A stretch of DNA of 61,979 nt from Tropicimonas isoalkanivorans (GTDB lineage: Bacteria > Pseudomonadota > Alphaproteobacteria > Rhodobacterales > Rhodobacteraceae), in contig NZ_FOLG01000019.1 in assembly GCF_900112335.1 (NCBI RefSeq), positions 1-61,979 on the forward strand. The letters are read 5' to 3'. Under the pieces are notes generated by a model that made no database searches, was not told the DNA's origin, and saw nothing but the letters and a program-made list of their open reading frames with translations. Numbering within the stretch: position 1 is the stretch's first letter; each line of letters opens with the position of its first letter. Made by a program: the position numbers and the translations under genes. This document shows positions 1 through 61,979 of this stretch, one piece after another.

Positions 1-264
1 CGTCTGCTCGCCGTGATCAGCGGCCAAGCCGACCATCATCTGGGCAAAGATGCCTTTATCGCTCCAACGCTTCCAACGGTTGTAGAGCGTTTTGTGCGGG
101 CCATATTCCCTCGGCGCATCTCGCCATCGTAAGCCATTGCGATTGATGAAGATAATCCCGCTCAAAACACGCTTGTCATCGACGCGAGGCTTGCCATGGG
201 ACTTTGGGAAGAAAGGCTCAAGACGCGCCATCTGCGCATCCGTCAGCCAGAAAAGATCAGACAT
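1..264 (-). CDS. IS5-family transposase, N-terminal part
   Basis: The first 88 residues of a transposase read without a stop to the window edge. They start MSDLFWLTDAQMARLEPFFP and carry the RWRDAP and YNRWKRW signatures of the N-terminal helix-turn-helix region of IS5/IS427-type transposases. The DDE catalytic core would lie beyond position 1. IS427-type elements often make the full enzyme by a frameshift between two reading frames; this part would be the first frame. Intact or dead status cannot be judged. Confidence 0.85.
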   Translation of the reverse strand, partial: MSDLFWLTDAQMARLEPFFPKSHGKPRVDDKRVLSGIIFINRNGLRWRDAPREYGPHKTLYNRWKRWSDKGIFAQMMVGLAADHGEQT

Positions 265-328
265 GTTCACCGCTCGGTTTTCGGACCGTGAATCACGCCC
301 CTACCCGGAAATCAATGGGTCCTGACCC
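1..328 (-). mobile_element. IS5-family insertion sequence, one end only
   Basis: The left edge of the window lies inside an IS5-family element whose transposase starts at 264 and runs leftward out of view. The probable terminal inverted repeat is the 12-base stretch at 317-328, which reads GGGTCAGGACCC on the minus strand, next to a TA at 329-330 that would fit a short target duplication. This resembles ends known from the IS427 subgroup, but the other end is not visible, so the boundary is an inference. Confidence 0.7.
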
Positions 329-385
329 TAAAAGAGTCCTAAGCGTCAGAGGTCGTATTTCTCGGATTTTACGAAAACCATCCAT

Positions 386-727
386 TCAGGCCCGGCGCTC
401 CACTTGACGGCGCGGGTGTGCAAGGTCCCGAACCTTTCCAGCGTTCGTGTAGGTTTCCAGCTGATTGGACGCACGACGAATGTCCGAAAGTCTCGATCGC
501 GCCGCCTTGACCCCCTCGAGCGATGCCTGCAAAAGTTTCTCGTTTCGCTCGGATAGCTGCCGTATTTTTGCGAGGTCGGCAGGCTCATGCGATACCACTG
601 CCGTGTCGGACAGAAGGCCCTCTTTCTGTTTCGCGATGCGTTCCAGTTCCGCGAAGTCGCCCTCCAGCAGCATATTTCGCTCCCGTTCCAAAATGGCGGT
701 CAGGGTTGAGGTAGTTTTATGGGTCAT
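386..727 (-). CDS. flgN: FlgN-like flagellar export chaperone
   Basis: A 113-residue, mostly helical protein. Residues 1-80 are rich in heptad-like Leu/Glu/Arg spacing, as in FlgN chaperones, which hold the hook-filament junction proteins FlgK and FlgL before export. FlgN sequences diverge strongly, so the call rests on size, helical composition and context: it overlaps the flgJ-like gene by 11 bases in the same direction, and fliK and flgD lie next door. Its 3' end is only about 58 bases from the IS end at 328, so flagellar genes once further downstream may have been displaced. Confidence 0.6.
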   Translation of the reverse strand: MTHKTTSTLTAILERERNMLLEGDFAELERIAKQKEGLLSDTAVVSHEPADLAKIRQLSERNEKLLQASLEGVKAARSRLSDIRRASNQLETYTNAGKVRDLAHPRRQVERRA

Positions 728-1013
728 TGGTTCTTTCCTTGAGGGATTCGAAAATCATCTCAGCCAGTCCTATTCCACCGTTCTTCACCATTTCCTTGGC
801 CTGGGCATCCCGAAGAAAACTCGCGTATTGTTCTTCCCCTATGCCCCCTCCAAAAGAGTCGGAGGACTTTCCCACACCCGCGTAGTCCAGCATTTCAGAG
901 AGAAACGCGGCCTCCATATCTCGAGCCACCTTCATGAGCGGTTGGTCCTTGGCCCGTTCTCTGGCGCCCATCGGGCGTTCGATCGGGATTTGCGCGAGAG
1001 GCGAAATCTTCAT
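717..1013 (-). CDS. flgJ: FlgJ-like rod-binding protein
   Basis: A 98-residue protein matching only the rod-binding domain of FlgJ (central segment around DMEAAFLSEMLDYAG, then GGGIGEEQYASFLRD). Enteric FlgJ carries an extra muramidase domain; alphaproteobacterial versions usually lack it, so the short length is normal. The domain is thought to cap or scaffold the growing flagellar rod in the periplasm. The ATG at 1013 gives the family-like start MKISPLAQIP; a longer reading frame upstream antisense to fliK was rejected. Its end overlaps the FlgN-like gene by 11 bases, suggesting coupled translation. Confidence 0.78.
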   Translation of the reverse strand: MKISPLAQIPIERPMGARERAKDQPLMKVARDMEAAFLSEMLDYAGVGKSSDSFGGGIGEEQYASFLRDAQAKEMVKNGGIGLAEMIFESLKERTNDP

Positions 1014-1129
1014 ATGTCGATCTATCCAATTTGCACGACTTTCGGCGAAATTAGGCCGATGCTGGTAAAGGATCGGTAACCCGGCACGTGCATGGTTCTC
1101 CAAGTCGCAGGAAGACGTCCGAAAAAGCC

Positions 1130-2644
1130 ATGCAATACGTACTTCACCACTCCGCAAGCCTCCTTTCGGGAGCAAAGGCGGTTCCATCGCGGTCCGGTGA
1201 GACGCCAGCGGAGGTTGTCGAGGGTGAGTCGTTCGGCGAACTGATACAGAACGTGAATGATCCGGACCCGCCAGGGGACGTCGTCGCATTCTTGGCCAAT
1301 CCGTCCGGACGGGCCGTCGTTCCGTTGCCGGAAATGGTCGCGGAAGGCGCGTCCGATTGGGACGTGGACGTGCAAGCCGACGATGTGCACGGCATTGAAA
1401 CAGTGCGTCACCTCGTGGACGAGCTTCCGCTCGAACCACGACACATCGCGCAGCCTAGTCTCGTTGGCTCACATGATGACCGAGCGCTCTCGAAAACTGA
1501 CGCGAAGGATATGGATACCGGCGTGGTCGCGATGCCGGAGGCTAGCCGGGTCGATGCTCGCGAAGCGCAGGTGCAAGCGACATGGAATGGTCGGGATGCG
1601 CCGATGTTGGGACAGGTCGCGGCGAAAGACCCGCCAGCGAGGGGGGACGTCGACTCACATGCAGACCGTGAGGAAAGGCCGAGCATCAATCCATTTCTCG
1701 TCGGCCAGCCCGCGACGGTACCAAAACAGAATGAACAACTCCAAGGTTTGCCTCCCGGGCAAGAGGAGCTGCCAGCCTTCAAACGGGAACCCTCACGCCC
1801 CGCGTCTTTGGAGAATTCGCGGGTAGTTTTGGACGACCTAAAGCCCAGCGTGACGCCCCCCGGCGAAACGGAGTGTCAGTCCATAGCGAGGACCGAACCA
1901 CCGGAGACTGAAGTAACAACTGAGGAAAAAAATATCGCACAGCACCTCTCCGAGCGAACCCCTCATCGGACACAGGCCCATGCGAACACAGCACGAACGG
2001 AGACAAAATTTGCTTCGGAGACGTCGACCGCCCCTGCCACGACGAGCCGCCCCACGATCGATGTTGTCGCTAAGGCGAGATCCGCGCCCGATCCGCTATC
2101 GAATCCTCCCGAAGTGAAGGTCCTGGATCTTGAGGAGGCCTTAGGTAAGTCCGAGCCGCGGGAGTTCGTCCATCTCGCATCGGGCGAGCGGCCCTTGACG
2201 GTCCCGCCTACCGCCCGCTCTCACCTGACCCCCGTAAGCGCTATGCATGCTCTGCGGACGGCATCCAACCAGGTCGCCGAGGTCACCCGGGATGCGGCGA
2301 GCGGAGCCGTTGAAGTGCGTCTCGATCCCGAGGAACTCGGCCGTCTCAGCATATCGTTCTCTTCCCGCGATGCCGCTCTCACCGTGACCATACTCGCGGA
2401 TCGGCCCGATACGATAGAACTGGTCCGGCGCTCAATGGGGGAGTTCCTGCAGGACCTTCGCGACCTTGGCTTCCAGAATCTTTCTGTCGACGTAGGATCC
2501 TCACAGGGCGAAGGCTTTTCCAGCATGGGCGAAGGTCCGACAGAAGTGATCCCACTCGCTGGTGATGCGCAAGAAGGCGACCAGCCAGCGACGCCCCTTC
2601 CCACCCACGCCTCCCGGTCTGCCGGGTTGGACATGAGACTTTGA
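1130..2644 (+). CDS. fliK: FliK flagellar hook-length control protein
   Basis: A 504-residue protein with a long, low-complexity, Pro/Glu/Thr-rich N-terminal part (about residues 1-380) and a conserved C-terminal Flg_hook domain around VEVRLDPEELGRLSISF and the following beta-strand/helix segment. FliK is secreted through the flagellar export gate, measures hook length and switches export to filament subunits. Its stop is 7 bases before flgD, which makes the hook scaffold, so the pair is probably co-transcribed. A GTG at 1088 would add 14 residues; neither start has a strong ribosome site. Confidence 0.82.
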   Translation: MQYVLHHSASLLSGAKAVPSRSGETPAEVVEGESFGELIQNVNDPDPPGDVVAFLANPSGRAVVPLPEMVAEGASDWDVDVQADDVHGIETVRHLVDELPLEPRHIAQPSLVGSHDDRALSKTDAKDMDTGVVAMPEASRVDAREAQVQATWNGRDAPMLGQVAAKDPPARGDVDSHADREERPSINPFLVGQPATVPKQNEQLQGLPPGQEELPAFKREPSRPASLENSRVVLDDLKPSVTPPGETECQSIARTEPPETEVTTEEKNIAQHLSERTPHRTQAHANTARTETKFASETSTAPATTSRPTIDVVAKARSAPDPLSNPPEVKVLDLEEALGKSEPREFVHLASGERPLTVPPTARSHLTPVSAMHALRTASNQVAEVTRDAASGAVEVRLDPEELGRLSISFSSRDAALTVTILADRPDTIELVRRSMGEFLQDLRDLGFQNLSVDVGSSQGEGFSSMGEGPTEVIPLAGDAQEGDQPATPLPTHASRSAGLDMRL

Positions 2645-2651
2645 GGCCACC

Positions 2652-3326
2652 ATGGACGCCATATCCGACGCCACGAGTGTTTCCCCATCCGCTTCCAGCA
2701 AGACGTCGTCCACGGCCTCCGACAAGGGCGTGGTATCCTCCGACTTCGAGACGTTTCTGAAGATGATGACGGCCCAGATAGAGAATCAGGATCCGCTCAA
2801 TCCGCTCGATGCAACGGACTTCGCCACCCAACTCGCGACCTTCTCGGGCGTGGAGCAGCAGGTGAAGACAAACGAACTGCTCAGCGCCCTGCGTCAGGAC
2901 TCCGGAGCAATGGATCTCTCGCGGTTGGCGGACTGGGTCGGCACCAGCGTTCGGGTACCCGCAGATGCCGCCTTCGAGGGCGAGCCGGTCGATTTGTGGG
3001 TAAAACCGCTCGAGATTGCAGACCATGCGCAGCTCGTCATCAAGGACGGGCAAGGAAAAGAACGAAACCGAATCGCATTATCAATGGCCGAGGGACCGCT
3101 GGAATGGACCGGCGTTGACTCCAAGGGGGCGAATGTCGCCTGGGGAAACTACACCTTTGATGTCGAGAGTTACGATAAGGACGGGGATCTTCTCGCGACG
3201 GAACCGGCGCAGATCTATGCCGACGTAATCGAGGCGCGGAGCGACGGTGCGTCCACCCTGCTGGTGCTGAAGGGTGGACAGGAAGTTTCATCGGACAGTG
3301 TCACCGCAGTCCGTGGCGTTCGGTAA
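2652..3326 (+). CDS. flgD: FlgD hook-cap scaffolding protein
   Basis: A 224-residue protein. The N-terminal FlgD signature is clear at residues 30-70 (FLKMMTAQIENQDPLNP, then FATQLATFSGVEQQVKTNE). The rest fits the FlgD Ig-like and tudor-like domains, with the WTGVDSKGANVAWGNYTF segment typical of the FlgD Ig domain. FlgD caps the growing hook and is needed for FlgE assembly. It follows fliK by 7 bases and ends 12 bases before the 3' end of ubiB on the other strand, leaving almost no room for a separate terminator. Confidence 0.9.
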   Translation: MDAISDATSVSPSASSKTSSTASDKGVVSSDFETFLKMMTAQIENQDPLNPLDATDFATQLATFSGVEQQVKTNELLSALRQDSGAMDLSRLADWVGTSVRVPADAAFEGEPVDLWVKPLEIADHAQLVIKDGQGKERNRIALSMAEGPLEWTGVDSKGANVAWGNYTFDVESYDKDGDLLATEPAQIYADVIEARSDGASTLLVLKGGQEVSSDSVTAVRGVR

Positions 3327-3338
3327 CGCTGGATTAGC

Positions 3339-4871
3339 TTAGAGGAGCGACTGCACCCAACCGGCTGCAACCGCAACGGCGGCACCGGCAAGGAACCATG
3401 CCAGTCTCCCCTTGGAGCGGGATTTCTCCACCACGACGAGGTGCTGCGCCGACTGTTCGGCAAGCGCGTTCTCGGCGAGTTGTGGCAGCCGGGGCGTGAA
3501 GCGCGCCAACACGACGGCCGTCCTGGCGAGGTCACGCAGAAGCGCCTTCGGGCCAATGCTGTCCTTGATGTACTCTTCCACCACGGGCCGAGCCACGTCC
3601 CACATGTTGATATTCGGATACAGGGACCGGGACACGCCTTCGACGACGACCATCGTGCGTTGAAGGTGAATGAGCTCGATGCGCGTCTCCATGCCGAAAC
3701 GCTCGGTTACTTCGAATAGGTAGGCGAGCACCCGACCCATGGAGATATCGCCCGCCGACATGCCGAAGATCGGCTCGCCCACGACCCGCAGGGCGCTGGC
3801 GAATTCGTCGATATCGCGATCGGGCGGCACGTATCCCGCCTCGAAGTGCACCTCCGCCACCCGGCGGTAGTCCTTCTTGATAAAGCCATAGATGATCTCT
3901 GCGTAAACCCTGCGAGTATAGGCATCCAGCCGCCCCATGATCCCGAAATCCAGCGCGATGATATCGCCATTCGGAGCGATCTTCAGGTTGCCCTGGTGCA
4001 TGTCGGCGTGGAAAAAGCCGTCTCGAAGAGCGTGTTGGAGGAAATAGGACAGCACGCGCTCGCCGATGGCCTTCCGGTCATGGCCGGCCGCGTCGATCCG
4101 CTCCAGATCGTTTGCGGAGATGCCCTCGGCCCAGTCCATCGTCATGATGCGCCGGTCCGACAAAGCCCAGTGCATCTTGGGCACCTGAAACCCCGGATCG
4201 TCGCGCGTGCTGGCCTCAAATTCGGAGGCAGAGGCGGACTCGAGCCGCAAGTCTAACTCGCCCCGAACGGACCCTTCGAAATGGGTGATGACACCCCGGG
4301 GATTGAGCCGGCGGGAGGACGGCGAGAGCGTTTCGATCAGCCAGGCGGCCAGGTAAAAGGCGTCGAAGTCGCGGCGGAAATCCCGCTCGATGTGCGGGCG
4401 AAGGACCTTCACGGCCACGTCTGCGCCCGTTTCGGCGATCGTCGCGCGGTGAACCTGGGCGATGGATGCGGCCGCGATCGGTTCCGAAAAGCTCGAGAAA
4501 ACCTCGTCGACCTTAATGTCCAGTTCCCGTTCGATCGACGCGATGGCCACGTCCCGCGGGAAGGGCGGCATCCGGTCCTGCAGGATTTTCAGCTGCCGGG
4601 ACAGGTCGTCTCCCACCACGTCAGGACGGGTCGAGAGGATCTGACCCAGCTTGACATAGGCGGGCCCCATCGCCTGGAGCGCCCGGAGCAACGGCGGCAG
4701 GCTCGGATCCCCGGCGCGGCCAAGCCACGCAAAGGTCCAGCCGATGGAGCGGGAGACCACCCGGATTGCCGGGGGGGCGCTGAAGGCTTCCAGCACCACG
4801 CCCATGGCGCCGGTACGCTGGAACGTGGCGCCGGTTCGGATCAGGCGCCAGATATTGTGAGGGCCGCGCAA
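3339..4871 (-). CDS. ubiB: UbiB, ABC1/AarF kinase-like ubiquinone biosynthesis protein
   Basis: A UbiB-family protein of 510 residues ending in a hydrophobic membrane anchor (AWFLAGAAVAVAAGWVQSLL). The atypical kinase core shows the family hallmarks: KLGQILSTRPD near the N-terminus (KxGQ motif), SIAQVHRA in place of the usual nucleotide loop, AVKVL, and a DxHQGN-like catalytic stretch (ADMHQGN) followed by LDFGIMGRLD. UbiB supports aerobic ubiquinone synthesis, probably as an ATPase. The TTG at 4871 gives the usual family start (M)RGPHNIWRL with GGAAG about 10 bases upstream; an ATG at 4904 adds 11 unusual residues and overlaps ubiE. Confidence 0.9.
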   Translation of the reverse strand: MRGPHNIWRLIRTGATFQRTGAMGVVLEAFSAPPAIRVVSRSIGWTFAWLGRAGDPSLPPLLRALQAMGPAYVKLGQILSTRPDVVGDDLSRQLKILQDRMPPFPRDVAIASIERELDIKVDEVFSSFSEPIAAASIAQVHRATIAETGADVAVKVLRPHIERDFRRDFDAFYLAAWLIETLSPSSRRLNPRGVITHFEGSVRGELDLRLESASASEFEASTRDDPGFQVPKMHWALSDRRIMTMDWAEGISANDLERIDAAGHDRKAIGERVLSYFLQHALRDGFFHADMHQGNLKIAPNGDIIALDFGIMGRLDAYTRRVYAEIIYGFIKKDYRRVAEVHFEAGYVPPDRDIDEFASALRVVGEPIFGMSAGDISMGRVLAYLFEVTERFGMETRIELIHLQRTMVVVEGVSRSLYPNINMWDVARPVVEEYIKDSIGPKALLRDLARTAVVLARFTPRLPQLAENALAEQSAQHLVVVEKSRSKGRLAWFLAGAAVAVAAGWVQSLL

Positions 4872-4875
4872 GGGA

Positions 4876-5628
4876 TCAGAACTTCCAGCCGGAGTGCAGG
4901 GCAACGATGCCCATCGACATGTTGCGGTATTTCACCTGCTCGAAGCCGGCGGCGCGGATCATCTCCGCGAAGCGTTCCTGATCGGGGAACTTGCGGATGG
5001 ATTCGACGAGGTATTGGTAACTGTCGCGATCCTGCGTGACCACCTGACCCAAGGTCGGGATTACGTTATAGGAGTAGCGGTCATAGGCCCATTGCAACGC
5101 GGGGTTAGGAAGCTGAGAGAATTCCAGCGTCATCAGCCGGCCGCCCGGTTTGAGCACGCGGAATGCCTCTGAGAGTGCGTCTTCGATCCGGGTCACGTTG
5201 CGAGTGCCGAAGCTGTTGGTGACGACGTCGAAGGAATTGTCGGCGAAAGGCAGGTCCATGGCATCGCCCACGACCCAGTCAAGCTTGTCGGCGAGTTGTG
5301 CGGCCTCGGCGCGCTTGCGCCCTTCTTCCAGCATGTCCGCGGTCATGTCGCACACGACGGCCGACGCCCCCGGCGCCCGGGTGAGGAAGCGGAACGCGAT
5401 ATCGCCCGTTCCGCCGGCCACGTCCAGCAGGCGTTGCCCGTCGCGCGGGGCAAGCCAGTCCATCATGGCGTCTTTCCAGAGGCGATGGACCCCGCCGCTC
5501 ATCAGGTCGTTCATCAAATCGTAGCGCGACGCCACCGACGAGAAGACCTCGTGCACGAGGCCCTTCTTCTCGTCCTCCGCCACTGTGCGGTCGCCGAAAT
5601 GGGTGGTTCTGGTTTTGTCGTCGCCCAT
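4876..5628 (-). CDS. ubiE: UbiE/MenG C-methyltransferase
   Basis: A 250-residue SAM-dependent methyltransferase that performs the C-methylation step of ubiquinone (and, where present, menaquinone) synthesis. UbiE signatures are visible: [18 protein letters not shown], the SAM loop [13 protein letters not shown], and [26 protein letters not shown]. The ATG at 5628 was chosen because the conserved protein starts with [10 protein letters not shown]; the frame stays open further upstream but there it lies opposite mutM. ubiB follows 4 bases after its stop, so the two quinone genes form an operon divergent from mutM. Confidence 0.93.
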
Positions 5629-5723
5629 GGGGACTTGCTCCCGGTCATTTTCCCCCCTCCTTATAGGGCGCTGCCGGGGGGTTACAATGGACCCTGCCGG
5701 GGGCTGCGGCGAAGGGGAACAGG

Positions 5724-6575
5724 ATGCCCGAACTTCCGGAGGTTGAGACGGTGCGGCGCGGGCTGGAGCCGGCAATGGTCGGCCATGTCATCACCCATGC
5801 AGACGTGCGCCGACCGGACCTGCGGTGGCCGCTGCCGGAAGGAATGGCCAGCCGCCTGACGGGCGCGCGGGTGCTCAATCTGCGCCGGCGCTCGAAGTAC
5901 ATTCTCGCAGATCTCTCCAGCAGCGAATCATTGTTGATTCACCTCGGCATGTCGGGGCGAATGGTGATTTCCGGCGAGGCGCCGGGGCACTTCTTCCAAC
6001 CGATCGTACCGATGGAGAAACACGATCACGTCGTGCTGGATATGGACGGAGGTGCCCGGATCACCTTCAACGACGCGCGCCGTTTCGGTGCGATGGACCT
6101 GGTCGCGACGGCTTCCGCGGATGCACATCCCCTGCTGGTGGCGCTCGGTCCCGAGCCGCTCGGGAATGTGTTCGATGAAACGTACCTGGTAACGGCGCTG
6201 CGCGGCCGCAAAACCCCTATCAAGAGTGCGCTGCTGGATCAGAAACTCGTGGCCGGACTGGGCAACATCTACGTGTGCGAAGTCCTGCATCGGGCAGGCA
6301 TAGCGCCCACCCGCCGGTCGGACCGAATTGCCGCCGCACGCGTGGCGGCGCTGGTTCCCGCAATCCGGACGGTCCTGACGGAAGCGATCGCAGCCGGCGG
6401 CTCGAGCCTGCGCGATCACCGCCAGGCCAACGGGGACCTCGGGTATTTCCAGCACAGTTTCCGCGTGTACGGGCGCGCGGGGCAGCCCTGCCTGCGCCCG
6501 GGGTGCGGTGGAACCATACGGCGGATCGTCCAGGCGGGCCGCTCCACCTTCTACTGCCCGGCATGCCAAAGATAG
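5724..6575 (+). CDS. mutM: MutM/Fpg formamidopyrimidine-DNA glycosylase
   Basis: A 283-residue base-excision repair enzyme that removes 8-oxoguanine and ring-opened purines and cuts the abasic strand. The start [16 protein letters not shown] supplies the catalytic N-terminal proline (after Met removal) and Glu. Other hallmarks are the conserved Lys region HLGMSGR, the helix-two-turn-helix around [22 protein letters not shown], and a C-terminal zinc finger with four Cys (CLRPGC and CPAC). The gene is divergent from ubiE with about 95 bases between the starts, leaving space for two promoters. Confidence 0.96.
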
Positions 6576-6639
6576 CTTGATTGCCGCTCTCAGGGTGGTA
6601 ACCCTTGCGACCTGTGAAATCACAGAAAGGCTCGGCCGC

Positions 6640-7416
6640 ATGGCTTTCGAGACGCTGATCGTCGAAATAAATGATCATATCTGCCTCATCAGGCTGAACC
6701 GCCCCGACGCGCTGAACGCGCTCAACACCCAACTTCTCGACGAACTCGGTCAAGCACTGCGCGAGGCCGAAGAGAATGAAAAGGTCCGCTGCATTGTCCT
6801 GACCGGGTCCGAAAAGGCTTTCGCTGCCGGGGCCGACATCGCGGAAATGTCCGAGAAATCGTTCGTGGATGCCTTTGGCTCAGACCTGTTCGCGCCGCAG
6901 GTGGAAGCGATCCAGCGCTGCCGCAAACCCATTATCGCGGCGGTTGCAGGGTACGCTCTCGGGGGCGGCTGCGAATTGGCGATGATGTGTGATTTCATCA
7001 TTGCCGCGGATACGGCCAAGTTCGGCCAACCCGAGATCAACCTTGGCGTTATTGCGGGCATGGGCGGCACCCAGCGGCTGACCCGCCTCGTCGGCAAGTC
7101 GAAGTCGATGGACATGCACCTGACTGGACGCTTCATGGACGCCGAGGAGGCCGAGCGCGCCGGTCTGGTCTCCAGGGTGGTTCCCGCCAAGAAGCTGGTG
7201 GAGGAGGCGACGAACGCCGCCAACAAGATCGCGCGAAAGTCCGCGCTCACGGTGATGGCCGTGAAGGAGGCGGTGAACCGCAGCTACGAGATGCCGCTGC
7301 GCGAGGGCCTGTTGTTCGAGCGGCGCCTGTTCCACGCGCTTTTCGCGACCGAAGACCAGAAGGAAGGGATGGGCGCGTTTCTCGACAAGCGCGAAGCGCA
7401 GTTCCGGGACAAGTGA
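6640..7416 (+). CDS. enoyl-CoA hydratase
   Basis: A 258-residue crotonase-superfamily protein, the normal length for enoyl-CoA hydratase, which adds water to trans-2-enoyl-CoA in beta-oxidation. The oxyanion-hole stretches [11 protein letters not shown] and [14 protein letters not shown], and the catalytic region [20 protein letters not shown] with its Glu, are all intact. The ATG at 6640 gives the family-like start MAFETLIVE; longer starts run into the mutM 3' end. Paralogues of different substrate range cannot be told apart here. This gene commonly sits before rpsT and dnaA in alphaproteobacteria. Confidence 0.9.
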
Positions 7417-7430
7417 TCGCGTTTTTCCGG

Positions 7431-7459
7431 TTGACTCATTGCGGAGACCTCCCTAGAGA
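7431..7459 (+). promoter_or_regulatory. predicted sigma-70 promoter of rpsT
   Basis: TTGACT at 7431-7436 and TAGAGA at 7454-7459 are separated by 17 bases, a close match to the housekeeping promoter pattern. Transcription would start near 7466, about 38 bases before the rpsT start codon. This is pattern recognition only. Confidence 0.6.
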
Positions 7460-7503
7460 CGCGGCTTCAGATAACCAACCACCGAAATTCGGAATCCGAT
7501 CAC

Positions 7504-7770
7504 ATGGCTAACACGCCCCAGTCCAAGAAGCGCGCCCGCCAGAATGAACGGCGCTATGCCGTCAACAAGGCGCGTCGGTCGCGTATCCGGACTTTCCTTC
7601 GGAAAGTCGAGGAAGCGATCAGTTCGGGGGACAAGGAGGCCGCTGCCGCCGCTCTCCGCGACGCTCAGCCCGAGCTGATGCGTGGCGTGACCAAGGGTGT
7701 TCTGCACAAGAACACCGCGGCGCGGAAGATGTCCCGCCTGTCGTCGCGGGTGAAGGCCATCAGCGCCTGA
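7504..7770 (+). CDS. rpsT: 30S ribosomal protein S20
   Basis: An 88-residue, very basic protein starting [20 protein letters not shown], the universal S20 pattern, and continuing with helix-forming Arg/Lys-rich segments and [17 protein letters not shown] at the C-terminus. S20 binds 16S rRNA early in small-subunit assembly. It has its own predicted promoter upstream and a strong terminator just after the stop, so it is probably a single-gene transcript placed directly before dnaA, as in many alphaproteobacteria. Confidence 0.97.
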
Positions 7771-7791
7771 ACCACCATCGATATTGATACG

Positions 7792-7830
7792 AACGGACGC
7801 GCCCATCGGGTGCGTCCGTTTGCGTTTTTT
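7792..7830 (+). terminator. Rho-independent terminator of rpsT
   Basis: A perfect 9-base stem (AACGGACGC at 7792-7800 with GCGTCCGTT at 7812-7820) is followed within two bases by a run of T ending at 7830. Further Ts follow at 7834-7839. Confidence 0.9.
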
Positions 7831-8330
7831 GGGTTTTTTCTTACATTTCAAGGGCTTAGATCCTGTTTCGGATTCGTTCCGGCAAAGCTTGAGTCAAGGT
7901 CGAAGTTCAGTTGCGCCTGCTCCGCCCCAGTTGCTAGCTTGCATCTGCGATTCACATCGTCCGGGGGGACATGGATCGGTCGCGGCTGGCAGAGGTCTTG
8001 GGGAAGTATCCTTTGCCGGTTTGCAGAAAGATCGAACACCCGCAAGGTCGGCGCTGCCGTCGGCCAATCGGGAGGGCGTCAGGAAAAGTGCGTGACTGTC
8101 GCACCTTACCGGGCCCCATGTCCAAAGTACTAGTCACGCCCGACCATCGCCTTTCAGCGGTGGAGGGTGTTCCTATGGGGGCACTGCTGCTCTCATGATC
8201 CGGTGCTCAGGCACCGGAGTCTTTAGTGCCGACCTCGTGGCGGGCGACTCGTGCAGGCAGCGCCAAGCCTAACCGATTCTTCGAAATCGGCCGGCCCGCG
8301 GGGCAAGAATGAAAAACGGATAAGGGCACA
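7831..8330 (+). promoter_or_regulatory. dnaA upstream region, about 500 bases
   Basis: No convincing gene lies between the rpsT terminator and dnaA. A short hairpin is visible (CCGGTGC at 8200-8206 with GCACCGG at 8211-8217, loop TCAG). No good match to the DnaA box TTATCCACA or its complement was found by eye, and no long A+T-rich unwinding tract, so an origin is not supported here. The stretch presumably holds the dnaA promoter and a leader. Confidence 0.4.
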
Positions 8331-9728
8331 ATGACAAACGACACCTGGGGACGTGTGCAGCGAGATCTTCTGGAGGCAGTAGGCAAGAACAACTACACGA
8401 CGTGGATCGAGCCTCTCGAGTTCAATACGGTCGAAAACGGCGTTGCCCGGTTTCATGTACCGACCACTTTCATCGGCAACTGGGTCTCCCGGAATTTCGG
8501 GCAGCAGATCCTCATGCACCTGACGCGTGCCGGCGCGGAGGTGGAGCGTATCGAGTTTTCCGTTGCGCCGAAGAACGGCGCCCGGAAGGACGCCGTCAGC
8601 GCCAAGGAATTTCGCACGAAGACGGAGGCGCCCGCGCCGGCCGCGCCGGTGGTTCGGACCGCCTCTGCGAATGGCTCGAATATCGATCTGCCGGGAGCGC
8701 CGCTCGACAAGCGCTTCACGTTCGACACGTTTGTCGTCGGCAAGCCCAACGAGCTCGCCCATGCCGCCGCCCGCCGGGTCGCGGAAGGGGGGCCTGTCAG
8801 CTTCAATCCGCTGTTTCTCTATGGCGGCGTGGGGCTGGGCAAGACGCATCTGATGCATGCGATCGCCTGGCACCTTCATCGGACACGCCCCGATCTGCGG
8901 GTCATGTACCTGTCTGCGGAGCAGTTCATGTATCGCTTCGTGCAAGCGTTGCGCGAGAACAGCTCCATGCAATTCAAGGAGATGTTCCGCTCCGTCGACG
9001 TGCTGATGGTGGACGACGTTCAGTTCATCGCCGGCAAGGACAGCACGCAGGAAGAGTTCTTTCACACCTTCAACGCCCTGATCGACCAACACCGCCAGAT
9101 CGTCATTTCGGCGGATCGCGCGCCAGTGGAGATCAAGAAACTGGAGGAGCGCATCGCGAGCCGCCTGCAATCGGGGCTCGTGGTGGACCTGCACCCGACG
9201 GATTACGAACTGCGCCTAGGCATCCTGCAGCACAAGGTGGAACAGTACCGCGAGAGCTACCCCGGGCTGAAGATCCAGGACGGCGTGCTGGAATTCCTTG
9301 CACACCGGATCTCCACCAATGTGCGCGTGCTCGAAGGGGCGCTGACCAAGCTGTTCGCCTTTGGCTCCCTTGTCGGGCGGGAAATCACGCTGGACCTGAC
9401 GCAGGATTGCCTTGCCGACGTGCTGCGCGCCTCCGACCGCAAGGTGACCGTGGAGGAGATTCAGCGCAAGGTTTCGGAACACTACAACATGCGTCTCTCC
9501 GACATGATCGGACCGAAACGTCACCGCACCATTGCGCGGCCGCGCCAGATGGCGATGTACCTTTCCAAGAAGCTCACCTCACGCTCCCTTCCGGAGATCG
9601 GGAAGCGCTTCGGCGGGCGGGACCATACGACCGTGATGCACGCGGTGAAGCGGATCGAGGAGCTGAAGGCGGTGGACAACCAGATCGCCGAAGACCTCGA
9701 ACTGCTTCGTCGGATGCTGGAAGCCTGA
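8331..9728 (+). CDS. dnaA: chromosomal replication initiator DnaA
   Basis: A 465-residue initiator that binds DnaA boxes, unwinds the origin and loads the helicase. Domain I occupies about residues 1-80 (WIEPLEF), followed by an Ala/Pro linker to about 120. The AAA+ domain carries Walker A GGVGLGKT at residues 165-172 and Walker [14 protein letters not shown]. Domain IV ends with the DNA-binding signature [16 protein letters not shown]. All key elements are present and the length is normal. dnaN and recF follow on the same strand. Confidence 0.98.
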
Positions 9729-9838
9729 CTCCACCGCACCGAAAGCGCTTTCAAAGGGCCGCGCTGTGGCGAATAGGCACTTGTGCGGCCTTCCGAAAGC
9801 GATAGGGTGCGGTTCCCGGCTGAATTGGGAGCGTTGGC

Positions 9839-10957
9839 ATGAAGATCAGCATCGAACGCGGTACCCTGCTAAAGGCAGTGGCCCAGGCGCAATCGGTTGT
9901 CGAGCGCCGCAACACGATACCGATTCTCGCCAATGTCCTGATAGAGGCGGAAGGCGAGAACGTCAGCTTCCGGGCAACCGATCTCGACATCGAGGTTGTC
10001 GACAAGGTTCCGGCGCAGGTTGAGCGCGCAGGGGCAACCACGGTCTCGGCGGTCACGCTACACGAGATCGTCCGCAAGCTCCCCGACGGCGCACTTGTGC
10101 GGTTGACGGACGATGGCGCCGCCGGCCGCATGACCGTGGAGGCGGGGCGGTCTCATTTTACGCTGGCCACACTGCCGAAGGAAGATTTCCCGGTCATGGC
10201 GAGTTCGGAATACACCTCGAACTTCGCTGCGCCCGCGCCCGTCTTGCGGCGGCTCTTCGACAAGTCGAAGTTCGCGATCTCAACCGAGGAAACGCGGTAC
10301 TACCTCAACGGTGTCTATATGCACGTTGCCGACGGTGAGGGTGGCAAGGTCCTTCGCTGCGTGGCCACGGACGGTCACCGGTTGGCGCGGATCGATGCCG
10401 ATTTGCCGCCGGGCGCCGAGACCATGCCGGGCGTGATCGTTCCCCGCAAGACGGTGGGAGAGTTGCGCAAGCTGCTGGACGATGACGACATGGAGATTGC
10501 CGTGTCCGTTTCGGAGACCAAAGTCCGCTTCGCGACGCCCGAAATCACGCTGACCTCTAAAGTCATCGACGGGACGTTCCCGGATTACGCCCGGGTCATT
10601 CCGGTGGGCAACCCGCGGAAGATGGAGGTCGACGCCAGCGAATTCGCGAAGGCGGTGGATCGCGTCGCAACCGTCTCATCGGAGCGGTCCCGCGCGGTGA
10701 AGCTGTCGTTGGACGAGGACCGGCTGGTGCTGTCGGTGAATGCGCCGGAGAGCGGCGCGGCCGAAGAGGAGCTCTCCGTGGCTTATGCCGACGAACGGCT
10801 TGAGATCGGCTTCAACGCAAAATACCTGCTGGAAATCGCGAGCCAGGTCGACCGCGAGAACGCAGTTTTCATGTTTAACTCCTCCGGCGATCCCACCCTC
10901 ATGCGCGAAGGGTCGGATACCAGCGCAGTCTACGTCGTGATGCCGATGCGGGTATGA
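9839..10957 (+). CDS. dnaN: DNA polymerase III beta sliding clamp
   Basis: A 372-residue beta clamp that encircles DNA and tethers polymerase III. The start [20 protein letters not shown] and the end segment YVVMPMRV are typical of DnaN, and three repeated clamp folds of about 120 residues fit the length (for example [28 protein letters not shown] and [13 protein letters not shown]). It begins 110 bases after dnaA, so it may have its own promoter as well as read-through from dnaA. Confidence 0.98.
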
Positions 10958-11034
10958 CGGCGGCAGATCCCCGCCACGAGACAGGAATGAGCGAACCCCA
11001 CCGGGCGGGCGGAGCCAATCTCAGTAGAGCTTGA

Positions 11035-12147
11035 ATGCCTGGCCTCGCAGTCACCTCTCTGACCCTGTCGCATTTCCGGTCCTATCGGTCGGCGCGTCTC
11101 GCCCCCGGCCCAGGGCCCATTGCCCTCTTCGGCCCGAACGGCTCCGGCAAGACGAATCTCCTGGAAGCGGTGTCCCTGCTGTCGCCCGGCCGCGGATTGA
11201 GGCGCGCCCCGGCGGAGGAGATGGGGCGGCGGCCGGATGCGCTCGGCTGGAAAATCCGGGCGGAAATCGACCATCGCGGACAGGTTCACGAGATCGAGAC
11301 GTGGTCCGAGGGCGCTGCCTCCCGGCAGGTCCGGATCGACGGAAAGGCCGCCACGCAGCTTGCGCTCGGGCGGATCGTGCGCGTCGTCTGGCTCATTCCC
11401 GCGATGGACCGGCTCTGGATCGAAGGGGCGGACGGGCGGCGGCGGTTCCTGGACCGCTTGGTGCTGAGTTTCGAGCCGGGACACGGCGAGGCCGTGCTCG
11501 GCTATGAGAAAGCGATGAGGGAGCGAAATCGCTTACTGAAAGACCAGGTGCGCGACCCGGCGTGGTATGACGCGCTCGAGGCCCAGATGGCGGCGCGGGG
11601 TGCGGAAATCCAGGCGAACCGGCTGGCCGCGCTTGAGCGTATTGCGGCCGCGCAGGAAGAAGCCGCGACCGTCTTTCCGGCGGCGACGCTCGAGTTGGTA
11701 GGGCCGGACGGGCCGGAGACACTCACAACCGAACAGGCCCTGCGGGATGCTTTCGGATCGGGTCGCCGGGAGGACCTTGCCGCGGGCCGGACGTTGAAGG
11801 GGCCACATCGGGCGGACCTGTTCGCACGATACGCAGAAAAGGGCATCGAGGCGCGGCAAAGCTCTACGGGGGAGCAGAAGGCGCTGTTGCTGTCTCTCAT
11901 CCTGTCGAACGCCCGTGCGCTGGCTGCCGACACGGGCGCCCCGCCTCTCCTGCTGCTGGACGAGGTGGCCGCGCATCTCGATGCCGGGAGGCGTGCGGCG
12001 CTCTACGAGGAAATCGCGGCGCTCGGCGCTCAGGCGTGGATGACAGGCACCGGGCCGGAGCTGTTTGAAGACCTTGGGTCAGGCGCCAACCGTTATCCGA
12101 TCGCGGACGACGGGTCCGGTTCCACCCTCACCCCAGCCCCCGCCTGA
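11035..12147 (+). CDS. recF: RecF recombination mediator ATPase
   Basis: A 370-residue SMC-like ATPase that helps load RecA at single-strand gaps. Walker A is FGPNGSGKTNLLEAV near residues 33-47, the ABC signature region is SSTGEQKALLLSLILSNA, and Walker B is PLLLLDEVAAHLD near the C-terminus. The ATG at 11035 gives MPGLAVTSLTLSHFRSY, matching the family start where the FRSY motif falls near residue 14. It sits in the classic dnaA-dnaN-recF-gyrB order. Confidence 0.95.
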   Translation: MPGLAVTSLTLSHFRSYRSARLAPGPGPIALFGPNGSGKTNLLEAVSLLSPGRGLRRAPAEEMGRRPDALGWKIRAEIDHRGQVHEIETWSEGAASRQVRIDGKAATQLALGRIVRVVWLIPAMDRLWIEGADGRRRFLDRLVLSFEPGHGEAVLGYEKAMRERNRLLKDQVRDPAWYDALEAQMAARGAEIQANRLAALERIAAAQEEAATVFPAATLELVGPDGPETLTTEQALRDAFGSGRREDLAAGRTLKGPHRADLFARYAEKGIEARQSSTGEQKALLLSLILSNARALAADTGAPPLLLLDEVAAHLDAGRRAALYEEIAALGAQAWMTGTGPELFEDLGSGANRYPIADDGSGSTLTPAPA

Positions 12148-12196
12148 GCTCAACGTTCTACCCGGCGCAGGAGTCAGCACGCAGTGGGTCACATGA

Positions 12197-14692
<2,496 letters not shown>

Positions 14693-14702
14693 CCGTCGAA
14701 TG

Positions 14703-14734
14703 CCCGGGGGCCGAACCTTTTTCTGGCCCCCGGG
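14703..14734 (+). terminator. hairpin after gyrB
   Basis: A perfect 10-base G+C-rich stem (CCCGGGGGCC at 14703-14712 with GGCCCCCGGG at 14725-14734) lies between the convergent ends of gyrB and the kinase gene. There is no T run after it on the plus strand, so it may act with other factors or for both directions. Confidence 0.6.
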
Positions 14735-14789
14735 TGGCCTTGGGTATCGGACCTAACCGCTGACTGGTCGAGCCCACCGCCTGCCGCAA

Positions 14790-15926
14790 TCACTCCGGCG
14801 GCGGCAGGTGAATCTCCACCGTCAGGCCATCACTTCCGTCGACCGAGAGTTTGCCGCCGTTTTGGAACGTCAACGTTCGGATCAGCCGCCAGCCCAATGA
14901 GTTCGACCGCTCCGGCCGATCTGCGTCATCGGACAGCCCACATCCGTTGTCCGACACGGTGAGCGCCATGGCTCCTTCCGCATCGGTCGTAAACTCGACC
15001 CGGATTGCACCCTCCTTCCGGCCGCGGAAGGCGTGTTTGTAGGCATTCGTGATGATTTCCCCGACGATCAGCCCGATATCAACCGCCAACCGTCCATCCA
15101 TCTCCAGTGTGTTGCACTCCACGTCGATGGTGACGTTGAGGTCCGGCGCGTTGAAGGCCTGCTTCGCGTTGGACGCGACTGCCTGAAGGAGATCCCGCGC
15201 GGCGATAATCCCGCCCTGTGCCGACTTCTGCATCAGCTCGTGGGCCTTCGACAGCGCGGCGACCCGGGTTTCCAATTCGCTCAGAACCCGTTCCGTCTCC
15301 TCTTGCGTGGCCTGCGATTTGCTCATGCGGATCAAGGCGACGATCAGGGTAAGGTTGTTGCCCGTCCGGTGATGCAGTTCCCGCATGAGCAGGTCGCGCT
15401 CATCGAGGCTGCTCATGAGTTCGCGGTTCTGCGCCGTCAGCGCTTTCATTGGGTCGGACGTCTCGAGTTTTTCGAGGGCATCCATGGCCGTGTGCCACGG
15501 GCTTTCGTTCGCGTCGCAGGGCTGTGATGCGCGAAAGGTGACCTGGATCCGTGTCCCTTCGCTGCCGGTATCGACGTTGAATCCGGTCGCGATACGTTCG
15601 ACCCCCCGCAAGCCCAGGCCCATGCCATCCGACGCAGCGACCGGGTTTGTCCCGTCGAGCCAGTTTGCCGGGATGCCATTCCCCTGATCCAGAACGGTCA
15701 CCGCAAGAACCGGCCGCCCATCGTTTTCCGCAAGCTTGAAGCCCGCCCGCCCGCGTTTCCCGTGTTCAATCGCGTTGCGGCCAAGTTCGACGACAGCGGT
15801 TACGATCCGGGTCCGCTCGAACGTTCCGAAACCGAGTACCGAGGTGAGCGCAAGCGCGACCTCACGCAAGTGGACGATGTCCGAACCCTGCTCCAGGCGA
15901 ACGGATGTCAGATGCCCTGTCTTCAT
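14790..15926 (-). CDS. double-ATPase sensor kinase, RsbT/RsbW-like domain plus HisKA_2-type histidine kinase
   Basis: A 378-residue soluble protein with two GHKL ATPase domains. Residues 1-135 form an RsbT/RsbW-like domain (N box VVELGRNAIEHG, then LDQGNGIP and GMGLGLRGVERI). Residues 175-375 form a histidine kinase of the HisKA_2/HWE type, with the phospho-acceptor region RELHHRTGNNL near 183-192, N box IVGEIITNAYKHAF and G box VSDNGCGLS. No membrane segment is visible. It is the last gene of the stressosome operon, and its start overlaps the previous stop as TAATG. It probably carries the stressosome signal to an unseen response regulator or sigma-factor system; that is inference. Confidence 0.75.
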   Translation of the reverse strand: MKTGHLTSVRLEQGSDIVHLREVALALTSVLGFGTFERTRIVTAVVELGRNAIEHGKRGRAGFKLAENDGRPVLAVTVLDQGNGIPANWLDGTNPVAASDGMGLGLRGVERIATGFNVDTGSEGTRIQVTFRASQPCDANESPWHTAMDALEKLETSDPMKALTAQNRELMSSLDERDLLMRELHHRTGNNLTLIVALIRMSKSQATQEETERVLSELETRVAALSKAHELMQKSAQGGIIAARDLLQAVASNAKQAFNAPDLNVTIDVECNTLEMDGRLAVDIGLIVGEIITNAYKHAFRGRKEGAIRVEFTTDAEGAMALTVSDNGCGLSDDADRPERSNSLGWRLIRTLTFQNGGKLSVDGSDGLTVEIHLPPPE

Positions 15927-16921
15927 TACTCTCGTTCGACTTTCACGCGTGCCAACACAATCGATGCGTCGTCTCGGCCCCTGAACATCCTGTCGAGAAA
16001 GTACCCTGCAATCAGGAGGGGGCTTCGATACATCAGACCCGGCGGAATATTGGCCTCCCGAAGGGTCTTCAGCCCGTCACTGTGTAGGATGACGGTGTCC
16101 CCGGGTGCGAGGGCGATTGTCTCCTCGTACCCTCGCGTGGCAGGGCCGCCGATACGCCCATCACGCACCGCCAGACGCCGGAACCCGGACGGCCCGACAT
16201 GGAGCGTCGAGATGTTTCCCAGTCCCGAATAGGTCATGGTCATCGCTTCGTGGTCGATGCGGATGGCGGAGGCGACCGCTCCCCGTTTGCCGACAAGACG
16301 GCGCGACACCTCCTCGATCAAAGCGCCCGGGTCCATGGGCGAAGCTTCCGCGCCCTCGAGAACCTCTGCGGCGGCCCGCGCGGCGAGTGGGCCATGACCG
16401 AGACCGTCGCAAAGCACGATACCTGTCTCCTGCGGGCCCTGACGCAGGGTCCAGGCGTCCCCGCATACGCTCTCGGCAGGGTGGCAGACACACAGGCCCG
16501 CCACCTCGATCGGTGGTTTCGTCGCGCCCTTGTCCTGATCGAATGCGCAAACGATCGTCGTGCCGGCGTCGGCGGAGGTGAAAACGTCGAAACTGTCGGA
16601 AAGCCGGCGAAGCGCGCCCAGACCGAGACCGGCGGACGCGAGCGTGCTCTGCCCGTCGTTCATCATCCGGTCGAGATCGCCGATCCCCGGCCCATTGTCC
16701 GCGAAAAGAACGACGAGCTTATGCACGCCGGGTTTTTGGATCACCTCGACCAGCGCCCGGCCTCGACCGGCGTGGCGCAGGATGTTGGTCGCCGCCTCCG
16801 TGACGACGATCGCCAACTCCTCCTGCCGCCTTTCGGTCATCCCCATGGAGGAGGCACACCGGCGGGCAATCCGTCTCATCGCAGCGACGGCGCTGCGGTC
16901 TTCGATGTCGATCCAGCGCAT
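15926..16921 (-). CDS. RsbX-like phosphatase with an N-terminal anti-sigma-type ATPase domain
   Basis: A 331-residue protein. Residues 1-130 are an RsbW/RsbT-type ATPase (TEAATNILRHAGRG, ADNGPGI, GLGLGALRRLSDSFD). Residues 140-330 are a SpoIIE/PP2C-type phosphatase, with metal-binding stretches CGDAW (153-157) and CDGLGHG (171-177) and LHSDGLKTL near the end. Gram-positive RsbX is the phosphatase domain alone, which resets the phosphorylated stressosome proteins, so the extra ATPase domain is notable. The ATG at 16921 overlaps the RsbT stop as TGATG, pointing to coupled translation. Confidence 0.75.
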   Translation of the reverse strand: MRWIDIEDRSAVAAMRRIARRCASSMGMTERRQEELAIVVTEAATNILRHAGRGRALVEVIQKPGVHKLVVLFADNGPGIGDLDRMMNDGQSTLASAGLGLGALRRLSDSFDVFTSADAGTTIVCAFDQDKGATKPPIEVAGLCVCHPAESVCGDAWTLRQGPQETGIVLCDGLGHGPLAARAAAEVLEGAEASPMDPGALIEEVSRRLVGKRGAVASAIRIDHEAMTMTYSGLGNISTLHVGPSGFRRLAVRDGRIGGPATRGYEETIALAPGDTVILHSDGLKTLREANIPPGLMYRSPLLIAGYFLDRMFRGRDDASIVLARVKVERE

Positions 16922-17334
16922 CACACCCGGCAGCTCATCGTCACGACCGTGCCCTCGCCCGGCGCTGAGCGGATATCGAACGTGTCCGACAGCCGCTTTG
17001 CCCCGCCTAGCCCGCGGCCTAGCCCGTCCCGGCTGGTGTATCCGTCCTGCATCGCTTGCTCCAGGTTCCCGATGCCCGGTCCGTGATCCTGGCATCTCAC
17101 CACCAGATATTGCTCGTCCGCCGTAATGGAAACGGAAATTTCACCGCCGCCCCCGTGCACCACCGCGTTCCTCGCAATTTCGCTTACCGCCGTCGCGAAG
17201 CGCGTCATCCGCAGGGCCGAGGCGCGTCTCGACTTCATCTCACGCATGACCGCCTGACGCGCGCGGACGACGTCGCCGCTCGCTGCAAGCTTCAGTCGTG
17301 CCAGCCGCCTCGCCGGTTGCGGTGGCTCACCCAC
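16921..17334 (-). CDS. rsbT: RsbT-like serine/threonine kinase
   Basis: A 137-residue GHKL kinase with N box TAVSEIARNAVVHGGG, CQDHGPGIGNLEQAM and GLGRGLGGAKRLSDTF. In Gram-positive stressosomes RsbT phosphorylates RsbR and RsbS, is released, and then activates the downstream RsbU phosphatase. Length and motifs match RsbT rather than RsbW. It overlaps the rsbS-like gene by 8 bases and the next gene by one base. No RsbU gene is seen in the window, so the target of released RsbT is unknown. Confidence 0.85.
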   Translation of the reverse strand: MGEPPQPARRLARLKLAASGDVVRARQAVMREMKSRRASALRMTRFATAVSEIARNAVVHGGGGEISVSITADEQYLVVRCQDHGPGIGNLEQAMQDGYTSRDGLGRGLGGAKRLSDTFDIRSAPGEGTVVTMSCRV

Positions 17335-17680
17335 GCCGAAGCTGAGACAGGGCGTGGGTCAGGCTGAGCGCGGTGCGCGTTTCGGGCAGGTACATCCCCA
17401 ACTCCACGAGCGTGACCGCCACCGCTGGGCGCATTCCGACGACATAGGTTTCCGCCGCGAGCAGCCGGGACATCCCCGCGATCTGCGCGATTACACGTCC
17501 TACGAAGGTATCCACGATTTCCAGCGCGCTGATGTCGAGAACGACACCGCGGACGTCCTCCTTCGCAATGCGGCCGGACAGCGTGTCTTGAAGGTCCATG
17601 ATCTCGGTATCGGTCACGTCGTCATGGAGCGACACGAGGAGCGCGTTTTCGACCAAGTGTATCGAGGACTTCCCTGACAC
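17327..17680 (-). CDS. rsbS: RsbS-like STAS-domain stressosome antagonist
   Basis: A 117-residue single STAS domain. The switch region VVLDISALEIVDTFVGR contains Ser51, which aligns with the serine that RsbT phosphorylates in Bacillus RsbS; the following GMRPAVAVTLVELG stretch is also typical. RsbS and RsbR together build the stressosome core, which holds RsbT inactive. The gene begins 4 bases after the rsbR-like stop and overlaps rsbT by 8 bases, so the three proteins are almost certainly made together. Confidence 0.87.
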   Translation of the reverse strand: MSGKSSIHLVENALLVSLHDDVTDTEIMDLQDTLSGRIAKEDVRGVVLDISALEIVDTFVGRVIAQIAGMSRLLAAETYVVGMRPAVAVTLVELGMYLPETRTALSLTHALSQLRRG

Positions 17681-17684
17681 GGTC

Positions 17685-18557
17685 TCAGTCCTTCACCGTC
17701 TCGATCCGGTAACCGACCGCCGTCAAGGCGTCGGCCAGGGCGGTGCGGATGCTGGAGCGGGTCTTCACGGTTCCGACGTCGATGCCCAATTGCACCATCG
17801 TCTGCGCAATCATCGGGCTGATGCCGCTGATGATGCAATCTGCCCCCATCAAACGCACGGCAGCGGCGGCCCGGAGAAGGTGTTGCGCAACCTGCGTGTC
17901 CACTGTCCCCACGCCCGTAATGTCGAGAATGACGACCTCCGCCTGCCGCTCGAGAATCGTCTGGAGGAGGTTTTCCATGACCTCCTGGGCACGGGCGGAG
18001 TCCAGCGTGCCGATCAGCGGCAGCGTCAGGACCCGATCCCACAGCTCAACCACCGGGGTCGACAGTTCCATCATCTCTTCGCGCTGACGCTCGATGATCT
18101 GTTCGCGCTCTTCGATGAAGATCTCGTTGGTGTGGATGGCGAAGGCGTCGACCAGTCGGGTCACCAGCATGACGTCTTCGATCAGAGCGTCGGGATCGTC
18201 GGCAAGCTTGTCCTGCAGGCGCGAGAAGAGAGGGGACTTCAGGGCAAGGACGAACGTGGCCATTTCCGTCGGCGTCACGCCGCGGCTTACCCGTTCCTTC
18301 GTGACGTCGGCCAGGACGGCGCGCAGGTCTTCCCACGCTGCATCGTCGAGGTTGAAATCACCGTCCACCATTCCGCCGCGGATCACGGCGGCGAAGTTTT
18401 TCAGCAACTCCGCGTTCTGGGCGCGGCTTTCGGCATCGGAGAACAGATCCGAGCGTTTCACACCCTCTTCGACCTGCGTTCCAAGCCATTCTTCAACGAT
18501 TCCGGTGAAGTCTTCCTCCAGAATTTTCACGAGGTTCGACGTCGAGGAGTGCGGCAT
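17685..18557 (-). CDS. rsbR: RsbR-like stressosome sensor
   Basis: A 290-residue protein. Residues 1-160 are all helical (LVKILEEDFTGIVEEWLG, then a long helix through EREQIIERQREEMMELS) and resemble the RsbRD_N sensory domain rather than the globin-like RsbR N-domain. Residues 165-285 are a STAS domain whose switch LDITGVGTVDTQVAQHLL carries Thr214, aligning with a phosphorylated threonine of Bacillus RsbR. The start at 18557 is preferred because GAGGG lies about 7 bases before it; an in-frame ATG at 18596 adds 13 residues. It is the first gene of the operon. Confidence 0.83.
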   Translation of the reverse strand: MPHSSTSNLVKILEEDFTGIVEEWLGTQVEEGVKRSDLFSDAESRAQNAELLKNFAAVIRGGMVDGDFNLDDAAWEDLRAVLADVTKERVSRGVTPTEMATFVLALKSPLFSRLQDKLADDPDALIEDVMLVTRLVDAFAIHTNEIFIEEREQIIERQREEMMELSTPVVELWDRVLTLPLIGTLDSARAQEVMENLLQTILERQAEVVILDITGVGTVDTQVAQHLLRAAAAVRLMGADCIISGISPMIAQTMVQLGIDVGTVKTRSSIRTALADALTAVGYRIETVKD

Positions 18558-18698
18558 ATACGGGCCCTCAAGTTGTTTCGTCGGGACAAAAGCCACTTGG
18601 CGTCTCCCGCGTCAATCCGGTTCCGCCAACGGCCCTAAAATTCGGCGAGGTTTCGAGCGTGATGGGAGGGGCGCGACGCGTCCAAACGCGAAATGGGA

Positions 18699-18727
18699 GC
18701 CACGGCACGCCGTGGCCCCCAGGTTTT
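18699..18727. terminator. hairpin between stressosome operon and autotransporter
   Basis: GCCACGGC at 18699-18706 pairs with GCCGTGGC at 18709-18716, the stem extends with flanking G/C bases, and TTTTTT lies at 18724-18729 on the plus strand. It sits just beyond the 3' end of the autotransporter gene (minus strand) and upstream of the rsbR start, so it most likely insulates the two units. Confidence 0.6.
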
Positions 18728-18763
18728 TTCCACACATTTGACCCGGGCAGGGATGCTCGCGCC

Positions 18764-21700
18764 CTAGAAGCGGATCTCCAGCCGCAGCGTTCCGGTCGCC
18801 TCGGCCCAGTTCTCGGAGAAAAGCGTGTCGACGCTCGCGCCGAGCGTCACTCTCTCGGAGAACGCCGCGTCGATGCCGACCCCCAGATCCGCGAAATACC
18901 GATCACTTTCGTCCCGGATCTCGAAAGCGGGCCCGAGGCCGTTTGCGCCGGTCAGCCGAGCCGTGGTCAAGCGCGTCGTATCGGAGAGGATGCCGTAGAC
19001 CCCAGCTCGCCCGCTGATCGTCATCTCGCGCCCGTTTGCGGTCATGTCCGCATTCACGACCAAGGCAGGGTTGAGGGTCACGAGCGTTTCGTCGTTGGAC
19101 GAGACATCGAGCCCGAAGGTTCCCGCATCGCTTTCGCGGAAACCGTCGTTCCAGAATTGAGCGACTCCGAGATCGACATAAGGCGCGAGTGACACTTGCG
19201 CGCTGACTGGCACGGTTTGGGTCAGCCTAGCGTGACCGGCGATCCAGGACGTGTCGGGATCGCTGCTGGCAGTGACCTTGCCGTCCGGCGTGAGCAGGCC
19301 CCGATCGAAGTCGTAGGACTGCCAGCCCCCCGAAAGAGAGGCCGAGAGCGTCGTCGCGCCGAACTGGCCTTCGCCGAAAACGCCCAGCATGAACCGGTCG
19401 CCGGAGCCGTCGAAAGCGTCGCTGTCAATCGAGGAGCGATCGTAAGCGGCGCCGAAACCGAGGGTCCATCGCTCGCCCATCTCCCATTCCGCGCCCGCCG
19501 CCGCGCCGAAGATCGACTCGTGGTAGGAGGAGGTGAGACCGTCCTCGTCCCGGTAGGCTCCGGTTCCGGAGAGCCGGACCCAGGCGCAGCCCTCGTCGCC
19601 GGTCATCGTGACCATGCCGTCATTGACTGGCGAGCCGCAGCCGAAAAGGTCGTTGGAGAAGCGTCGCGCGGCCATCGCCGCCGCATCGGCCGGCACGAAC
19701 ACCTCGCCCGGCGCGAAGGAGGCGTAGATGTCCAGAAGATCCCCGGCGTCAGAGGCGTTCACGAGGAAGAGCGCCAGATCCTCGACGAAATCGAACTGTT
19801 CGCCACCCAAGGCAAGTTCGGACTTACGCTGCCCGATCAGGTCGTCGACGTGGCGCCCGAAGCTCAGGTGGTTGGCGGTGACGTTGTCTCCCACCGGCGA
19901 GGCGTCGCCCTGCATCCACGCGACGTAGTCGATATCGTAGGTGAGCGTTGCCGAACCCGGGTTGGTCATCAGCCCGTAGCCCATGATCGGGGAGGGCGAC
20001 ACGTCGAGCGCGGCCGCCCTCAATGCGGCTCCGGTGGCGGAGATGATCTGCACCGAGCCCTTGTCGCCGCTCTCTGGGAGCCCCCCGATGACGTTGGGTG
20101 CCACGACGCCGGCATATTCGATCTCGCTGGCGCTCTTGATGATCAGCAGATCGCTTTCGACCGAGGTATCCGAGAAGTTCAGGTCCACGTCCGTCGTGCT
20201 GCCGCTGAGCACCTGAAAACTCGCCACGTCGAAGGTCGAGGTGCCGATGACGCCGGAGCCCGCCGCCGAGAGCCATCCCGACACGTTCGTGAAGCCGCCG
20301 TTGCCGAGATCAATCGTGGTGCCGGAGCCGAAATGGCCCGACTGGTTCACGAAATCGATGCTGCCCGGAGCGCCGGACCCCGGCTCGTCGGTCAGGACCG
20401 ATCCAGTGATGTAGCCATCATTGGCGACTGCGAGCGCGCCGAGACCGTCGGTTCGGATCACGTAACCCGAGAGGTTGTTCTGCTCGATGAACCCGTCGTT
20501 CGTAAGGGTGTTGTTGGTCCCGCCGAAGATGCCGATGGTCTCCGCGCCGTCCTCCCCTGTGCTGACGTTGCCGCTCTCGGCAACGGTGATGACCACGTTG
20601 CCCTGCTGCGGCGGGGTCGTGGCCCCCGTAACTGCGAGAGCCGTGCCGCTTGGTGGCAGCGGGGTGACGGTGGGGACGGCGGTTTCACTCTGCGCGAGGA
20701 TGCCGCGGCCGCCCTCGCCAAGCGCGGAGATCTTGTTCTTTACGGTGACCGTGACGCCACCGGAGGTATCCTTGGCACCGGTGCCGCCGACGGACTGGGC
20801 AAAGACGCCCGCGGCGTAATCGCCTTTGACCACGATCGAGCCGTCGACCGTCACGTCGACCGCACCCGCATTGCCACTGTCGCCGGCATTTCCGACAAAC
20901 GGGTTCCAGCCCTCCTGCAGGATGCCGCTGATCCCGACCGCGCCGCCGGAGCCTGCGACGGACTGGGCAAAGACGCCATGGGCGGTTTCGCCGAACGTCA
21001 GGATGCTGCCGGTCGCGATGGTCACGTCGCCGCTGTCGCCACCGGCGCCCGAGGCGCGCTGTATGCCCACGCCGACGCCGAAGTTGAGGTCGCCCCATTC
21101 GAAATTCAGCGCCTTGGTCACGTCTCCGGCCGCGCCGCCGCCCCCGCCGACGGATTGGGCGAAGATGCCGCCGCTGCCATTGCCGATGGTCTTGATCGAG
21201 CCGCCGGTGTTGGTGACGCTGACCGCGTGTCCATCGCCGCCGCCGCTGCCGAGGCCGCCCACCGACACCGGGCCGAAAAGCCCGCTGCCGCCGACGCCGC
21301 CGGTTCCTCCGCCGCCGCCGATGGATTGCGCCTTGATGGCGAAGGAGGTGTCGCCGTTGGTACTGAGGTCGGCGGTGTTGGTTATCGTCAGATCCTCGCC
21401 GTCGCCGGCCGCGCCGCCGCTTCCGCCGATGCCGATCTCGGCAGTCGTCCAGAAGGTGATGTTCGCGCCGCCGAAGTACTTCTTGAAGGCGCTATTCGTC
21501 TTCTTGGTGGTCCAGGCGCCGTATCCGCCGGCGCCCTCGCCGCCGGTGCCCCCGCCGCCACCGATCGAATAGGCGTCAATAGCGTAGGAGGTGTTGCCGC
21601 TGGTCACGATGTCCGCCGTGTTCGTAACCGTGACGGTATCTCCATTGCCGCCCGCGCCGGCCTTGCCACCGACATTGACGTCGAGATTTGCGGTGACGGG

Positions 21701-24700
21701 CTTTTCGGTGTCGTCCTTGGTCGCCTTGCAGGCATAGCTCGTCTTGTTGGGGGTGAGCCTGCAGAGGCCATTGACGTTGATGTTGGCACTGGACGCCTCG
21801 CCGCCCGAGCCGCCGCCTCCGCCGACCGAGAACGCGCGGATGCCGGATGATGTGACTCCCAATGTGGTGATTGCGCCGCTGTTCGTCACGTTCACCGCGT
21901 TGGCATTGTTGCCTGAGCCGCCCCCGCCGCCGACATCGACCGCGAGGTTGAACTTGAGGGTCTCCTCGTCACTGCTGCCGATCAGCCGTGCCGCGACGTT
22001 GGCGGCGTTGCCGCCGTTTCCGCCGCCGCCGCCGACGGAGCCTGCGAAGATGCCGCGGGAGCCGCCGAGCCATGTGTCGATGGAGCCGGAGTTGTTGACC
22101 GTCACCGCCCCGCCGACGTTGCCCTTGCCGCCGCCGCCCCCGACGGAAACACCGATGTTCACGCTGCTGCCGGTGGTGAGCGCCCCTTGAACCGAGCCCA
22201 CGTTGCCGCCACTGCCGCCATTGCCGCCGATCGACATGGCAGAAATGGCGTCGGCCATGTAGCTGTCAGTCAGGAGGTTGCCGCTGTTCTTGACCGTGAC
22301 CGCCTTTCCGGTGCCGCCGCTTCCGCCGCCGCCACCCACGTCGACGTTGGCCTGGACCGAGCCGTCGCTGGAGACCGATACGTTGCCGGTATAAACCGAA
22401 CCGCCGGTGCCGCCATTGCCGCCGATGGATTGCGCCCGGATGGCGCTCGCGCCCAGCCCGAACGTGGAGATCGCGTTGTTGCTGGTCACCGATACGGTGC
22501 CGGCAATCCCGCCGCCACCGCCGGCGCCGCCGATTGAGACACCGAGCTCGCCCGTAAGCTCGCCCGCCGTCAACGCCCCCTCGATGACAAGGCCACCGCG
22601 CCCTCCTGCGCCGCCCACGGACCGCGCGCCGATACCGTCCGCGAAGGGGCCGACGGTCGTGATGGCGCCGTCAGACGTGACGGAAACATCGCCCGCACTG
22701 CCGCCTGCGCCGCCCTTCCCGCCGACGCCGACCTGAATCGCGCCCATCGAAAGGCCGCCGACCGTCGCCGTGGCTTTTGCCGCACCGCCGGAGCCGCCGG
22801 TGCTGACCGCCTCGATGCCGTCCGAGAGCGCGCCCTCTGTCTTGATCCGCCCTCCGCTGTAGACATAAACGTCAGAGCTCTGGCCGCCGCTGCCGCCGGA
22901 CCCGCCGACCGCAATGTTGACCGCGCCCGCCTGAATGGCGCCTGTGGCCAGGTTGAAGCCCGACTTGCCCCCACCGCCGCCGATGGAGGCCGCGTAGATG
23001 CCCTCGCTCACCTCGCCCAGCGTCGTGATGGCCGCGCCCGACGTTACGGAAACGGCGCTCGCGTTGCCGCCTGCGCCACCAGACCCGCCGAGCGACGCAT
23101 TAACCGACAGGCCCGCGGCCACGTCTGCCGCGATGGTTGCTCCGGCCGCACCGCCGCCTCCGGCGACGCTTGCCGCGTGAATGCCGGTCGAGATCTTGCC
23201 GGAGGTGGAGATGGTGCCGTCGGCAGCGACCGTCACGGCCCCGGCGGAACCGCCCTTGCCCGCGGACGAGCCCAAGGCAACATCCACGGACACTGCGGAG
23301 ACGCCACCGCCGGCGATGGTCGTCCCGGATGCGCCGCCGCCGCCCGCGATGGAGAGCGCCGCCACCCCATCGGAGTGGTCGCCTGCCGTGCTCACCGAAC
23401 CGAGCGAGGTGACGTTCACCGCACCGGACGCCCCCCCGTTCCCACCGGAGCCGCCCTTGGCGATGCTGAGAGATAGCCCGCCGCCCTCGTCCACGGTGAT
23501 CGCGGCACCCCCAACGCCGCCACCGCCGCCGACTGAGTGGCCGAAGACGCCCTGGGAGTTGTCGCCCTTGGTTGTGACATCGGCAGCGGTCGCCAGGTAC
23601 ACCTCGCCGCCGCTGCTGCCGTGACCGCCGGCGCCCGCGGCGCCGTAGCCGATGGAGATGGCCGGGTTGGCGCTGACGGAGATCGCCGCGCCGCCGGTAC
23701 CGCCGCCGCCGCCAATGGAACTGACGAGAATCCCGCGGGAGGTGTGGCCGGCGGTCGACACCGTCACAGGGCTGTTTTTGCCATAGCAGGCATCGCTGCC
23801 GGCATTGCCTTCGAAGGTATCGCAATAGGCGGCACTCGACGCGTTGCCGCCGCTGCCGCCAGTCCCGCCGATGGCCACGGAAGCGCCGAGCGAGACGGAG
23901 ACGGCCGACGATCCGCGCCCACCCCCGCCGCCGAGGGACATCGCGTGGAATGCGTCAGCGAAGTCGCCTGTTGTTGCGACCGATCCGGTGTTGACGATTG
24001 CCGCCGCACCACCGGTGCCGCCTCCGCCGCCAGAACCGCCCATCGCAACGAGACCGTTCGTGGAGTGGGTTGCGCCACCGCCGCCGCCAGTGCTGGCCGC
24101 AACAACGCCCGCTGCGGCCAGTCCGCCCGCCGTGATGTCGCCCGAGTTGGTGACGGTGACCGCGCCACCGCTGCCGCCGGAGCCACCGCTGCCGCCAAGC
24201 GCCTTGATCGCGTCCGCGCTGCCGCCGGATCCACCGCCGCCACCGACCGAGTGGGCGTAAAGGCCGTTTGCCACGATGCCGGAAACGGTGATGTCAGCCG
24301 CGTTGTCGACTTTCACAGCGCCGCCGTTCCCGCCGGCCGAGCCGGTGCTGCCGAGCGCCTCGACCCCGATGGCGGCGGACGCCTTGCCACCGCCCCCGCC
24401 TATCGAGAGCGCCGAGATCCCGTCTGCCGCGAGGCCTTGCGTCGCGATGCTGGCCCCATCGGTCGTGGTCACATTGACTGCGCCGCCGCGCCCGGCGCTC
24501 TGGTCGCCAGCGCTGTAGGCGACGAAGCCGACCGCAATGCCGCCGGCACCTGCGAAACCGCCGACGCTCTGCGCGAGGATGCCGCTGCCGTTGATGCCGG
24601 TGGTGGAGATCGTGGCATCTGTAGTCACGTTCACTGTGCCACCCGGCCCGCTGCCGGCGCCTGCGCCGCCTTTGCCCTTGCCCGCGAAGGCATCGCCGGA

Positions 24701-25759
24701 GCCACCGTCGCCCCCCGCTCCGCCATAGCTCTCCGCGAGGATGCCCTGCGCGTCCATGCCCTTGGTCGTGATTTTCGTATTGGAGACGGAGACGCTCGCC
24801 GTTCCACCCGATCCTCCCGCGCCGCCGTTGCCGCCCTTGCCGTTGCCGATAAACCTCGATGTGCCGGGTCCCCCGTCGCCACCGGAGCCGGCCGTGCTCG
24901 AGGCGCGAACCCCGTGAGACAGCGCGCCGCTCGTGGAGAAGGTTGCTTCGCCGCCGCCCTGGTTGATCTGGACGCTCACATTGCCGCCGGCGCCGCCGGT
25001 CCCGCCTGCGCCACCGATCGCTCCGCCTGCGTTCTTTTTCGTCTTGGTGACCAGCGATACACCCAGGCCCCCCAGGCCCCCGTTTCCGCCCACCGAAAGC
25101 GCGGCTACGGCCGGCCCGGGGCCTGACAGGTAGATCGCAGCCTCCTCGACCGTCGTCGTCGCTGCTTGTCCGTTGCCGCCGTTTCCGCCTCTTCCGCCGG
25201 TCACGTCCCCCCCACCCGCGGAAAGGGCGCCGCCGGTGCCGCCATTGCCACCCGTTGTCATGCTGGAAACCCCGGCCAACGCCCAGGCGATGGAGGCATC
25301 ATTGACGATGGTGGTGGCGGTGGAGCTGGCGCCACCCGCCCCGCCATTATAGCTTTTGACGCAACAGAGGGCGTCTCGCTCCTTACCGTTGCCTCCCTTG
25401 CCACCCTTCGTCTCGCTGCGGATGGCAGGGCCGCCGTTGATGATGGAGGAGTCCGTGCCATCGTAGGTGATCTTCGCGCTGAGCGGCGACTTGCCGTTGG
25501 TCGGAGGCTTTCCGTTTTGACCGTTATTCCCTGTGTTGGAGAGTTGGATCGACGGGTCGTTCCCCGACAATTCGATGTTGGAGGTCAGGGACTTGAAGAT
25601 CAGTTCCTGCAGGTTCACGACGACAGCGCCGTATTGGACGTCGCCTGTGCACGTTGCGACCGAACCGCTGAACGTACATCCTGCGTAGATCGGATGGGCA
25701 AGCGCTGTGGTGGAAAAGAGTGTGGCAAGGAAAACGCGCCGCGGGACCGGAAAAGACAT
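18764..25759 (-). CDS. giant glycine-rich autotransporter (type V secretion)
   Basis: A 2331-residue protein. A signal peptide is visible at residues 1-26 (basic start, ATLFSTTALAHPIYA). The passenger, to about residue 2050, is built from dozens of imperfect units of roughly 45-55 residues, each combining a Gly-run such as SVGGGGGSGG with a strand motif like VTVTNSGDITTxGxxAxGIxAxS, which predicts a long beta-helix with glycine loops. The last 275 residues or so are an outer-membrane beta-barrel ending in Phe (LRLEIRF). Function is probably adhesion or surface coating, which is inference. The start follows a strong GGGGGGTGAGAG ribosome site; a small dyad (ATCGA/TCGAT) lies at 25781-25795. 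Confidence 0.9.
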   Translation of the reverse strand: MSFPVPRRVFLATLFSTTALAHPIYAGCTFSGSVATCTGDVQYGAVVVNLQELIFKSLTSNIELSGNDPSIQLSNTGNNGQNGKPPTNGKSPLSAKITYDGTDSSIINGGPAIRSETKGGKGGNGKERDALCCVKSYNGGAGGASSTATTIVNDASIAWALAGVSSMTTGGNGGTGGALSAGGGDVTGGRGGNGGNGQAATTTVEEAAIYLSGPGPAVAALSVGGNGGLGGLGVSLVTKTKKNAGGAIGGAGGTGGAGGNVSVQINQGGGEATFSTSGALSHGVRASSTAGSGGDGGPGTSRFIGNGKGGNGGAGGSGGTASVSVSNTKITTKGMDAQGILAESYGGAGGDGGSGDAFAGKGKGGAGAGSGPGGTVNVTTDATISTTGINGSGILAQSVGGFAGAGGIAVGFVAYSAGDQSAGRGGAVNVTTTDGASIATQGLAADGISALSIGGGGGKASAAIGVEALGSTGSAGGNGGAVKVDNAADITVSGIVANGLYAHSVGGGGGSGGSADAIKALGGSGGSGGSGGAVTVTNSGDITAGGLAAAGVVAASTGGGGGATHSTNGLVAMGGSGGGGGTGGAAAIVNTGSVATTGDFADAFHAMSLGGGGGRGSSAVSVSLGASVAIGGTGGSGGNASSAAYCDTFEGNAGSDACYGKNSPVTVSTAGHTSRGILVSSIGGGGGTGGAAISVSANPAISIGYGAAGAGGHGSSGGEVYLATAADVTTKGDNSQGVFGHSVGGGGGVGGAAITVDEGGGLSLSIAKGGSGGNGGASGAVNVTSLGSVSTAGDHSDGVAALSIAGGGGASGTTIAGGGVSAVSVDVALGSSAGKGGSAGAVTVAADGTISTSGKISTGIHAASVAGGGGAAGATIAADVAAGLSVNASLGGSGGAGGNASAVSVTSGAAITTLGEVSEGIYAASIGGGGGKSGFNLATGAIQAGAVNIAVGGSGGSGGQSSDVYVYSGGRIKTEGALSDGIEAVSTGGSGGAAKATATVGGLSMGAIQVGVGGKGGAGGSAGDVSVTSDGAITTVGPFADGIGARSVGGAGGRGGLVIEGALTAGELTGELGVSIGGAGGGGGIAGTVSVTSNNAISTFGLGASAIRAQSIGGNGGTGGSVYTGNVSVSSDGSVQANVDVGGGGGSGGTGKAVTVKNSGNLLTDSYMADAISAMSIGGNGGSGGNVGSVQGALTTGSSVNIGVSVGGGGGKGNVGGAVTVNNSGSIDTWLGGSRGIFAGSVGGGGGNGGNAANVAARLIGSSDEETLKFNLAVDVGGGGGSGNNANAVNVTNSGAITTLGVTSSGIRAFSVGGGGGSGGEASSANINVNGLCRLTPNKTSYACKATKDDTEKPVTANLDVNVGGKAGAGGNGDTVTVTNTADIVTSGNTSYAIDAYSIGGGGGTGGEGAGGYGAWTTKKTNSAFKKYFGGANITFWTTAEIGIGGSGGAAGDGEDLTITNTADLSTNGDTSFAIKAQSIGGGGGTGGVGGSGLFGPVSVGGLGSGGGDGHAVSVTNTGGSIKTIGNGSGGIFAQSVGGGGGAAGDVTKALNFEWGDLNFGVGVGIQRASGAGGDSGDVTIATGSILTFGETAHGVFAQSVAGSGGAVGISGILQEGWNPFVGNAGDSGNAGAVDVTVDGSIVVKGDYAAGVFAQSVGGTGAKDTSGGVTVTVKNKISALGEGGRGILAQSETAVPTVTPLPPSGTALAVTGATTPPQQGNVVITVAESGNVSTGEDGAETIGIFGGTNNTLTNDGFIEQNNLSGYVIRTDGLGALAVANDGYITGSVLTDEPGSGAPGSIDFVNQSGHFGSGTTIDLGNGGFTNVSGWLSAAGSGVIGTSTFDVASFQVLSGSTTDVDLNFSDTSVESDLLIIKSASEIEYAGVVAPNVIGGLPESGDKGSVQIISATGAALRAAALDVSPSPIMGYGLMTNPGSATLTYDIDYVAWMQGDASPVGDNVTANHLSFGRHVDDLIGQRKSELALGGEQFDFVEDLALFLVNASDAGDLLDIYASFAPGEVFVPADAAAMAARRFSNDLFGCGSPVNDGMVTMTGDEGCAWVRLSGTGAYRDEDGLTSSYHESIFGAAAGAEWEMGERWTLGFGAAYDRSSIDSDAFDGSGDRFMLGVFGEGQFGATTLSASLSGGWQSYDFDRGLLTPDGKVTASSDPDTSWIAGHARLTQTVPVSAQVSLAPYVDLGVAQFWNDGFRESDAGTFGLDVSSNDETLVTLNPALVVNADMTANGREMTISGRAGVYGILSDTTRLTTARLTGANGLGPAFEIRDESDRYFADLGVGIDAAFSERVTLGASVDTLFSENWAEATGTLRLEIRF

Positions 25760-26039
25760 CTCTCACCCCCCTGAAAATGAATCGAGTCAGTCGATACAGC
25801 CTCCGGGGAACGGCGGAATCGGCGAATTAAAAATGTTAAACTGGATGAAAAATATTTCCGTTACCTGCGGCTTGTGGCAGATTTGAGACATATAGTGTCG
25901 TGGCGCGGTAACCTCGTCACGCAGCTGGTGGTCGATGGGCCAGCATTCTCGGGCAAATTCTCACGGGCGCACCTCGCGCACGGAGAAGTGGTGTCGCGTC
26001 TCAGGTTGCGGTCTCCGTTCGCGCTTGCGATTCGGGCGT

Positions 26040-26510
26040 TCACCAGAAGCCCCGGTGATCCTCGACGATTTCTTCCTCGAGTTCGGGAAACGGGCCGCGG
26101 ACTGCCACCTTGCGTCGTCCGGCCGCGAACACCTCGCGACAGCTCAGATCGAGCGTCAGGTTCTCCGGATTGTCGCCCGTCAATTCTGCCAGCCGCTTTT
26201 CGCTGAGGCCATAGACAAGCGTGCCGATCCCGGCCCAGTAGCACGCCCCGGCACACATGCAGCAAGGTTCAACCGAGGTCACGAGCGTGCACCGTTCGAG
26301 GAACGCCGGTTCGTATTGCCGCGCGGCCGCCCGGGCCACGTTGGTCTCCGCGTGGCCGACCCCGCGGTCCTGCGCGAAGGTGTTGCCTGACGAAATGAGA
26401 ACATCGCCGTCCGGTCCGACCAGGAGCGCTCCGAAGGGGTGGTTGCCGCTGGCCCGGCTCTGGGCCGCGATCTCCACCGCGAGACGTAGATAGTCCGTGT
26501 CGCTCCGCAT
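26040..26510 (-). CDS. cytidine/deoxycytidylate-type nucleoside deaminase
   Basis: A 156-residue zinc-dependent deaminase. The zinc site is clear: GHAETN supplies His and catalytic Glu, and EPCCMCAG supplies the two Cys. The C-terminal part (GLSEKRLAELTGDNPENLTLDLSCREVFAAG) resembles guanine deaminase or broad nucleoside deaminases more than the tRNA deaminase TadA. The ATG at 26510 has GGAGG-type bases just upstream; longer starts lack one. Substrate is not certain. It is divergent from the CAP-RTX gene. Confidence 0.85.
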   Translation of the reverse strand: MRSDTDYLRLAVEIAAQSRASGNHPFGALLVGPDGDVLISSGNTFAQDRGVGHAETNVARAAARQYEPAFLERCTLVTSVEPCCMCAGACYWAGIGTLVYGLSEKRLAELTGDNPENLTLDLSCREVFAAGRRKVAVRGPFPELEEEIVEDHRGFW

Positions 26511-26793
26511 GGCCGCCTCCATCGGACACATTGCCCGATGCGGGAAATGTCCCACTTCCCCCGGTCCGCCGCAACGCATTCGACGAGGAGTAGCGCAGTA
26601 TTTTCCGGACGACGGCGACGGGAACGAGGGCCGGCGACCGGTTGTCCGATGCGGGGGCCGAAGCGGGCGGCGCGGCGGCGACATCCTGCCGAACTTGGCG
26701 AAAACTCAACTATCGACTTCCTTTTGCCTAACTCTGCGCGAAATTCCCGGATGCACTGGAAGAACGGTTCCGTAAGCAGAAGAGACGCCAATC
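26511..26793. other. divergent intergenic region
   Basis: About 280 bases between the deaminase start and the CAP-RTX start. No gene is supported. It must hold two outward promoters, but no clear pair of hexamers stands out. Confidence 0.4.
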
Positions 26794-28317
26794 ATGTCAA
26801 CCGCAACCTCGGTAGAGCGGCAGATGCTCGACCTGATCAACGCGGCGCGGGCTAAGGAAGGCCTGAACCCGCTGAAGCTGGCGCTCGATCTCAACCAGTC
26901 GTCGGAGACTCATAGCCGCTGGATGCTCGGGGCGGATGTCTTTTCGCATACCGGCGCCGGTGGTTCCTCGGCTGGAGACCGGATGAAGGCCGCGGGGTTC
27001 GATTTCAGCGGAAGCTGGAGTTGGGGAGAGAACATTGCCTGGCAGAGCGAACGGGGAGCCACCGGTATCGCCGACGACGTGCAGGACCTGTTCACCAGTT
27101 TGATGAACAGCTCCGGGCACCGGGCGAACATTCTCTCGCCGAAGTTCGACTATGTGGGTATCGGCGTCGAGCGGGGCAACTTCGAGGGTTGGGACGCGGT
27201 AATGGTGACGCAGAACTTCGCCTCCACCTCCGCGAATGTGGCGCTGGATTCGGGAGGCTCGAACTCCACCTTCAATACGGGGCCCGGCGACGACGTGATA
27301 AGCGGCAGTGACTCGGCGGACGAGATCTTTGGCCGGGCCGGCGCTGATGTCCTGAAGGGCGGAGGCGGCGCCGACCAGTTGCACGGCGGCAAGGGAAACG
27401 ACCTCCTGAAAGGCCAGGGCGGGCGCGACACACTTTACGGCGACCTGAACGCGGACACGCTTCTGGGCGGCAACGGGGCGGACAAGCTCGACGGCGGTCA
27501 GGGCTGGGACGAGTTGCATGGCGGCAGTGGCCAGGACCGACTAATGGGCCAGAGGGGCAACGACACGCTCTACGGCAACGGCCATTCCGACACTCTGCTG
27601 GGTGGGGCCGACAACGACAAACTGTATGGCGGATGGGGCGCGGACGTCCTGAGGGGCGGAACCGGCGCTGACAGGCTGCACGGCGCCAAGGGCAATGACC
27701 TGCTGCGGGGGCAGGGCGGGCGCGACAGCCTTTTCGGCGGCCAGAATGCCGACACGCTTCTGGGTGGCAACGGAGCGGACAAGCTCGAGGGTGGCCAGGG
27801 GGCGGACGAACTTCGCGGCGGCCGGGGGAATGACCGCCTTGAAGGGCAAAGCGGCGCCGACCGGCTCTTTGGCAACGGCCATGCAGACACGCTGCTCGGC
27901 GGGGGAGGCCACGACAGGCTGCGCGGCGGTTGGGGCGAGGATCTGCTGAAGGGCGGGGCCGGCAGGGATCGACTGACCGGCGACGGTGGCAATGACAGGC
28001 TCATCGGAAACGGTGGCGCGGACGTTCTGAAAGGCGGGGCCGGCAGGGACAAGATGATTGGCGGTCATGGCAACGATAGACTGGTCGGCGGAAGCGGGGC
28101 TGACCGGTTTGTTTTCCATCGAGGCGACGGCGACGATGTCATCGGCGATTTTTCCGCCGGGATCGACAAAATCGACATCGACGGAGGCGCCTCGCGGTTC
28201 GGCCAACTGGAGATCACGAGGGTTGGGTCCGATACCGTCATCGAATTCTCCGACGTGTCGATCACGTTGCAGGACATTCGTCCGGGGCAACTCGACCAGC
28301 AAGATTTCTTGTTCTAA
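26794..28317 (+). CDS. CAP (SCP-like) domain protein with RTX calcium-binding repeats
   Basis: A 507-residue protein. Residues 1-150 form a CAP/SCP domain (MLDLINAARAKEGLNPLKL, WMLGADVFSHTGAGG, SWGENIAWQS, GHRANILSP). Residues 160-440 hold about 25-30 copies of the nonapeptide GGxGxDxLx, which bind calcium once outside the cell. The end (FHRGDGDDVIGDFSAGIDKIDI) is typical of type I-secreted RTX proteins, and there is no N-terminal signal peptide, which agrees with type I export. No transporter is encoded nearby. Bacterial CAP-domain roles are poorly known; some are nuclease-like or cell-wall linked. Confidence 0.85.
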   Translation: MSTATSVERQMLDLINAARAKEGLNPLKLALDLNQSSETHSRWMLGADVFSHTGAGGSSAGDRMKAAGFDFSGSWSWGENIAWQSERGATGIADDVQDLFTSLMNSSGHRANILSPKFDYVGIGVERGNFEGWDAVMVTQNFASTSANVALDSGGSNSTFNTGPGDDVISGSDSADEIFGRAGADVLKGGGGADQLHGGKGNDLLKGQGGRDTLYGDLNADTLLGGNGADKLDGGQGWDELHGGSGQDRLMGQRGNDTLYGNGHSDTLLGGADNDKLYGGWGADVLRGGTGADRLHGAKGNDLLRGQGGRDSLFGGQNADTLLGGNGADKLEGGQGADELRGGRGNDRLEGQSGADRLFGNGHADTLLGGGGHDRLRGGWGEDLLKGGAGRDRLTGDGGNDRLIGNGGADVLKGGAGRDKMIGGHGNDRLVGGSGADRFVFHRGDGDDVIGDFSAGIDKIDIDGGASRFGQLEITRVGSDTVIEFSDVSITLQDIRPGQLDQQDFLF

Positions 28318-28398
28318 CGGGTTGCGCCTCGTGTCCGGCGCCATAGGTCGGGTCAGATAATCGTTCCCCCCGCCGCGGCGTTGGACTAGCACCAGACC

Positions 28399-29058
28399 AT
28401 GCGTTCCCCGACCCCACCGACGCCCCCCCGTTCTCACCGCAGCCAGGAGGTTGGCGCACCGGCGTTTCTCTGGGTGCTTGTCGGCGCGATGGCCCTGATC
28501 GAACTGATCCTTAGTGCCGCCGATGCCGGCATTGTTGGATCGCCCGGGTGGCGTTGGGGCGCCTACCGCGTCGGGGCCTTTTGGCAACCGCTTCTGTCCG
28601 GGGAGGTCATTCCGGTCTTTCCCGGCCAGTCGGTTACGATGTTTGGCACCTACGCGTTCCTGCATGGGGGACTGATGCACCTGGTCTTGAACAGCGTCGT
28701 CCTGCTCGCGCTCGGAAAGTTCGTGTCCGCAAGCATCGGTCCGGGCAGGACCCTTCTGGTCCTCCTGTTCGCGGCGCTTGGCGGCGGTCTGGCATTTGGA
28801 CTGATCTCGTCCAGCGGTCTTCCCATGATTGGAGCATCGGGGGCCGTCTTCGGCCTGATCGGCGTCTGGCAAACGTGGGATTTCCTCAGACGTCGACGGG
28901 CGCACCGGCCGCTCCAGCCTGTGGTGCGATCCGTTCTGGCCCTGGTGATCGGGAACGTCGTGCTGTTCGTTTTCCTGAACGGCGGATTGGCATGGGAAGC
29001 GCACCTTGGGGGGTGGCTGGCCGGTTGCGCTGCGGCGACATCATTTGCCCGTAGATGA
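28399..29058 (+). CDS. rhomboid family intramembrane serine protease
   Basis: A 219-residue membrane protein with about six hydrophobic segments. The catalytic motifs are GASGAVFGLIG (nucleophile Ser) and a His in the last helix (WEAHLGGWLAG), with HGGLMHLVLN in the family's conserved loop. Rhomboids cleave other membrane proteins within the bilayer. No obvious substrate can be named; surface and exported proteins encoded around it are possible but unproven. It lies between the CAP-RTX gene and the YkuD-like gene on the same strand. Confidence 0.87.
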   Translation: MRSPTPPTPPRSHRSQEVGAPAFLWVLVGAMALIELILSAADAGIVGSPGWRWGAYRVGAFWQPLLSGEVIPVFPGQSVTMFGTYAFLHGGLMHLVLNSVVLLALGKFVSASIGPGRTLLVLLFAALGGGLAFGLISSSGLPMIGASGAVFGLIGVWQTWDFLRRRRAHRPLQPVVRSVLALVIGNVVLFVFLNGGLAWEAHLGGWLAGCAAATSFARR

Positions 29059-29180
29059 TCCCCAAAACGGTGTGAACCTTGGCCCAGTCCGCATCGGCCG
29101 GACTTGACTGGAATATCGCGTCCGCGTCCGCGATTTATGCTATGTTCGCGTCGAGGATACTCGGGCAGGAGAACAAAGCG

Positions 29181-30161
29181 ATGCAAACAAAGTCGCTACG
29201 CCTCATTTTGGCCGCCACGCTCGTGGCCGCCGTGTCGGGCGCAGTACCAATTCCCGCGAAAGCGCAAACCTCCGGCGTTCCGCCCTGGCTGCAGAAACAT
29301 GTCGGCACCGGCGACGGACAGATCGCGCCGGTTGTTCTGCAAAGGGCACGGGAACTCTACCGGCAAAAGGTGAGTCAGCGTGAGGTCAGGAACCCCTGTT
29401 ATCTGGCCATGGATGCGACCCGGCCGAGCACAGCGCCGAACGGCGATCCGGGGCAGCGGTTCTACGTGATCTGCGAGCAGGCGAAATCGTTTCGCGCGGT
29501 GTCATCCGGCTACGGAAACGGGCGGAAACTCAAACGCGCGGACTTTTCCAATGGTCGGCAGTGCGCGAGGAACTTCTCCAATGCCGAAGGGTCGAAGCTG
29601 ACGATGGGAGGGCCCTATGTGACGGCGGAGACGCGAACGTCGTTCAAGGGCTATTACCGTCAGTCGGGCCAGAGGAGGCCACTCCAACGCACGTTTCTTT
29701 TGTTTGACGGAGAAGGCGAGACGGAGAATGCGCGAGAGCGGGCCATCGGCGGGCACCCGGCCGTTTTCGTAAAATGGCAGTGCCGCTACAAGGATCCGAG
29801 CAGTTCCCACGCTGACGAGGAGGGGTACGTTCCCTATGGAGCGCTGGTGAACTACACCGGCGGGCGCAGCAATGGTTGCACGACATGGTCGCAGTCCGCG
29901 TCCGAGGAAATCCTCAAATTGGTGAAGGGAAATCCGACGACTCTTTACATCTACCCGGAGTCCCGCGACATCAGCGCCGTCGCCACCGCAGTCAAGACGG
30001 GGGCCTCCCTTTCGCAGGCCGGGCTCTACTGGAACGCATCCTGCCTGAAGGCAATCGGTGCGCCGATCTTCTGGCCCAAGAAAACGCTGCAGCCCATCAT
30101 CAACGAATGGAGGCGCTCCCTGCCGAAGCAGCCTCCGCTTGAACTGCCTGTCTGCAAATGA
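29181..30161 (+). CDS. exported YkuD_2-type L,D-transpeptidase-like protein
   Basis: A 326-residue protein with a signal peptide of about 29 residues (LAATLVAAVSGAVPIPAKAQ). The C-terminal half resembles the murein L,D-transpeptidase catalytic family: a Cys in GGRSNGCTTWS sits where the SxGC nucleophile is expected, followed by ILKLVKGNPTTLYIYPE. The usual His of the active site is not obvious, so activity is uncertain. The ATG at 29181 is chosen because the signal peptide starts there; the open frame extends 34 residues further without support. Confidence 0.62.
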   Translation: MQTKSLRLILAATLVAAVSGAVPIPAKAQTSGVPPWLQKHVGTGDGQIAPVVLQRARELYRQKVSQREVRNPCYLAMDATRPSTAPNGDPGQRFYVICEQAKSFRAVSSGYGNGRKLKRADFSNGRQCARNFSNAEGSKLTMGGPYVTAETRTSFKGYYRQSGQRRPLQRTFLLFDGEGETENARERAIGGHPAVFVKWQCRYKDPSSSHADEEGYVPYGALVNYTGGRSNGCTTWSQSASEEILKLVKGNPTTLYIYPESRDISAVATAVKTGASLSQAGLYWNASCLKAIGAPIFWPKKTLQPIINEWRRSLPKQPPLELPVCK

Positions 30162-30284
30162 GGCCATCGCCCGTGCAATGACTCGCGGCTCACCGCACGG
30201 ACGCCCTTCGCCGTTCGCAGCCGTCATAGCAAACGCTTGGGCAAGCGCACGCCGTCCCGAGGACTTGGATTTTTCGGGGCGACC

Positions 30285-31007
30285 TCAGTCCGTCGCGAAG
30301 CAGTAGATCAGGCCGACGCCGCCCGTCTTCGGCAAATCCGCCTCGCCGCATCCGGCTGTGCCGTGAGACGAATTCCATGACACCATGCTCTTGGACTCGT
30401 TCAGGCCAGCGCGGTCATGGTGGCCGACGATGGCAGAGCCTTCGCCATTGCTGGTCCAGTTTTTGCAGGTGGTGTCGGCGCCTTCGGACGTCAGTTGGCC
30501 GGCCGTTGAGTAATGGCCATTGAAGTCCGATCCGGTCAGGATGTCGTGTTCCAGCGGCTCATCTCCTCCGCGCCCGTTGATCGGATTGCCGGTCTCGTCC
30601 AGCGCGGTTTCGAGGTTGATGTTGTTGTTCTCCGAATGCAGGTCCTCCACGTCCTTTGCGATCATCACCCCTTTGGCGTTGTGCCATGGGCCGGTCCCGA
30701 TCCGGTCCCGCGCGCTGACGCCGTTGACGATCGTGGGCGTTTCGCCGCTGCGGTCTATGAACATGCTCGTGCTGAGATAGGCTGCCCACGTGCGTGTGGA
30801 GCCGGCGGCCTCAGCAAGAGCGGTGCAGTGCGCGTCGGCGCCCTCCAAGCCGCCGAAATTGGCGCCGTCGCCGGACCCTCGGCTGCTGACGAAGAACGAC
30901 ATCTGGTTGGCGTCGTTCGCCGATTGAGCACTGCTGCTGGCTACGCCAACAATTGTCACCAGCGAGCCTGCCGCGAAAAAGGCTGTGCGATGTAACATTC
31001 TAAGCAT
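30285..31007 (-). CDS. secreted lectin-like (endostatin-fold-like) protein
   Basis: A 240-residue exported protein. The signal peptide is MLRMLHRTAFFAAGSLVTIV onward, ending near SSSAQS. The mature part shows a pattern seen in C-type-lectin/endostatin-like bacterial proteins: GLEGADAHCTALAEAAG, TWAAYLSTS, ARDRIGTGPWHNAKGVMIA, LTSEGADTTCKNWTS, VSWNSSHGTAGC and a final GLIYCFA, with several Cys for disulfides. Ligand and role are unknown. An ATG at 30998 is an alternative start. It lies 3' of the small barrel protein gene on the same strand. Confidence 0.55.
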   Translation of the reverse strand: MLRMLHRTAFFAAGSLVTIVGVASSSAQSANDANQMSFFVSSRGSGDGANFGGLEGADAHCTALAEAAGSTRTWAAYLSTSMFIDRSGETPTIVNGVSARDRIGTGPWHNAKGVMIAKDVEDLHSENNNINLETALDETGNPINGRGGDEPLEHDILTGSDFNGHYSTAGQLTSEGADTTCKNWTSNGEGSAIVGHHDRAGLNESKSMVSWNSSHGTAGCGEADLPKTGGVGLIYCFATD

Positions 31008-31082
31008 GCGGGCCTCCCCCCTATGAAACTCCAATGTAAATAATCCAGCGGTCCGACTTTCTTCTGGCATGACGCGGCCCCA

Positions 31083-31556
31083 TCAGGGGAGCGTCACCTC
31101 GCCGGTCACGTTATTGGTGTAGACCCCCTGATCGTCGCTGCCCGCGTCGAAGCGTCCGCCGCCGGTGGCGGATTCCCACTTTCCGGAGCCACCGACGATC
31201 TCCCAGGTTCCCTGGGTGCGGCCCTCGGAACTCATTCCGTCCGCCGTCCAGCCGATAACGGCCATCTCGCCGTCCTGATCCGTGTAATGGCAATTGCCGC
31301 CACCCGAGACGGTGCCAGCATTGACCAGGATCGAGCCGAAGCAGTCTCCCTTGAACGACTCCATCGGATTGTCCGGGTTCCCGCCTTCGAAGCCGGAGTA
31401 TTGCGTGGTGGCGTGGACGACCACGAGGTCGTCACGAACCGACATTGGCGTGTTCGCCGCGGTTCCTTGCCCCGTTCCCGATACGTCGAATGTCTCGGCC
31501 ACTGCGGGTGTGCCAAACCCCACAAGAACGATCACGGCAACCTGAATGAGCTTCAT
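31083..31556 (-). CDS. small secreted beta-barrel protein of unknown function
   Basis: A 157-residue protein with a clear signal peptide (MKLIQVAVIVLVGFGTPAVA). The mature part is all beta in character, with GGGNCHYTDQDGEMAVIGW and GTWEIVGGSGKWESATGGG. That alternation is reminiscent of allene-oxide-cyclase/dirigent-like barrels, but I do not recognise the family with confidence. The ATG at 31556 has a strong G-rich ribosome site (GGAAGGGGGGAC). It precedes the lectin-like gene with about 75 bases between them. Confidence 0.6.
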   Translation of the reverse strand: MKLIQVAVIVLVGFGTPAVAETFDVSGTGQGTAANTPMSVRDDLVVVHATTQYSGFEGGNPDNPMESFKGDCFGSILVNAGTVSGGGNCHYTDQDGEMAVIGWTADGMSSEGRTQGTWEIVGGSGKWESATGGGRFDAGSDDQGVYTNNVTGEVTLP

Positions 31557-31738
31557 GAGTCCCCCCTTCCGAAAAACCGGCCTGATGATGGCCGATCCGG
31601 GGAGTTTACCACAGGTCACCCGTTTCCCGAGACTGACGCTTCAGACGGCCTCGTTCCCCGTCGCAAAGGGCGACCCGGCTAGCTCTCCGAGGCCTGGTTG
31701 GAGACGGGGTGTTGGCCCGCTTCCATTCTTTGTCAGGG

Positions 31739-33325
31739 TCACTGCATTGCCTTGCTCATGAAGTCCTCGACGATGTTCGACATGTCGAAGGATGCGCCGC
31801 CCTGTACCGGCGGGTAGTCGGCAAGCGACTGCAGGTGCTGACCCATCAGCACGTTCATCGGTTGGATCAGCCAGGACACCTTCTGCATGAGGTGGCCATA
31901 GGCGTCCGTGCTGTCATAGCTCTCGAACGGGTCCATGCGGATGTTAAAGACCATCGGCGCCGTGCGCGCCTCGATGGTGTCGTAGTAGTCCTCCTTGGTT
32001 GAGAAGTGGAACTTCCACGGCCCCATCCGCACCGCCATCAGCTTGCTCTCGTAGTAGTAGAAGAGGCTGTTGCGGCTCGAACGCTCCTGCTCGCCCTCCC
32101 AGTAGGCGAGGTTGTCCACGCCGTCGATATACTGTTGCTTCTCTTCCAACACCTCTGCGTTGACATCCTCGATGCCGGCCGCGGCGGCCAGAGTCGTGAA
32201 CATGTCCTGGTGCTGCTGGATGCCGTTCAGGACCTCACCTTCAGGGAAACGTCCCGGCCAACGGATCATCGACGGCACGCGCACGCCGCCTTCGTAGGTG
32301 GTCATCTTTTCGCCGCGGAACGGCGTGGTGCCACCGTGCGGCCAGGAATTGTGCTCCGGCCCGTTGTCGGTCGAGTACCAGACGATGGTGTTGTCGGCGA
32401 GGCCATGCTCGTCCAGCCAGTCAAGGACCAGCCCGATGTCGTGGTCATGCTGGAGCATGCCGGACCCGTAGAGGTCGGCCTCCGACGTGTATTCCTCGGC
32501 CGCATAGCGCCATTCGTCATTAAGCCGCGTGTAGAGATGCATCCGGCTTGTGTTCAGCCAGACGAAGAACGGCTCGCCCGCTTCATTGGCCCTCGCCATG
32601 AAGTCGACGGCCATCGGGATCATCTCGCCCGCGTCGAAATCCTTCATGCGCTCCTGTGTCAGGGGCCCGGTATCCTCGATGGTCTGCTTGCCGACCCTGC
32701 CGAAGCGCGGCATCTCCGTCGGGTCGTCTTCCTCAGTGGCGAAGGTGTGCAGCACGCCGCGGGTGCCGAACTGTGCTTCATATTCCTCAAGACTGCCGGA
32801 GAACGCCTCGCCGAAGTTCTGGTAGTCACGCTGCTCGGCCTCTTCCTGTGTGTTCAGGTGGTATAGGTTGCCGAAGAACTCGTCGAAGCCGTGGACAGTC
32901 GGCAGGTGTTCGTTTCGGTCGCCAAGGTGGTTCTTGCCGAACTGCCCGGTGCGGTAGCCGATCTCTTTCAGCTCCTCGGCCAGCGTCGGCGATGCCGACT
33001 GCAACCCGAGCGGGGAGCCGGGCTGACCGACGGTCGTCATGCCAGAGCGGATCGGGTACTGGCCTGTGATGAAGGCGGCGCGACCGGCGGTACAGCTCGG
33101 CTGCGCATAGTGGTCAGTGAAGCGAATGCCCTCCTCGGCGATCCGGTCGATGTTAGGCGTGGTGTAGCCCATCGTGCCCATCCCGTAGGCCGACACGTTC
33201 TGCCATCCGATATCATCCCCCCAGATGACGAGGATGTTCGGCCGCTTTTCTTGCTCCTGCGCCACGGATGGCGCCGCGAGCCCCAGCAGGCTGAGGGTTA
33301 GTATCAGAACATGAGTCCTCCCCAT
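31739..33325 (-). CDS. exported arylsulfatase
   Basis: A 528-residue sulfatase with a signal peptide (residues 1-22, [15 protein letters not shown]). The metal site begins at WGDDIGWQN, and the formylglycine motif is Cys78-Thr-Ala-Gly-Arg82 (CTAGR, a C-x-A-x-R variant of the usual C-x-P-S-R). Further conserved points are FGKNHLGD, the HD in [14 protein letters not shown], and [21 protein letters not shown]. The enzyme needs a maturase to convert Cys78; none is seen in the window. Substrate may be a marine sulfated polysaccharide (inference). The ATG at 33325 was chosen at the signal peptide. Confidence 0.9.
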
Positions 33326-33670
33326 GACTATTCTCCTTTTCGGCAAAAAACTTGGAATCGAAAGTATCGACCAGTGTAGCACACGCGCATTGGATCGGGC
33401 CAAACCGATCCCAGAAGTGGGCGCGCACCGGGAAGCCGTCACTTGCCTATTAATAGGGCGTCCGAGTGCTCGGGATTATTTCTTAACGTGACCCAAGTTT
33501 CGGGCAAATTTCCCGATTTTCATGCCGTCAAGTACAATCGGAACAAACGTGTGGACAGAAAGTACTACTTGCCATAGCGCTTGGATCTGCGTCGGTTTTT
33601 TCGCGCCGAGTCCAAGGGGCACAGTAAGCCGGATGGGCATTATGGTTTTGAGATTCTGGAGTTGTAACGA
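33326..33670. other. divergent intergenic region before the polysaccharide cluster
   Basis: About 345 bases without a gene between the sulfatase start and the cytidylyltransferase start. It is A+T-richer than its neighbours. A weak hairpin followed by T (TCGGG at 33500-33504 with CCCGA at 33512-33516, then TTTT) could be a leader attenuator for the plus-strand cluster. Confidence 0.4.
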
Positions 33671-34453
33671 TTGAAAGTTGCTTTGCTTGCCGGTGGCAAG
33701 GGAACGCGCCTTGCCGAAGAAACATCCATCCGCCCCAAGCCAATGGTCGAGATCGGTGGGCGTCCGCTCCTGTGGCACATCATGATGCACTACACGCAGT
33801 ACGGCCACCACGAGTTCGTGATCGCGCTTGGCTATCTGGGTGATTACATCAAGAAATACTTCGCCGACTATGCCACGCTGACCGGCAACCTCACCATCGA
33901 GATGGAGCCAGGAAAGCCGTCCGTCGTGACGCGGCAGGAAGAGTTGCATGAACCCTGGATGATCGACCTGGTCGAGACCGGGATGGAAACTCTCACCGGC
34001 GGTCGGATCAAGCGGTTGAAGGACTACCTCGGCAACGAGACCTTCATGCTGACCTGGGGGGATGGCCTCTCCAACGTCGATTTCGACGCGCTTCTGACGT
34101 TCCACCGCGCGCATGGGAAATTGGCAACGATCACGGCCGTGCGCCCACCGGCGCGGTACGGACATATGAAGTTCAATGGCGACCGGGTGGCCAGCTTCGA
34201 AGAGAAGCCTCAGACCGCGGAGGGCTGGATCAACGGCGCCTTCTTCGTCCTGGAGCCTGCCGTTCTCGACTATATCGACGGCGACGACGTCATGTTCGAG
34301 CATGCGCCGTTGCAACGCTTGGCCGCCGATGGTCAGCTCATGGCGTACAAGCACACCGGATTCTGGGCCGCCGTCGATACGCTGCGCGAAAAGCAGGTGC
34401 TGCAAAACATGTGGGAAGCCGGCGACAGGCCGTGGGCAACCTGGGAGAAGTGA
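33671..34453 (+). CDS. rfbF: glucose-1-phosphate cytidylyltransferase
   Basis: A 260-residue nucleotidyltransferase that joins CTP and glucose-1-phosphate into CDP-glucose, the entry to CDP-deoxysugars. The signature [28 protein letters not shown] and [30 protein letters not shown] are characteristic of RfbF/DdhA. The start is a TTG at 33671, fixed by the conserved MKVALLAGG beginning. The next gene starts 1 base after its stop. No CDP-glucose 4,6-dehydratase (rfbG) follows, so the next step must be done by the fused epimerase or elsewhere. Confidence 0.92.
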
Positions 34454-34454
34454 C

Positions 34455-36749
34455 GTGCGCGTTCTCGTAACCGGCAATCGGGGGTACATCGGAACAATCC
34501 TGACCCCCATGCTCGAGGCGCGGGGGCATCGCGTCTTCGGCCTCGACAGCGATATATTCGAACGCTGCACCTTTGCGCCCGGCGGCGCCGTGCCAAGCAT
34601 TCCGACATTGCGGAAGGATATCCGGGACGTCGTGCCGGAGGACTTCATCGGTATCGATGCCGTGCTGCACCTCGCGGCATTGTCCAACGACCCACTGGGG
34701 AACTTCCGCCCGGAGGCGACCTACGACATCAACCATGCAGGCACGATGCGGGTGGCGGAAGCGGCGAAGACCGCGGGCGTCCGCCGCTTCGTGTTTTCCT
34801 CGTCGTGCAGCAATTACGGGGCTGCCGGCGACGACATGCTGGACGAAACGGCGGCGCTCAATCCCGTGACGCCCTACGGCGAGTCGAAGGTCCGCTCCGA
34901 GCGGGATCTTGCGACGCTTGCGGACGAGCGCTTCTGCCCGACGTTCCTGCGCAGTGCCACCGCCTATGGCGTGTCACCACGTCTGCGGTTCGACCTCGTG
35001 CTGAACAACCTGGTGGCTCACGCAGTGACCGCGGGCGAAATCTTCATGAAATCGGATGGGACGCCCTGGCGGCCGATCGTTCATATCGAGGACATCGCCC
35101 GGGCGTTCTGCGCGACGCTTGAAGCGGACGAGGACGTCATCCGCAACGAGGCGTTCAACGTCGGCATAACGGAGCAGAACTACCGCATTTCCGAACTGGC
35201 GGAGATCGTGGCCGACGTCGTTCCCAACGCCCGCATTACCTACGCGGAGGACGCGGGCCCGGACCTACGCTGCTACCGCGTGTCCTGCGACAAGATCCGC
35301 GCCGCGATGCCTTGGTTCGAGCCGCAATGGGATGCGGTCAAGGGTGCCGAAGAGGTCTTTGCCGCCTGTCTCGCGGCGGGGTTGACCCGGGAGGATTTCG
35401 AGGGCGTTCCCTATCAGCGCATCGGTCACCTCCGGATGCTGACCTGGGAGGGCATCCTCAAAGATGACCTCCGCCATACCGCACCGGAGGCCATCGCGGC
35501 AGAGAGTTTCGCTGCCCGCGCGGCGGAAACGCCATGCGTCTCCTGTGAGAGCAAAGGGCTGATGCCGGTGGTGGACCTCGGCCTGATGCCGCGTTCGGAC
35601 GGACTTCTTGATGCCGCTGCCGCCGGCAATCAAGTTGGGATGCAGCCGCTGCGCGCCGCATTCTGCCCCGAATGCGCATTGCTTCAACTTCTGGAGACGC
35701 TGCCGCCGCAGGATATGTTCGGCTCCGACTACCTCTACTTCTCCTCCTATTCCGAAGATCTGCTGAAACACTCCCGCGAACATGCTCGGGATCTGATTTC
35801 CCGGCACGGTTTGGGTGCGGACGACCTCGTTGTCGAACTCGCCAGCAACGACGGCTATATGCTGCGCAATTTCGTCGAGGCGGGTGTGCCCGTTCTGGGG
35901 ATCGATCCGGCCGACAAGCAGGCCGAAGCCGCCCGCGCGATCGGCGTGGACACACTCTCGGAATTCTTCGGGCTGGACCTCGCTCGGTCTTTGGCCGGGC
36001 AGGGGAAGCAGGCCAGCCTGATACTGGCCAATAACGTCGTTGCCCATGTTCAGGACCAGAACGATTTCGTCGCCGGGATGCGGGCGCTGCTTAAAGACGG
36101 CGGAAACGTCGTGGTCGAGTTTCCATACGTGCGCGACCTGGTGGAAAAGAGCGAGTTCGACACGATCTACCACGAGCATCGCTGTTACTTCTCCGTCACC
36201 GGCGCGAAAAACTTGTTCGAGCGCCACGGTCTGATGCTGAACGACGTGAAGCGTGTGCCGATTCACGGTGGCTCGCTGCGGCTGACGTTCGGAACGGAGG
36301 CTCACCCAACGCCCGCCGTGGCCGAGATCCTTGCGGAGGAGGCTGCGCTAGGGATCGACAGCTTCGAGTATTACCGCGATTTCGGCGAGAAGGTCCGCGC
36401 CTTCCGCGAACAGGCGCGGAAGCTGGTGCTGGACCTCAAGCAATCCGGCATGCGGATCGCCGGCTACGGTGCCGCGGCCAAGGGAACGATCCTGCTGAAC
36501 TATTTGGGCCTGGATGAGCGGGTGCTGGATTACGTGGTGGACAAGAACCCCCACAAGCAAGGCAAGTACATGCCCGGCGTTACAATCGAGATTGGCCCGC
36601 CCGAACGCCTCCTGGAGGACAAACCGGATTACGTAATGATCCTTCCATGGAACTTCCGTGACGAGATCATCCGCCAGCAGGATGCGTATCTTGCCGGCGG
36701 CGGCCGCTTCATCGTACCCATCCCCGATCTGGAGGTCGTCTCCCGGTGA
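34455..36749 (+). CDS. fused NAD-dependent epimerase/dehydratase and sugar C-methyltransferase
   Basis: A 764-residue two-domain protein. Residues 1-340 are an extended SDR (nucleotide site GNRGYIG at 7-13, catalytic YGESK at 141-145, preceded by SSSCSNYG). Residues 355-764 are a full-length NDP-hexose C-methyltransferase, with zinc ligands CVSC (361-364) and CPEC (404-407), SAM site [12 protein letters not shown] (459-470) and the C-terminal [16 protein letters not shown]. These are usually separate proteins. It starts with GTG at 34455, one base after rfbF, and overlaps the next gene by 4 bases. Likely it converts and branches a CDP-sugar; the exact product is unknown. Confidence 0.85.
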
Positions 36750-37951
36750 TCGATGCGCCTATCGCGACGGCCAAGCCCAGGTCGGATTGTCCGGCCTGCG
36801 GCGGCGGTGCGTTAAAAAGCCTGCTGCATCTCCCCGCCATCCCGGTCCAGAGCTGCATCCTGCTGGACAGCGTTGAGGAGGGAGCAGCCTTTCCGCGGCA
36901 TGAGATGCGGCTGACCTTCTGCGAGGACTGCGGTTTCATCTTCAACGCCGCCTTCGACGAGCGGTTGATCGACTACGCTTCGACCACTGAGGAGTCGCAG
37001 CATTTCTCCGACACGTTCAACGCCTTCGCCAAGAAACTGGTGGAAGAGATCCTTGCCACCTGGAAACTGCAAGGGCGCAAGGTGCTGGAGATTGGTTGCG
37101 GCAAGGGCGATTTCCTGCGTGAGCTGTGCCTCGCGGTCCCCTGCGAGGCGCTTGGCATCGACCCCGGGTTCATCGAGGAACGGTTGAAGACGGTCGACGG
37201 CGGCTCCCTCCGGTTCCAGCGGGAATACTTCGAAACCGCAATGGTGGAGATGTGCCCAGACCTGGTAATTTGCCGGCATACGCTGGAGCATATCGGCGAG
37301 GTGCGCGGCATTGTGGACGATATTCTGCCGCTCGTCGCCGGCCGGCCCGATGCAGGGATCTTCTTTGAAACGCCCGACGTTGGGCGGGTGCTGCGTGAAG
37401 GGGCCTTTTGGGACATCTACTTCGAGCATTGCTCCTATTTTACCCCCGGCTCCCATGCCCGCCTTTTCCGCGCCGCGGGCTTCGACGTGACGGCGCTGCG
37501 GCTGGACTATGGGGAGCAGTACATCATCCAGCACGCCCGCCCGGCCAACGGCGCGCAGACGGCGGCATTGCCCGCGGAGGAACCGATGCATGAGCTTTCC
37601 GCGCTTGCGGCGGCCTTCCCGGCCAAGGTTGCCGAGGTCATGACCTACTGGCGGGAGTTCGTCACCAGCCGACACCGCGACGGCAAGCGCATCGCCGTCT
37701 GGGGAGGGGGATCGAAGTGCGTGAGCTTCCTGACCTCGCTCGGCCTCGGCCCGGAAATCGCCCAGGTGATCGACATAAATCCCTTCAAACAGAACCGCTT
37801 TCTGCCCGGCGCCGGCATACAGGTGCGTGCACCGGAGGCGCTGGCAGAGAGCCCGCCGGATACGGTCATCGTAATGAACCCTGTCTATCTCGACGAAATC
37901 GGGCGTAGTCTTGCCGGGATGGGCCTCTCGCCGGAAATGGTTGCCGTCTAG
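36746..37951 (+). CDS. NDP-hexose C-methyltransferase, second copy
   Basis: A 401-residue SAM-dependent methyltransferase of the same class as the C-terminal half of the previous protein. It has N-terminal zinc ligands (CPACGG and CEDCGF), SAM site [30 protein letters not shown], and the C-terminal domain [19 protein letters not shown]. It begins with GTG overlapping the previous stop as GTGA. Two such enzymes in a row suggest two branching methyl groups or two sugars. The acceptor cannot be read from sequence. Confidence 0.85.
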
Positions 37952-37962
37952 CGGCGCGGAGA

Positions 37963-39480
37963 GTGGCAAAAGGGTACGGAATGGCGACGACCGGCATGGC
38001 GGATACCGAGACCCCCGGCGAACCAGTGCAGGCCGAGGCGTCGGTACTGAACCAGTCGGTCGCGAAGAACATGGCCATCGTGGTCGCCGGCAAGGCGATC
38101 GCCGTGGTCGCCGGGGTCGCGGCAACGGTCCTGACGACGCGCCATCTCGGGCCAGCGGACTACGGACGGTATCGTGAGGTCCTGAACTACGTGATCTTCG
38201 GTTCCGTGTTCGTGGATCTCGGGCTCTACATGATCCTGTTGCGGGAACTCGGAAAGCCGGGCGATCACTCCCGCTACCTCGGCGCCGCGATGGCTCTGCG
38301 CCTCCTCGCGACCGGGGCGGCGCTCTTCGCGGCGTCCCTCGCGGGGCTGTTTCTGCTTGAGGACCCGGTGGTTCGCACGGGCATGTTCGTCGGCGCTGTC
38401 TATTTCACCGCCTACCAGGCAAGCGAATTGCTCATTGCGGTGTTCCAGCGACATCTGCGCCAGGACCGGCAGGTCATGGCGGAGATTTTCGGTAGCATCG
38501 CGCTCGTCGCCCTTACCGTGCTGGTCGTGGCGCTCGGCGGCGGCGCGGTGGGGATGCTGGCGGCGCTGGCGGGGTCCGCTGCGGTTACGCTGGCGCTTGC
38601 GTGGCGGTGGGCGGCGTTGCTCGAACCGTTCCGCCCGCTTGTCGACCCCGCATACTGGCGGCACCTCGTGGCCGAAGGTCTTCCGTTTGCGGGTTCGCGC
38701 ATTCTCCTGATCGTCATCATCCGGGGCGACATGCTGGTGATGGCATTGACGCAACCGTCACGGGCCCTTGGGCTCTACGGGATCCCCACCAAGATCTTCG
38801 AGATCGTGACCTCCATGCCGCCGCAATTCTCCGGCCTGCTGATGTCGAGCTTCACGGAAGCCGCCGCGCGGCGGGACGTCGCGCAACTCTCGCGAAACCT
38901 GAGCGAGGCCTTGTCGGTCATGCTGTGGTTCGGCATCGGTGTGGTGCTGACGACCACGGTGTTTGCCGAGGAGATCGTGGTTCTAATCGGCGGTCGCGCT
39001 TTTTCCGGCGCCCGCGACGCCATGGTCGTGATCGGCCCGGCAATGGCCTTTTCGGCGGTCGCGAGCGTTCTCCGTTTCGCGTTGGCTGCCTTGGAACGGC
39101 AACGGCACCTGCTCATGCTCGATGTTGCCGCTGCCGCCATCGCCTTTGGTCTTTTTTTGCTACTGATCCCGATTTATTCCGGGGTGGGTGCGGCGGTCGC
39201 CCGAACGGCGGTGGAGGCGTTCACGCTCGCCGGTATGGGCCTCTTGGCCCATCGCGCTGGTATCCGGTTTCCGGTTGCGGGCACGCTCTTCGCGACGGCG
39301 GTGGCCGGTGTCGCGGGTGCGTTGGCGATGGCCAGTCTGGCGCGGGCGACCGGCCTCTGGTGGCTAGGCTTTCTGCTCGGCGGCGTGCTCTACAGCCTCG
39401 TTGCGATTGCCACGGGCCTCCTGCCAAGGGCGCGGATTCTGGGCTGGCTGCGCGCCAAGTTCGCCCCGCATCGAAGTTAG
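37963..39480 (+). CDS. polysaccharide flippase, MATE/Wzx-like
   Basis: A 505-residue integral membrane protein with about 12-14 hydrophobic segments. The first helices include NMAIVVAGKAIAVVAGVAATVLTTRHLGPADYGRY, the pattern of the oligosaccharide flippase family, which moves lipid-linked glycans across the inner membrane. It starts with GTG at 37963, or ATG at 37981 (6 residues later). It follows the second methyltransferase by 11 bases, so the cluster from rfbF to here is probably one operon. Confidence 0.88.
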   Translation: MAKGYGMATTGMADTETPGEPVQAEASVLNQSVAKNMAIVVAGKAIAVVAGVAATVLTTRHLGPADYGRYREVLNYVIFGSVFVDLGLYMILLRELGKPGDHSRYLGAAMALRLLATGAALFAASLAGLFLLEDPVVRTGMFVGAVYFTAYQASELLIAVFQRHLRQDRQVMAEIFGSIALVALTVLVVALGGGAVGMLAALAGSAAVTLALAWRWAALLEPFRPLVDPAYWRHLVAEGLPFAGSRILLIVIIRGDMLVMALTQPSRALGLYGIPTKIFEIVTSMPPQFSGLLMSSFTEAAARRDVAQLSRNLSEALSVMLWFGIGVVLTTTVFAEEIVVLIGGRAFSGARDAMVVIGPAMAFSAVASVLRFALAALERQRHLLMLDVAAAAIAFGLFLLLIPIYSGVGAAVARTAVEAFTLAGMGLLAHRAGIRFPVAGTLFATAVAGVAGALAMASLARATGLWWLGFLLGGVLYSLVAIATGLLPRARILGWLRAKFAPHRS

Positions 39481-39639
39481 TGGTCGATGGAGGAAGAATT
39501 TTACGATTATTAACGCGGATTCATTGCAGAAGCATAAAGAATCGTAACTACTGGCTTATACCTGAAAAGTGAACCCACCCTCCCAGAGGCGGAATTATTG
39601 CCGGGTCGCGGTTCGTCATTTGTCATCGGGGAAACCAAG

Positions 39640-40641
39640 ATGAGCGCCCTTGACGAGTATCCTGCAAAAGCTTCGGCGGAAGCAAGAGCGGCACCTGCCG
39701 TGAGCATTGGAATCCCGGTCTACAACGGGGAAAACTATCTGGAGGAAGCGATCACATCAGCGCTCCGCCAAACAGCCGGCGACCTCGAAGTCCTGGTCTG
39801 TGATAACGCGTCGACCGATCGAACCCCTGAGATTGTCCGGGATTTGGCCGCGAGTGACCCGCGCGTCACCTACCTCCGGAACGAGACGAACATCGGCGCG
39901 GCGCGGAACTACAATCGTGTCTGGGATGCGGGACGTGGCCGGTACTTCAAGTGGCTCGCCCATGACGACCGGATGAAGCCGGAGTACCTGGAACGGATGG
40001 TTGCCGTGCTCGACGACCGTCCGGAGGTCGTGCTGTGCAACAGCCGTGTGGACTACATCGATGCCGAGGGGCACGTGTTTGACCAGTATGACGGCATTCT
40101 CGCCGAGGCCGACCACGTTCGCCCGTCCGACCGCTTCGCGGCAATCGTTCTCAAATCCCATTCCTGCGTCGATTTCTTCGGCCTCGTGCGGCGCTCCGCA
40201 ATGGAAAACTCGCTGCTGCATGGGACCTTCCACGGGGCCGACCGGGCGTTTCTCGCCCAGATGGCGCTTCGCGGAGGTTTCGTCCATCTGGCAGAACCTC
40301 TCGTGGAGATGCGGGAGCATCCCAACCGGTACACGCGGCAGAACCTTTCGGTGCAAGCCCGCCAGACGTGGCACGACGGCGAGCGCGGGCGGCGCTTCGA
40401 GGTGCCATCCTTGATTCTCTACCGGAAATACCAGGAGATTGTCGCGCGGGAGGCGTCTCTGGCGCCGGAGGAAAGGAGACGGTGCAACACGGTCCTCGCT
40501 AAGTGGTGGTTCACCAACTGGAATATGGTGCGCGTGGCCGTCGATGGCTTCTCTAACGTTTTCCCCGGCATCACCACCGTTGCCGAGAACGTCAAGGTGC
40601 GCGCGTTCGGCGCCGCACCCGGTCATTTCACGAAGCGATGA
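39640..40641 (+). CDS. glycosyltransferase family 2
   Basis: A 333-residue GT-A glycosyltransferase. VSIGIPVYNGENYLEEAI, VLVCDNASTDRTPEIV and the acidic metal site around KWLAHDDRMKPEYLE mark the family 2 fold, which adds a sugar to a growing glycan on the cytoplasmic side. The ATG at 39640 has GGGGAAACC upstream and was chosen over an in-frame start at 39598. About 160 bases separate it from the flippase, so it may begin a second transcript. It overlaps the next glycosyltransferase by 4 bases. Confidence 0.88.
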   Translation: MSALDEYPAKASAEARAAPAVSIGIPVYNGENYLEEAITSALRQTAGDLEVLVCDNASTDRTPEIVRDLAASDPRVTYLRNETNIGAARNYNRVWDAGRGRYFKWLAHDDRMKPEYLERMVAVLDDRPEVVLCNSRVDYIDAEGHVFDQYDGILAEADHVRPSDRFAAIVLKSHSCVDFFGLVRRSAMENSLLHGTFHGADRAFLAQMALRGGFVHLAEPLVEMREHPNRYTRQNLSVQARQTWHDGERGRRFEVPSLILYRKYQEIVAREASLAPEERRRCNTVLAKWWFTNWNMVRVAVDGFSNVFPGITTVAENVKVRAFGAAPGHFTKR

Positions 40642-41849
40642 CGGACATGTTCGGGGCGCAGCAGATCGCTGCTTCGGGGGAGGTGGTCACGGGCCGTCGT
40701 TTCAGGATTACTGTCGTCGCTGCGTGCCCCTTTCCGGCGCGCAGGGGCACGCCCATTCGCGTGGAGCGTCTGACCGACGCGTTCCAGGCCTTAGGGAACG
40801 ATGTGGAACTGGTGACATATCACATCGGAGAGGCGGACTATCCGATGGACTTCCCGATCCACAGGACGTTTGGCAGGCTCGATAAGGGAACTCTCACGCC
40901 GGGACCGAAACCGGCGAAGCTGCTGTGGTATGATCCGTCACTGGTGAGGCTTTTGCGCCGGCGCCTGCGGGAGCGAACGCCGGAAGTCATTTACGCCCAC
41001 CATTTCGAGGGGCTGCTCGTTGCTCTGGCCGCGCGCGGCCGTCGCCCCATTCCCATAATCTACGACGCTCATACGATGTTGGCGAGCGAACTGCCGACCT
41101 ACCAATCCGGTCCGCTGAAGGCCGCGTCGCGTCGCTTGGGCTCATACCTCGACCGGGCCATACCGGCCCGCGCCGAACACGTGGTGACGGTAACGGAAGA
41201 TATTCGAAGCGCGCTGATCGAGCGTCACGGATTCGATCCGAATGGCGTTTCCGTCGCGATGAATGGCGTCGAGGTCGAGGCGTTCACGCCGATCGTCAGG
41301 AACGCGGTTGAGCCTTACACGGTCGTCTACACCGGCACCTTGTCCCAGTATCAGGGCTTCGACGATCTGTTGAAGTCGGTCTTCATCGCGATCCGAACCT
41401 GCCCGCAGCTCAGGCTCAAGGTGTATACGAACGCTGATTTCGGGCCTTTGGGCCGGCAGGCCGAAGCGCTCGGCATACGGGGAGCCATCGACGTCGAACC
41501 CGATACTTTCGAAGATCTACCGAACCGACTCGCCCGCGGGGCAATCGCCGTCCTGCCGCGTTCGGTTTGCGACGGAATTCCCCAGAAGCTGCTCAATTAC
41601 ATGGCCGCCGGGATGCCCATTGTCGCATACCGAGGCTCCGCAAAAGTGCTTGAACACGAGAAGACCGGCTTGATCGTCGAGAACGGAGATTTGGAGGGGT
41701 TCGCACAGAGCATGCTGCGATTGGTGGAAGATCCGGTGGCGTCGGAAAAACTCGGTGTCAAAGCGCGCAGCAAGGTCCTCGGTTCGATGAATTGGCAGAC
41801 TGCGGCGAGTACGTGTCAGGCGATCTTCGAACGTCTCGTCCCCAAATAA
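40638..41849 (+). CDS. glycosyltransferase family 4 (GT-B)
   Basis: A 403-residue GT-B glycosyltransferase. The N-terminal half has CPFPARRGTPIRVERLTDAFQALGNDVELVTYH, a glycine-containing acceptor-site loop; the C-terminal half has VVYTGTLSQYQGFDDLLKSV, AIAVLPRSVCDGIPQKLLNYMAAGMPIVAYRG and VENGDLEGFAQSM, typical of retaining family 4 enzymes that use nucleotide sugars. It starts at ATG 40638 overlapping the previous stop as ATGA. It ends about 105 bases before tRNA-Gly and is the last gene of the surface glycan block. Confidence 0.88.
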   Translation: MTDMFGAQQIAASGEVVTGRRFRITVVAACPFPARRGTPIRVERLTDAFQALGNDVELVTYHIGEADYPMDFPIHRTFGRLDKGTLTPGPKPAKLLWYDPSLVRLLRRRLRERTPEVIYAHHFEGLLVALAARGRRPIPIIYDAHTMLASELPTYQSGPLKAASRRLGSYLDRAIPARAEHVVTVTEDIRSALIERHGFDPNGVSVAMNGVEVEAFTPIVRNAVEPYTVVYTGTLSQYQGFDDLLKSVFIAIRTCPQLRLKVYTNADFGPLGRQAEALGIRGAIDVEPDTFEDLPNRLARGAIAVLPRSVCDGIPQKLLNYMAAGMPIVAYRGSAKVLEHEKTGLIVENGDLEGFAQSMLRLVEDPVASEKLGVKARSKVLGSMNWQTAASTCQAIFERLVPK

Positions 41850-41915
41850 GGTAGGGGCGTGGCCACGCGGCCCCGGCGGAAAAGAGCGTTTCACCGGGCC
41901 CCAATGCAATCCATG

Positions 41916-41944
41916 TTGACGACCGGGGAGCCTTCGACTAATCC
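41916..41944 (+). promoter_or_regulatory. predicted promoter of tRNA-Gly
   Basis: TTGACG at 41916-41921 and TAATCC at 41939-41944 with a 17-base spacer lie just upstream of the tRNA, placing the start of transcription near 41951. Confidence 0.55.
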
Positions 41945-41954
41945 GATCTCCACT

Positions 41955-42028
41955 GCGGGTATAGCTTAATGGTAAAGCCCCTGCCTTCCAAGCAGGCTAT
42001 GTCGGTTCGATTCCGTCTACCCGCTCCA
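41955..42028 (+). tRNA. tRNA-Gly (anticodon TCC)
   Basis: A 74-base tRNA with acceptor GCGGGTA pairing with TACCCGC, discriminator T, and an encoded CCA at 42026-42028. The anticodon arm CCTGC-CTTCCAA-GCAGG carries TCC, which reads glycine GGA/GGG codons. The T loop GGTTCGATTCC is normal. It lies directly after the surface glycan cluster; tRNA genes are common integration sites, but no attachment-site repeat was found. Confidence 0.95.
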
Positions 42029-42171
42029 TCGGGCCCTTTAAGACAGTTTCCTGCGGGTCCTTTTCGATCCCGAAGTCTGAGACTCCACGTGCCGCAGGGC
42101 GCCGTCCTTCAAGGCGAGAGTTCAGACAGGGTGCGCGTCCGGCCTGCACGCAACCTCAAGGGCGGTTCGGA

Positions 42172-42585
42172 TTAACCATCGACGCGCCGCGTTGCATCTT
42201 CGGCATACCGATGGGCGAGGACCCAGCTTTTCATTGCATCCATGACACCGACTTCGTCCGCGATCAGATAGCGCGACACTTCACCGAACTCTGACGGCCC
42301 ACCGTATGCGTCCACCGCGTCGGTGTAGGCATCGAGGCGGTCCACCAGCGCAGTGGCTGACCGGACGAAATCCGTGTCTTCGGACATGGCCTTCTCCGAC
42401 ATTGCCGCGTCACAAGCCTGCGCCATCAAATCGAAGAAGCGCTGCAGGTCGGTTGCGGCTTCTGCTTCGGCGTCCAGCCGCGCGCAGGGGCCGTCCTGCG
42501 CCAATGCCGGCACGGTCCCCAACAGTGTCGCGACGGTTGCTATCATTCGGATGGGCGGTGCACCGCGCCAGAACGCTGAAAACAT
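42172..42585 (-). CDS. small secreted protein of unknown function
   Basis: A 137-residue protein with a signal peptide (residues 1-29, ending around GTVPALAQ). The mature part is helical and acidic (ARLDAEAEAATDLQRFFDLMAQACDAAM, DRLDAYTDAVDAYGG) with two Cys. I do not recognise the family. The ATG at 42585 has GGGGAC about 8 bases upstream; the frame stays open further upstream but without a plausible start. Confidence 0.6.
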   Translation of the reverse strand: MFSAFWRGAPPIRMIATVATLLGTVPALAQDGPCARLDAEAEAATDLQRFFDLMAQACDAAMSEKAMSEDTDFVRSATALVDRLDAYTDAVDAYGGPSEFGEVSRYLIADEVGVMDAMKSWVLAHRYAEDATRRVDG

Positions 42586-42998
42586 GAGCTGTCCCCTATG
42601 TCTTTTTTGTTCAAGCCGATCCGGAGGCGGGGCGCTGCATCGGACTGTGGCGTCCACCGCGACGCCCATTTTCGCGAACCGGCAGTTTGTTCCAATATTT
42701 TTACCCGGCAGAGTTGTTTCTCTCGGAGCGTTGCATGCGCTCACAGTCGTAAAAACCGACCGTGTGGGCGTGCTGCCGCACATTTGGAACGTTTGCGGGG
42801 CAATCGCTGCAGAAATGCGCGCCAGTCATGTGTGCGGATGGTCACTCGGATGGGCGTCGCCGTTCGCCCGAAGCCCCGCTTGCGGACGACCTCGTGCGGC
42901 TGGCCAGACGAAAGAGACCGCCCCCTACGCGAGGGGGCAGTCTGTTTTAAGCGGATCGCCGCTTCAGGATTAAGATGCGGATCGCGAGTGCGGCACCG
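42586..42998. other. gap between secreted protein gene and deoD
   Basis: About 410 bases without a supported gene. A 183-residue plus-strand reading frame crosses it but runs into deoD on the opposite strand and has a Cys/Arg-rich composition unlike real genes here. The stretch holds the deoD terminator and presumably the promoter of the secreted protein gene. Confidence 0.5.
42915..42946 (-). terminator. terminator of deoD
   Basis: GACCGCCCCCT at 42915-42925 pairs with AGGGGGCAGTC at 42932-42942 (one mismatch) around a 6-base loop. T-rich bases flank it on both strands (TGTTTT on plus, TCTCTTTC on minus), so it could stop transcription from deoD in its own direction. Confidence 0.7.
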
Positions 42999-43703
42999 TC
43001 AGGCGAACGCCGCCTCCAACGCAATCTCGACCATGTCGGAGAAACTCGTCTCGCGATCGGCGCTCGGCAACGCCTCTCCGGTCAGAAGGTGGTCGCTGAC
43101 CGTCAGCACGGCCAGCGCGCGACGCCCATGGCGCGCGGCGACCGAATAGAGCTCTGCCGCCTCCATCTCCACCGCCAGTACCCCGTGGCGCGTGAGTTGC
43201 TCGTTCAGGTCCGGTCGTTCGTCGTAGAAGACGTCGGAAGAATAGATGCCGCCGACGTGGGCCGTCACGCCCTTCGTCTCCGCGGCGGCAGCGGCGGCAG
43301 ACAGCAGGGACCAGTCGGCGCAAGGCGCAAAGTTCAGGTCGCGAAAGATGCCGCGCGACGGCGTGGAGACGCTGGAGGCCGTCATTGCCAGAATGACATC
43401 GCGCACATTGACGGAGTCCTGCATTGCACCGGCGGACCCAATTCGGATCAGCGTGCGGGCGCCATAGTCGCGGATCAACTCATTCGCATAGATCGACAGC
43501 GACGGCATTCCCATTCCGGAACCTTGAATGGTCACACGTTGCCCGCGCCAGGTTCCGGTAAAGCCCAGCATTCCCCGGACCTCGTTCACGCAGACGGGAT
43601 CGTCCAGAAACCGGTCGGCCGCCCATTTGGCACGGTACGGGTCACCGGGCATAAGAACCGTTTCAGCGATCTCGCCGGGGGCGGCTCCAATATGTATTGT
43701 CAT
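42999..43703 (-). CDS. deoD: purine-nucleoside phosphorylase, DeoD type
   Basis: A 234-residue phosphorylase that splits purine nucleosides with phosphate into base and ribose-1-phosphate. DeoD-type signatures are [51 protein letters not shown] (phosphate site) and [16 protein letters not shown] (ribose-binding Met-Glu). Length matches the hexameric bacterial enzyme. It lies about 70 bases after the H-NS-like gene on the same strand. Confidence 0.94.
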
Positions 43704-43770
43704 TCAGTCCTCCAAGACAAACGGGCCGCGAAGCGCGACCCGTCTAATTTCACTGGCCGTTTCGTCTCGG

Positions 43771-44109
43771 TCAGATTTCGAATGCAGCCAGGTCCGAGCC
43801 CGAGGTCTCGGCATCCTTGATCCAGGCTGGCTTGCGGCCGCGCCCGGTCCAAGTCTGCTTCGGGTTTTCGGGGTTGCGGTATTTCGGCGGATTTTTCGCC
43901 TTGCCCTTCGCGCGCCCACCTGATCTTGCTCCCGCAGCAGCGCCGCCCGTGAGTTCCTCCAGTTGGAATCCGTGAGCTTTTGCAGTCTCTTCAAGTGCCT
44001 GCAACGCTTCGCGCCGTTCTCGATCGGCGAGATCTGCCAGCGCGGTTTGCACGTCTTCGGCCAACTGCAACAATTCTTCTCGTGACATTTTTGACAGATC
44101 GGTGGACAT
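43771..44109 (-). CDS. H-NS/HvrA-family nucleoid protein
   Basis: A 112-residue protein. Residues 1-60 are a coiled-coil oligomerisation region (MSREELLQLAEDVQTALADLADRERREAL), and the end carries the H-NS DNA-binding core KYRNPENPKQTWTGRGRKPAWI. Relatives in Rhodobacter (HvrA, Spb) silence or tune A+T-rich promoters, including light and nitrogen genes. Targets here are unknown, but A+T-rich patches such as the one upstream of luxR are candidates (inference). Confidence 0.88.
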   Translation of the reverse strand: MSTDLSKMSREELLQLAEDVQTALADLADRERREALQALEETAKAHGFQLEELTGGAAAGARSGGRAKGKAKNPPKYRNPENPKQTWTGRGRKPAWIKDAETSGSDLAAFEI

Positions 44110-44208
44110 CTCGTCTCCAATTTCAAGGCTTGAGATTCCTCAAAGACATAGAAATCAGAAGAATGCAATTCGCCTGTAAGGCGAATAACCGAAACTTGTA
44201 CAAAAAGC

Positions 44209-46176
44209 CTATTGTGCTGCTATCGTCTCGGGAGCCGCCAGCGACACGATCTCGAACATGATGCGGTTCAGTTCGAAGTCTTTCGGTGTGTAGACTTTCG
44301 CGACCCCCATCCGACGCAATCTTTCGGCATCTTCTTCTGGAATGATTCCACCGACGATAACGGGGATGCTTCCCAATCCTGCGGCCCGAAGCTTTTCCAT
44401 CAGGTCGGACACCAGGGGAATGTGGCTGCCCGAGAGAATTGACAGGCCGATCACGTGCGGTGCCTCCCGTTCTGCCGCGGCCACGATTTCATCAGGCGTG
44501 AGGCGAATGCCCTCGTAATCGATGTCCATCCCGCAGTCGCGGGCGCGGAACATGATCTGTTCGGCACCATTGGAATGGCCGTCGAGGCCGGGCTTTCCCA
44601 TCAGGAATTTCAGGCGCCGACCGAGCCTGTCAGAGGCGGCATCGACGGCGGTGCGAATGTCTTCGAGGCCCTCGGTCTTGTTGGACACGGAGCGGGAGAT
44701 GCCGGTTGGACCGCGGTACTGGCCGAAAACATCTCTCATGACGCCAGCCCATTCGCCGGTCGTTACTCCGGCTTTCGCCGCCGCAATCGACGGCTCCATG
44801 ACGTTCGCGCCGGACGCGGCCGCGCTGCGCAACGCCTCCAAAGCGGCTTTCACGTCCGCGTCGTCACGCTCCGCCCGCCAGGCGTTGAGGCGGTCGACCT
44901 GGTCCTGCTCCACGGCCGGATCAATCACAAGAATGCCGCCCTCTTCATCCACCAAGGGGGAGGCTTCGCCCTCCGTCCACCGGTTGACCCCGACCACGAC
45001 CGTCTCACCGCGTTCGATATTGTTGAGCCGGTCTGCATTGGAATTCACGAGTTGCGCCTTCATGTACTCGATCGCTTCGATGGCCCCGCCCATGCCTTCA
45101 AGGTTGGCCAGTTCCGCCCGCGCGCCGGTCTTGAGCGCCTCCACCTTTGCGTCGACGGCGGGGTTGTGGTCGAAGAGATCTTCGTATTCCAGCAAGTCGG
45201 TCTCGTAAGCCATGATCTGCTGCATCCGGAGGGACCATTGCTGGTCCCACGGGCGAGGCAGGCCGAGCGCTTCGTTCCACGCGGGCAGTTGCACCGCCCG
45301 GGCGCGGGCCTTCTTGGAGAGGGTCACGGCCAACATTTCGATCAGGATGCGGTAGACGTTGTTCTCCGGTTGCTGCTCGGTCAGCCCCAGCGAATTGACC
45401 TGCACGCCATAGCGGAAGCGGCGGTACTTCGGATCTTCGACGCCGTAACGCTCGACGCAGATCTCGTCCCACAGATCGACGAAGGCGCGCATCTTGCACA
45501 TCTCTGTGACGAACCGGATCCCCGCGTTCACAAAGAAAGAGATACGGCCAACGAGTTTCGGAAAATCCTCGTCCGCGACTTTGTCCTTCAGCCCGTCGAG
45601 TACCGCCTGGGCCGTGGCGAGCGCGAAAGCGAGTTCTTGCTCCGGCGTCGCCCCCGCCTCCTGCAGGTGGTAGGAGCAGACGTTCATCGGGTTCCACTTG
45701 GGGATCTCGCGATAGCAATATTCGGCGACGTCGGTGATCAGTTTCAGCGACGGCTTCGGCGGGCAGATATAGGTGCCGCGGGAGAGGTATTCCTTGATGA
45801 TGTCGTTCTGGACGGTGCCCTGAAGCTTCGAGACATCCGCTCCCTGTTCCTCCGCGACGGCGACATAGAGCGCCAGCAGCCAGGGCGCTGTCGCGTTGAT
45901 GGTCATGGAGGTGTTCATCTGCTCCAGCGGAATCTGGTCGAACAGCGACCGCATGTCCCCGAGATGCGCGACCGGGACGCCCACCTTGCCCACCTCTCCA
46001 CGCACGAGGACGTGATCGCTGTCGTAACCGGTCTGCGTCGGCAGATCGAAAGCGACGGATAGGCCGGTCTGTCCCTTGCTCAGATTGGAACGGTAGAGCG
46101 CATTGGAGGCCTTGGCCGTCGAGTGGCCGGCGTAGGTCCGGAACAGCCAGGGGCGGTCTTTCTTGGCGGCAGTCAT
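44209..46176 (-). CDS. ecm: ethylmalonyl-CoA mutase
   Basis: A 655-residue B12-dependent mutase that turns ethylmalonyl-CoA into methylsuccinyl-CoA in the ethylmalonyl-CoA pathway. The catalytic barrel begins MTAAKKDRPWLFRTYAGHSTAKASNALYRSN-like (short form here: WLFRTYAGHSTAKASN), with the substrate region TINATAPWLLALYVAVAEEQG. The C-terminal B12 domain has KPGLDGHSNGAEQ, the base-off DxHxxG signature. Single-chain length separates it from two-subunit methylmalonyl-CoA mutases. The ATG at 46176 was chosen as the family start. It is divergent from ccr. Confidence 0.93.
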   Translation of the reverse strand: MTAAKKDRPWLFRTYAGHSTAKASNALYRSNLSKGQTGLSVAFDLPTQTGYDSDHVLVRGEVGKVGVPVAHLGDMRSLFDQIPLEQMNTSMTINATAPWLLALYVAVAEEQGADVSKLQGTVQNDIIKEYLSRGTYICPPKPSLKLITDVAEYCYREIPKWNPMNVCSYHLQEAGATPEQELAFALATAQAVLDGLKDKVADEDFPKLVGRISFFVNAGIRFVTEMCKMRAFVDLWDEICVERYGVEDPKYRRFRYGVQVNSLGLTEQQPENNVYRILIEMLAVTLSKKARARAVQLPAWNEALGLPRPWDQQWSLRMQQIMAYETDLLEYEDLFDHNPAVDAKVEALKTGARAELANLEGMGGAIEAIEYMKAQLVNSNADRLNNIERGETVVVGVNRWTEGEASPLVDEEGGILVIDPAVEQDQVDRLNAWRAERDDADVKAALEALRSAAASGANVMEPSIAAAKAGVTTGEWAGVMRDVFGQYRGPTGISRSVSNKTEGLEDIRTAVDAASDRLGRRLKFLMGKPGLDGHSNGAEQIMFRARDCGMDIDYEGIRLTPDEIVAAAEREAPHVIGLSILSGSHIPLVSDLMEKLRAAGLGSIPVIVGGIIPEEDAERLRRMGVAKVYTPKDFELNRIMFEIVSLAAPETIAAQ

Positions 46177-46471
46177 AGAGGGCCTCGCGAGTGAAGTGTT
46201 CAGCAACAAAATTCCATCTGAAGTGTCATATGGGAAACTTTGTGGCCGTGTCAATTCGCTGCGACGCGGCGCGCAGCATTGATATTGCTGCAGTTGCGTG
46301 GGAGGACCTTTGTTAAGAATTTAAGGCAATAACCACATCCCTCGGAATCCGGAGGGACATAAAGTTTCAAAAGATAATCTATGTGGATTGCAATGTTGCG
46401 CAGGCTTACGTATTGAATCCTCTGAACCGCGGTGATTCTGCAATGCGGCACAGAACTGTAGGGAGGCCCAG
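46177..46471. promoter_or_regulatory. divergent control region between ecm and ccr
   Basis: About 295 A+T-rich bases with two outward promoters expected. Visible dyads are ATTGCAAT at 46387-46394, a perfect palindrome resembling the TTTGCAAA half-sites reported for RamB/PccR-type regulators of short-chain acyl-CoA metabolism, and TCCCTC/GAGGGA at 46338-46357. Binding is inferred, not shown. Confidence 0.5.
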
Positions 46472-47755
46472 ATGGCTCTGGACGACATGACTCACGCAAC
46501 CTACGAGGCGCCGGAAAAGGACCTCTACGAGATCGGAGAGATACCGCCGATGGGCTACGTGCCGCCCAAGATGTACGCTTGGGCGATTCGGCGCGAGCGC
46601 CACGGCGAGCCCGACAAGTCCTTTCAGGTCGAGGTCGTCGACACGCCGAAGCTCGACACCCATGATGTGCTGGTTCTGGTTATGGCCGCCGGCGTGAACT
46701 ACAACGGGGTCTGGGCCGGTCTTGGCGTGCCGATTTCTCCCTTCGACGGGCACGGCGCGCCCTATCACATCGCGGGCTCCGATGCCTCGGGCATCGTGTG
46801 GGCCGTGGGTTCCAAGGTGAAGACGTGGAAGGTCGGCGACGAAGTCGTGATCCACTGCAACCAGGACGACGGCGACGACGAGGAATGCAATGGCGGCGAC
46901 CCGATGTATTCGCCCAGCCAGCGGATCTGGGGCTATGAGACGCCGGACGGCTCCTTCGCCCAGTTCACCCGTGTCCAGGCGCAGCAGCTCCTGCCGCGCC
47001 CGCAGCACCTGACCTGGGAAGAGAGCGCTTGCTACACTCTTACCCTGGCCACGGCGTACCGGATGCTCTTCGGTCACCATCCCCACGAGCTCAAGCCCGG
47101 TCAGAACGTTCTCGTCTGGGGGGCCTCCGGAGGGCTCGGCTCCTTCGCGATCCAGCTCATCAACGCGGCAGGGGGTAACGCGATCGGTGTGATTTCCGAG
47201 GAGGACAAACGCGAGTTCGTCATGGCGCTCGGCGCCAAGGGAGTCATCAACCGCAAGGATTTCAATTGCTGGGGTCAGCTTCCGAAGGTGAACACGCCGG
47301 AATATGCCGCTTGGTTCAAGGAAGTGCGCAAGTTCGGCAAGGCGATCTGGGACATTACCGGCAAGGGCAAGAATGTCGACATCGTCTTCGAGCACCCCGG
47401 CGAGGCCACGTTCCCCGTGTCGACGTTCGTTTGCAAGAAGGGCGGGATGGTCGTGATCTGCGCCGGCACGTCCGGGTTCAACTGCACCTTCGACGTGCGG
47501 TACATGTGGATGCACCAGAAGCGCCTGCAAGGCTCGCACTTCGCGCACCTCAAGCAGGCCGCCGCGGCGAACCGGCTCATGGTAGAGCGACGGATCGACC
47601 CTTGCATGTCCGAGGTCTTCCCGTGGGATGACATCCCGACGGCGCACATGAAGATGCTCCGCAACGAGCACAAGCCGGGCAACATGGCCGTTCTGGTGCA
47701 GGCGCCGACAACCGGTTTGCGCACCCTTGAGGACGCTCTTTCGGTTCGGCGCTGA
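46472..47755 (+). CDS. ccr: crotonyl-CoA carboxylase/reductase
   Basis: A 427-residue zinc-free MDR-family enzyme that reduces and carboxylates crotonyl-CoA to ethylmalonyl-CoA with NADPH and CO2. Family markers are GVNYNGVWAGLGVPISPFDGHG, the CO2-pocket region WGYETPDGSFAQF, the nucleotide loop VWGASGGLGSFAIQL, and GSHFAHLKQAAAANRL with its conserved His. Length matches known Ccr proteins. With ecm on the other side of the shared control region it defines the ethylmalonyl-CoA pathway, used in place of the glyoxylate shunt for growth on acetate and C2 units. Confidence 0.96.
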   Translation: MALDDMTHATYEAPEKDLYEIGEIPPMGYVPPKMYAWAIRRERHGEPDKSFQVEVVDTPKLDTHDVLVLVMAAGVNYNGVWAGLGVPISPFDGHGAPYHIAGSDASGIVWAVGSKVKTWKVGDEVVIHCNQDDGDDEECNGGDPMYSPSQRIWGYETPDGSFAQFTRVQAQQLLPRPQHLTWEESACYTLTLATAYRMLFGHHPHELKPGQNVLVWGASGGLGSFAIQLINAAGGNAIGVISEEDKREFVMALGAKGVINRKDFNCWGQLPKVNTPEYAAWFKEVRKFGKAIWDITGKGKNVDIVFEHPGEATFPVSTFVCKKGGMVVICAGTSGFNCTFDVRYMWMHQKRLQGSHFAHLKQAAAANRLMVERRIDPCMSEVFPWDDIPTAHMKMLRNEHKPGNMAVLVQAPTTGLRTLEDALSVRR

Positions 47756-48279
47756 GGGACGAATTGACGCAGGCGGTCTGCCCCGGTTTTCTCCGGAGAT
47801 GACCGCGATTTTGGCCCTGCCGGCGTTCCGTGGACCCATCTCGCCGGCAGGAGTGCGCAAAAAGACGTTCAATCAGCAGGATTTCGACGTCTGGCATCCT
47901 CCCGAGAAACATTCTGCCGGGTGGCGGAGTGGGTGGAGCCGCTGACCGGTTCGATTAAAAAAATAATCTTTAAAAAATAATGACTTGCGTAGGTTATGTC
48001 GCCGTGTGGGCCGGTCGACACTGTGCAAATTTTGCACGGGTTTATTCGTGCTAGGGTTGTCCTAACTTTTCGCTAATGAACCTCCGTGAGATTCTGATAT
48101 GAGTCATACGCGTATTGTGGATGTGTTGGATGACCTCGGAGCGCATGTGCCCGCGCATCATACCGGGGCTCTGCCGGAGAGGCTGAACGGCGCAAAATGT
48201 GCCGCGTGAGCGGAATGGGCGCGGGGAACGGTGACAGACCCCGCAAGACGATATTTTAGGGAGCCGAATTCGGCAGCCG
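47756..48279 (+). promoter_or_regulatory. upstream region of luxR
   Basis: About 520 bases without a convincing gene. An A+T-rich patch at 47951-47980 includes the dyad GATTA/TAATC (47952-47967), and a tra-box-like dyad lies at 48023-48037. A 36-codon frame at 48099-48209 (start MSHTRIVDVLDDLG) is possible but has a poor ribosome site. Confidence 0.5.
48023..48037 (+). promoter_or_regulatory. tra/lux-box-like palindrome upstream of luxR
   Basis: GTGCAAATTTTGCAC is a perfect 7+1+7 inverted repeat about 240 bases before the luxR start. Its half-sites GTGCA and TGCAC are the same as in the TraR box of Agrobacterium (GTGCAGATCTGCAC), with a spacer one base longer. It may be an autoregulatory LuxR operator, or a site for another dyad-binding regulator. 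Confidence 0.5.
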
Positions 48280-48993
48280 ATGCAGGAGAAGCTCGAAGCG
48301 CTTTGTGAGTTCGTCCAGGACGCCGCTGACGTGAGCGACTTGCAAACTGCGACCGAGTGCCTGCGCGATCACTACGGGGTCGCTCATATCGTTTACCATT
48401 GGGTCAACTCAAAGGGAGAACGGTTCGGCGCCGGCACCTATAGCCAGGAGTGGGTCGATCGGTATGTCGAGAAGGACTACCTCCGGATGGACCCGGTGAT
48501 TCTGGGCTGCCTTCAACGGTTCAATCCGGTCGACTGGAGGGAACTGGACTGGACGAGCCGCGCCGCCCGGGCGTTCTTGCGCGAAGCGGTGGAATATGGG
48601 GTCGGCAACCAGGGCCTCAGCATCCCGATCCGCGGTCCGGCAGGGCAGTTCGCGCTCTTCACCGCGTCCGACAATGCGAAAGACTGCGCTTGGGCGGCCT
48701 TCGTGGACGAGAACATGAGAGACCTGATGATCATCTCTCATGAATTCAACAAGAAGGCTCTGGAATTCGAACGGGGCGGGGATTCGGCCCATTCACCGAT
48801 GCTGTCACCGCGTGAACTGGCCGCGATGACATACCTCGCCAAGGGCCTCAGCCGGGCCCAAGCCGCGCAGGAGATGGACATTTCGGAGCATACCCTCAGG
48901 GTTTACATCGAAGCCGCGCGGCATAAACTCGGTGCCATGAATACCACGCACGCCGTCGCCCGTGCCCTAAGTCGCGGACTCATCGTGGTCTAA
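48280..48993 (+). CDS. LuxR-family quorum-sensing regulator
   Basis: A 237-residue regulator. Residues 1-165 are an acyl-homoserine-lactone binding domain that keeps the expected aromatic and acidic contacts (YHWVN; WVDRYVEKDYLRMDPV; the Trp in NPVDW; and GNQGLSIPIRG). Residues 175-237 are a LuxR helix-turn-helix (LSPRELAAMTYLAKGLSRAQAAQEMDISEHTLRVYIEAARHKLG). It lies 116 bases before the AHL synthase gene, so the two make a cognate pair. Confidence 0.92.
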   Translation: MQEKLEALCEFVQDAADVSDLQTATECLRDHYGVAHIVYHWVNSKGERFGAGTYSQEWVDRYVEKDYLRMDPVILGCLQRFNPVDWRELDWTSRAARAFLREAVEYGVGNQGLSIPIRGPAGQFALFTASDNAKDCAWAAFVDENMRDLMIISHEFNKKALEFERGGDSAHSPMLSPRELAAMTYLAKGLSRAQAAQEMDISEHTLRVYIEAARHKLGAMNTTHAVARALSRGLIVV

Positions 48994-49109
48994 ATGTTGA
49001 CCACAAATTAATTCTGCGCCTTTTATTCAACAAAGAGGGATCATCGTAGGACTCTGTTAACCATATGTCGCCAATCCTTTCCCTATTCGACGGAAAGGAG
49101 CCAATCGTC

Positions 49110-49754
49110 ATGCTGCGTTATGTCTACGGGAACAACCTCAATCGCTTTCCTATCCTGCGCGACTCGATGTTCGAGGATCGGGCTGAGCAATTCAGCCGCC
49201 GCCTCGGCTGGGACGTGAAAGTCAACGAAAAGGGCGAGGAACGGGATCAATACGACGTTTTGAACCCGCTATACGTCATTTGGGAGCTGGAAGACGGGTC
49301 CCATGGCGGGTCCATGCGATTTCTTCCGACGGTCGGTCGGACCATGATCAACGAGCACTTCTCCCACCTGATCGGCGGTACGAAGATCGAGTCGCCCCTG
49401 ATCTGGGAGTGCACCCGATTCTGTATCTCCCCGCGTGCGGATCGGCGTGCCGCTGCTGCGCTTGTCCTCGGGGGCGGCGAGATCATGGCGAACTTCAAGC
49501 TCTTGCACTTCTGTGGCGTCTTCGACCCGCGCATGGAACGGATCTACCGTCTCTATCACGTCGACCCGGATGTCATCGGGACTGCGGGCGAAGGCAAGGA
49601 TCGCATCGGCGTTGGCCTGTGGGAGATGAAGCCGGATGCATGGGCGCCGACCCTGAAGCGGCTCGGCATCGACCGCCACACCTCGCAGACCTGGTTCGAC
49701 CTCTCGTTCAACCGTCGTGTGCCGGATCCGATGCCGCTCGCCGCAATCGCCTGA
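49110..49754 (+). CDS. acyl-homoserine-lactone synthase, LuxI family
   Basis: A 214-residue synthase that makes an AHL from SAM and an acyl carrier. The conserved residues are in place: Arg, Phe and Trp in RDSMFEDRAEQFSRRLGWDV, Asp in RDQYDVLNPLYVI, Arg in GGSMRFLPT, and Glu/Arg in IWECTRFCISP. The ATG at 49110 has GGAAAGGAG about 10 bases upstream; an in-frame ATG at 49065 lacks one. Chain length of the product cannot be told from sequence. Confidence 0.93.
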   Translation: MLRYVYGNNLNRFPILRDSMFEDRAEQFSRRLGWDVKVNEKGEERDQYDVLNPLYVIWELEDGSHGGSMRFLPTVGRTMINEHFSHLIGGTKIESPLIWECTRFCISPRADRRAAAALVLGGGEIMANFKLLHFCGVFDPRMERIYRLYHVDPDVIGTAGEGKDRIGVGLWEMKPDAWAPTLKRLGIDRHTSQTWFDLSFNRRVPDPMPLAAIA

Positions 49755-49807
49755 CCATCGGCCTGCGGTCTCTGGAACCTTGCGGGCCCGGCCTATAGGG
49801 TCGGGCC

Positions 49808-51331
49808 ATGAATGCTTCCTCGCTAGCGCTGTCGGACGATCAGGCCGACGCTTGGGACCGGGTTGCCGATGTCCTGGCGTCGGCCGGCGTCGATCTGATG
49901 AGCGAAGATCTGACGCCCCGCGCGGAAGGAAAGTCGGCGACACTCGCGATCGTCGGCAAGGCCGGTTCCGGCAAGACGCTGCTTCTGGCACGCCTGGCGC
50001 AAGCGCTTGAGGCGGCTGGCGTGGACATTGTCTCGGGCGATTGGGAAGGGCGGCGACGCAGGGAGCGGCGAACGCTCGCCATCCTGGCGCCCACCAACAA
50101 GGCGGCCAGCGTGCTGCGCGGGCGCGGCGTGCCGGCCACAACAATTCACCGCATTCTTTATACTCCGGTTTACGATCCGGAATACGAGCGGATCGCGGAA
50201 TGGCTCGCCGGGCAGGGCGAACGGCCCGAGATCGAGGAATTGACAGAGGCCGCGCTGGACCGCGCTTACGCGTTCTACCAGGTTCACAAGTCGATCCCTG
50301 GTGCGCTGGCGGCGGCCGGCTTGCGCGGATCGGACTTCATCAGCGGCTGGAAGCGGCGCGACGAGCCGCTGGACATCGGCTTCGTCGACGAAAGCTCCAT
50401 GCTCGACGCGCGGCAGTTCGAGGACCTGCGAGAGATCTTTCCCACCCTGATCCTGTTCGGCGATCCGGCCCAACTCGCCCCGGTCAACAGCCCCGGCGAA
50501 ATGGTCTTCGACGGCTTGCCGGACGGCCGAAAGATGGTCCTTCACCGGGTCCACCGGCAGGCGGGTGACAACCCGATCCTCGATCTTGCCCACGCTCTGG
50601 CCGACCCGGCGCTCGACTTCCAGCAATTTGAGCGGATGGTGGAAGACGCTGCGCGGGACGATCCGCGGGTGGAAATCGGCCAGCGGGTGGACTCCGATCT
50701 GATGGCGCGGTCTCCCGTGCTCGTTTGGCGCAATGTGACCCGGATTCGCCTGATCCACGCCTTCCGCGCCGCTCACGGGGCGCCTGAGGACGACTTGCTG
50801 CCGGGCGAACCGCTGATCTGCGACGGCATCGAATTGCCGCTCAAGCACCGCAAGAAACGCCTCGACCTGGAGGCGCGCGGCCTCATTAAAGGAGCGCAGG
50901 TCATCTATCTGGGCCGCGGGCGAAAGGCCGGATTCTCAACACTGCACGTCATCGGTGCGGAAGACCCGCGTCTGTCCGCCGCCTCGATCATCAAGATCGA
51001 GAAACCGGACGAGCAAGAGCCGTTCATACCCTTCGCAGCCAACATGGGCGCGGCCTTTCTGCATGGGGCAGCGGTGACGATCCACAAGGCGCAGGGCTCG
51101 CAATGGCCGACGGTGCAAGTTTTTGCACCGGACCTGTGGGCAGCGGCTCGGGCGGGCCGGACCGAGGCCGGCATTCCCCTGTGGAAGAGGCTCGCCTATG
51201 TGGCAATCACGCGCGCCGAAGAGCGGCTGATCTGGGTCACACGGTATCGCCTGGGGCGGCCAAAGACGCAGCTCGGCACGCAGGATCTCGCGGCGCCATC
51301 CCCGAAACTGGAGCTGGAGCAAAGCGAGTAA
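49808..51331 (+). CDS. RecD-like ATP-dependent DNA helicase
   Basis: A 507-residue superfamily 1B helicase. Walker A is GKAGSGKT at residues 50-57, motif II is FVDESSMLD, motif III is LILFGDPAQLAPV, and the C-terminal UvrD_C_2 part has TIHKAQGSQWPTVQVFAP and YVAITRAEERLIWVTRY. This resembles the stand-alone RecD2/AAA_30 helicases rather than the RecD subunit of RecBCD. Likely role is DNA repair or fork restart. It follows luxI by about 50 bases, but no functional tie to quorum sensing is implied. Confidence 0.85.
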   Translation: MNASSLALSDDQADAWDRVADVLASAGVDLMSEDLTPRAEGKSATLAIVGKAGSGKTLLLARLAQALEAAGVDIVSGDWEGRRRRERRTLAILAPTNKAASVLRGRGVPATTIHRILYTPVYDPEYERIAEWLAGQGERPEIEELTEAALDRAYAFYQVHKSIPGALAAAGLRGSDFISGWKRRDEPLDIGFVDESSMLDARQFEDLREIFPTLILFGDPAQLAPVNSPGEMVFDGLPDGRKMVLHRVHRQAGDNPILDLAHALADPALDFQQFERMVEDAARDDPRVEIGQRVDSDLMARSPVLVWRNVTRIRLIHAFRAAHGAPEDDLLPGEPLICDGIELPLKHRKKRLDLEARGLIKGAQVIYLGRGRKAGFSTLHVIGAEDPRLSAASIIKIEKPDEQEPFIPFAANMGAAFLHGAAVTIHKAQGSQWPTVQVFAPDLWAAARAGRTEAGIPLWKRLAYVAITRAEERLIWVTRYRLGRPKTQLGTQDLAAPSPKLELEQSE

Positions 51332-51346
51332 GGCTTGCGGGACGCT

Positions 51347-52150
51347 CTATAGCTCGCCGAGAGTTTCGAACTCGTAGCTGGTCATGCGCGGGATCTTCAT
51401 CGGGCCAAAGCCCTCACGACCTGAGGCATGGGGGAACAGGCTGAGGAAGAGCTGCAGCGTCGTACGATCCATCCGCGCCCCGAACTGCGGGCCCGGGTGA
51501 TAACTTTCGACATCGAGCCCATTCGCCCGAAGCGTTTGCTGCCCCGCGAAACCGAGGTGATACACCCGCACTGGAGCAATCGGGCTGACTGCGATGACGC
51601 TGAGCCCGTCGCGGAAGGCCTCCGCCGGGACGAAGGCGGACGCCGTGCCCAGCACGTCCATGCATCTGACGTTCTTGTAGAGCAGCCGCGCATACGGGCC
51701 GAGGATGAGGTCGGGCAGGGGTCTGTCCGGTCCGAACGCCTCCGTGGAAATGCGCGTCAACCGCGGCGCCTCCACACCATCGATGTCGCCAGCAGGCGGA
51801 ACCATGGTGATCGAGCCGACCCAAAGCAGCGTCTGAAGGCCGTTGTCGGCCGTTTCGACCTGCATTCCCGGCACGAGGTCCTCGACGGCGACAAACCCCT
51901 CGGGCGTAGACACAAGCGCGCCTCTCCCGAATGCAGAGAATGCTTCTTCGAAGGCCGGCAACGCAGGCGCGACCCGGGAAAATTCCTCGACGGTGTCTTG
52001 TGGAGTCAGAAAGGCAACCTCATAGCGACGCGTGAGAGGCAGCGCGCGTCGAGGTTGCCGATCCGAACGAGTGGCCCTTTCGGGGACCGTGGCCGTCTGG
52101 CCCATAGAAGCCGACGCAATATCTGCGTCGGAATAGCGGTGGCGTTCCAA
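51347..52150 (-). CDS. Hint-domain protein
   Basis: A 267-residue protein with a Hint domain from about residue 72 (FGRGALVSTPEGFVAVEDLVPGMQVETADNGLQTLLWVGS), the fold shared by inteins and Hedgehog self-processing domains. Such proteins are common and multi-copy in Rhodobacterales and their role is unknown. The usual N-terminal Cys/Ser nucleophile position reads ALVST, without a Cys, so self-cleavage is doubtful. The TTG start at 52150 has AAAGGA about 9 bases upstream; the ATG at 52105 has none. Confidence 0.75.
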   Translation of the reverse strand: MERHRYSDADIASASMGQTATVPERATRSDRQPRRALPLTRRYEVAFLTPQDTVEEFSRVAPALPAFEEAFSAFGRGALVSTPEGFVAVEDLVPGMQVETADNGLQTLLWVGSITMVPPAGDIDGVEAPRLTRISTEAFGPDRPLPDLILGPYARLLYKNVRCMDVLGTASAFVPAEAFRDGLSVIAVSPIAPVRVYHLGFAGQQTLRANGLDVESYHPGPQFGARMDRTTLQLFLSLFPHASGREGFGPMKIPRMTSYEFETLGEL

Positions 52151-52433
52151 GCAATCGATCCTTTAGGCCGGTCGCTTCTGCGGGCCCCACCGCATGCAGA
52201 AGGTCTTTCCTTGCCTTCGATAATTGGCAGTCGGTCCAGAAATTGTCAAAGAGTTCGTCGGCTGGGATCACGGGACCGGGCCAATGTCGGGTCCAGAGAA
52301 GTATTTGTTTCCATTGCCTGATCAAGGCCGACACAATTCCGTGGAGACGCCCGTGGAATCGTGACGCCCGCGGCCGAATTGCGGCGGCGGGCGTTGGAGT
52401 GGAACGACAGTCCGGGCGCCAGGCGACCGAGCG

Positions 52434-52583
52434 TCAGGCGCTCATGGCGTCGGAAGACGCTTCCATATGAGTGCGGCGCGCAATCCACTCGGCCCGCCGG
52501 GTCCCTCGTTCCCACGGCAGTTGGGTGTCCAGCATCTCGACGGTTGCGAAGACGGATTGCATCCAGCGTCTGGTGTGCGGCAT
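52434..52583 (-). CDS. 49-residue basic micro-protein
   Basis: A small reading frame beginning MPHTRRWMQSVFATVE, with a PWERGTRR-AEWIARR core and ending in MSA. It has a strong ribosome site (GGAAGGAAAG) just before its ATG and an independent upstream region with two palindromes. The composition (Arg-rich with Trp) looks like a conserved small Rhodobacterales protein I believe I have seen, but I cannot name it. No function can be assigned. Confidence 0.6.
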   Translation of the reverse strand: MPHTRRWMQSVFATVEMLDTQLPWERGTRRAEWIARRTHMEASSDAMSA

Positions 52584-52614
52584 GGGCTTTCCTTCCGGGC
52601 TATTCCAATCCTGG

Positions 52615-52644
52615 GGAACGTATTGTTCCTATTGTCTGGACAAT
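52615..52644 (-). promoter_or_regulatory. two tandem palindromes upstream of the micro-protein gene
   Basis: GGAAC-GTATT-GTTCC (52615-52629) and ATTGTC-TG-GACAAT (52631-52644) lie one base apart, 32-61 bases before the micro-protein start. Such adjacent dyads look like operators for one or two dimeric regulators overlapping a promoter. The regulator is unknown. Confidence 0.5.
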
Positions 52645-52695
52645 GCGAACCGATTGAGGCGCCTCTGCGGCAACAGCGTGAAAATCCGCGGGCGT

Positions 52696-53448
52696 TCACA
52701 GACGTATAGCAGAGATCAGGCGACCGTAGTCGGCCTCTTTCTGGTGCACGGATCGGCGGTAGGAATAGAATCGCGATGGGTCCGAATATGTGCAATGGCG
52801 CGTCCAGACCGCGTCGCCGATGCCCGCGCGTCGTAACCGGTGCAGCCCGTAGCCCGGCAGGTCGAACTTCACCTTCTCGCCGCCTCCCGCGAAAAACCGC
52901 TGGTTCTCCGGGTCGTCCGCGATGAAATCGTCCATGAAGTCCCAGTCGACCTCGTAGGCGCTCTGGCTGATGGACGGGCCGATGACGGCGGCGGTCCGCG
53001 ACCGGTCGGCCCCGAGCCGCTCCATTGCTTCCAATGTGGCTTCCAGCACCCCGCCGAGCGCACCGCGCCAGCCGGCATGTGCTGCGCCGATGACGTTGGC
53101 CGCGTGGTCGGCGAAGAGGACCGGTTGGCAGTCAGCGGTCAGGATCGCAAGTGCAAGGCCGGGCCGGTCCGTCACCAGGGCATCGGCGGCCGGAGGGCTC
53201 GCCGGCGGCTCGTCGATGACGGCGACATCCGCCGAGTGAACCTGGTTCACGGTGACGAGGTTCTTCGGGTCCACGCCCAACGCCGTGGCCACGCGGAAGC
53301 GGTTGATCGCGACGCTGTTTGCCTGGTCCGAAGAGCCGGGGCCGCAGTTCAGTCCCTCGAACACGCCGGACGACGCGCCCCCGCGCCGGGTGAAGAACCC
53401 GTGCCGCAGGGGCGAAAGGCTGTCTGAGGTCAGAATTTCAAGTGTCAT
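52696..53448 (-). CDS. pgeF: PgeF peptidoglycan editing factor (laccase-domain family)
   Basis: A 250-residue copper/zinc-binding-fold protein of the YfiH family. Conserved His/Cys positions are NQVHSADV, LTADCQPVLFAD and GAAHAGWRGALGGVLEATLEAM. In E. coli the homologue keeps wrong amino acids out of peptidoglycan precursors. It overlaps the upstream methyltransferase stop by 4 bases (ATGA), so lgt, midA and pgeF form one tightly coupled operon. Confidence 0.9.
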   Translation of the reverse strand: MTLEILTSDSLSPLRHGFFTRRGGASSGVFEGLNCGPGSSDQANSVAINRFRVATALGVDPKNLVTVNQVHSADVAVIDEPPASPPAADALVTDRPGLALAILTADCQPVLFADHAANVIGAAHAGWRGALGGVLEATLEAMERLGADRSRTAAVIGPSISQSAYEVDWDFMDDFIADDPENQRFFAGGGEKVKFDLPGYGLHRLRRAGIGDAVWTRHCTYSDPSRFYSYRRSVHQKEADYGRLISAIRL

Positions 53449-54518
53449 GTGACAAATCCGGGGGGGTCTGCGGTACCGGGGCGATAAAGGGCGATTGCTT
53501 TGAAGAGCGAACCCATTTCCTGCGGGTGCGTCAAGCGCCGATGCGCAGCGATGTGGGACTGCTGCTGGGCCGCGTCGGTGATCCGTGCGGCAAGCGCCTG
53601 CGCGCGCGATGTGAGTCCCAGCCGCTCCAGCATGACCCCCTGTGGGGTCATCGGCGTGACGGCGGCACCTGCGGCAAGGGCAGCGGTGGCGACGGCCTCG
53701 AAGTCCACATGCGCGGTCAGGTCAGCCGCACCGGGAGTGGCGAGCGGATCCACCGGCGCGTGATCCCGCACGGCTTGCAACGTGTCGCCCAGCGATCGCC
53801 AACCGCCGTAATCCACGAAAATGGCCATGCCGCCGTGCTCGGCAATTCGCCGGGCGACGTCCGAAACGATCGTCGGCAGCGCCGGGCAGATTTCGACTAT
53901 GTCTCCCGGCCTGGTATCGCCGCGCCGATGCGGCAGCGCCTCCGGCGGCAGGGGGTCCGCGAAGGAAAAGGACAGGTTCCCCTCGACGATCGGCACCATT
54001 CGCTCCCGCCACCCGTCCGGGGTACGAAGAAACTGCCGGATCGGCAGGGCGTCGAGAAATTCGTTTGCCAGAAGGAAGAGTGGCCCCTCCGGCAGCTCCG
54101 AAGCACGGGTGTGCCACGCGGCCCCGCGGTCGCCCAGGGTTTGCGCCTGCAGCTCTCTCAACCGCGGACTGGCCTCAACCAGGTGCGGGCGGACGGCCTC
54201 GGTAAATCCGGGCACGGACGCCGTTGCGCGCAAGGCATCCGCCATGAGGGTGCCGCGCCCGGGGCCGAGTTCCGCCAGCACCGCGCCGGACGGCCTGCCC
54301 TGGTCCAGCCAGCTTTGTGCGATGGCAAGCCCCAGCACCTCCCCGAACATCTGGCTGATCTCCGGCGCCGTCGTAAAATCGCCGTCCTGCCCGAAAACCG
54401 GGGACGTGGTATAGTAGCCGTGGACCGGATGCAGCAGGCATTCAGCCATGAAGTCTGCCACCGAGATCGGCCCGGCCTCCCGGATGCGCCGTGTGAGCAG
54501 ATCCGCAAGCGGCGTCAT
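53445..54518 (-). CDS. SAM-dependent methyltransferase, NDUFAF7/MidA family
   Basis: A 357-residue methyltransferase. The family pattern is clear: [47 protein letters not shown] region [18 protein letters not shown], and [13 protein letters not shown]. The mitochondrial homologue methylates an arginine in complex I; the bacterial target is not established. The start at 54518 overlaps the lgt stop as ATGA. The same frame is open further upstream but there it lies inside lgt and is not used. Confidence 0.9.
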
Positions 54519-55441
54519 TCCGGCGTGCGTCTCCGCCGCGCCGCGTGAATGGCCAGCGCTACCCCCAGCAGGATCATCGGCAGCGACAGGAGTTGCCCCA
54601 TCGTGACGCCCACAGCCCCTTCTCCAATGACGAAGCCCATGGGATTGTCGGGCGTAACGAACTGCGCATCCGGCTGCCGGAAATACTCGACGATGAAGCG
54701 CGCGGTCCCATACCCGGCAAAAAACACCCCCGTTATCAGACCGGGGCGCTTCAGCGCGCCGCATCGGGTGGCCAGCCAGATGAGCAACGTTCCGAGCACC
54801 AGCCCCTCCAGCGTGGCCTCGTAAAGCTGGCTGGGGTGGCGGGCGAGTTCGTCCCCGTAATAGAACCAGTCTCCCGCCTGAGGACAGCCCTGAAGCGCAG
54901 GGTCGGCGCACATGGTCGGAAACTTCATCGCCCAGGGAACGTCTGTCGGCCGCCCCCACAGCTCTCCGTTGATGAAATTGGCCAGCCTGCCGAAGAAGAG
55001 CCCCGGCGGCGTGGCGACGGCCAGTGAATCCGCTGCAGAGAGCCTCGGGATTCCGTTGCGGCCGGTAAACAGCCATGCCGCGATGACCACGCCGAGCAGT
55101 CCACCGTGAAAGGACATGCCTCCTTGCCACACCGCGAAGATCTCGAGCGGGTAAGAAAGGTAGTAATCCGGGCGGTAGAACAGCACGAAGCCCAATCGGC
55201 CGCCGATCACGATTCCCAATATGACCCAGGTCAGCAGGTCTTCGACCTGTCGGGGCGTCATCGGCGGAGTGTCCTGCGCCCAGAGGGATGGGCGTTTCAC
55301 CAGCGCCACAATCGCCCGCCAGCCGATCAGAAGACCTGCGATGTACGCCAGCGCGTACCAGCGCAAGGCGAACTCCATCCCGAACAGGGTGAAGGAGAAC
55401 AGCTCCGGGCTCGGCTCGGGAAATGGAATGAGTGCCTTCAT
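54515..55441 (-). CDS. lgt: prolipoprotein diacylglyceryl transferase
   Basis: A 308-residue inner-membrane protein with about seven hydrophobic segments. It attaches diacylglycerol to the lipobox Cys of lipoprotein precursors. The Lgt signatures are [28 protein letters not shown] and [22 protein letters not shown]. It is the first gene of the lgt-midA-pgeF operon and is divergent from ubiK, with about 95 bases between starts. Confidence 0.95.
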
Positions 55442-55538
55442 CGGTATCGCTCATGCCCGTCGTTTTGAGGCGAAGTCAACCTTGAGGCCGCGGCACCCGC
55501 GGGCCATATAGACGTCATAGCTAACAAACGGGTGCCCC

Positions 55539-55805
55539 ATGCAAAGCCGGAACAAGATCTTCGACGATATGGCTCAGCTGATGACCAACGCAATGGGTGT
55601 GGCCCAGGGCGCGAAGGACGAAGCCGAGACCGCCTTCAAATCCATGATTGACCGCTGGCTGGCGGATCGCGATTTCGTCACGAGAGAAGAGTTCGACGCC
55701 GCCCGCGCCATGGCGCAGAAGGCCCGCGAGGAAAACGAGGCCCTGAAGGCCCGCATCGAAGCACTGGAAGCGGCGCAGGCGAAATCGGCGCCCGAAGGGG
55801 TCTGA
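55539..55805 (+). CDS. ubiK: UbiK-family ubiquinone biosynthesis accessory factor
   Basis: An 88-residue protein (BMFP/YqiC family) starting MQSRNKIFDDMAQLMTNAMG, with a membrane-associated N-terminal helix and a C-terminal coiled coil (REEFDAARAMAQKAREENEALKARIEALE). UbiK works with UbiJ in aerobic ubiquinone synthesis in E. coli. Here it stands apart from ubiB/ubiE. A clear terminator follows 35 bases after the stop. Confidence 0.88.
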   Translation: MQSRNKIFDDMAQLMTNAMGVAQGAKDEAETAFKSMIDRWLADRDFVTREEFDAARAMAQKAREENEALKARIEALEAAQAKSAPEGV

Positions 55806-56185
55806 CCTCTCTCGTTTTTTTGTGCCACAACCGGGGTTGAAGGCGCGCCATGTCCGGGGCGCCTTTTTCTTGATCGCGCGGCAATTCGCCCTGCTTGTTT
55901 TCTGCCGAGCTGTTCGACGTCGCCGGCCGACAACGCACAAGCCGGCATTTGAATGCGATGCGACGCCGCCACGGTCGGAATGGTGTCCTGAACAGCAACG
56001 GCACTTGTTCGGCAGCGAAATGCTGCCGGTTCCGCTGCAACGGTTCGCTGGCGGTTGCGAAAAATGTTCTTTACACAGGCGGGGCTTTGCTCGCACCATA
56101 TATTGTAAGGGCGGCGGCCCAGTCCGCCGAACCTAGAGCAGGCAGCAAGCCCTAGTTGCACGCAAGATGGCTAGGGTGACAACAA
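55806..56185 (+). other. gap between ubiK and the YbjN gene
   Basis: About 380 bases. Beyond the ubiK terminator nothing convincing is seen; several overlapping reading frames on both strands have Arg/Cys-rich compositions and no ribosome sites. The promoter of the YbjN gene should lie near its 3' end. Confidence 0.5.
55840..55869 (+). terminator. Rho-independent terminator of ubiK
   Basis: AAGGCGC at 55840-55846 pairs with GCGCCTT at 55859-55865, and the T run 55864-55868 follows directly. Confidence 0.85.
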
Positions 56186-56197
56186 ATGAGGCCAGGC

Positions 56198-56698
56198 ATG
56201 TCACTCTCCGAAGAGTTTCTGACAGACGACGTACATCCCATCGACATCGTGGAAGACCTGGCTGAAACCAATGCCTGGGACTTCGACCGTATCGGCGACG
56301 ATCAGATCGCGATGGCCGTCGAGGGGCAGTGGCGGACATATTCGATCACCCTCGCGTGGTCGGCCTACGACGAAACTCTGCGGCTGATCTGCACGTTCGA
56401 GATGGAGCCCGCCGAAGAGAAGTTGCCGCGTCTCTACGAGATCCTGAACCTCGTAAACGACAAGTGCTGGGCGGGCGCCTTCACGTACTGGCGTGACTCG
56501 AAGCTGATGACCTATCGCTACGGGTTGCTGCTCTCGGGTGGGCAACTCGCTTCCGCCGACCAGATCGACCGGCTGATCGGAACGGCTGTCATGGCCGCCG
56601 AGCGGTATTACCCGGCGTTCCAACTTGTGGTGTGGGGTGATCAGGATCCCGCGGTGGCGCTCGACGTTGCCATCGCGGAAGCCTACGGCCGCGCGTGA
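56198..56698 (+). CDS. YbjN-domain protein
   Basis: A 166-residue protein of the YbjN family, a fold related to type III secretion chaperones. Typical stretches are EGQWRTYSITLAWSAYDETLRLICTFEM and LYEILNLVNDKCWAGAFTYWRDSKLMTYRYGLLL. Function is unclear; E. coli YbjN influences motility and stress. An ATG at 56186 would add 4 residues and has AGGGTGA upstream, so either start is possible. proC follows after about 125 bases. Confidence 0.85.
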   Translation: MSLSEEFLTDDVHPIDIVEDLAETNAWDFDRIGDDQIAMAVEGQWRTYSITLAWSAYDETLRLICTFEMEPAEEKLPRLYEILNLVNDKCWAGAFTYWRDSKLMTYRYGLLLSGGQLASADQIDRLIGTAVMAAERYYPAFQLVVWGDQDPAVALDVAIAEAYGRA

Positions 56699-56825
56699 GC
56701 TGAGAAGAAGGGTCACGCCTCTTTCCTCTGTTGCCAATCCTGCGGGCGAGATTGCCATCGCAACAGGCCGTTGCAGCCTGCGCCGGGCGGACATACCCTC
56801 CGGCGGAAACTGACAGGGGACCTTT

Positions 56826-57638
56826 ATGAACAACGAAGACGTGCGCCGCCGCGGGTTGATGCTTCTGGGCTGTGGCAAGATGGGATCGGCCATGTTGCAG
56901 GGGTGGCTGTCTGGTGGACTTCCGGCAGAGGCCGTGACCGTTTTGGACCCGCACCCGTCCGACTGGCTGCACGCACAAGGCGTCCGGCTGAACGAGGAAA
57001 TGCCGGCGGATCCGGCGGTGGTGCTGGTGGCGGTCAAGCCGCAGATGATGGAGGAGGCCTTGCCGCGCATCGCACGCTTCGGCGGGGGGGAAACGCTGGT
57101 GGTCAGCGTGGCGGCTGGGACTCCGATCAAACGGTTCGAGGACGCGCTGGGGGCGGAAACTCCGGTCGTCCGGGCCATGCCGAACACCCCGGCTGCGGTG
57201 GGGCGCGGGATCACGGCGATCATCGGCAGCGCGCGGGTTTCCGACGCGCAGCTGGACCTTGCGGAGCGCCTGCTGGAGCCGACGGGGCAGGTGGTGCGGC
57301 TCGAGAGCGAGACCCAGATGGACGCGGTGACGGGCGTTTCGGGGTCGGGGCCGGCCTATGTCTTTCACATGGTGGAGGCGCTCGCGCTGGCCGGGGAGGC
57401 GCAGGGTCTGCCGAGCGGGCTGGCGATGGACCTAGCGCGGGCCACGGTGACCGGGGCGGGGGCGTTGCTCGATGCCTCGGAGGAGAACGCCGAGCAGCTG
57501 CGGATCAACGTGACCTCGCCGGGCGGGACGACGGCGGCGGCGCTGGAGGTTCTGATGAGCGAGGAGGACGGCCTGCCGGTGCTGATGTGCCGGGCGGTCG
57601 GGGCCGCGGCGGACAGAAGCCGGGAGCTGGGCAAGTGA
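56826..57638 (+). CDS. proC: pyrroline-5-carboxylate reductase
   Basis: A 270-residue enzyme that makes proline from pyrroline-5-carboxylate with NAD(P)H. It has the Rossmann motif [11 protein letters not shown] near residue 13, [14 protein letters not shown], and the signature [16 protein letters not shown] with the later [13 protein letters not shown]. All expected elements are intact. The next gene overlaps its stop as GTGA. Confidence 0.94.
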
Positions 57639-57973
57639 GCGACCTTTCTTTCGACGACTTTCTGAAGGTGGACATCCGGGTCGGCGAGGTTCTGCGGGCC
57701 GAGCCCTACCCGGAGGCCCGCAAGCCCGCGATCAAGCTCTGGATCGATTTCGGGCCGGAGATCGGGGAGAAGAAGAGCTCCGCCCAGATCACCCGCCACT
57801 ACGATGTGGAGACGCTGCCGGGGCGGCAGGTGCTGGCGGTGGTGAATTTCCCGCCCCGGCAGATCGGGAAATTCCTCTCCGAGGTGCTCGTGCTGGGCAT
57901 TCCTGACGCGGACGGGGAGGTCGTCCTGCTGACCCCGGACAAGGACGTGCCGGTGGGCGGGCGGATGTACTGA
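57635..57973 (+). CDS. CsaA-type tRNA-binding domain protein
   Basis: A 112-residue single tRNA-binding domain (OB fold). It reads [64 protein letters not shown], the CsaA pattern. CsaA is described as an export-related chaperone and tRNA binder. GTG at 57635 is the start, overlapping proC by 4 bases; the longer open frame back to 56771 lies inside proC and is not coding. Confidence 0.9.
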
Positions 57974-58776
57974 CGGCTGTCCCTTGTGTGGGACGGGTCG
58001 CTGATGATGAGATCTCAATGGGTTACGGAAACGGATCCAGGAATTCTTAATCCTCCGATGTGCGTTGACACTTAAACCTGCACCGATGCCGGAAGAGCGG
58101 GGGCTTGGGTGGAAGACCTTGGAAGGCCCTTGCAAACAAGGGCGTCTGAGGGTGTCGGGCGTTTGCGGGTCGATGGCGTCCGTAGTTTGCACCTGGGGGC
58201 GAAAAAGGGGGAATCGGCGTTCGGCGGGCCACGGGGTGGAGGACGCTGCTGCCGGTGCCAGAGTCGCTTTCAAAGCTGTTTAAACAATGGTTCTGGGCGG
58301 CATCGGACCTCCGCTGACCGCCGTCTTGTTGTCGGAATCCGGAGCGCAATCCTGCAAATCGCGTTGCGCGTTCGTTTACACAATTGCATGTTCTGGCTAA
58401 GTCACTGTCCGAAAAGGGTAATGTGGTTCTTGAGGGCGGTTGTAAGAAGCCTTGAACATGCGACCGATCCCGGGCTGCTAAGCCGCCCTAGCCCCCTATT
58501 ACGTTGGTTGAGTACCTGTCGTAGAGGGGCCACATGTAGTAGAGGCCACTTCAATTAGTGTCGCAAGCTTGACTCGCGACTATATCGAATCGAGACTGCA
58601 GACGACGATTGGGAACAGATGCGCCGCCAAGGCGGCAACCAAGGCGGCGCTAACTTTCCGATCTCCGCAACATTATAAGATGGGCCGCTGCGGATAGCTG
58701 GGTAAGATGAAGTAATCCTATCTGGGACGACCAGTAAGTCAAGGTGCCTGTCGCTCACAAGCAACGGAGCGCCACG
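57974..58776. other. long non-coding stretch with hairpins
   Basis: About 800 bases without a supported gene, marking the change from core genes to an A+T-richer accessory tail. Hairpins are GCCCTTG/CAAGGGC (58126-58143, loop CAAA) and GCGCCGCC/GGCGGCGC (58621-58650). I compared it by eye with tmRNA, 6S, SRP and RNase P patterns and saw no match. It could hold a regulatory RNA or decayed mobile DNA. Confidence 0.4.
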
Positions 58777-59112
58777 ATGGCGACTTACATGATCGCGTTT
58801 CGACTAAACATGAACGCAACCTACTCAGACCGCAGGGACTCGGTGGTGAGGGCGATACGTGCCGAAGCCAACGGCAGCACGACTTGGGAAGAGATGACCT
58901 CTCTCATCGTTCTCAGGTCGAACAAGAGTGCAGATGAATTGGCGCGTAGCATCTACGTGTCGTCCCTTTTCGACGGCACTTCGGACGCATTGCTGGTCGT
59001 GAACATGGACAACAATACGCATGCGACGCGAGGCGAGATCATCGACCCCTTAACCTTGGGGACGTTCTTCAGCACAGAGGCCAACGGTTTCCTCAACGCG
59101 CTCTTGGGCTAA
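58777..59112 (+). CDS. small protein, possible Cas2/SinR-like ferredoxin fold
   Basis: A 111-residue protein. The order strand (ATYMIAFRLN), helix (SDRRDSVVRAIRAEA), strand (SLIVLRSN), helix (SADELARSIYVSSLF), strand (DALLVVNMD) resembles the ferredoxin-like fold of Cas2 and of stand-alone proteins annotated SinR-like in proteobacteria. There is no CRISPR array or cas1 nearby. ATG at 58777 has GGAG upstream; an in-frame ATG at 58744 adds 11 residues. The fold call is from pattern only. Confidence 0.45.
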   Translation: MATYMIAFRLNMNATYSDRRDSVVRAIRAEANGSTTWEEMTSLIVLRSNKSADELARSIYVSSLFDGTSDALLVVNMDNNTHATRGEIIDPLTLGTFFSTEANGFLNALLG

Positions 59113-59345
59113 AAACGACTGGTGCGGACAGGCCGGCACTCTCAGAAGTTGGGCTGTCCGCATATCGATGCCGGAGCGAATGCGCTGTGCTTTTGTCGTC
59201 ACAAGAATTGCGTCCAGCTTCAGCCACGCAAGTTTTCGCAGTTTGGCGTTGAACTGATATTCGTCGTCGACCGTGGCTAGCTGGCAGGCGGGTTCTTGAA
59301 AGTCATCTTGTTGACTCCTTTTAACGTCAGGTATTTTCATGATTC

Positions 59346-60197
59346 ATGACTGATGAGTACGAGCCCTATGAGTACGTTTTATACGTTGATGAAGCCGGAG
59401 ACGATGGCCTCAAACGGGTCAAGCCTATCGACAAAAATGGTGGGAGCGAATGGCTTTGCATTGGCGGTTTGCTGATCCGCGCCAAATTCGAGCATCAGAC
59501 CGTTGAATGGGTCAAAGACATGCGCGCTGATATTAATGCCGTCCAAGGCCCGGCGTTGCACTATCGAGATCTGTCTCCGACCAAGAGGGCGAGGGCCTGC
59601 GAACTGCTCGCCAGGTACCCGTGCAGGTTGTTTGCGGTCGCATCAAATAAAAAAAATATGCGAGGCTATAACAACTCGCGTGCCGCCAAACGCGGCGGAA
59701 AACAGTGGTACTACAACTATTGCGTGCGACTCCTCATGGAGCGGGTTACGGACTTTTGCTTGCTGGACAGCATAGAGCGTTTCGGGTCACCAAGGTATGT
59801 CCGGGTCGTGTTCAGTTTGCGCGGCGGGCATTCTTACGGCCAGACGAAAGCATACTGGCAACTCCTTAAAGCCCAAGCGGCGGGTGGCTCGACGTTCTTG
59901 AACAAGAGGGAGATCGCGCATCAAGTTCTTCGGTTTGGGTTGGTTGAGTATGTGCCGCACTACAGCGTGGCGGGACTGCAACTGGCCGACGTTGTCGCAA
60001 GTTCGATTTACCAAGCTGCTGATGCGCTGGGCCCCAAGTGGGCCGTCGAGCCAGCCAAGGCTCTGGAACCAAGAATGGGGCGAGAGGCGAATGTAGTAGC
60101 GGATTACGGTCTTGTCTTACAACCATCACCGCCATGGAAGGCGAACCTAACCGATGACCAAAAGTCCATTTTTTCGCATTACGGCTATAAATTTTAA
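59346..60197 (+). CDS. DUF3800-domain protein
   Basis: A 283-residue protein. The N-terminal YVLYVDEAGDDGL and the C-terminal GLQLADVVASSIYQAAD are the acidic motifs of DUF3800, an RNase H-like family often found in mobile or defence regions with suspected but unproven nuclease activity. Its codon and base composition is less G+C-rich than the core genes, which suggests transfer. It follows the Cas2-like gene by about 230 bases with no strong ribosome site. Confidence 0.82.
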   Translation: MTDEYEPYEYVLYVDEAGDDGLKRVKPIDKNGGSEWLCIGGLLIRAKFEHQTVEWVKDMRADINAVQGPALHYRDLSPTKRARACELLARYPCRLFAVASNKKNMRGYNNSRAAKRGGKQWYYNYCVRLLMERVTDFCLLDSIERFGSPRYVRVVFSLRGGHSYGQTKAYWQLLKAQAAGGSTFLNKREIAHQVLRFGLVEYVPHYSVAGLQLADVVASSIYQAADALGPKWAVEPAKALEPRMGREANVVADYGLVLQPSPPWKANLTDDQKSIFSHYGYKF

Positions 60198-60387
60198 GGC
60201 GCGTGGGCCCCGGACCCAAGTTGCTTGAAGTCTGACAGGCTGTCATCCAACTGGACAACCGTACTCCAAACCGCCAGAGCCGCTTATTGCGCCCCAACAT
60301 GGGTTTTCCCCGGCGTATCCCACGCAACGAATCGTCACATATCTTGTGTAATGTGTCACCCAGAAACTGAAAATCCGCGACATATAG

Positions 60388-60600
60388 TCATCTTTTTGCT
60401 TGCATGACTTGGTGAGTCATCTCGTAGGTGACGGGCTTTTCAAGTGCGCTGCGCAGCGCAATGGTGTCGCGTTCCGCATCGCCAATTCCGTACACGGAGG
60501 GATTGCTGTGGCGGTAGCTTAACTCCACCGTATACCGGTATAGGTCCTTCTCGCTACAGGGCTGATAAACGCCCTTCGCGCCGCGCTCGACAATGCTGCG
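60388..60600 (-). pseudogene. IS1595-type transposase, C-terminal fragment
   Basis: A fragment of about 70 residues reading SIVERGAKGVYQPCSEKDLY, then RYTVELSYRHSN and GIGDAERDTIALRSALEKPVTY. This resembles the end of IS1595/ISXO2-type transposases (LHRYLAEFDFRYN...LGVDDAER...LTY). The rest of the gene is missing upstream, so it is a dead remnant. Confidence 0.65.
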
Positions 60601-60657
60601 ACTTAATCCGCCCAAGGGAGCCAGCGTGCCTCATGAGTTGGTGAAATATACGACCGC

Positions 60658-61161
60658 CTATTCGAAGGGCTGGATGGCGAGAGGTTGTGCGGGTTCTGAC
60701 GTGCTCCAGTCTCGAAGGTACTTCGCGTCGATCCAGTAGGTAGAGTCTACGTTTTCCAGCGCTTCCAGTTCCACACCTACGATGTAGATGAAATCCACCA
60801 GGAGCGCGGTGTTGATGTAGGCACGAACCGCATGTCCCCATGACCCCGGGAGGGCCAAGGCGCAGTCAAGCTGGCGCAGAAGTTCGTCCGCATCGGCGAC
60901 AGAGATCGTACCCGCAGAGACGCTGTCCCCGATTTTCTCGACCTCATACGTATTGTCGAAGGTCGCGCAGATCGGGACCGGTTCTCCCGTGGAGAAGACC
61001 GTGACTGTGGTCGGCACGATGTTCTTTTCGCCGAAGCTGTCGGCAGCCAGGATGTCCGCATACTTTTCGGCCAGATCTGGTCGCCGCGTGAAGGAATCGG
61101 CGTTGACTGCCACGGCCGGCGTAGCGCCGAGGATTGCGGTTGCGAAGATGATGAGCTTCAT
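60658..61161 (-). CDS. secreted protein of unknown function
   Basis: A 167-residue protein with a signal peptide (MKLIIFATAILGATPAVA). The mature part is acidic, with two Cys (ICATFDNTYE and RQLDCALALPG) and a hydrophobic stretch INTALLVDFIYIVGVELEAL. I do not recognise the family. The ATG at 61161 has GGAG about 9 bases upstream. It begins 17 bases after the stop of the truncated S24 repressor, so it may originally have been co-transcribed with it. Confidence 0.6.
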   Translation of the reverse strand: MKLIIFATAILGATPAVAVNADSFTRRPDLAEKYADILAADSFGEKNIVPTTVTVFSTGEPVPICATFDNTYEVEKIGDSVSAGTISVADADELLRQLDCALALPGSWGHAVRAYINTALLVDFIYIVGVELEALENVDSTYWIDAKYLRDWSTSEPAQPLAIQPFE

Positions 61162-61178
61162 CCGGCGGTCTCCGTTCG

Positions 61179-61642
61179 TCACCAGGTCCGGCAACTCCAG
61201 ACCACTTCCCCAATAATCTCGTCATAGAAGGTGTCCATGTCTGCACCGGACCGGATCTCCGTCTGGTGTGCGGGGTTGTCGGCGCGCAACACGATCTGGG
61301 TTGGAAAGCGTTCAAGGCGGCGGGTGCGGACGGTGCCGTCGCGATCTTCATAGGCGTACACGCGGCCACTGATCGCCTCCGCGCGATTGCGATCGGCCAT
61401 CACCAGGTCGCCTGCTCGCAGGGTCGGCGCCATGGCGTCGTCGCGGATCGGTACGAGGGCGCCCTGCTCCGGATCGATGCCGAGCTGGCGGAGCCATGTC
61501 GCCGAAAAGGCCAAGTGGCGAGACGGGGCGGTTTCTTCCGTGAGGGTCCCCTTGCCTGCGGCGAGGAATGCGTCCCAACGGTCAATGGCCTCGAACTCGT
61601 TGCCGCGGATCAGCTTTACGAGTTTTTCGTTTCCCTGAAGGG
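61179..61642 (-). pseudogene. S24/LexA-like repressor, 5'-truncated by an IS element
   Basis: About 154 residues of an S24-type protein remain in frame. The conserved pattern GALVPIRDDAMAPTLRAGDLVMADRN fits the S24 family, with Ala where the nucleophile Ser of MxPT usually precedes (DDAMAPT). The frame is open up to the IS boundary at 61643 without an ATG, so the N-terminal DNA-binding domain has been lost. A TTG at 61514 could start a shorter product. Such proteins usually repress a prophage or a mobile operon. Confidence 0.65.
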
Positions 61643-61979
61643 GGCGTTGTTGTAGAAAGGCGGCCCGAGGCGTGAGTGCCCCTTTCCCGTTCAGGCTCAG
61701 GCCACGCGGACGACCTCGGCAGTGCCGATCGCGTTGAAGCGATTGATAAGGGCGACCCGGATGTGAATTTCGGCGGTTTGGCGATCGGGATCCCGCGCGG
61801 CGATGCGCTCACCGAAGGCCTTCAGGCATCGCATCTTGGCCTCCACGCGGCTGCGGGCGTGGTATCCGGTCCATCGCTTCCAGAATGCCCGACCGTAGTG
61901 ACGCGTGGCGCGCAGGGTTTCGTTGCGCGCCTTGGCAGCCGGGCAGTCCGCTTTCCAAGCCCGACCGTTCCTTCGGATC
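61643..61979 (-). mobile_element. IS5-family insertion sequence, one end only
   Basis: The probable terminal repeat is GGCGTTGTTGTAGAAAGG at 61643-61660, next to the end of a transposase gene that runs off the window. The form of the end and the protein suggest an IS5-family element of a different subgroup from that at 1-328. It interrupts the S24 repressor gene. The other end and any target duplication are outside the window. Confidence 0.75.
61697..61979 (-). CDS. IS5-family transposase, C-terminal part
   Basis: The last 94 residues of a transposase, starting beyond the window. It contains GRAFWKRWTGYHARSRVEAK and MRCLKAFGERIAARDPDRQT, then EIHIRVALINRFNAIGTAEV, the end of the DDE domain with the Y-(2)-R-(3)-E-like signature (YHARSRVE) of IS5-family enzymes. 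Reading is uninterrupted to the stop, so this part is intact. Confidence 0.85.
   Translation of the reverse strand, partial: IRRNGRAWKADCPAAKARNETLRATRHYGRAFWKRWTGYHARSRVEAKMRCLKAFGERIAARDPDRQTAEIHIRVALINRFNAIGTAEVVRVA

What the first reader, a model, noticed from the sequence alone, without database searches (positions are those of the whole stretch)
14790..18557. Complete stressosome operon in an alphaproteobacterium, with no sigma factor and a kinase as last gene
RsbR, RsbS, RsbT, an RsbX-like phosphatase and a histidine kinase follow each other with overlaps of 1-8 bases or a gap of 4, so they are made together. In Bacillus the released RsbT acts through RsbU on a SigB switch, none of which is here. 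As I recall, Vibrio vulnificus has an RsbRSTX operon that continues into a two-component module; this operon has the same order but stops at the kinase. The output route would be new for this group.
Basis: partly seen in the sequence, partly recalled or inferred. Interest (0 to 1): 0.7.

Follow-up and report, generated by a model that had tools for sequence, protein, structure and literature searches.

The report
Stressosome wired to a histidine kinase
A marine-type alphaproteobacterium carries a five-gene set for a large stress-sensing protein complex whose last gene fuses a piece of that complex to a signalling kinase, suggesting that the sensing machine of Gram-positive bacteria was plugged into the different general stress switch of alphaproteobacteria.

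Summary
The operon is real: RsbR, RsbS, RsbT, an RsbX-type phosphatase and a histidine kinase lie head to tail at 18557-14790 (minus strand), kinase last. Two features were missed: RsbX is an RsbT-like GHKL domain fused to PP2C, and the kinase is an RsbT-like GHKL domain fused to a HisKA_2 transmitter. The five-gene order is in 8 of 295 family genomes and, as far as contigs reach, in all 51 alphaproteobacterial loci of the best 80 kept from a genome scan. In 25 of the 29 other loci the gene after RsbX also starts with an RsbT-like domain; seven aligned actinobacterial ones lack its ATP motifs, which points to docking. HisKA_2 kinases drive PhyR-NepR-sigmaEcfG. In the family, relatives of this transmitter are nearly confined to genomes with NepR (129 of 133), and all 8 operon genomes have NepR. 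The window's genome has two PhyR-NepR-EcfG loci. Best reading: the RsbR/RsbS core holds the kinase through its own RsbT-like domain, and stress frees or switches it to phosphorylate PhyR. Parts and associations are shown; docking, signal and phosphotransfer are inferred. New variant of a known kind.

The parts
17685..18557 (-). RsbR: RsbRD_N sensor domain + STAS, 290 aa; candidate phosphosites S187 and T221
   Evidence: Pfam RsbRD_N E 2.7e-19, STAS E 2e-16; model's best PDB match is the Listeria stressosome 7b0u, E 2.4e-12; S187 and T221 align with the Listeria RsbR motif positions and are the same residue in 51 of 51 alpha and 29 of 29 other loci
17327..17680 (-). RsbS: single STAS domain, 117 aa; candidate phosphosite T58 (Ser in other lineages)
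   Evidence: Pfam STAS E 4.9e-9; T58 falls in the column of the Moorella S58E mutant 3zxn and of the Ser of Bacillus RsbS 6jhk; Thr in 51 of 51 alpha loci, Ser in 29 of 29 other loci and in the 3 classical modules of the family
16921..17334 (-). RsbT: GHKL serine/threonine switch kinase, 137 aa, ATP motifs intact
   Evidence: HATPase_c_2 E 1.9e-15; N56 and D83 in 50 of 51 alpha loci, the other (L063) ends before this gene
15926..16924 (-). RsbX-type phosphatase fused behind an RsbT-like GHKL domain, 332 aa
   Evidence: HATPase_c_2 12-125 + SpoIIE 165-285; D156, D173, D283 in 50 of 51 and D318 in 49 of 51 alpha loci, one locus ending before the gene and one gap at D318
14790..15926 (-). Terminal kinase (378 aa): RsbT-like GHKL domain (about 5-132) + HisKA_2 (183-256, phospho-acceptor probably H186) + HATPase_c
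   Evidence: Pfam; N-domain against RsbT by hhalign 99.9%, E 1.2e-32; fold of the C-part closest to EL346 4r39
15516..15926 (-). RsbT-like N-terminal domain of the kinase, proposed docking module on the RsbR/RsbS core
   Evidence: its counterpart in 7 aligned actinobacterial kinases lacks the ATP motifs
12206..14692 (+). gyrB, convergent neighbour that bounds the operon (not part of it)

Best explanation
A stressosome whose client is a histidine kinase. RsbR and RsbS form the STAS core. RsbT is the Ser/Thr switch kinase and the GHKL-PP2C protein is the resetting phosphatase. The terminal kinase is held by the same core through its own RsbT-like domain. On stress, RsbT phosphorylates RsbR (S187, T221) and RsbS (T58), the docking sites change, and the HisKA_2 transmitter is freed or switched. 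It autophosphorylates (H186) and passes phosphate, directly or through a phosphotransfer partner, to PhyR, which pulls NepR off sigmaEcfG and starts the general stress response. Shown: genes, domains, catalytic and phosphosite residues, conserved order, RsbT homology of the kinase's N-domain, and association of such transmitters and of the operon with NepR/PhyR. Inferred: assembly, docking, direction of control, signal, and phosphotransfer to PhyR.
For: (1) Full-length kinase only in operon genomes: 8 of 295 family genomes, all other hits cover the transmitter only (best matches listed); order R-S-T-TX-THK in these 8 and in 51 alpha loci as far as contigs reach, 49 with the whole kinase. (2) Kinase N-domains form one group (86/86, not strong) on the side of RsbT of the same modules, apart from the RsbX N-domains and the 3 classical RsbTs (97/91), across alpha, beta, Verrucomicrobia and Actinobacteria; hhalign to RsbT E 1.2e-32. 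(3) In 25 of 29 non-alpha loci the gene after RsbX begins with an RsbT-like domain, followed by a HisKA pattern in 23. In 7 aligned actinobacterial ones the DxGxG and GxG motifs are gone though homology to RsbT remains (E 1.1e-15): a fold kept without its chemistry suggests binding. (4) HWE/HisKA2 kinases coordinate the alphaproteobacterial general stress response (PMC12148442 passages); in S. melonis most converge on PhyR (PMC5964349 passages). (5) Family-wide: 129 of 133 genomes with transmitter hits (E <= 1e-12) have NepR; 77 genomes have two or more hits and all 77 have NepR, against 0 of 156 NepR-free genomes. Operon genomes 8 of 8 with NepR against 131 of 287 others, one-sided Fisher p 0.0022. 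Operon genomes of the public scan: 46 of 49 have NepR; the 3 misses have PhyR or PhyR-like genes. (6) In G094 and G106 the only two HisKA_2 matches (E <= 1e-8) are the kinase near NepR and the stressosome kinase. In G000 there are four: two beside NepR, the operon's, and one that Pfam calls HWE first.
Against: No NepR, EcfG or full-length PhyR match in the 51 alpha loci, only receivers. No sigmaEcfG-type promoter upstream of RsbR in 52 regions. In the tree of 40 transmitters the stressosome kinases are their own clade, not sister to the GSR-locus kinases; joining the two is neither supported nor rejected (AU p 0.153). Co-occurrence is not corrected for phylogeny, and 2 of 3 classical modules, whose one downstream kinase seen is HisKA, also go with NepR. 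The transmitter-NepR overlap is partly trivial because GSR loci themselves hold such a kinase; the two-or-more count answers this only in part. No interaction or biochemical data exist.
Confidence: 0.55

Rival explanations
1. RsbT, once freed, is the messenger as in Bacillus: it binds or phosphorylates the kinase, using the kinase's RsbT-like domain as a GHKL-GHKL partner. The kinase itself never sits on the core.
For: [quoted passage not shown] A free RsbT gene is kept in the operons.
Against: The kinase has no RsbU_N, the known RsbT-binding domain, whereas the classical module L037 of the same family has RsbU_N + HisKA and a receiver. The RsbT-like fold is kept without ATP motifs in 7 actinobacterial kinases, easier to read as docking on STAS.
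Confidence: 0.22
2. Same docking, but the output is another receiver: a single-domain FATGUY/HWE-type regulator, or a general regulator, and not PhyR.
For: Single-domain regulators are hubs for HWE/HisKA2 kinases in Caulobacter and Sphingomonas (PMC5964349 passages). The genome has 45 receiver domains; one, at C48:264392, reads FATGUY-like by eye (VIFLTGY). Single-domain receivers lie near the operon in L044, L047 and L071.
Against: C48:264392 sits beside an HWE kinase of its own. No receiver is recurrent next to the operon: similarity search found one anywhere in 11 of 49 loci, none directly after the kinase (47 loci had 400 or more bases there). Only two receivers in the loci scanned matched a strict FATGUY/PhyR pattern, the two PhyRs (not all 45 receivers were covered).
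Confidence: 0.2
3. The RsbT-like domains on RsbX and on the kinase are mainly extra Ser/Thr kinases for RsbR/RsbS that tune the core, and the histidine kinase part is a side branch.
For: ATP motifs are intact in the alpha kinase N-domains: N-box in 50 of 50; the G1 motif matches my strict pattern in 47 of 50 and is DEGPG, DQGPG and DTGPG in the other three.
Against: The domain persists without ATP motifs in Actinobacteria. The transmitter's own H-box is in 50 of 50 and its G1 pattern in 44 of 50.
Confidence: 0.08

Closest known systems
rsbRSTX modules of Gram-negative bacteria (Vibrio vulnificus type; Heinz et al. 2022, PMC9237108)
   Same: RsbR-RsbS-RsbT-RsbX in this order, no sigma factor, two-component output
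   Different: There RsbX is a single-domain PP2C and the sensor surveyed is a globin; downstream proteins carry RsbU_N or, in the majority, not (section 10). Here the sensor is RsbRD_N, RsbX has a GHKL domain, and the kinase has an RsbT-like domain with a HisKA_2 transmitter and no adjacent receiver.
Bacillus sigB stressosome (rsbRSTUVW-sigB-rsbX)
   Same: STAS core proteins, switch kinase, feedback phosphatase, phosphosite columns
   Different: No RsbU, RsbV, RsbW or SigB in the operon; RsbS site is Thr, not Ser; output by a histidine kinase.
HWE/HisKA2 kinases of the alphaproteobacterial general stress response (PhyK, Paks, LOV-kinases, EL346; names from the papers listed)
   Same: HisKA_2 H-box and catalytic domain; closest solved structures are EL346 4r39/4r3a
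   Different: Input domain is an RsbT homologue and the gene sits in a stressosome operon; not in the clade of kinases beside NepR.
Actinobacterial, verrucomicrobial and betaproteobacterial R-S-T-TX-TK modules
   Same: Same order, GHKL-PP2C RsbX, RsbT-like domain at the start of the last kinase (25 of 29 loci)
   Different: HisKA transmitter, in L091 with GAF and receiver domains; RsbT-like domain without ATP motifs in the 7 actinobacterial ones aligned; RsbS site is Ser.

Membership tests
Stressosome (RsbRST) module | RsbR with sensor + STAS, RsbS STAS, RsbT GHKL kinase encoded together | tested here: met
Stressosome (RsbRST) module | Phospho-acceptors on RsbR (two) and RsbS (one) at the known places | tested here: met
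   RsbS T58 aligns with the mutated residue of Moorella S58E (3zxn) and the Ser of Bacillus RsbS 6jhk; RsbR S187 and T221 align with the Thr of the PLIGTID-T and VVD-T motifs of Listeria RsbR 7b0u. That these are the phosphosites is from PMC6614362 passages
Stressosome (RsbRST) module | Assembly into a megadalton RsbR/RsbS core that holds RsbT | not testable with these tools
   needs purification and cryo-EM
RsbX feedback phosphatase | PP2C/SpoIIE fold with metal-binding aspartates | tested here: met
   that these aspartates bind metal is recalled
RsbX feedback phosphatase | Single-domain PP2C, as described for Gram-negative modules | tested here: not met
   N-terminal GHKL domain in all 8 family operons
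RsbU_N-type stressosome targets | RsbU_N domain at the N-terminus of the downstream protein | tested here: not met
   no RsbU_N in the window kinase; present in the classical module L037
HisKA_2 histidine kinases | HisKA_2 H-box plus HATPase_c | tested here: met
   E 1.4e-14 and 1.5e-18, above cut-offs; H-box in 50 of 50 sequences examined
PhyR-feeding general-stress kinases | Groups with kinases of NepR loci | tested here: inconclusive
   separate clade; joined clade not rejected, p 0.153
PhyR-feeding general-stress kinases | Phosphotransfer to PhyR | not testable with these tools
   biochemistry needed
PhyR-feeding general-stress kinases | PhyR/NepR present in the same genome | tested here: met
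   two loci in G000; 8 of 8 and 46 of 49 operon genomes have NepR, the other 3 have PhyR or PhyR-like genes; one further genome (L055) was not held

The most novel reading that the evidence does not exclude
An ancient stressosome module whose last gene is an RsbT-domain kinase had its transmitter swapped from HisKA to HisKA_2 in Alphaproteobacteria. This put the stressosome in command of PhyR-NepR-sigmaEcfG, so the two classical bacterial general stress systems are joined in one pathway.
Probability: 0.5. Interest if true: 0.85.

Novelty: new variant of a known kind. Interest (0 to 1): 0.66.

Why it matters
How Gram-negative stressosomes, which lack SigB, reach their output is open: in Vibrio the downstream partner is unproven (PMC9237108 section 10; PMC4976288 passages). 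Here a named, testable wire exists: the RsbT-like domain on a kinase of the class that feeds PhyR. If right, it gives a direct partner for biochemistry and structure, explains why the kinase needs no neighbouring regulator, and shows a modular swap of outputs on one sensing machine. It would also offer a stressosome input to the alphaproteobacterial general stress response.

Tried and rejected
EcfG-type promoter upstream of RsbR (pattern GGAA[CT]-N15-18-NGTT, recalled): 0 of 52 regions (51 alpha loci and the window), against 1.3 expected from shuffles and 45 of 2040 random 365-base pieces. So there is no enrichment, but the test is weak. The pattern does occur about 100 bases upstream of both nepR genes of the genome, and also elsewhere in those loci.

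Kinase as close kin of the GSR-locus kinases: not supported by the tree, not rejected either.

A cognate receiver next to the kinase: none recurrent in 49 loci.

Recently acquired DNA by composition: operon GC 63.4%, window pieces 63.2% on average, so no sign. The region after gyrB differs in the 5 same-genus genomes with enough sequence (in 3 others the contig ends), and RsbR is in none of the 8.

Within-genus association test: the operon is in 1 of 9 genomes and NepR in 5 of 9, too few to test.

A kinase-core complex was not predicted, as the tool folds single chains.

Literature searches: (open-access papers only). Eight papers hold both 'stressosome' and 'phyr'. I saw the passages in all eight: in six 'phyr' is the program Phyre/Phyre2; in PMC3999984 and PMC4598750 the two systems are described side by side and not linked in the passages shown. 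Subscription papers (e.g. Pane-Farre 2005) were not available, so absence from print is not shown.
Full report
OBSERVATION. The five minus-strand genes are at the stated place with the stated junctions. Pfam gives RsbRD_N + STAS, STAS, HATPase_c_2, HATPase_c_2 + SpoIIE, and HATPase_c_2 (two stretches) + HisKA_2 + HATPase_c. The operon converges on gyrB (ends at 14692) and starts about 200 bases behind the end of a 2331-aa open frame on the same strand.

Three GHKL domains follow each other in the operon: a free RsbT, one in front of the phosphatase, and one in front of the histidine kinase. The kinase's N-domain is an RsbT homologue by profile comparison (99.9%, E 1.2e-32). In a tree of 60 such domains the RsbX N-domains form one clade (100/100). 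The kinase N-domains form one group with middling support (86/86), on the side of RsbT of the same module type; the RsbX N-domains and the three classical RsbTs lie on the other side (97/91).

CONSERVATION. RsbR relatives (E <= 1e-15) are in 11 of 295 genomes of the family. Eight of these, the window's own included, have the five-gene operon; three (G257, G024, G281) have the classical type, G024 only as far as its contig reaches. The full-length kinase matches only in those eight. A scan of public genomes kept the best 80 of 430 loci; the other 350 were not seen. Of the 80, 51 are alphaproteobacterial: Rhodobacteraceae-type genera, Erythrobacteraceae and other Sphingomonadales, Roseibium, Oricola, Parvularcula. 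All 51 show the order as far as their contigs reach; 49 hold the complete kinase, L063 and L076 are cut. In the window's genus only 1 of 9 genomes has RsbR, and the site after gyrB is variable.

OTHER PHYLA. In 25 of the 29 non-alpha loci the gene after RsbX starts with an RsbT-like domain; a HisKA pattern follows in 23. The profile was built from 11 of these sequences, so only 14 are independent finds. Not found: L090 (a HisKA-receiver kinase without the domain), L094, L101, and L097 where the contig ends. Seven aligned actinobacterial domains lack the ATP motifs yet match RsbT (98.6%, E 1.1e-15); Pfam does not name the domain in L095 and L104. Two verrucomicrobial ones keep the motifs (read by eye). 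The order is therefore shared by lineages with different transmitters, and HisKA_2 is the alphaproteobacterial form.

CLASSICAL CONTRAST. L037, from the same family, has R-S-T, a single-domain RsbX, then RsbU_N + HisKA kinase, then a receiver, as described by Heinz et al. 2022 (section 10 read). The window operon lacks RsbU_N and the receiver.

SITES. RsbS T58 falls in the column of the Moorella S58E mutant and of the Bacillus RsbS serine. RsbR S187 and T221 fall on the matching Thr of Listeria RsbR. S187 and T221 are the same in 51 of 51 alpha and 29 of 29 other loci. RsbS position 58 is Thr in 51 of 51 alpha loci and Ser in 29 of 29 others, and Ser in the three classical modules. RsbT and PP2C residues are kept. 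The H-box is in 50 of 50 kinases; the His before Arg is common to all 30 HisKA_2 matches listed, hence H186.

STRUCTURE. RsbR model pLDDT 77.6, pTM 0.52, best PDB match Listeria stressosome 7b0u (E 2.4e-12); its STAS part is 48% identical to the Vibrio stressosome 7o0i. Kinase model pLDDT 82.0, best match EL346 4r39.

OUTPUT. The window's genome has two PhyR-NepR-EcfG-kinase loci: NepR by profile, PhyR, sigma factor and HisKA_2 kinase by Pfam. Among its four HisKA_2 matches (E <= 1e-8), two are those loci's kinases, one is the operon's, and one lies in a CheB-CheR-PAS protein that Pfam calls HWE first, with a receiver beside it. G094 and G106 have only the NepR-locus kinase and the stressosome kinase at that cut-off; the other five operon genomes have one to five further HisKA_2 matches. 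NepR is in 139 of 295 family genomes, 137 over the curated cut-off. Hits to the kinase's transmitter (E <= 1e-12; similarity to one sequence, at most 6 candidates scored per genome) are in 133, of which 129 have NepR; 10 NepR genomes have none and 4 NepR-free genomes have one. All 77 genomes with two or more hits have NepR. Operon genomes: 8 of 8 with NepR, p 0.0022 one-sided, not corrected for phylogeny; classical modules 2 of 3. Operon genomes of the public scan: 46 of 49, one more not held. This set overlaps the first by at least five genomes, judged by equal contig lengths. The three misses: Pacificimonas (two species) have clear PhyR, 54-55% identity; Parvularcula oceani has two PhyR-like genes, 34-35%. 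Five genomes without NepR searched as controls (four of the genus, and G024) have no full-length PhyR. Literature passages support HisKA2/HWE kinases as kinases of PhyR.

AGAINST. No enrichment of a sigmaEcfG promoter, no physical linkage to PhyR, no clade with GSR-locus kinases. Single-domain receivers near the operon in L044, L047 and L071 leave another output open.

VERDICT. A real, conserved operon and a new variant of the stressosome module. The docking step is likely; the PhyR step is a good bet and directly testable.

Noticed in passing
L038 (G000:C10) and L039 (G000:C38): The genome holds two PhyR-NepR-EcfG-kinase loci, with a further sigma-70 region 2/4 gene beside the first; the published Rubellimicrobium case also has two sets (PMC12148442 passages).
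   Followed up: partly
L038:13125-14861: The kinase-like gene of the first GSR locus matches HisKA_2 but no HATPase_c at E <= 0.001; it may be a phosphotransfer protein fed by other kinases rather than a kinase itself.
   Followed up: no
window 17327-17680 (RsbS): The RsbS phosphosite is Thr in all 51 alphaproteobacterial loci examined and Ser in the 29 non-alpha and 3 classical modules: a clean lineage switch that could change how fast the phosphatase resets it.
   Followed up: partly
window 18764-25759: 2331-aa glycine-rich open frame that reads like an autotransporter, with no Pfam family at E <= 1.
   Followed up: no
L045 and L046: Alloyangia pacifica KcN7-14 carries two copies of the operon on different contigs.
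   Followed up: no
L044:9324-9701, L047:7286-7654, L071:5329-5706: Single-domain receivers near the operon in three genomes; in L047 a PAS-HisKA-receiver hybrid kinase lies directly upstream of RsbR.
   Followed up: partly
L095, L098, L099, L104, L114, L116, L118: Actinobacterial stressosome kinases carry an RsbT-like domain without ATP motifs; in the two tested (L095, L104) Pfam does not name it.
   Followed up: partly
window 14692-18764: The stretch after gyrB is variable within the genus and the operon is in 1 of 9 genomes, so it was probably gained or lost recently.
   Followed up: partly
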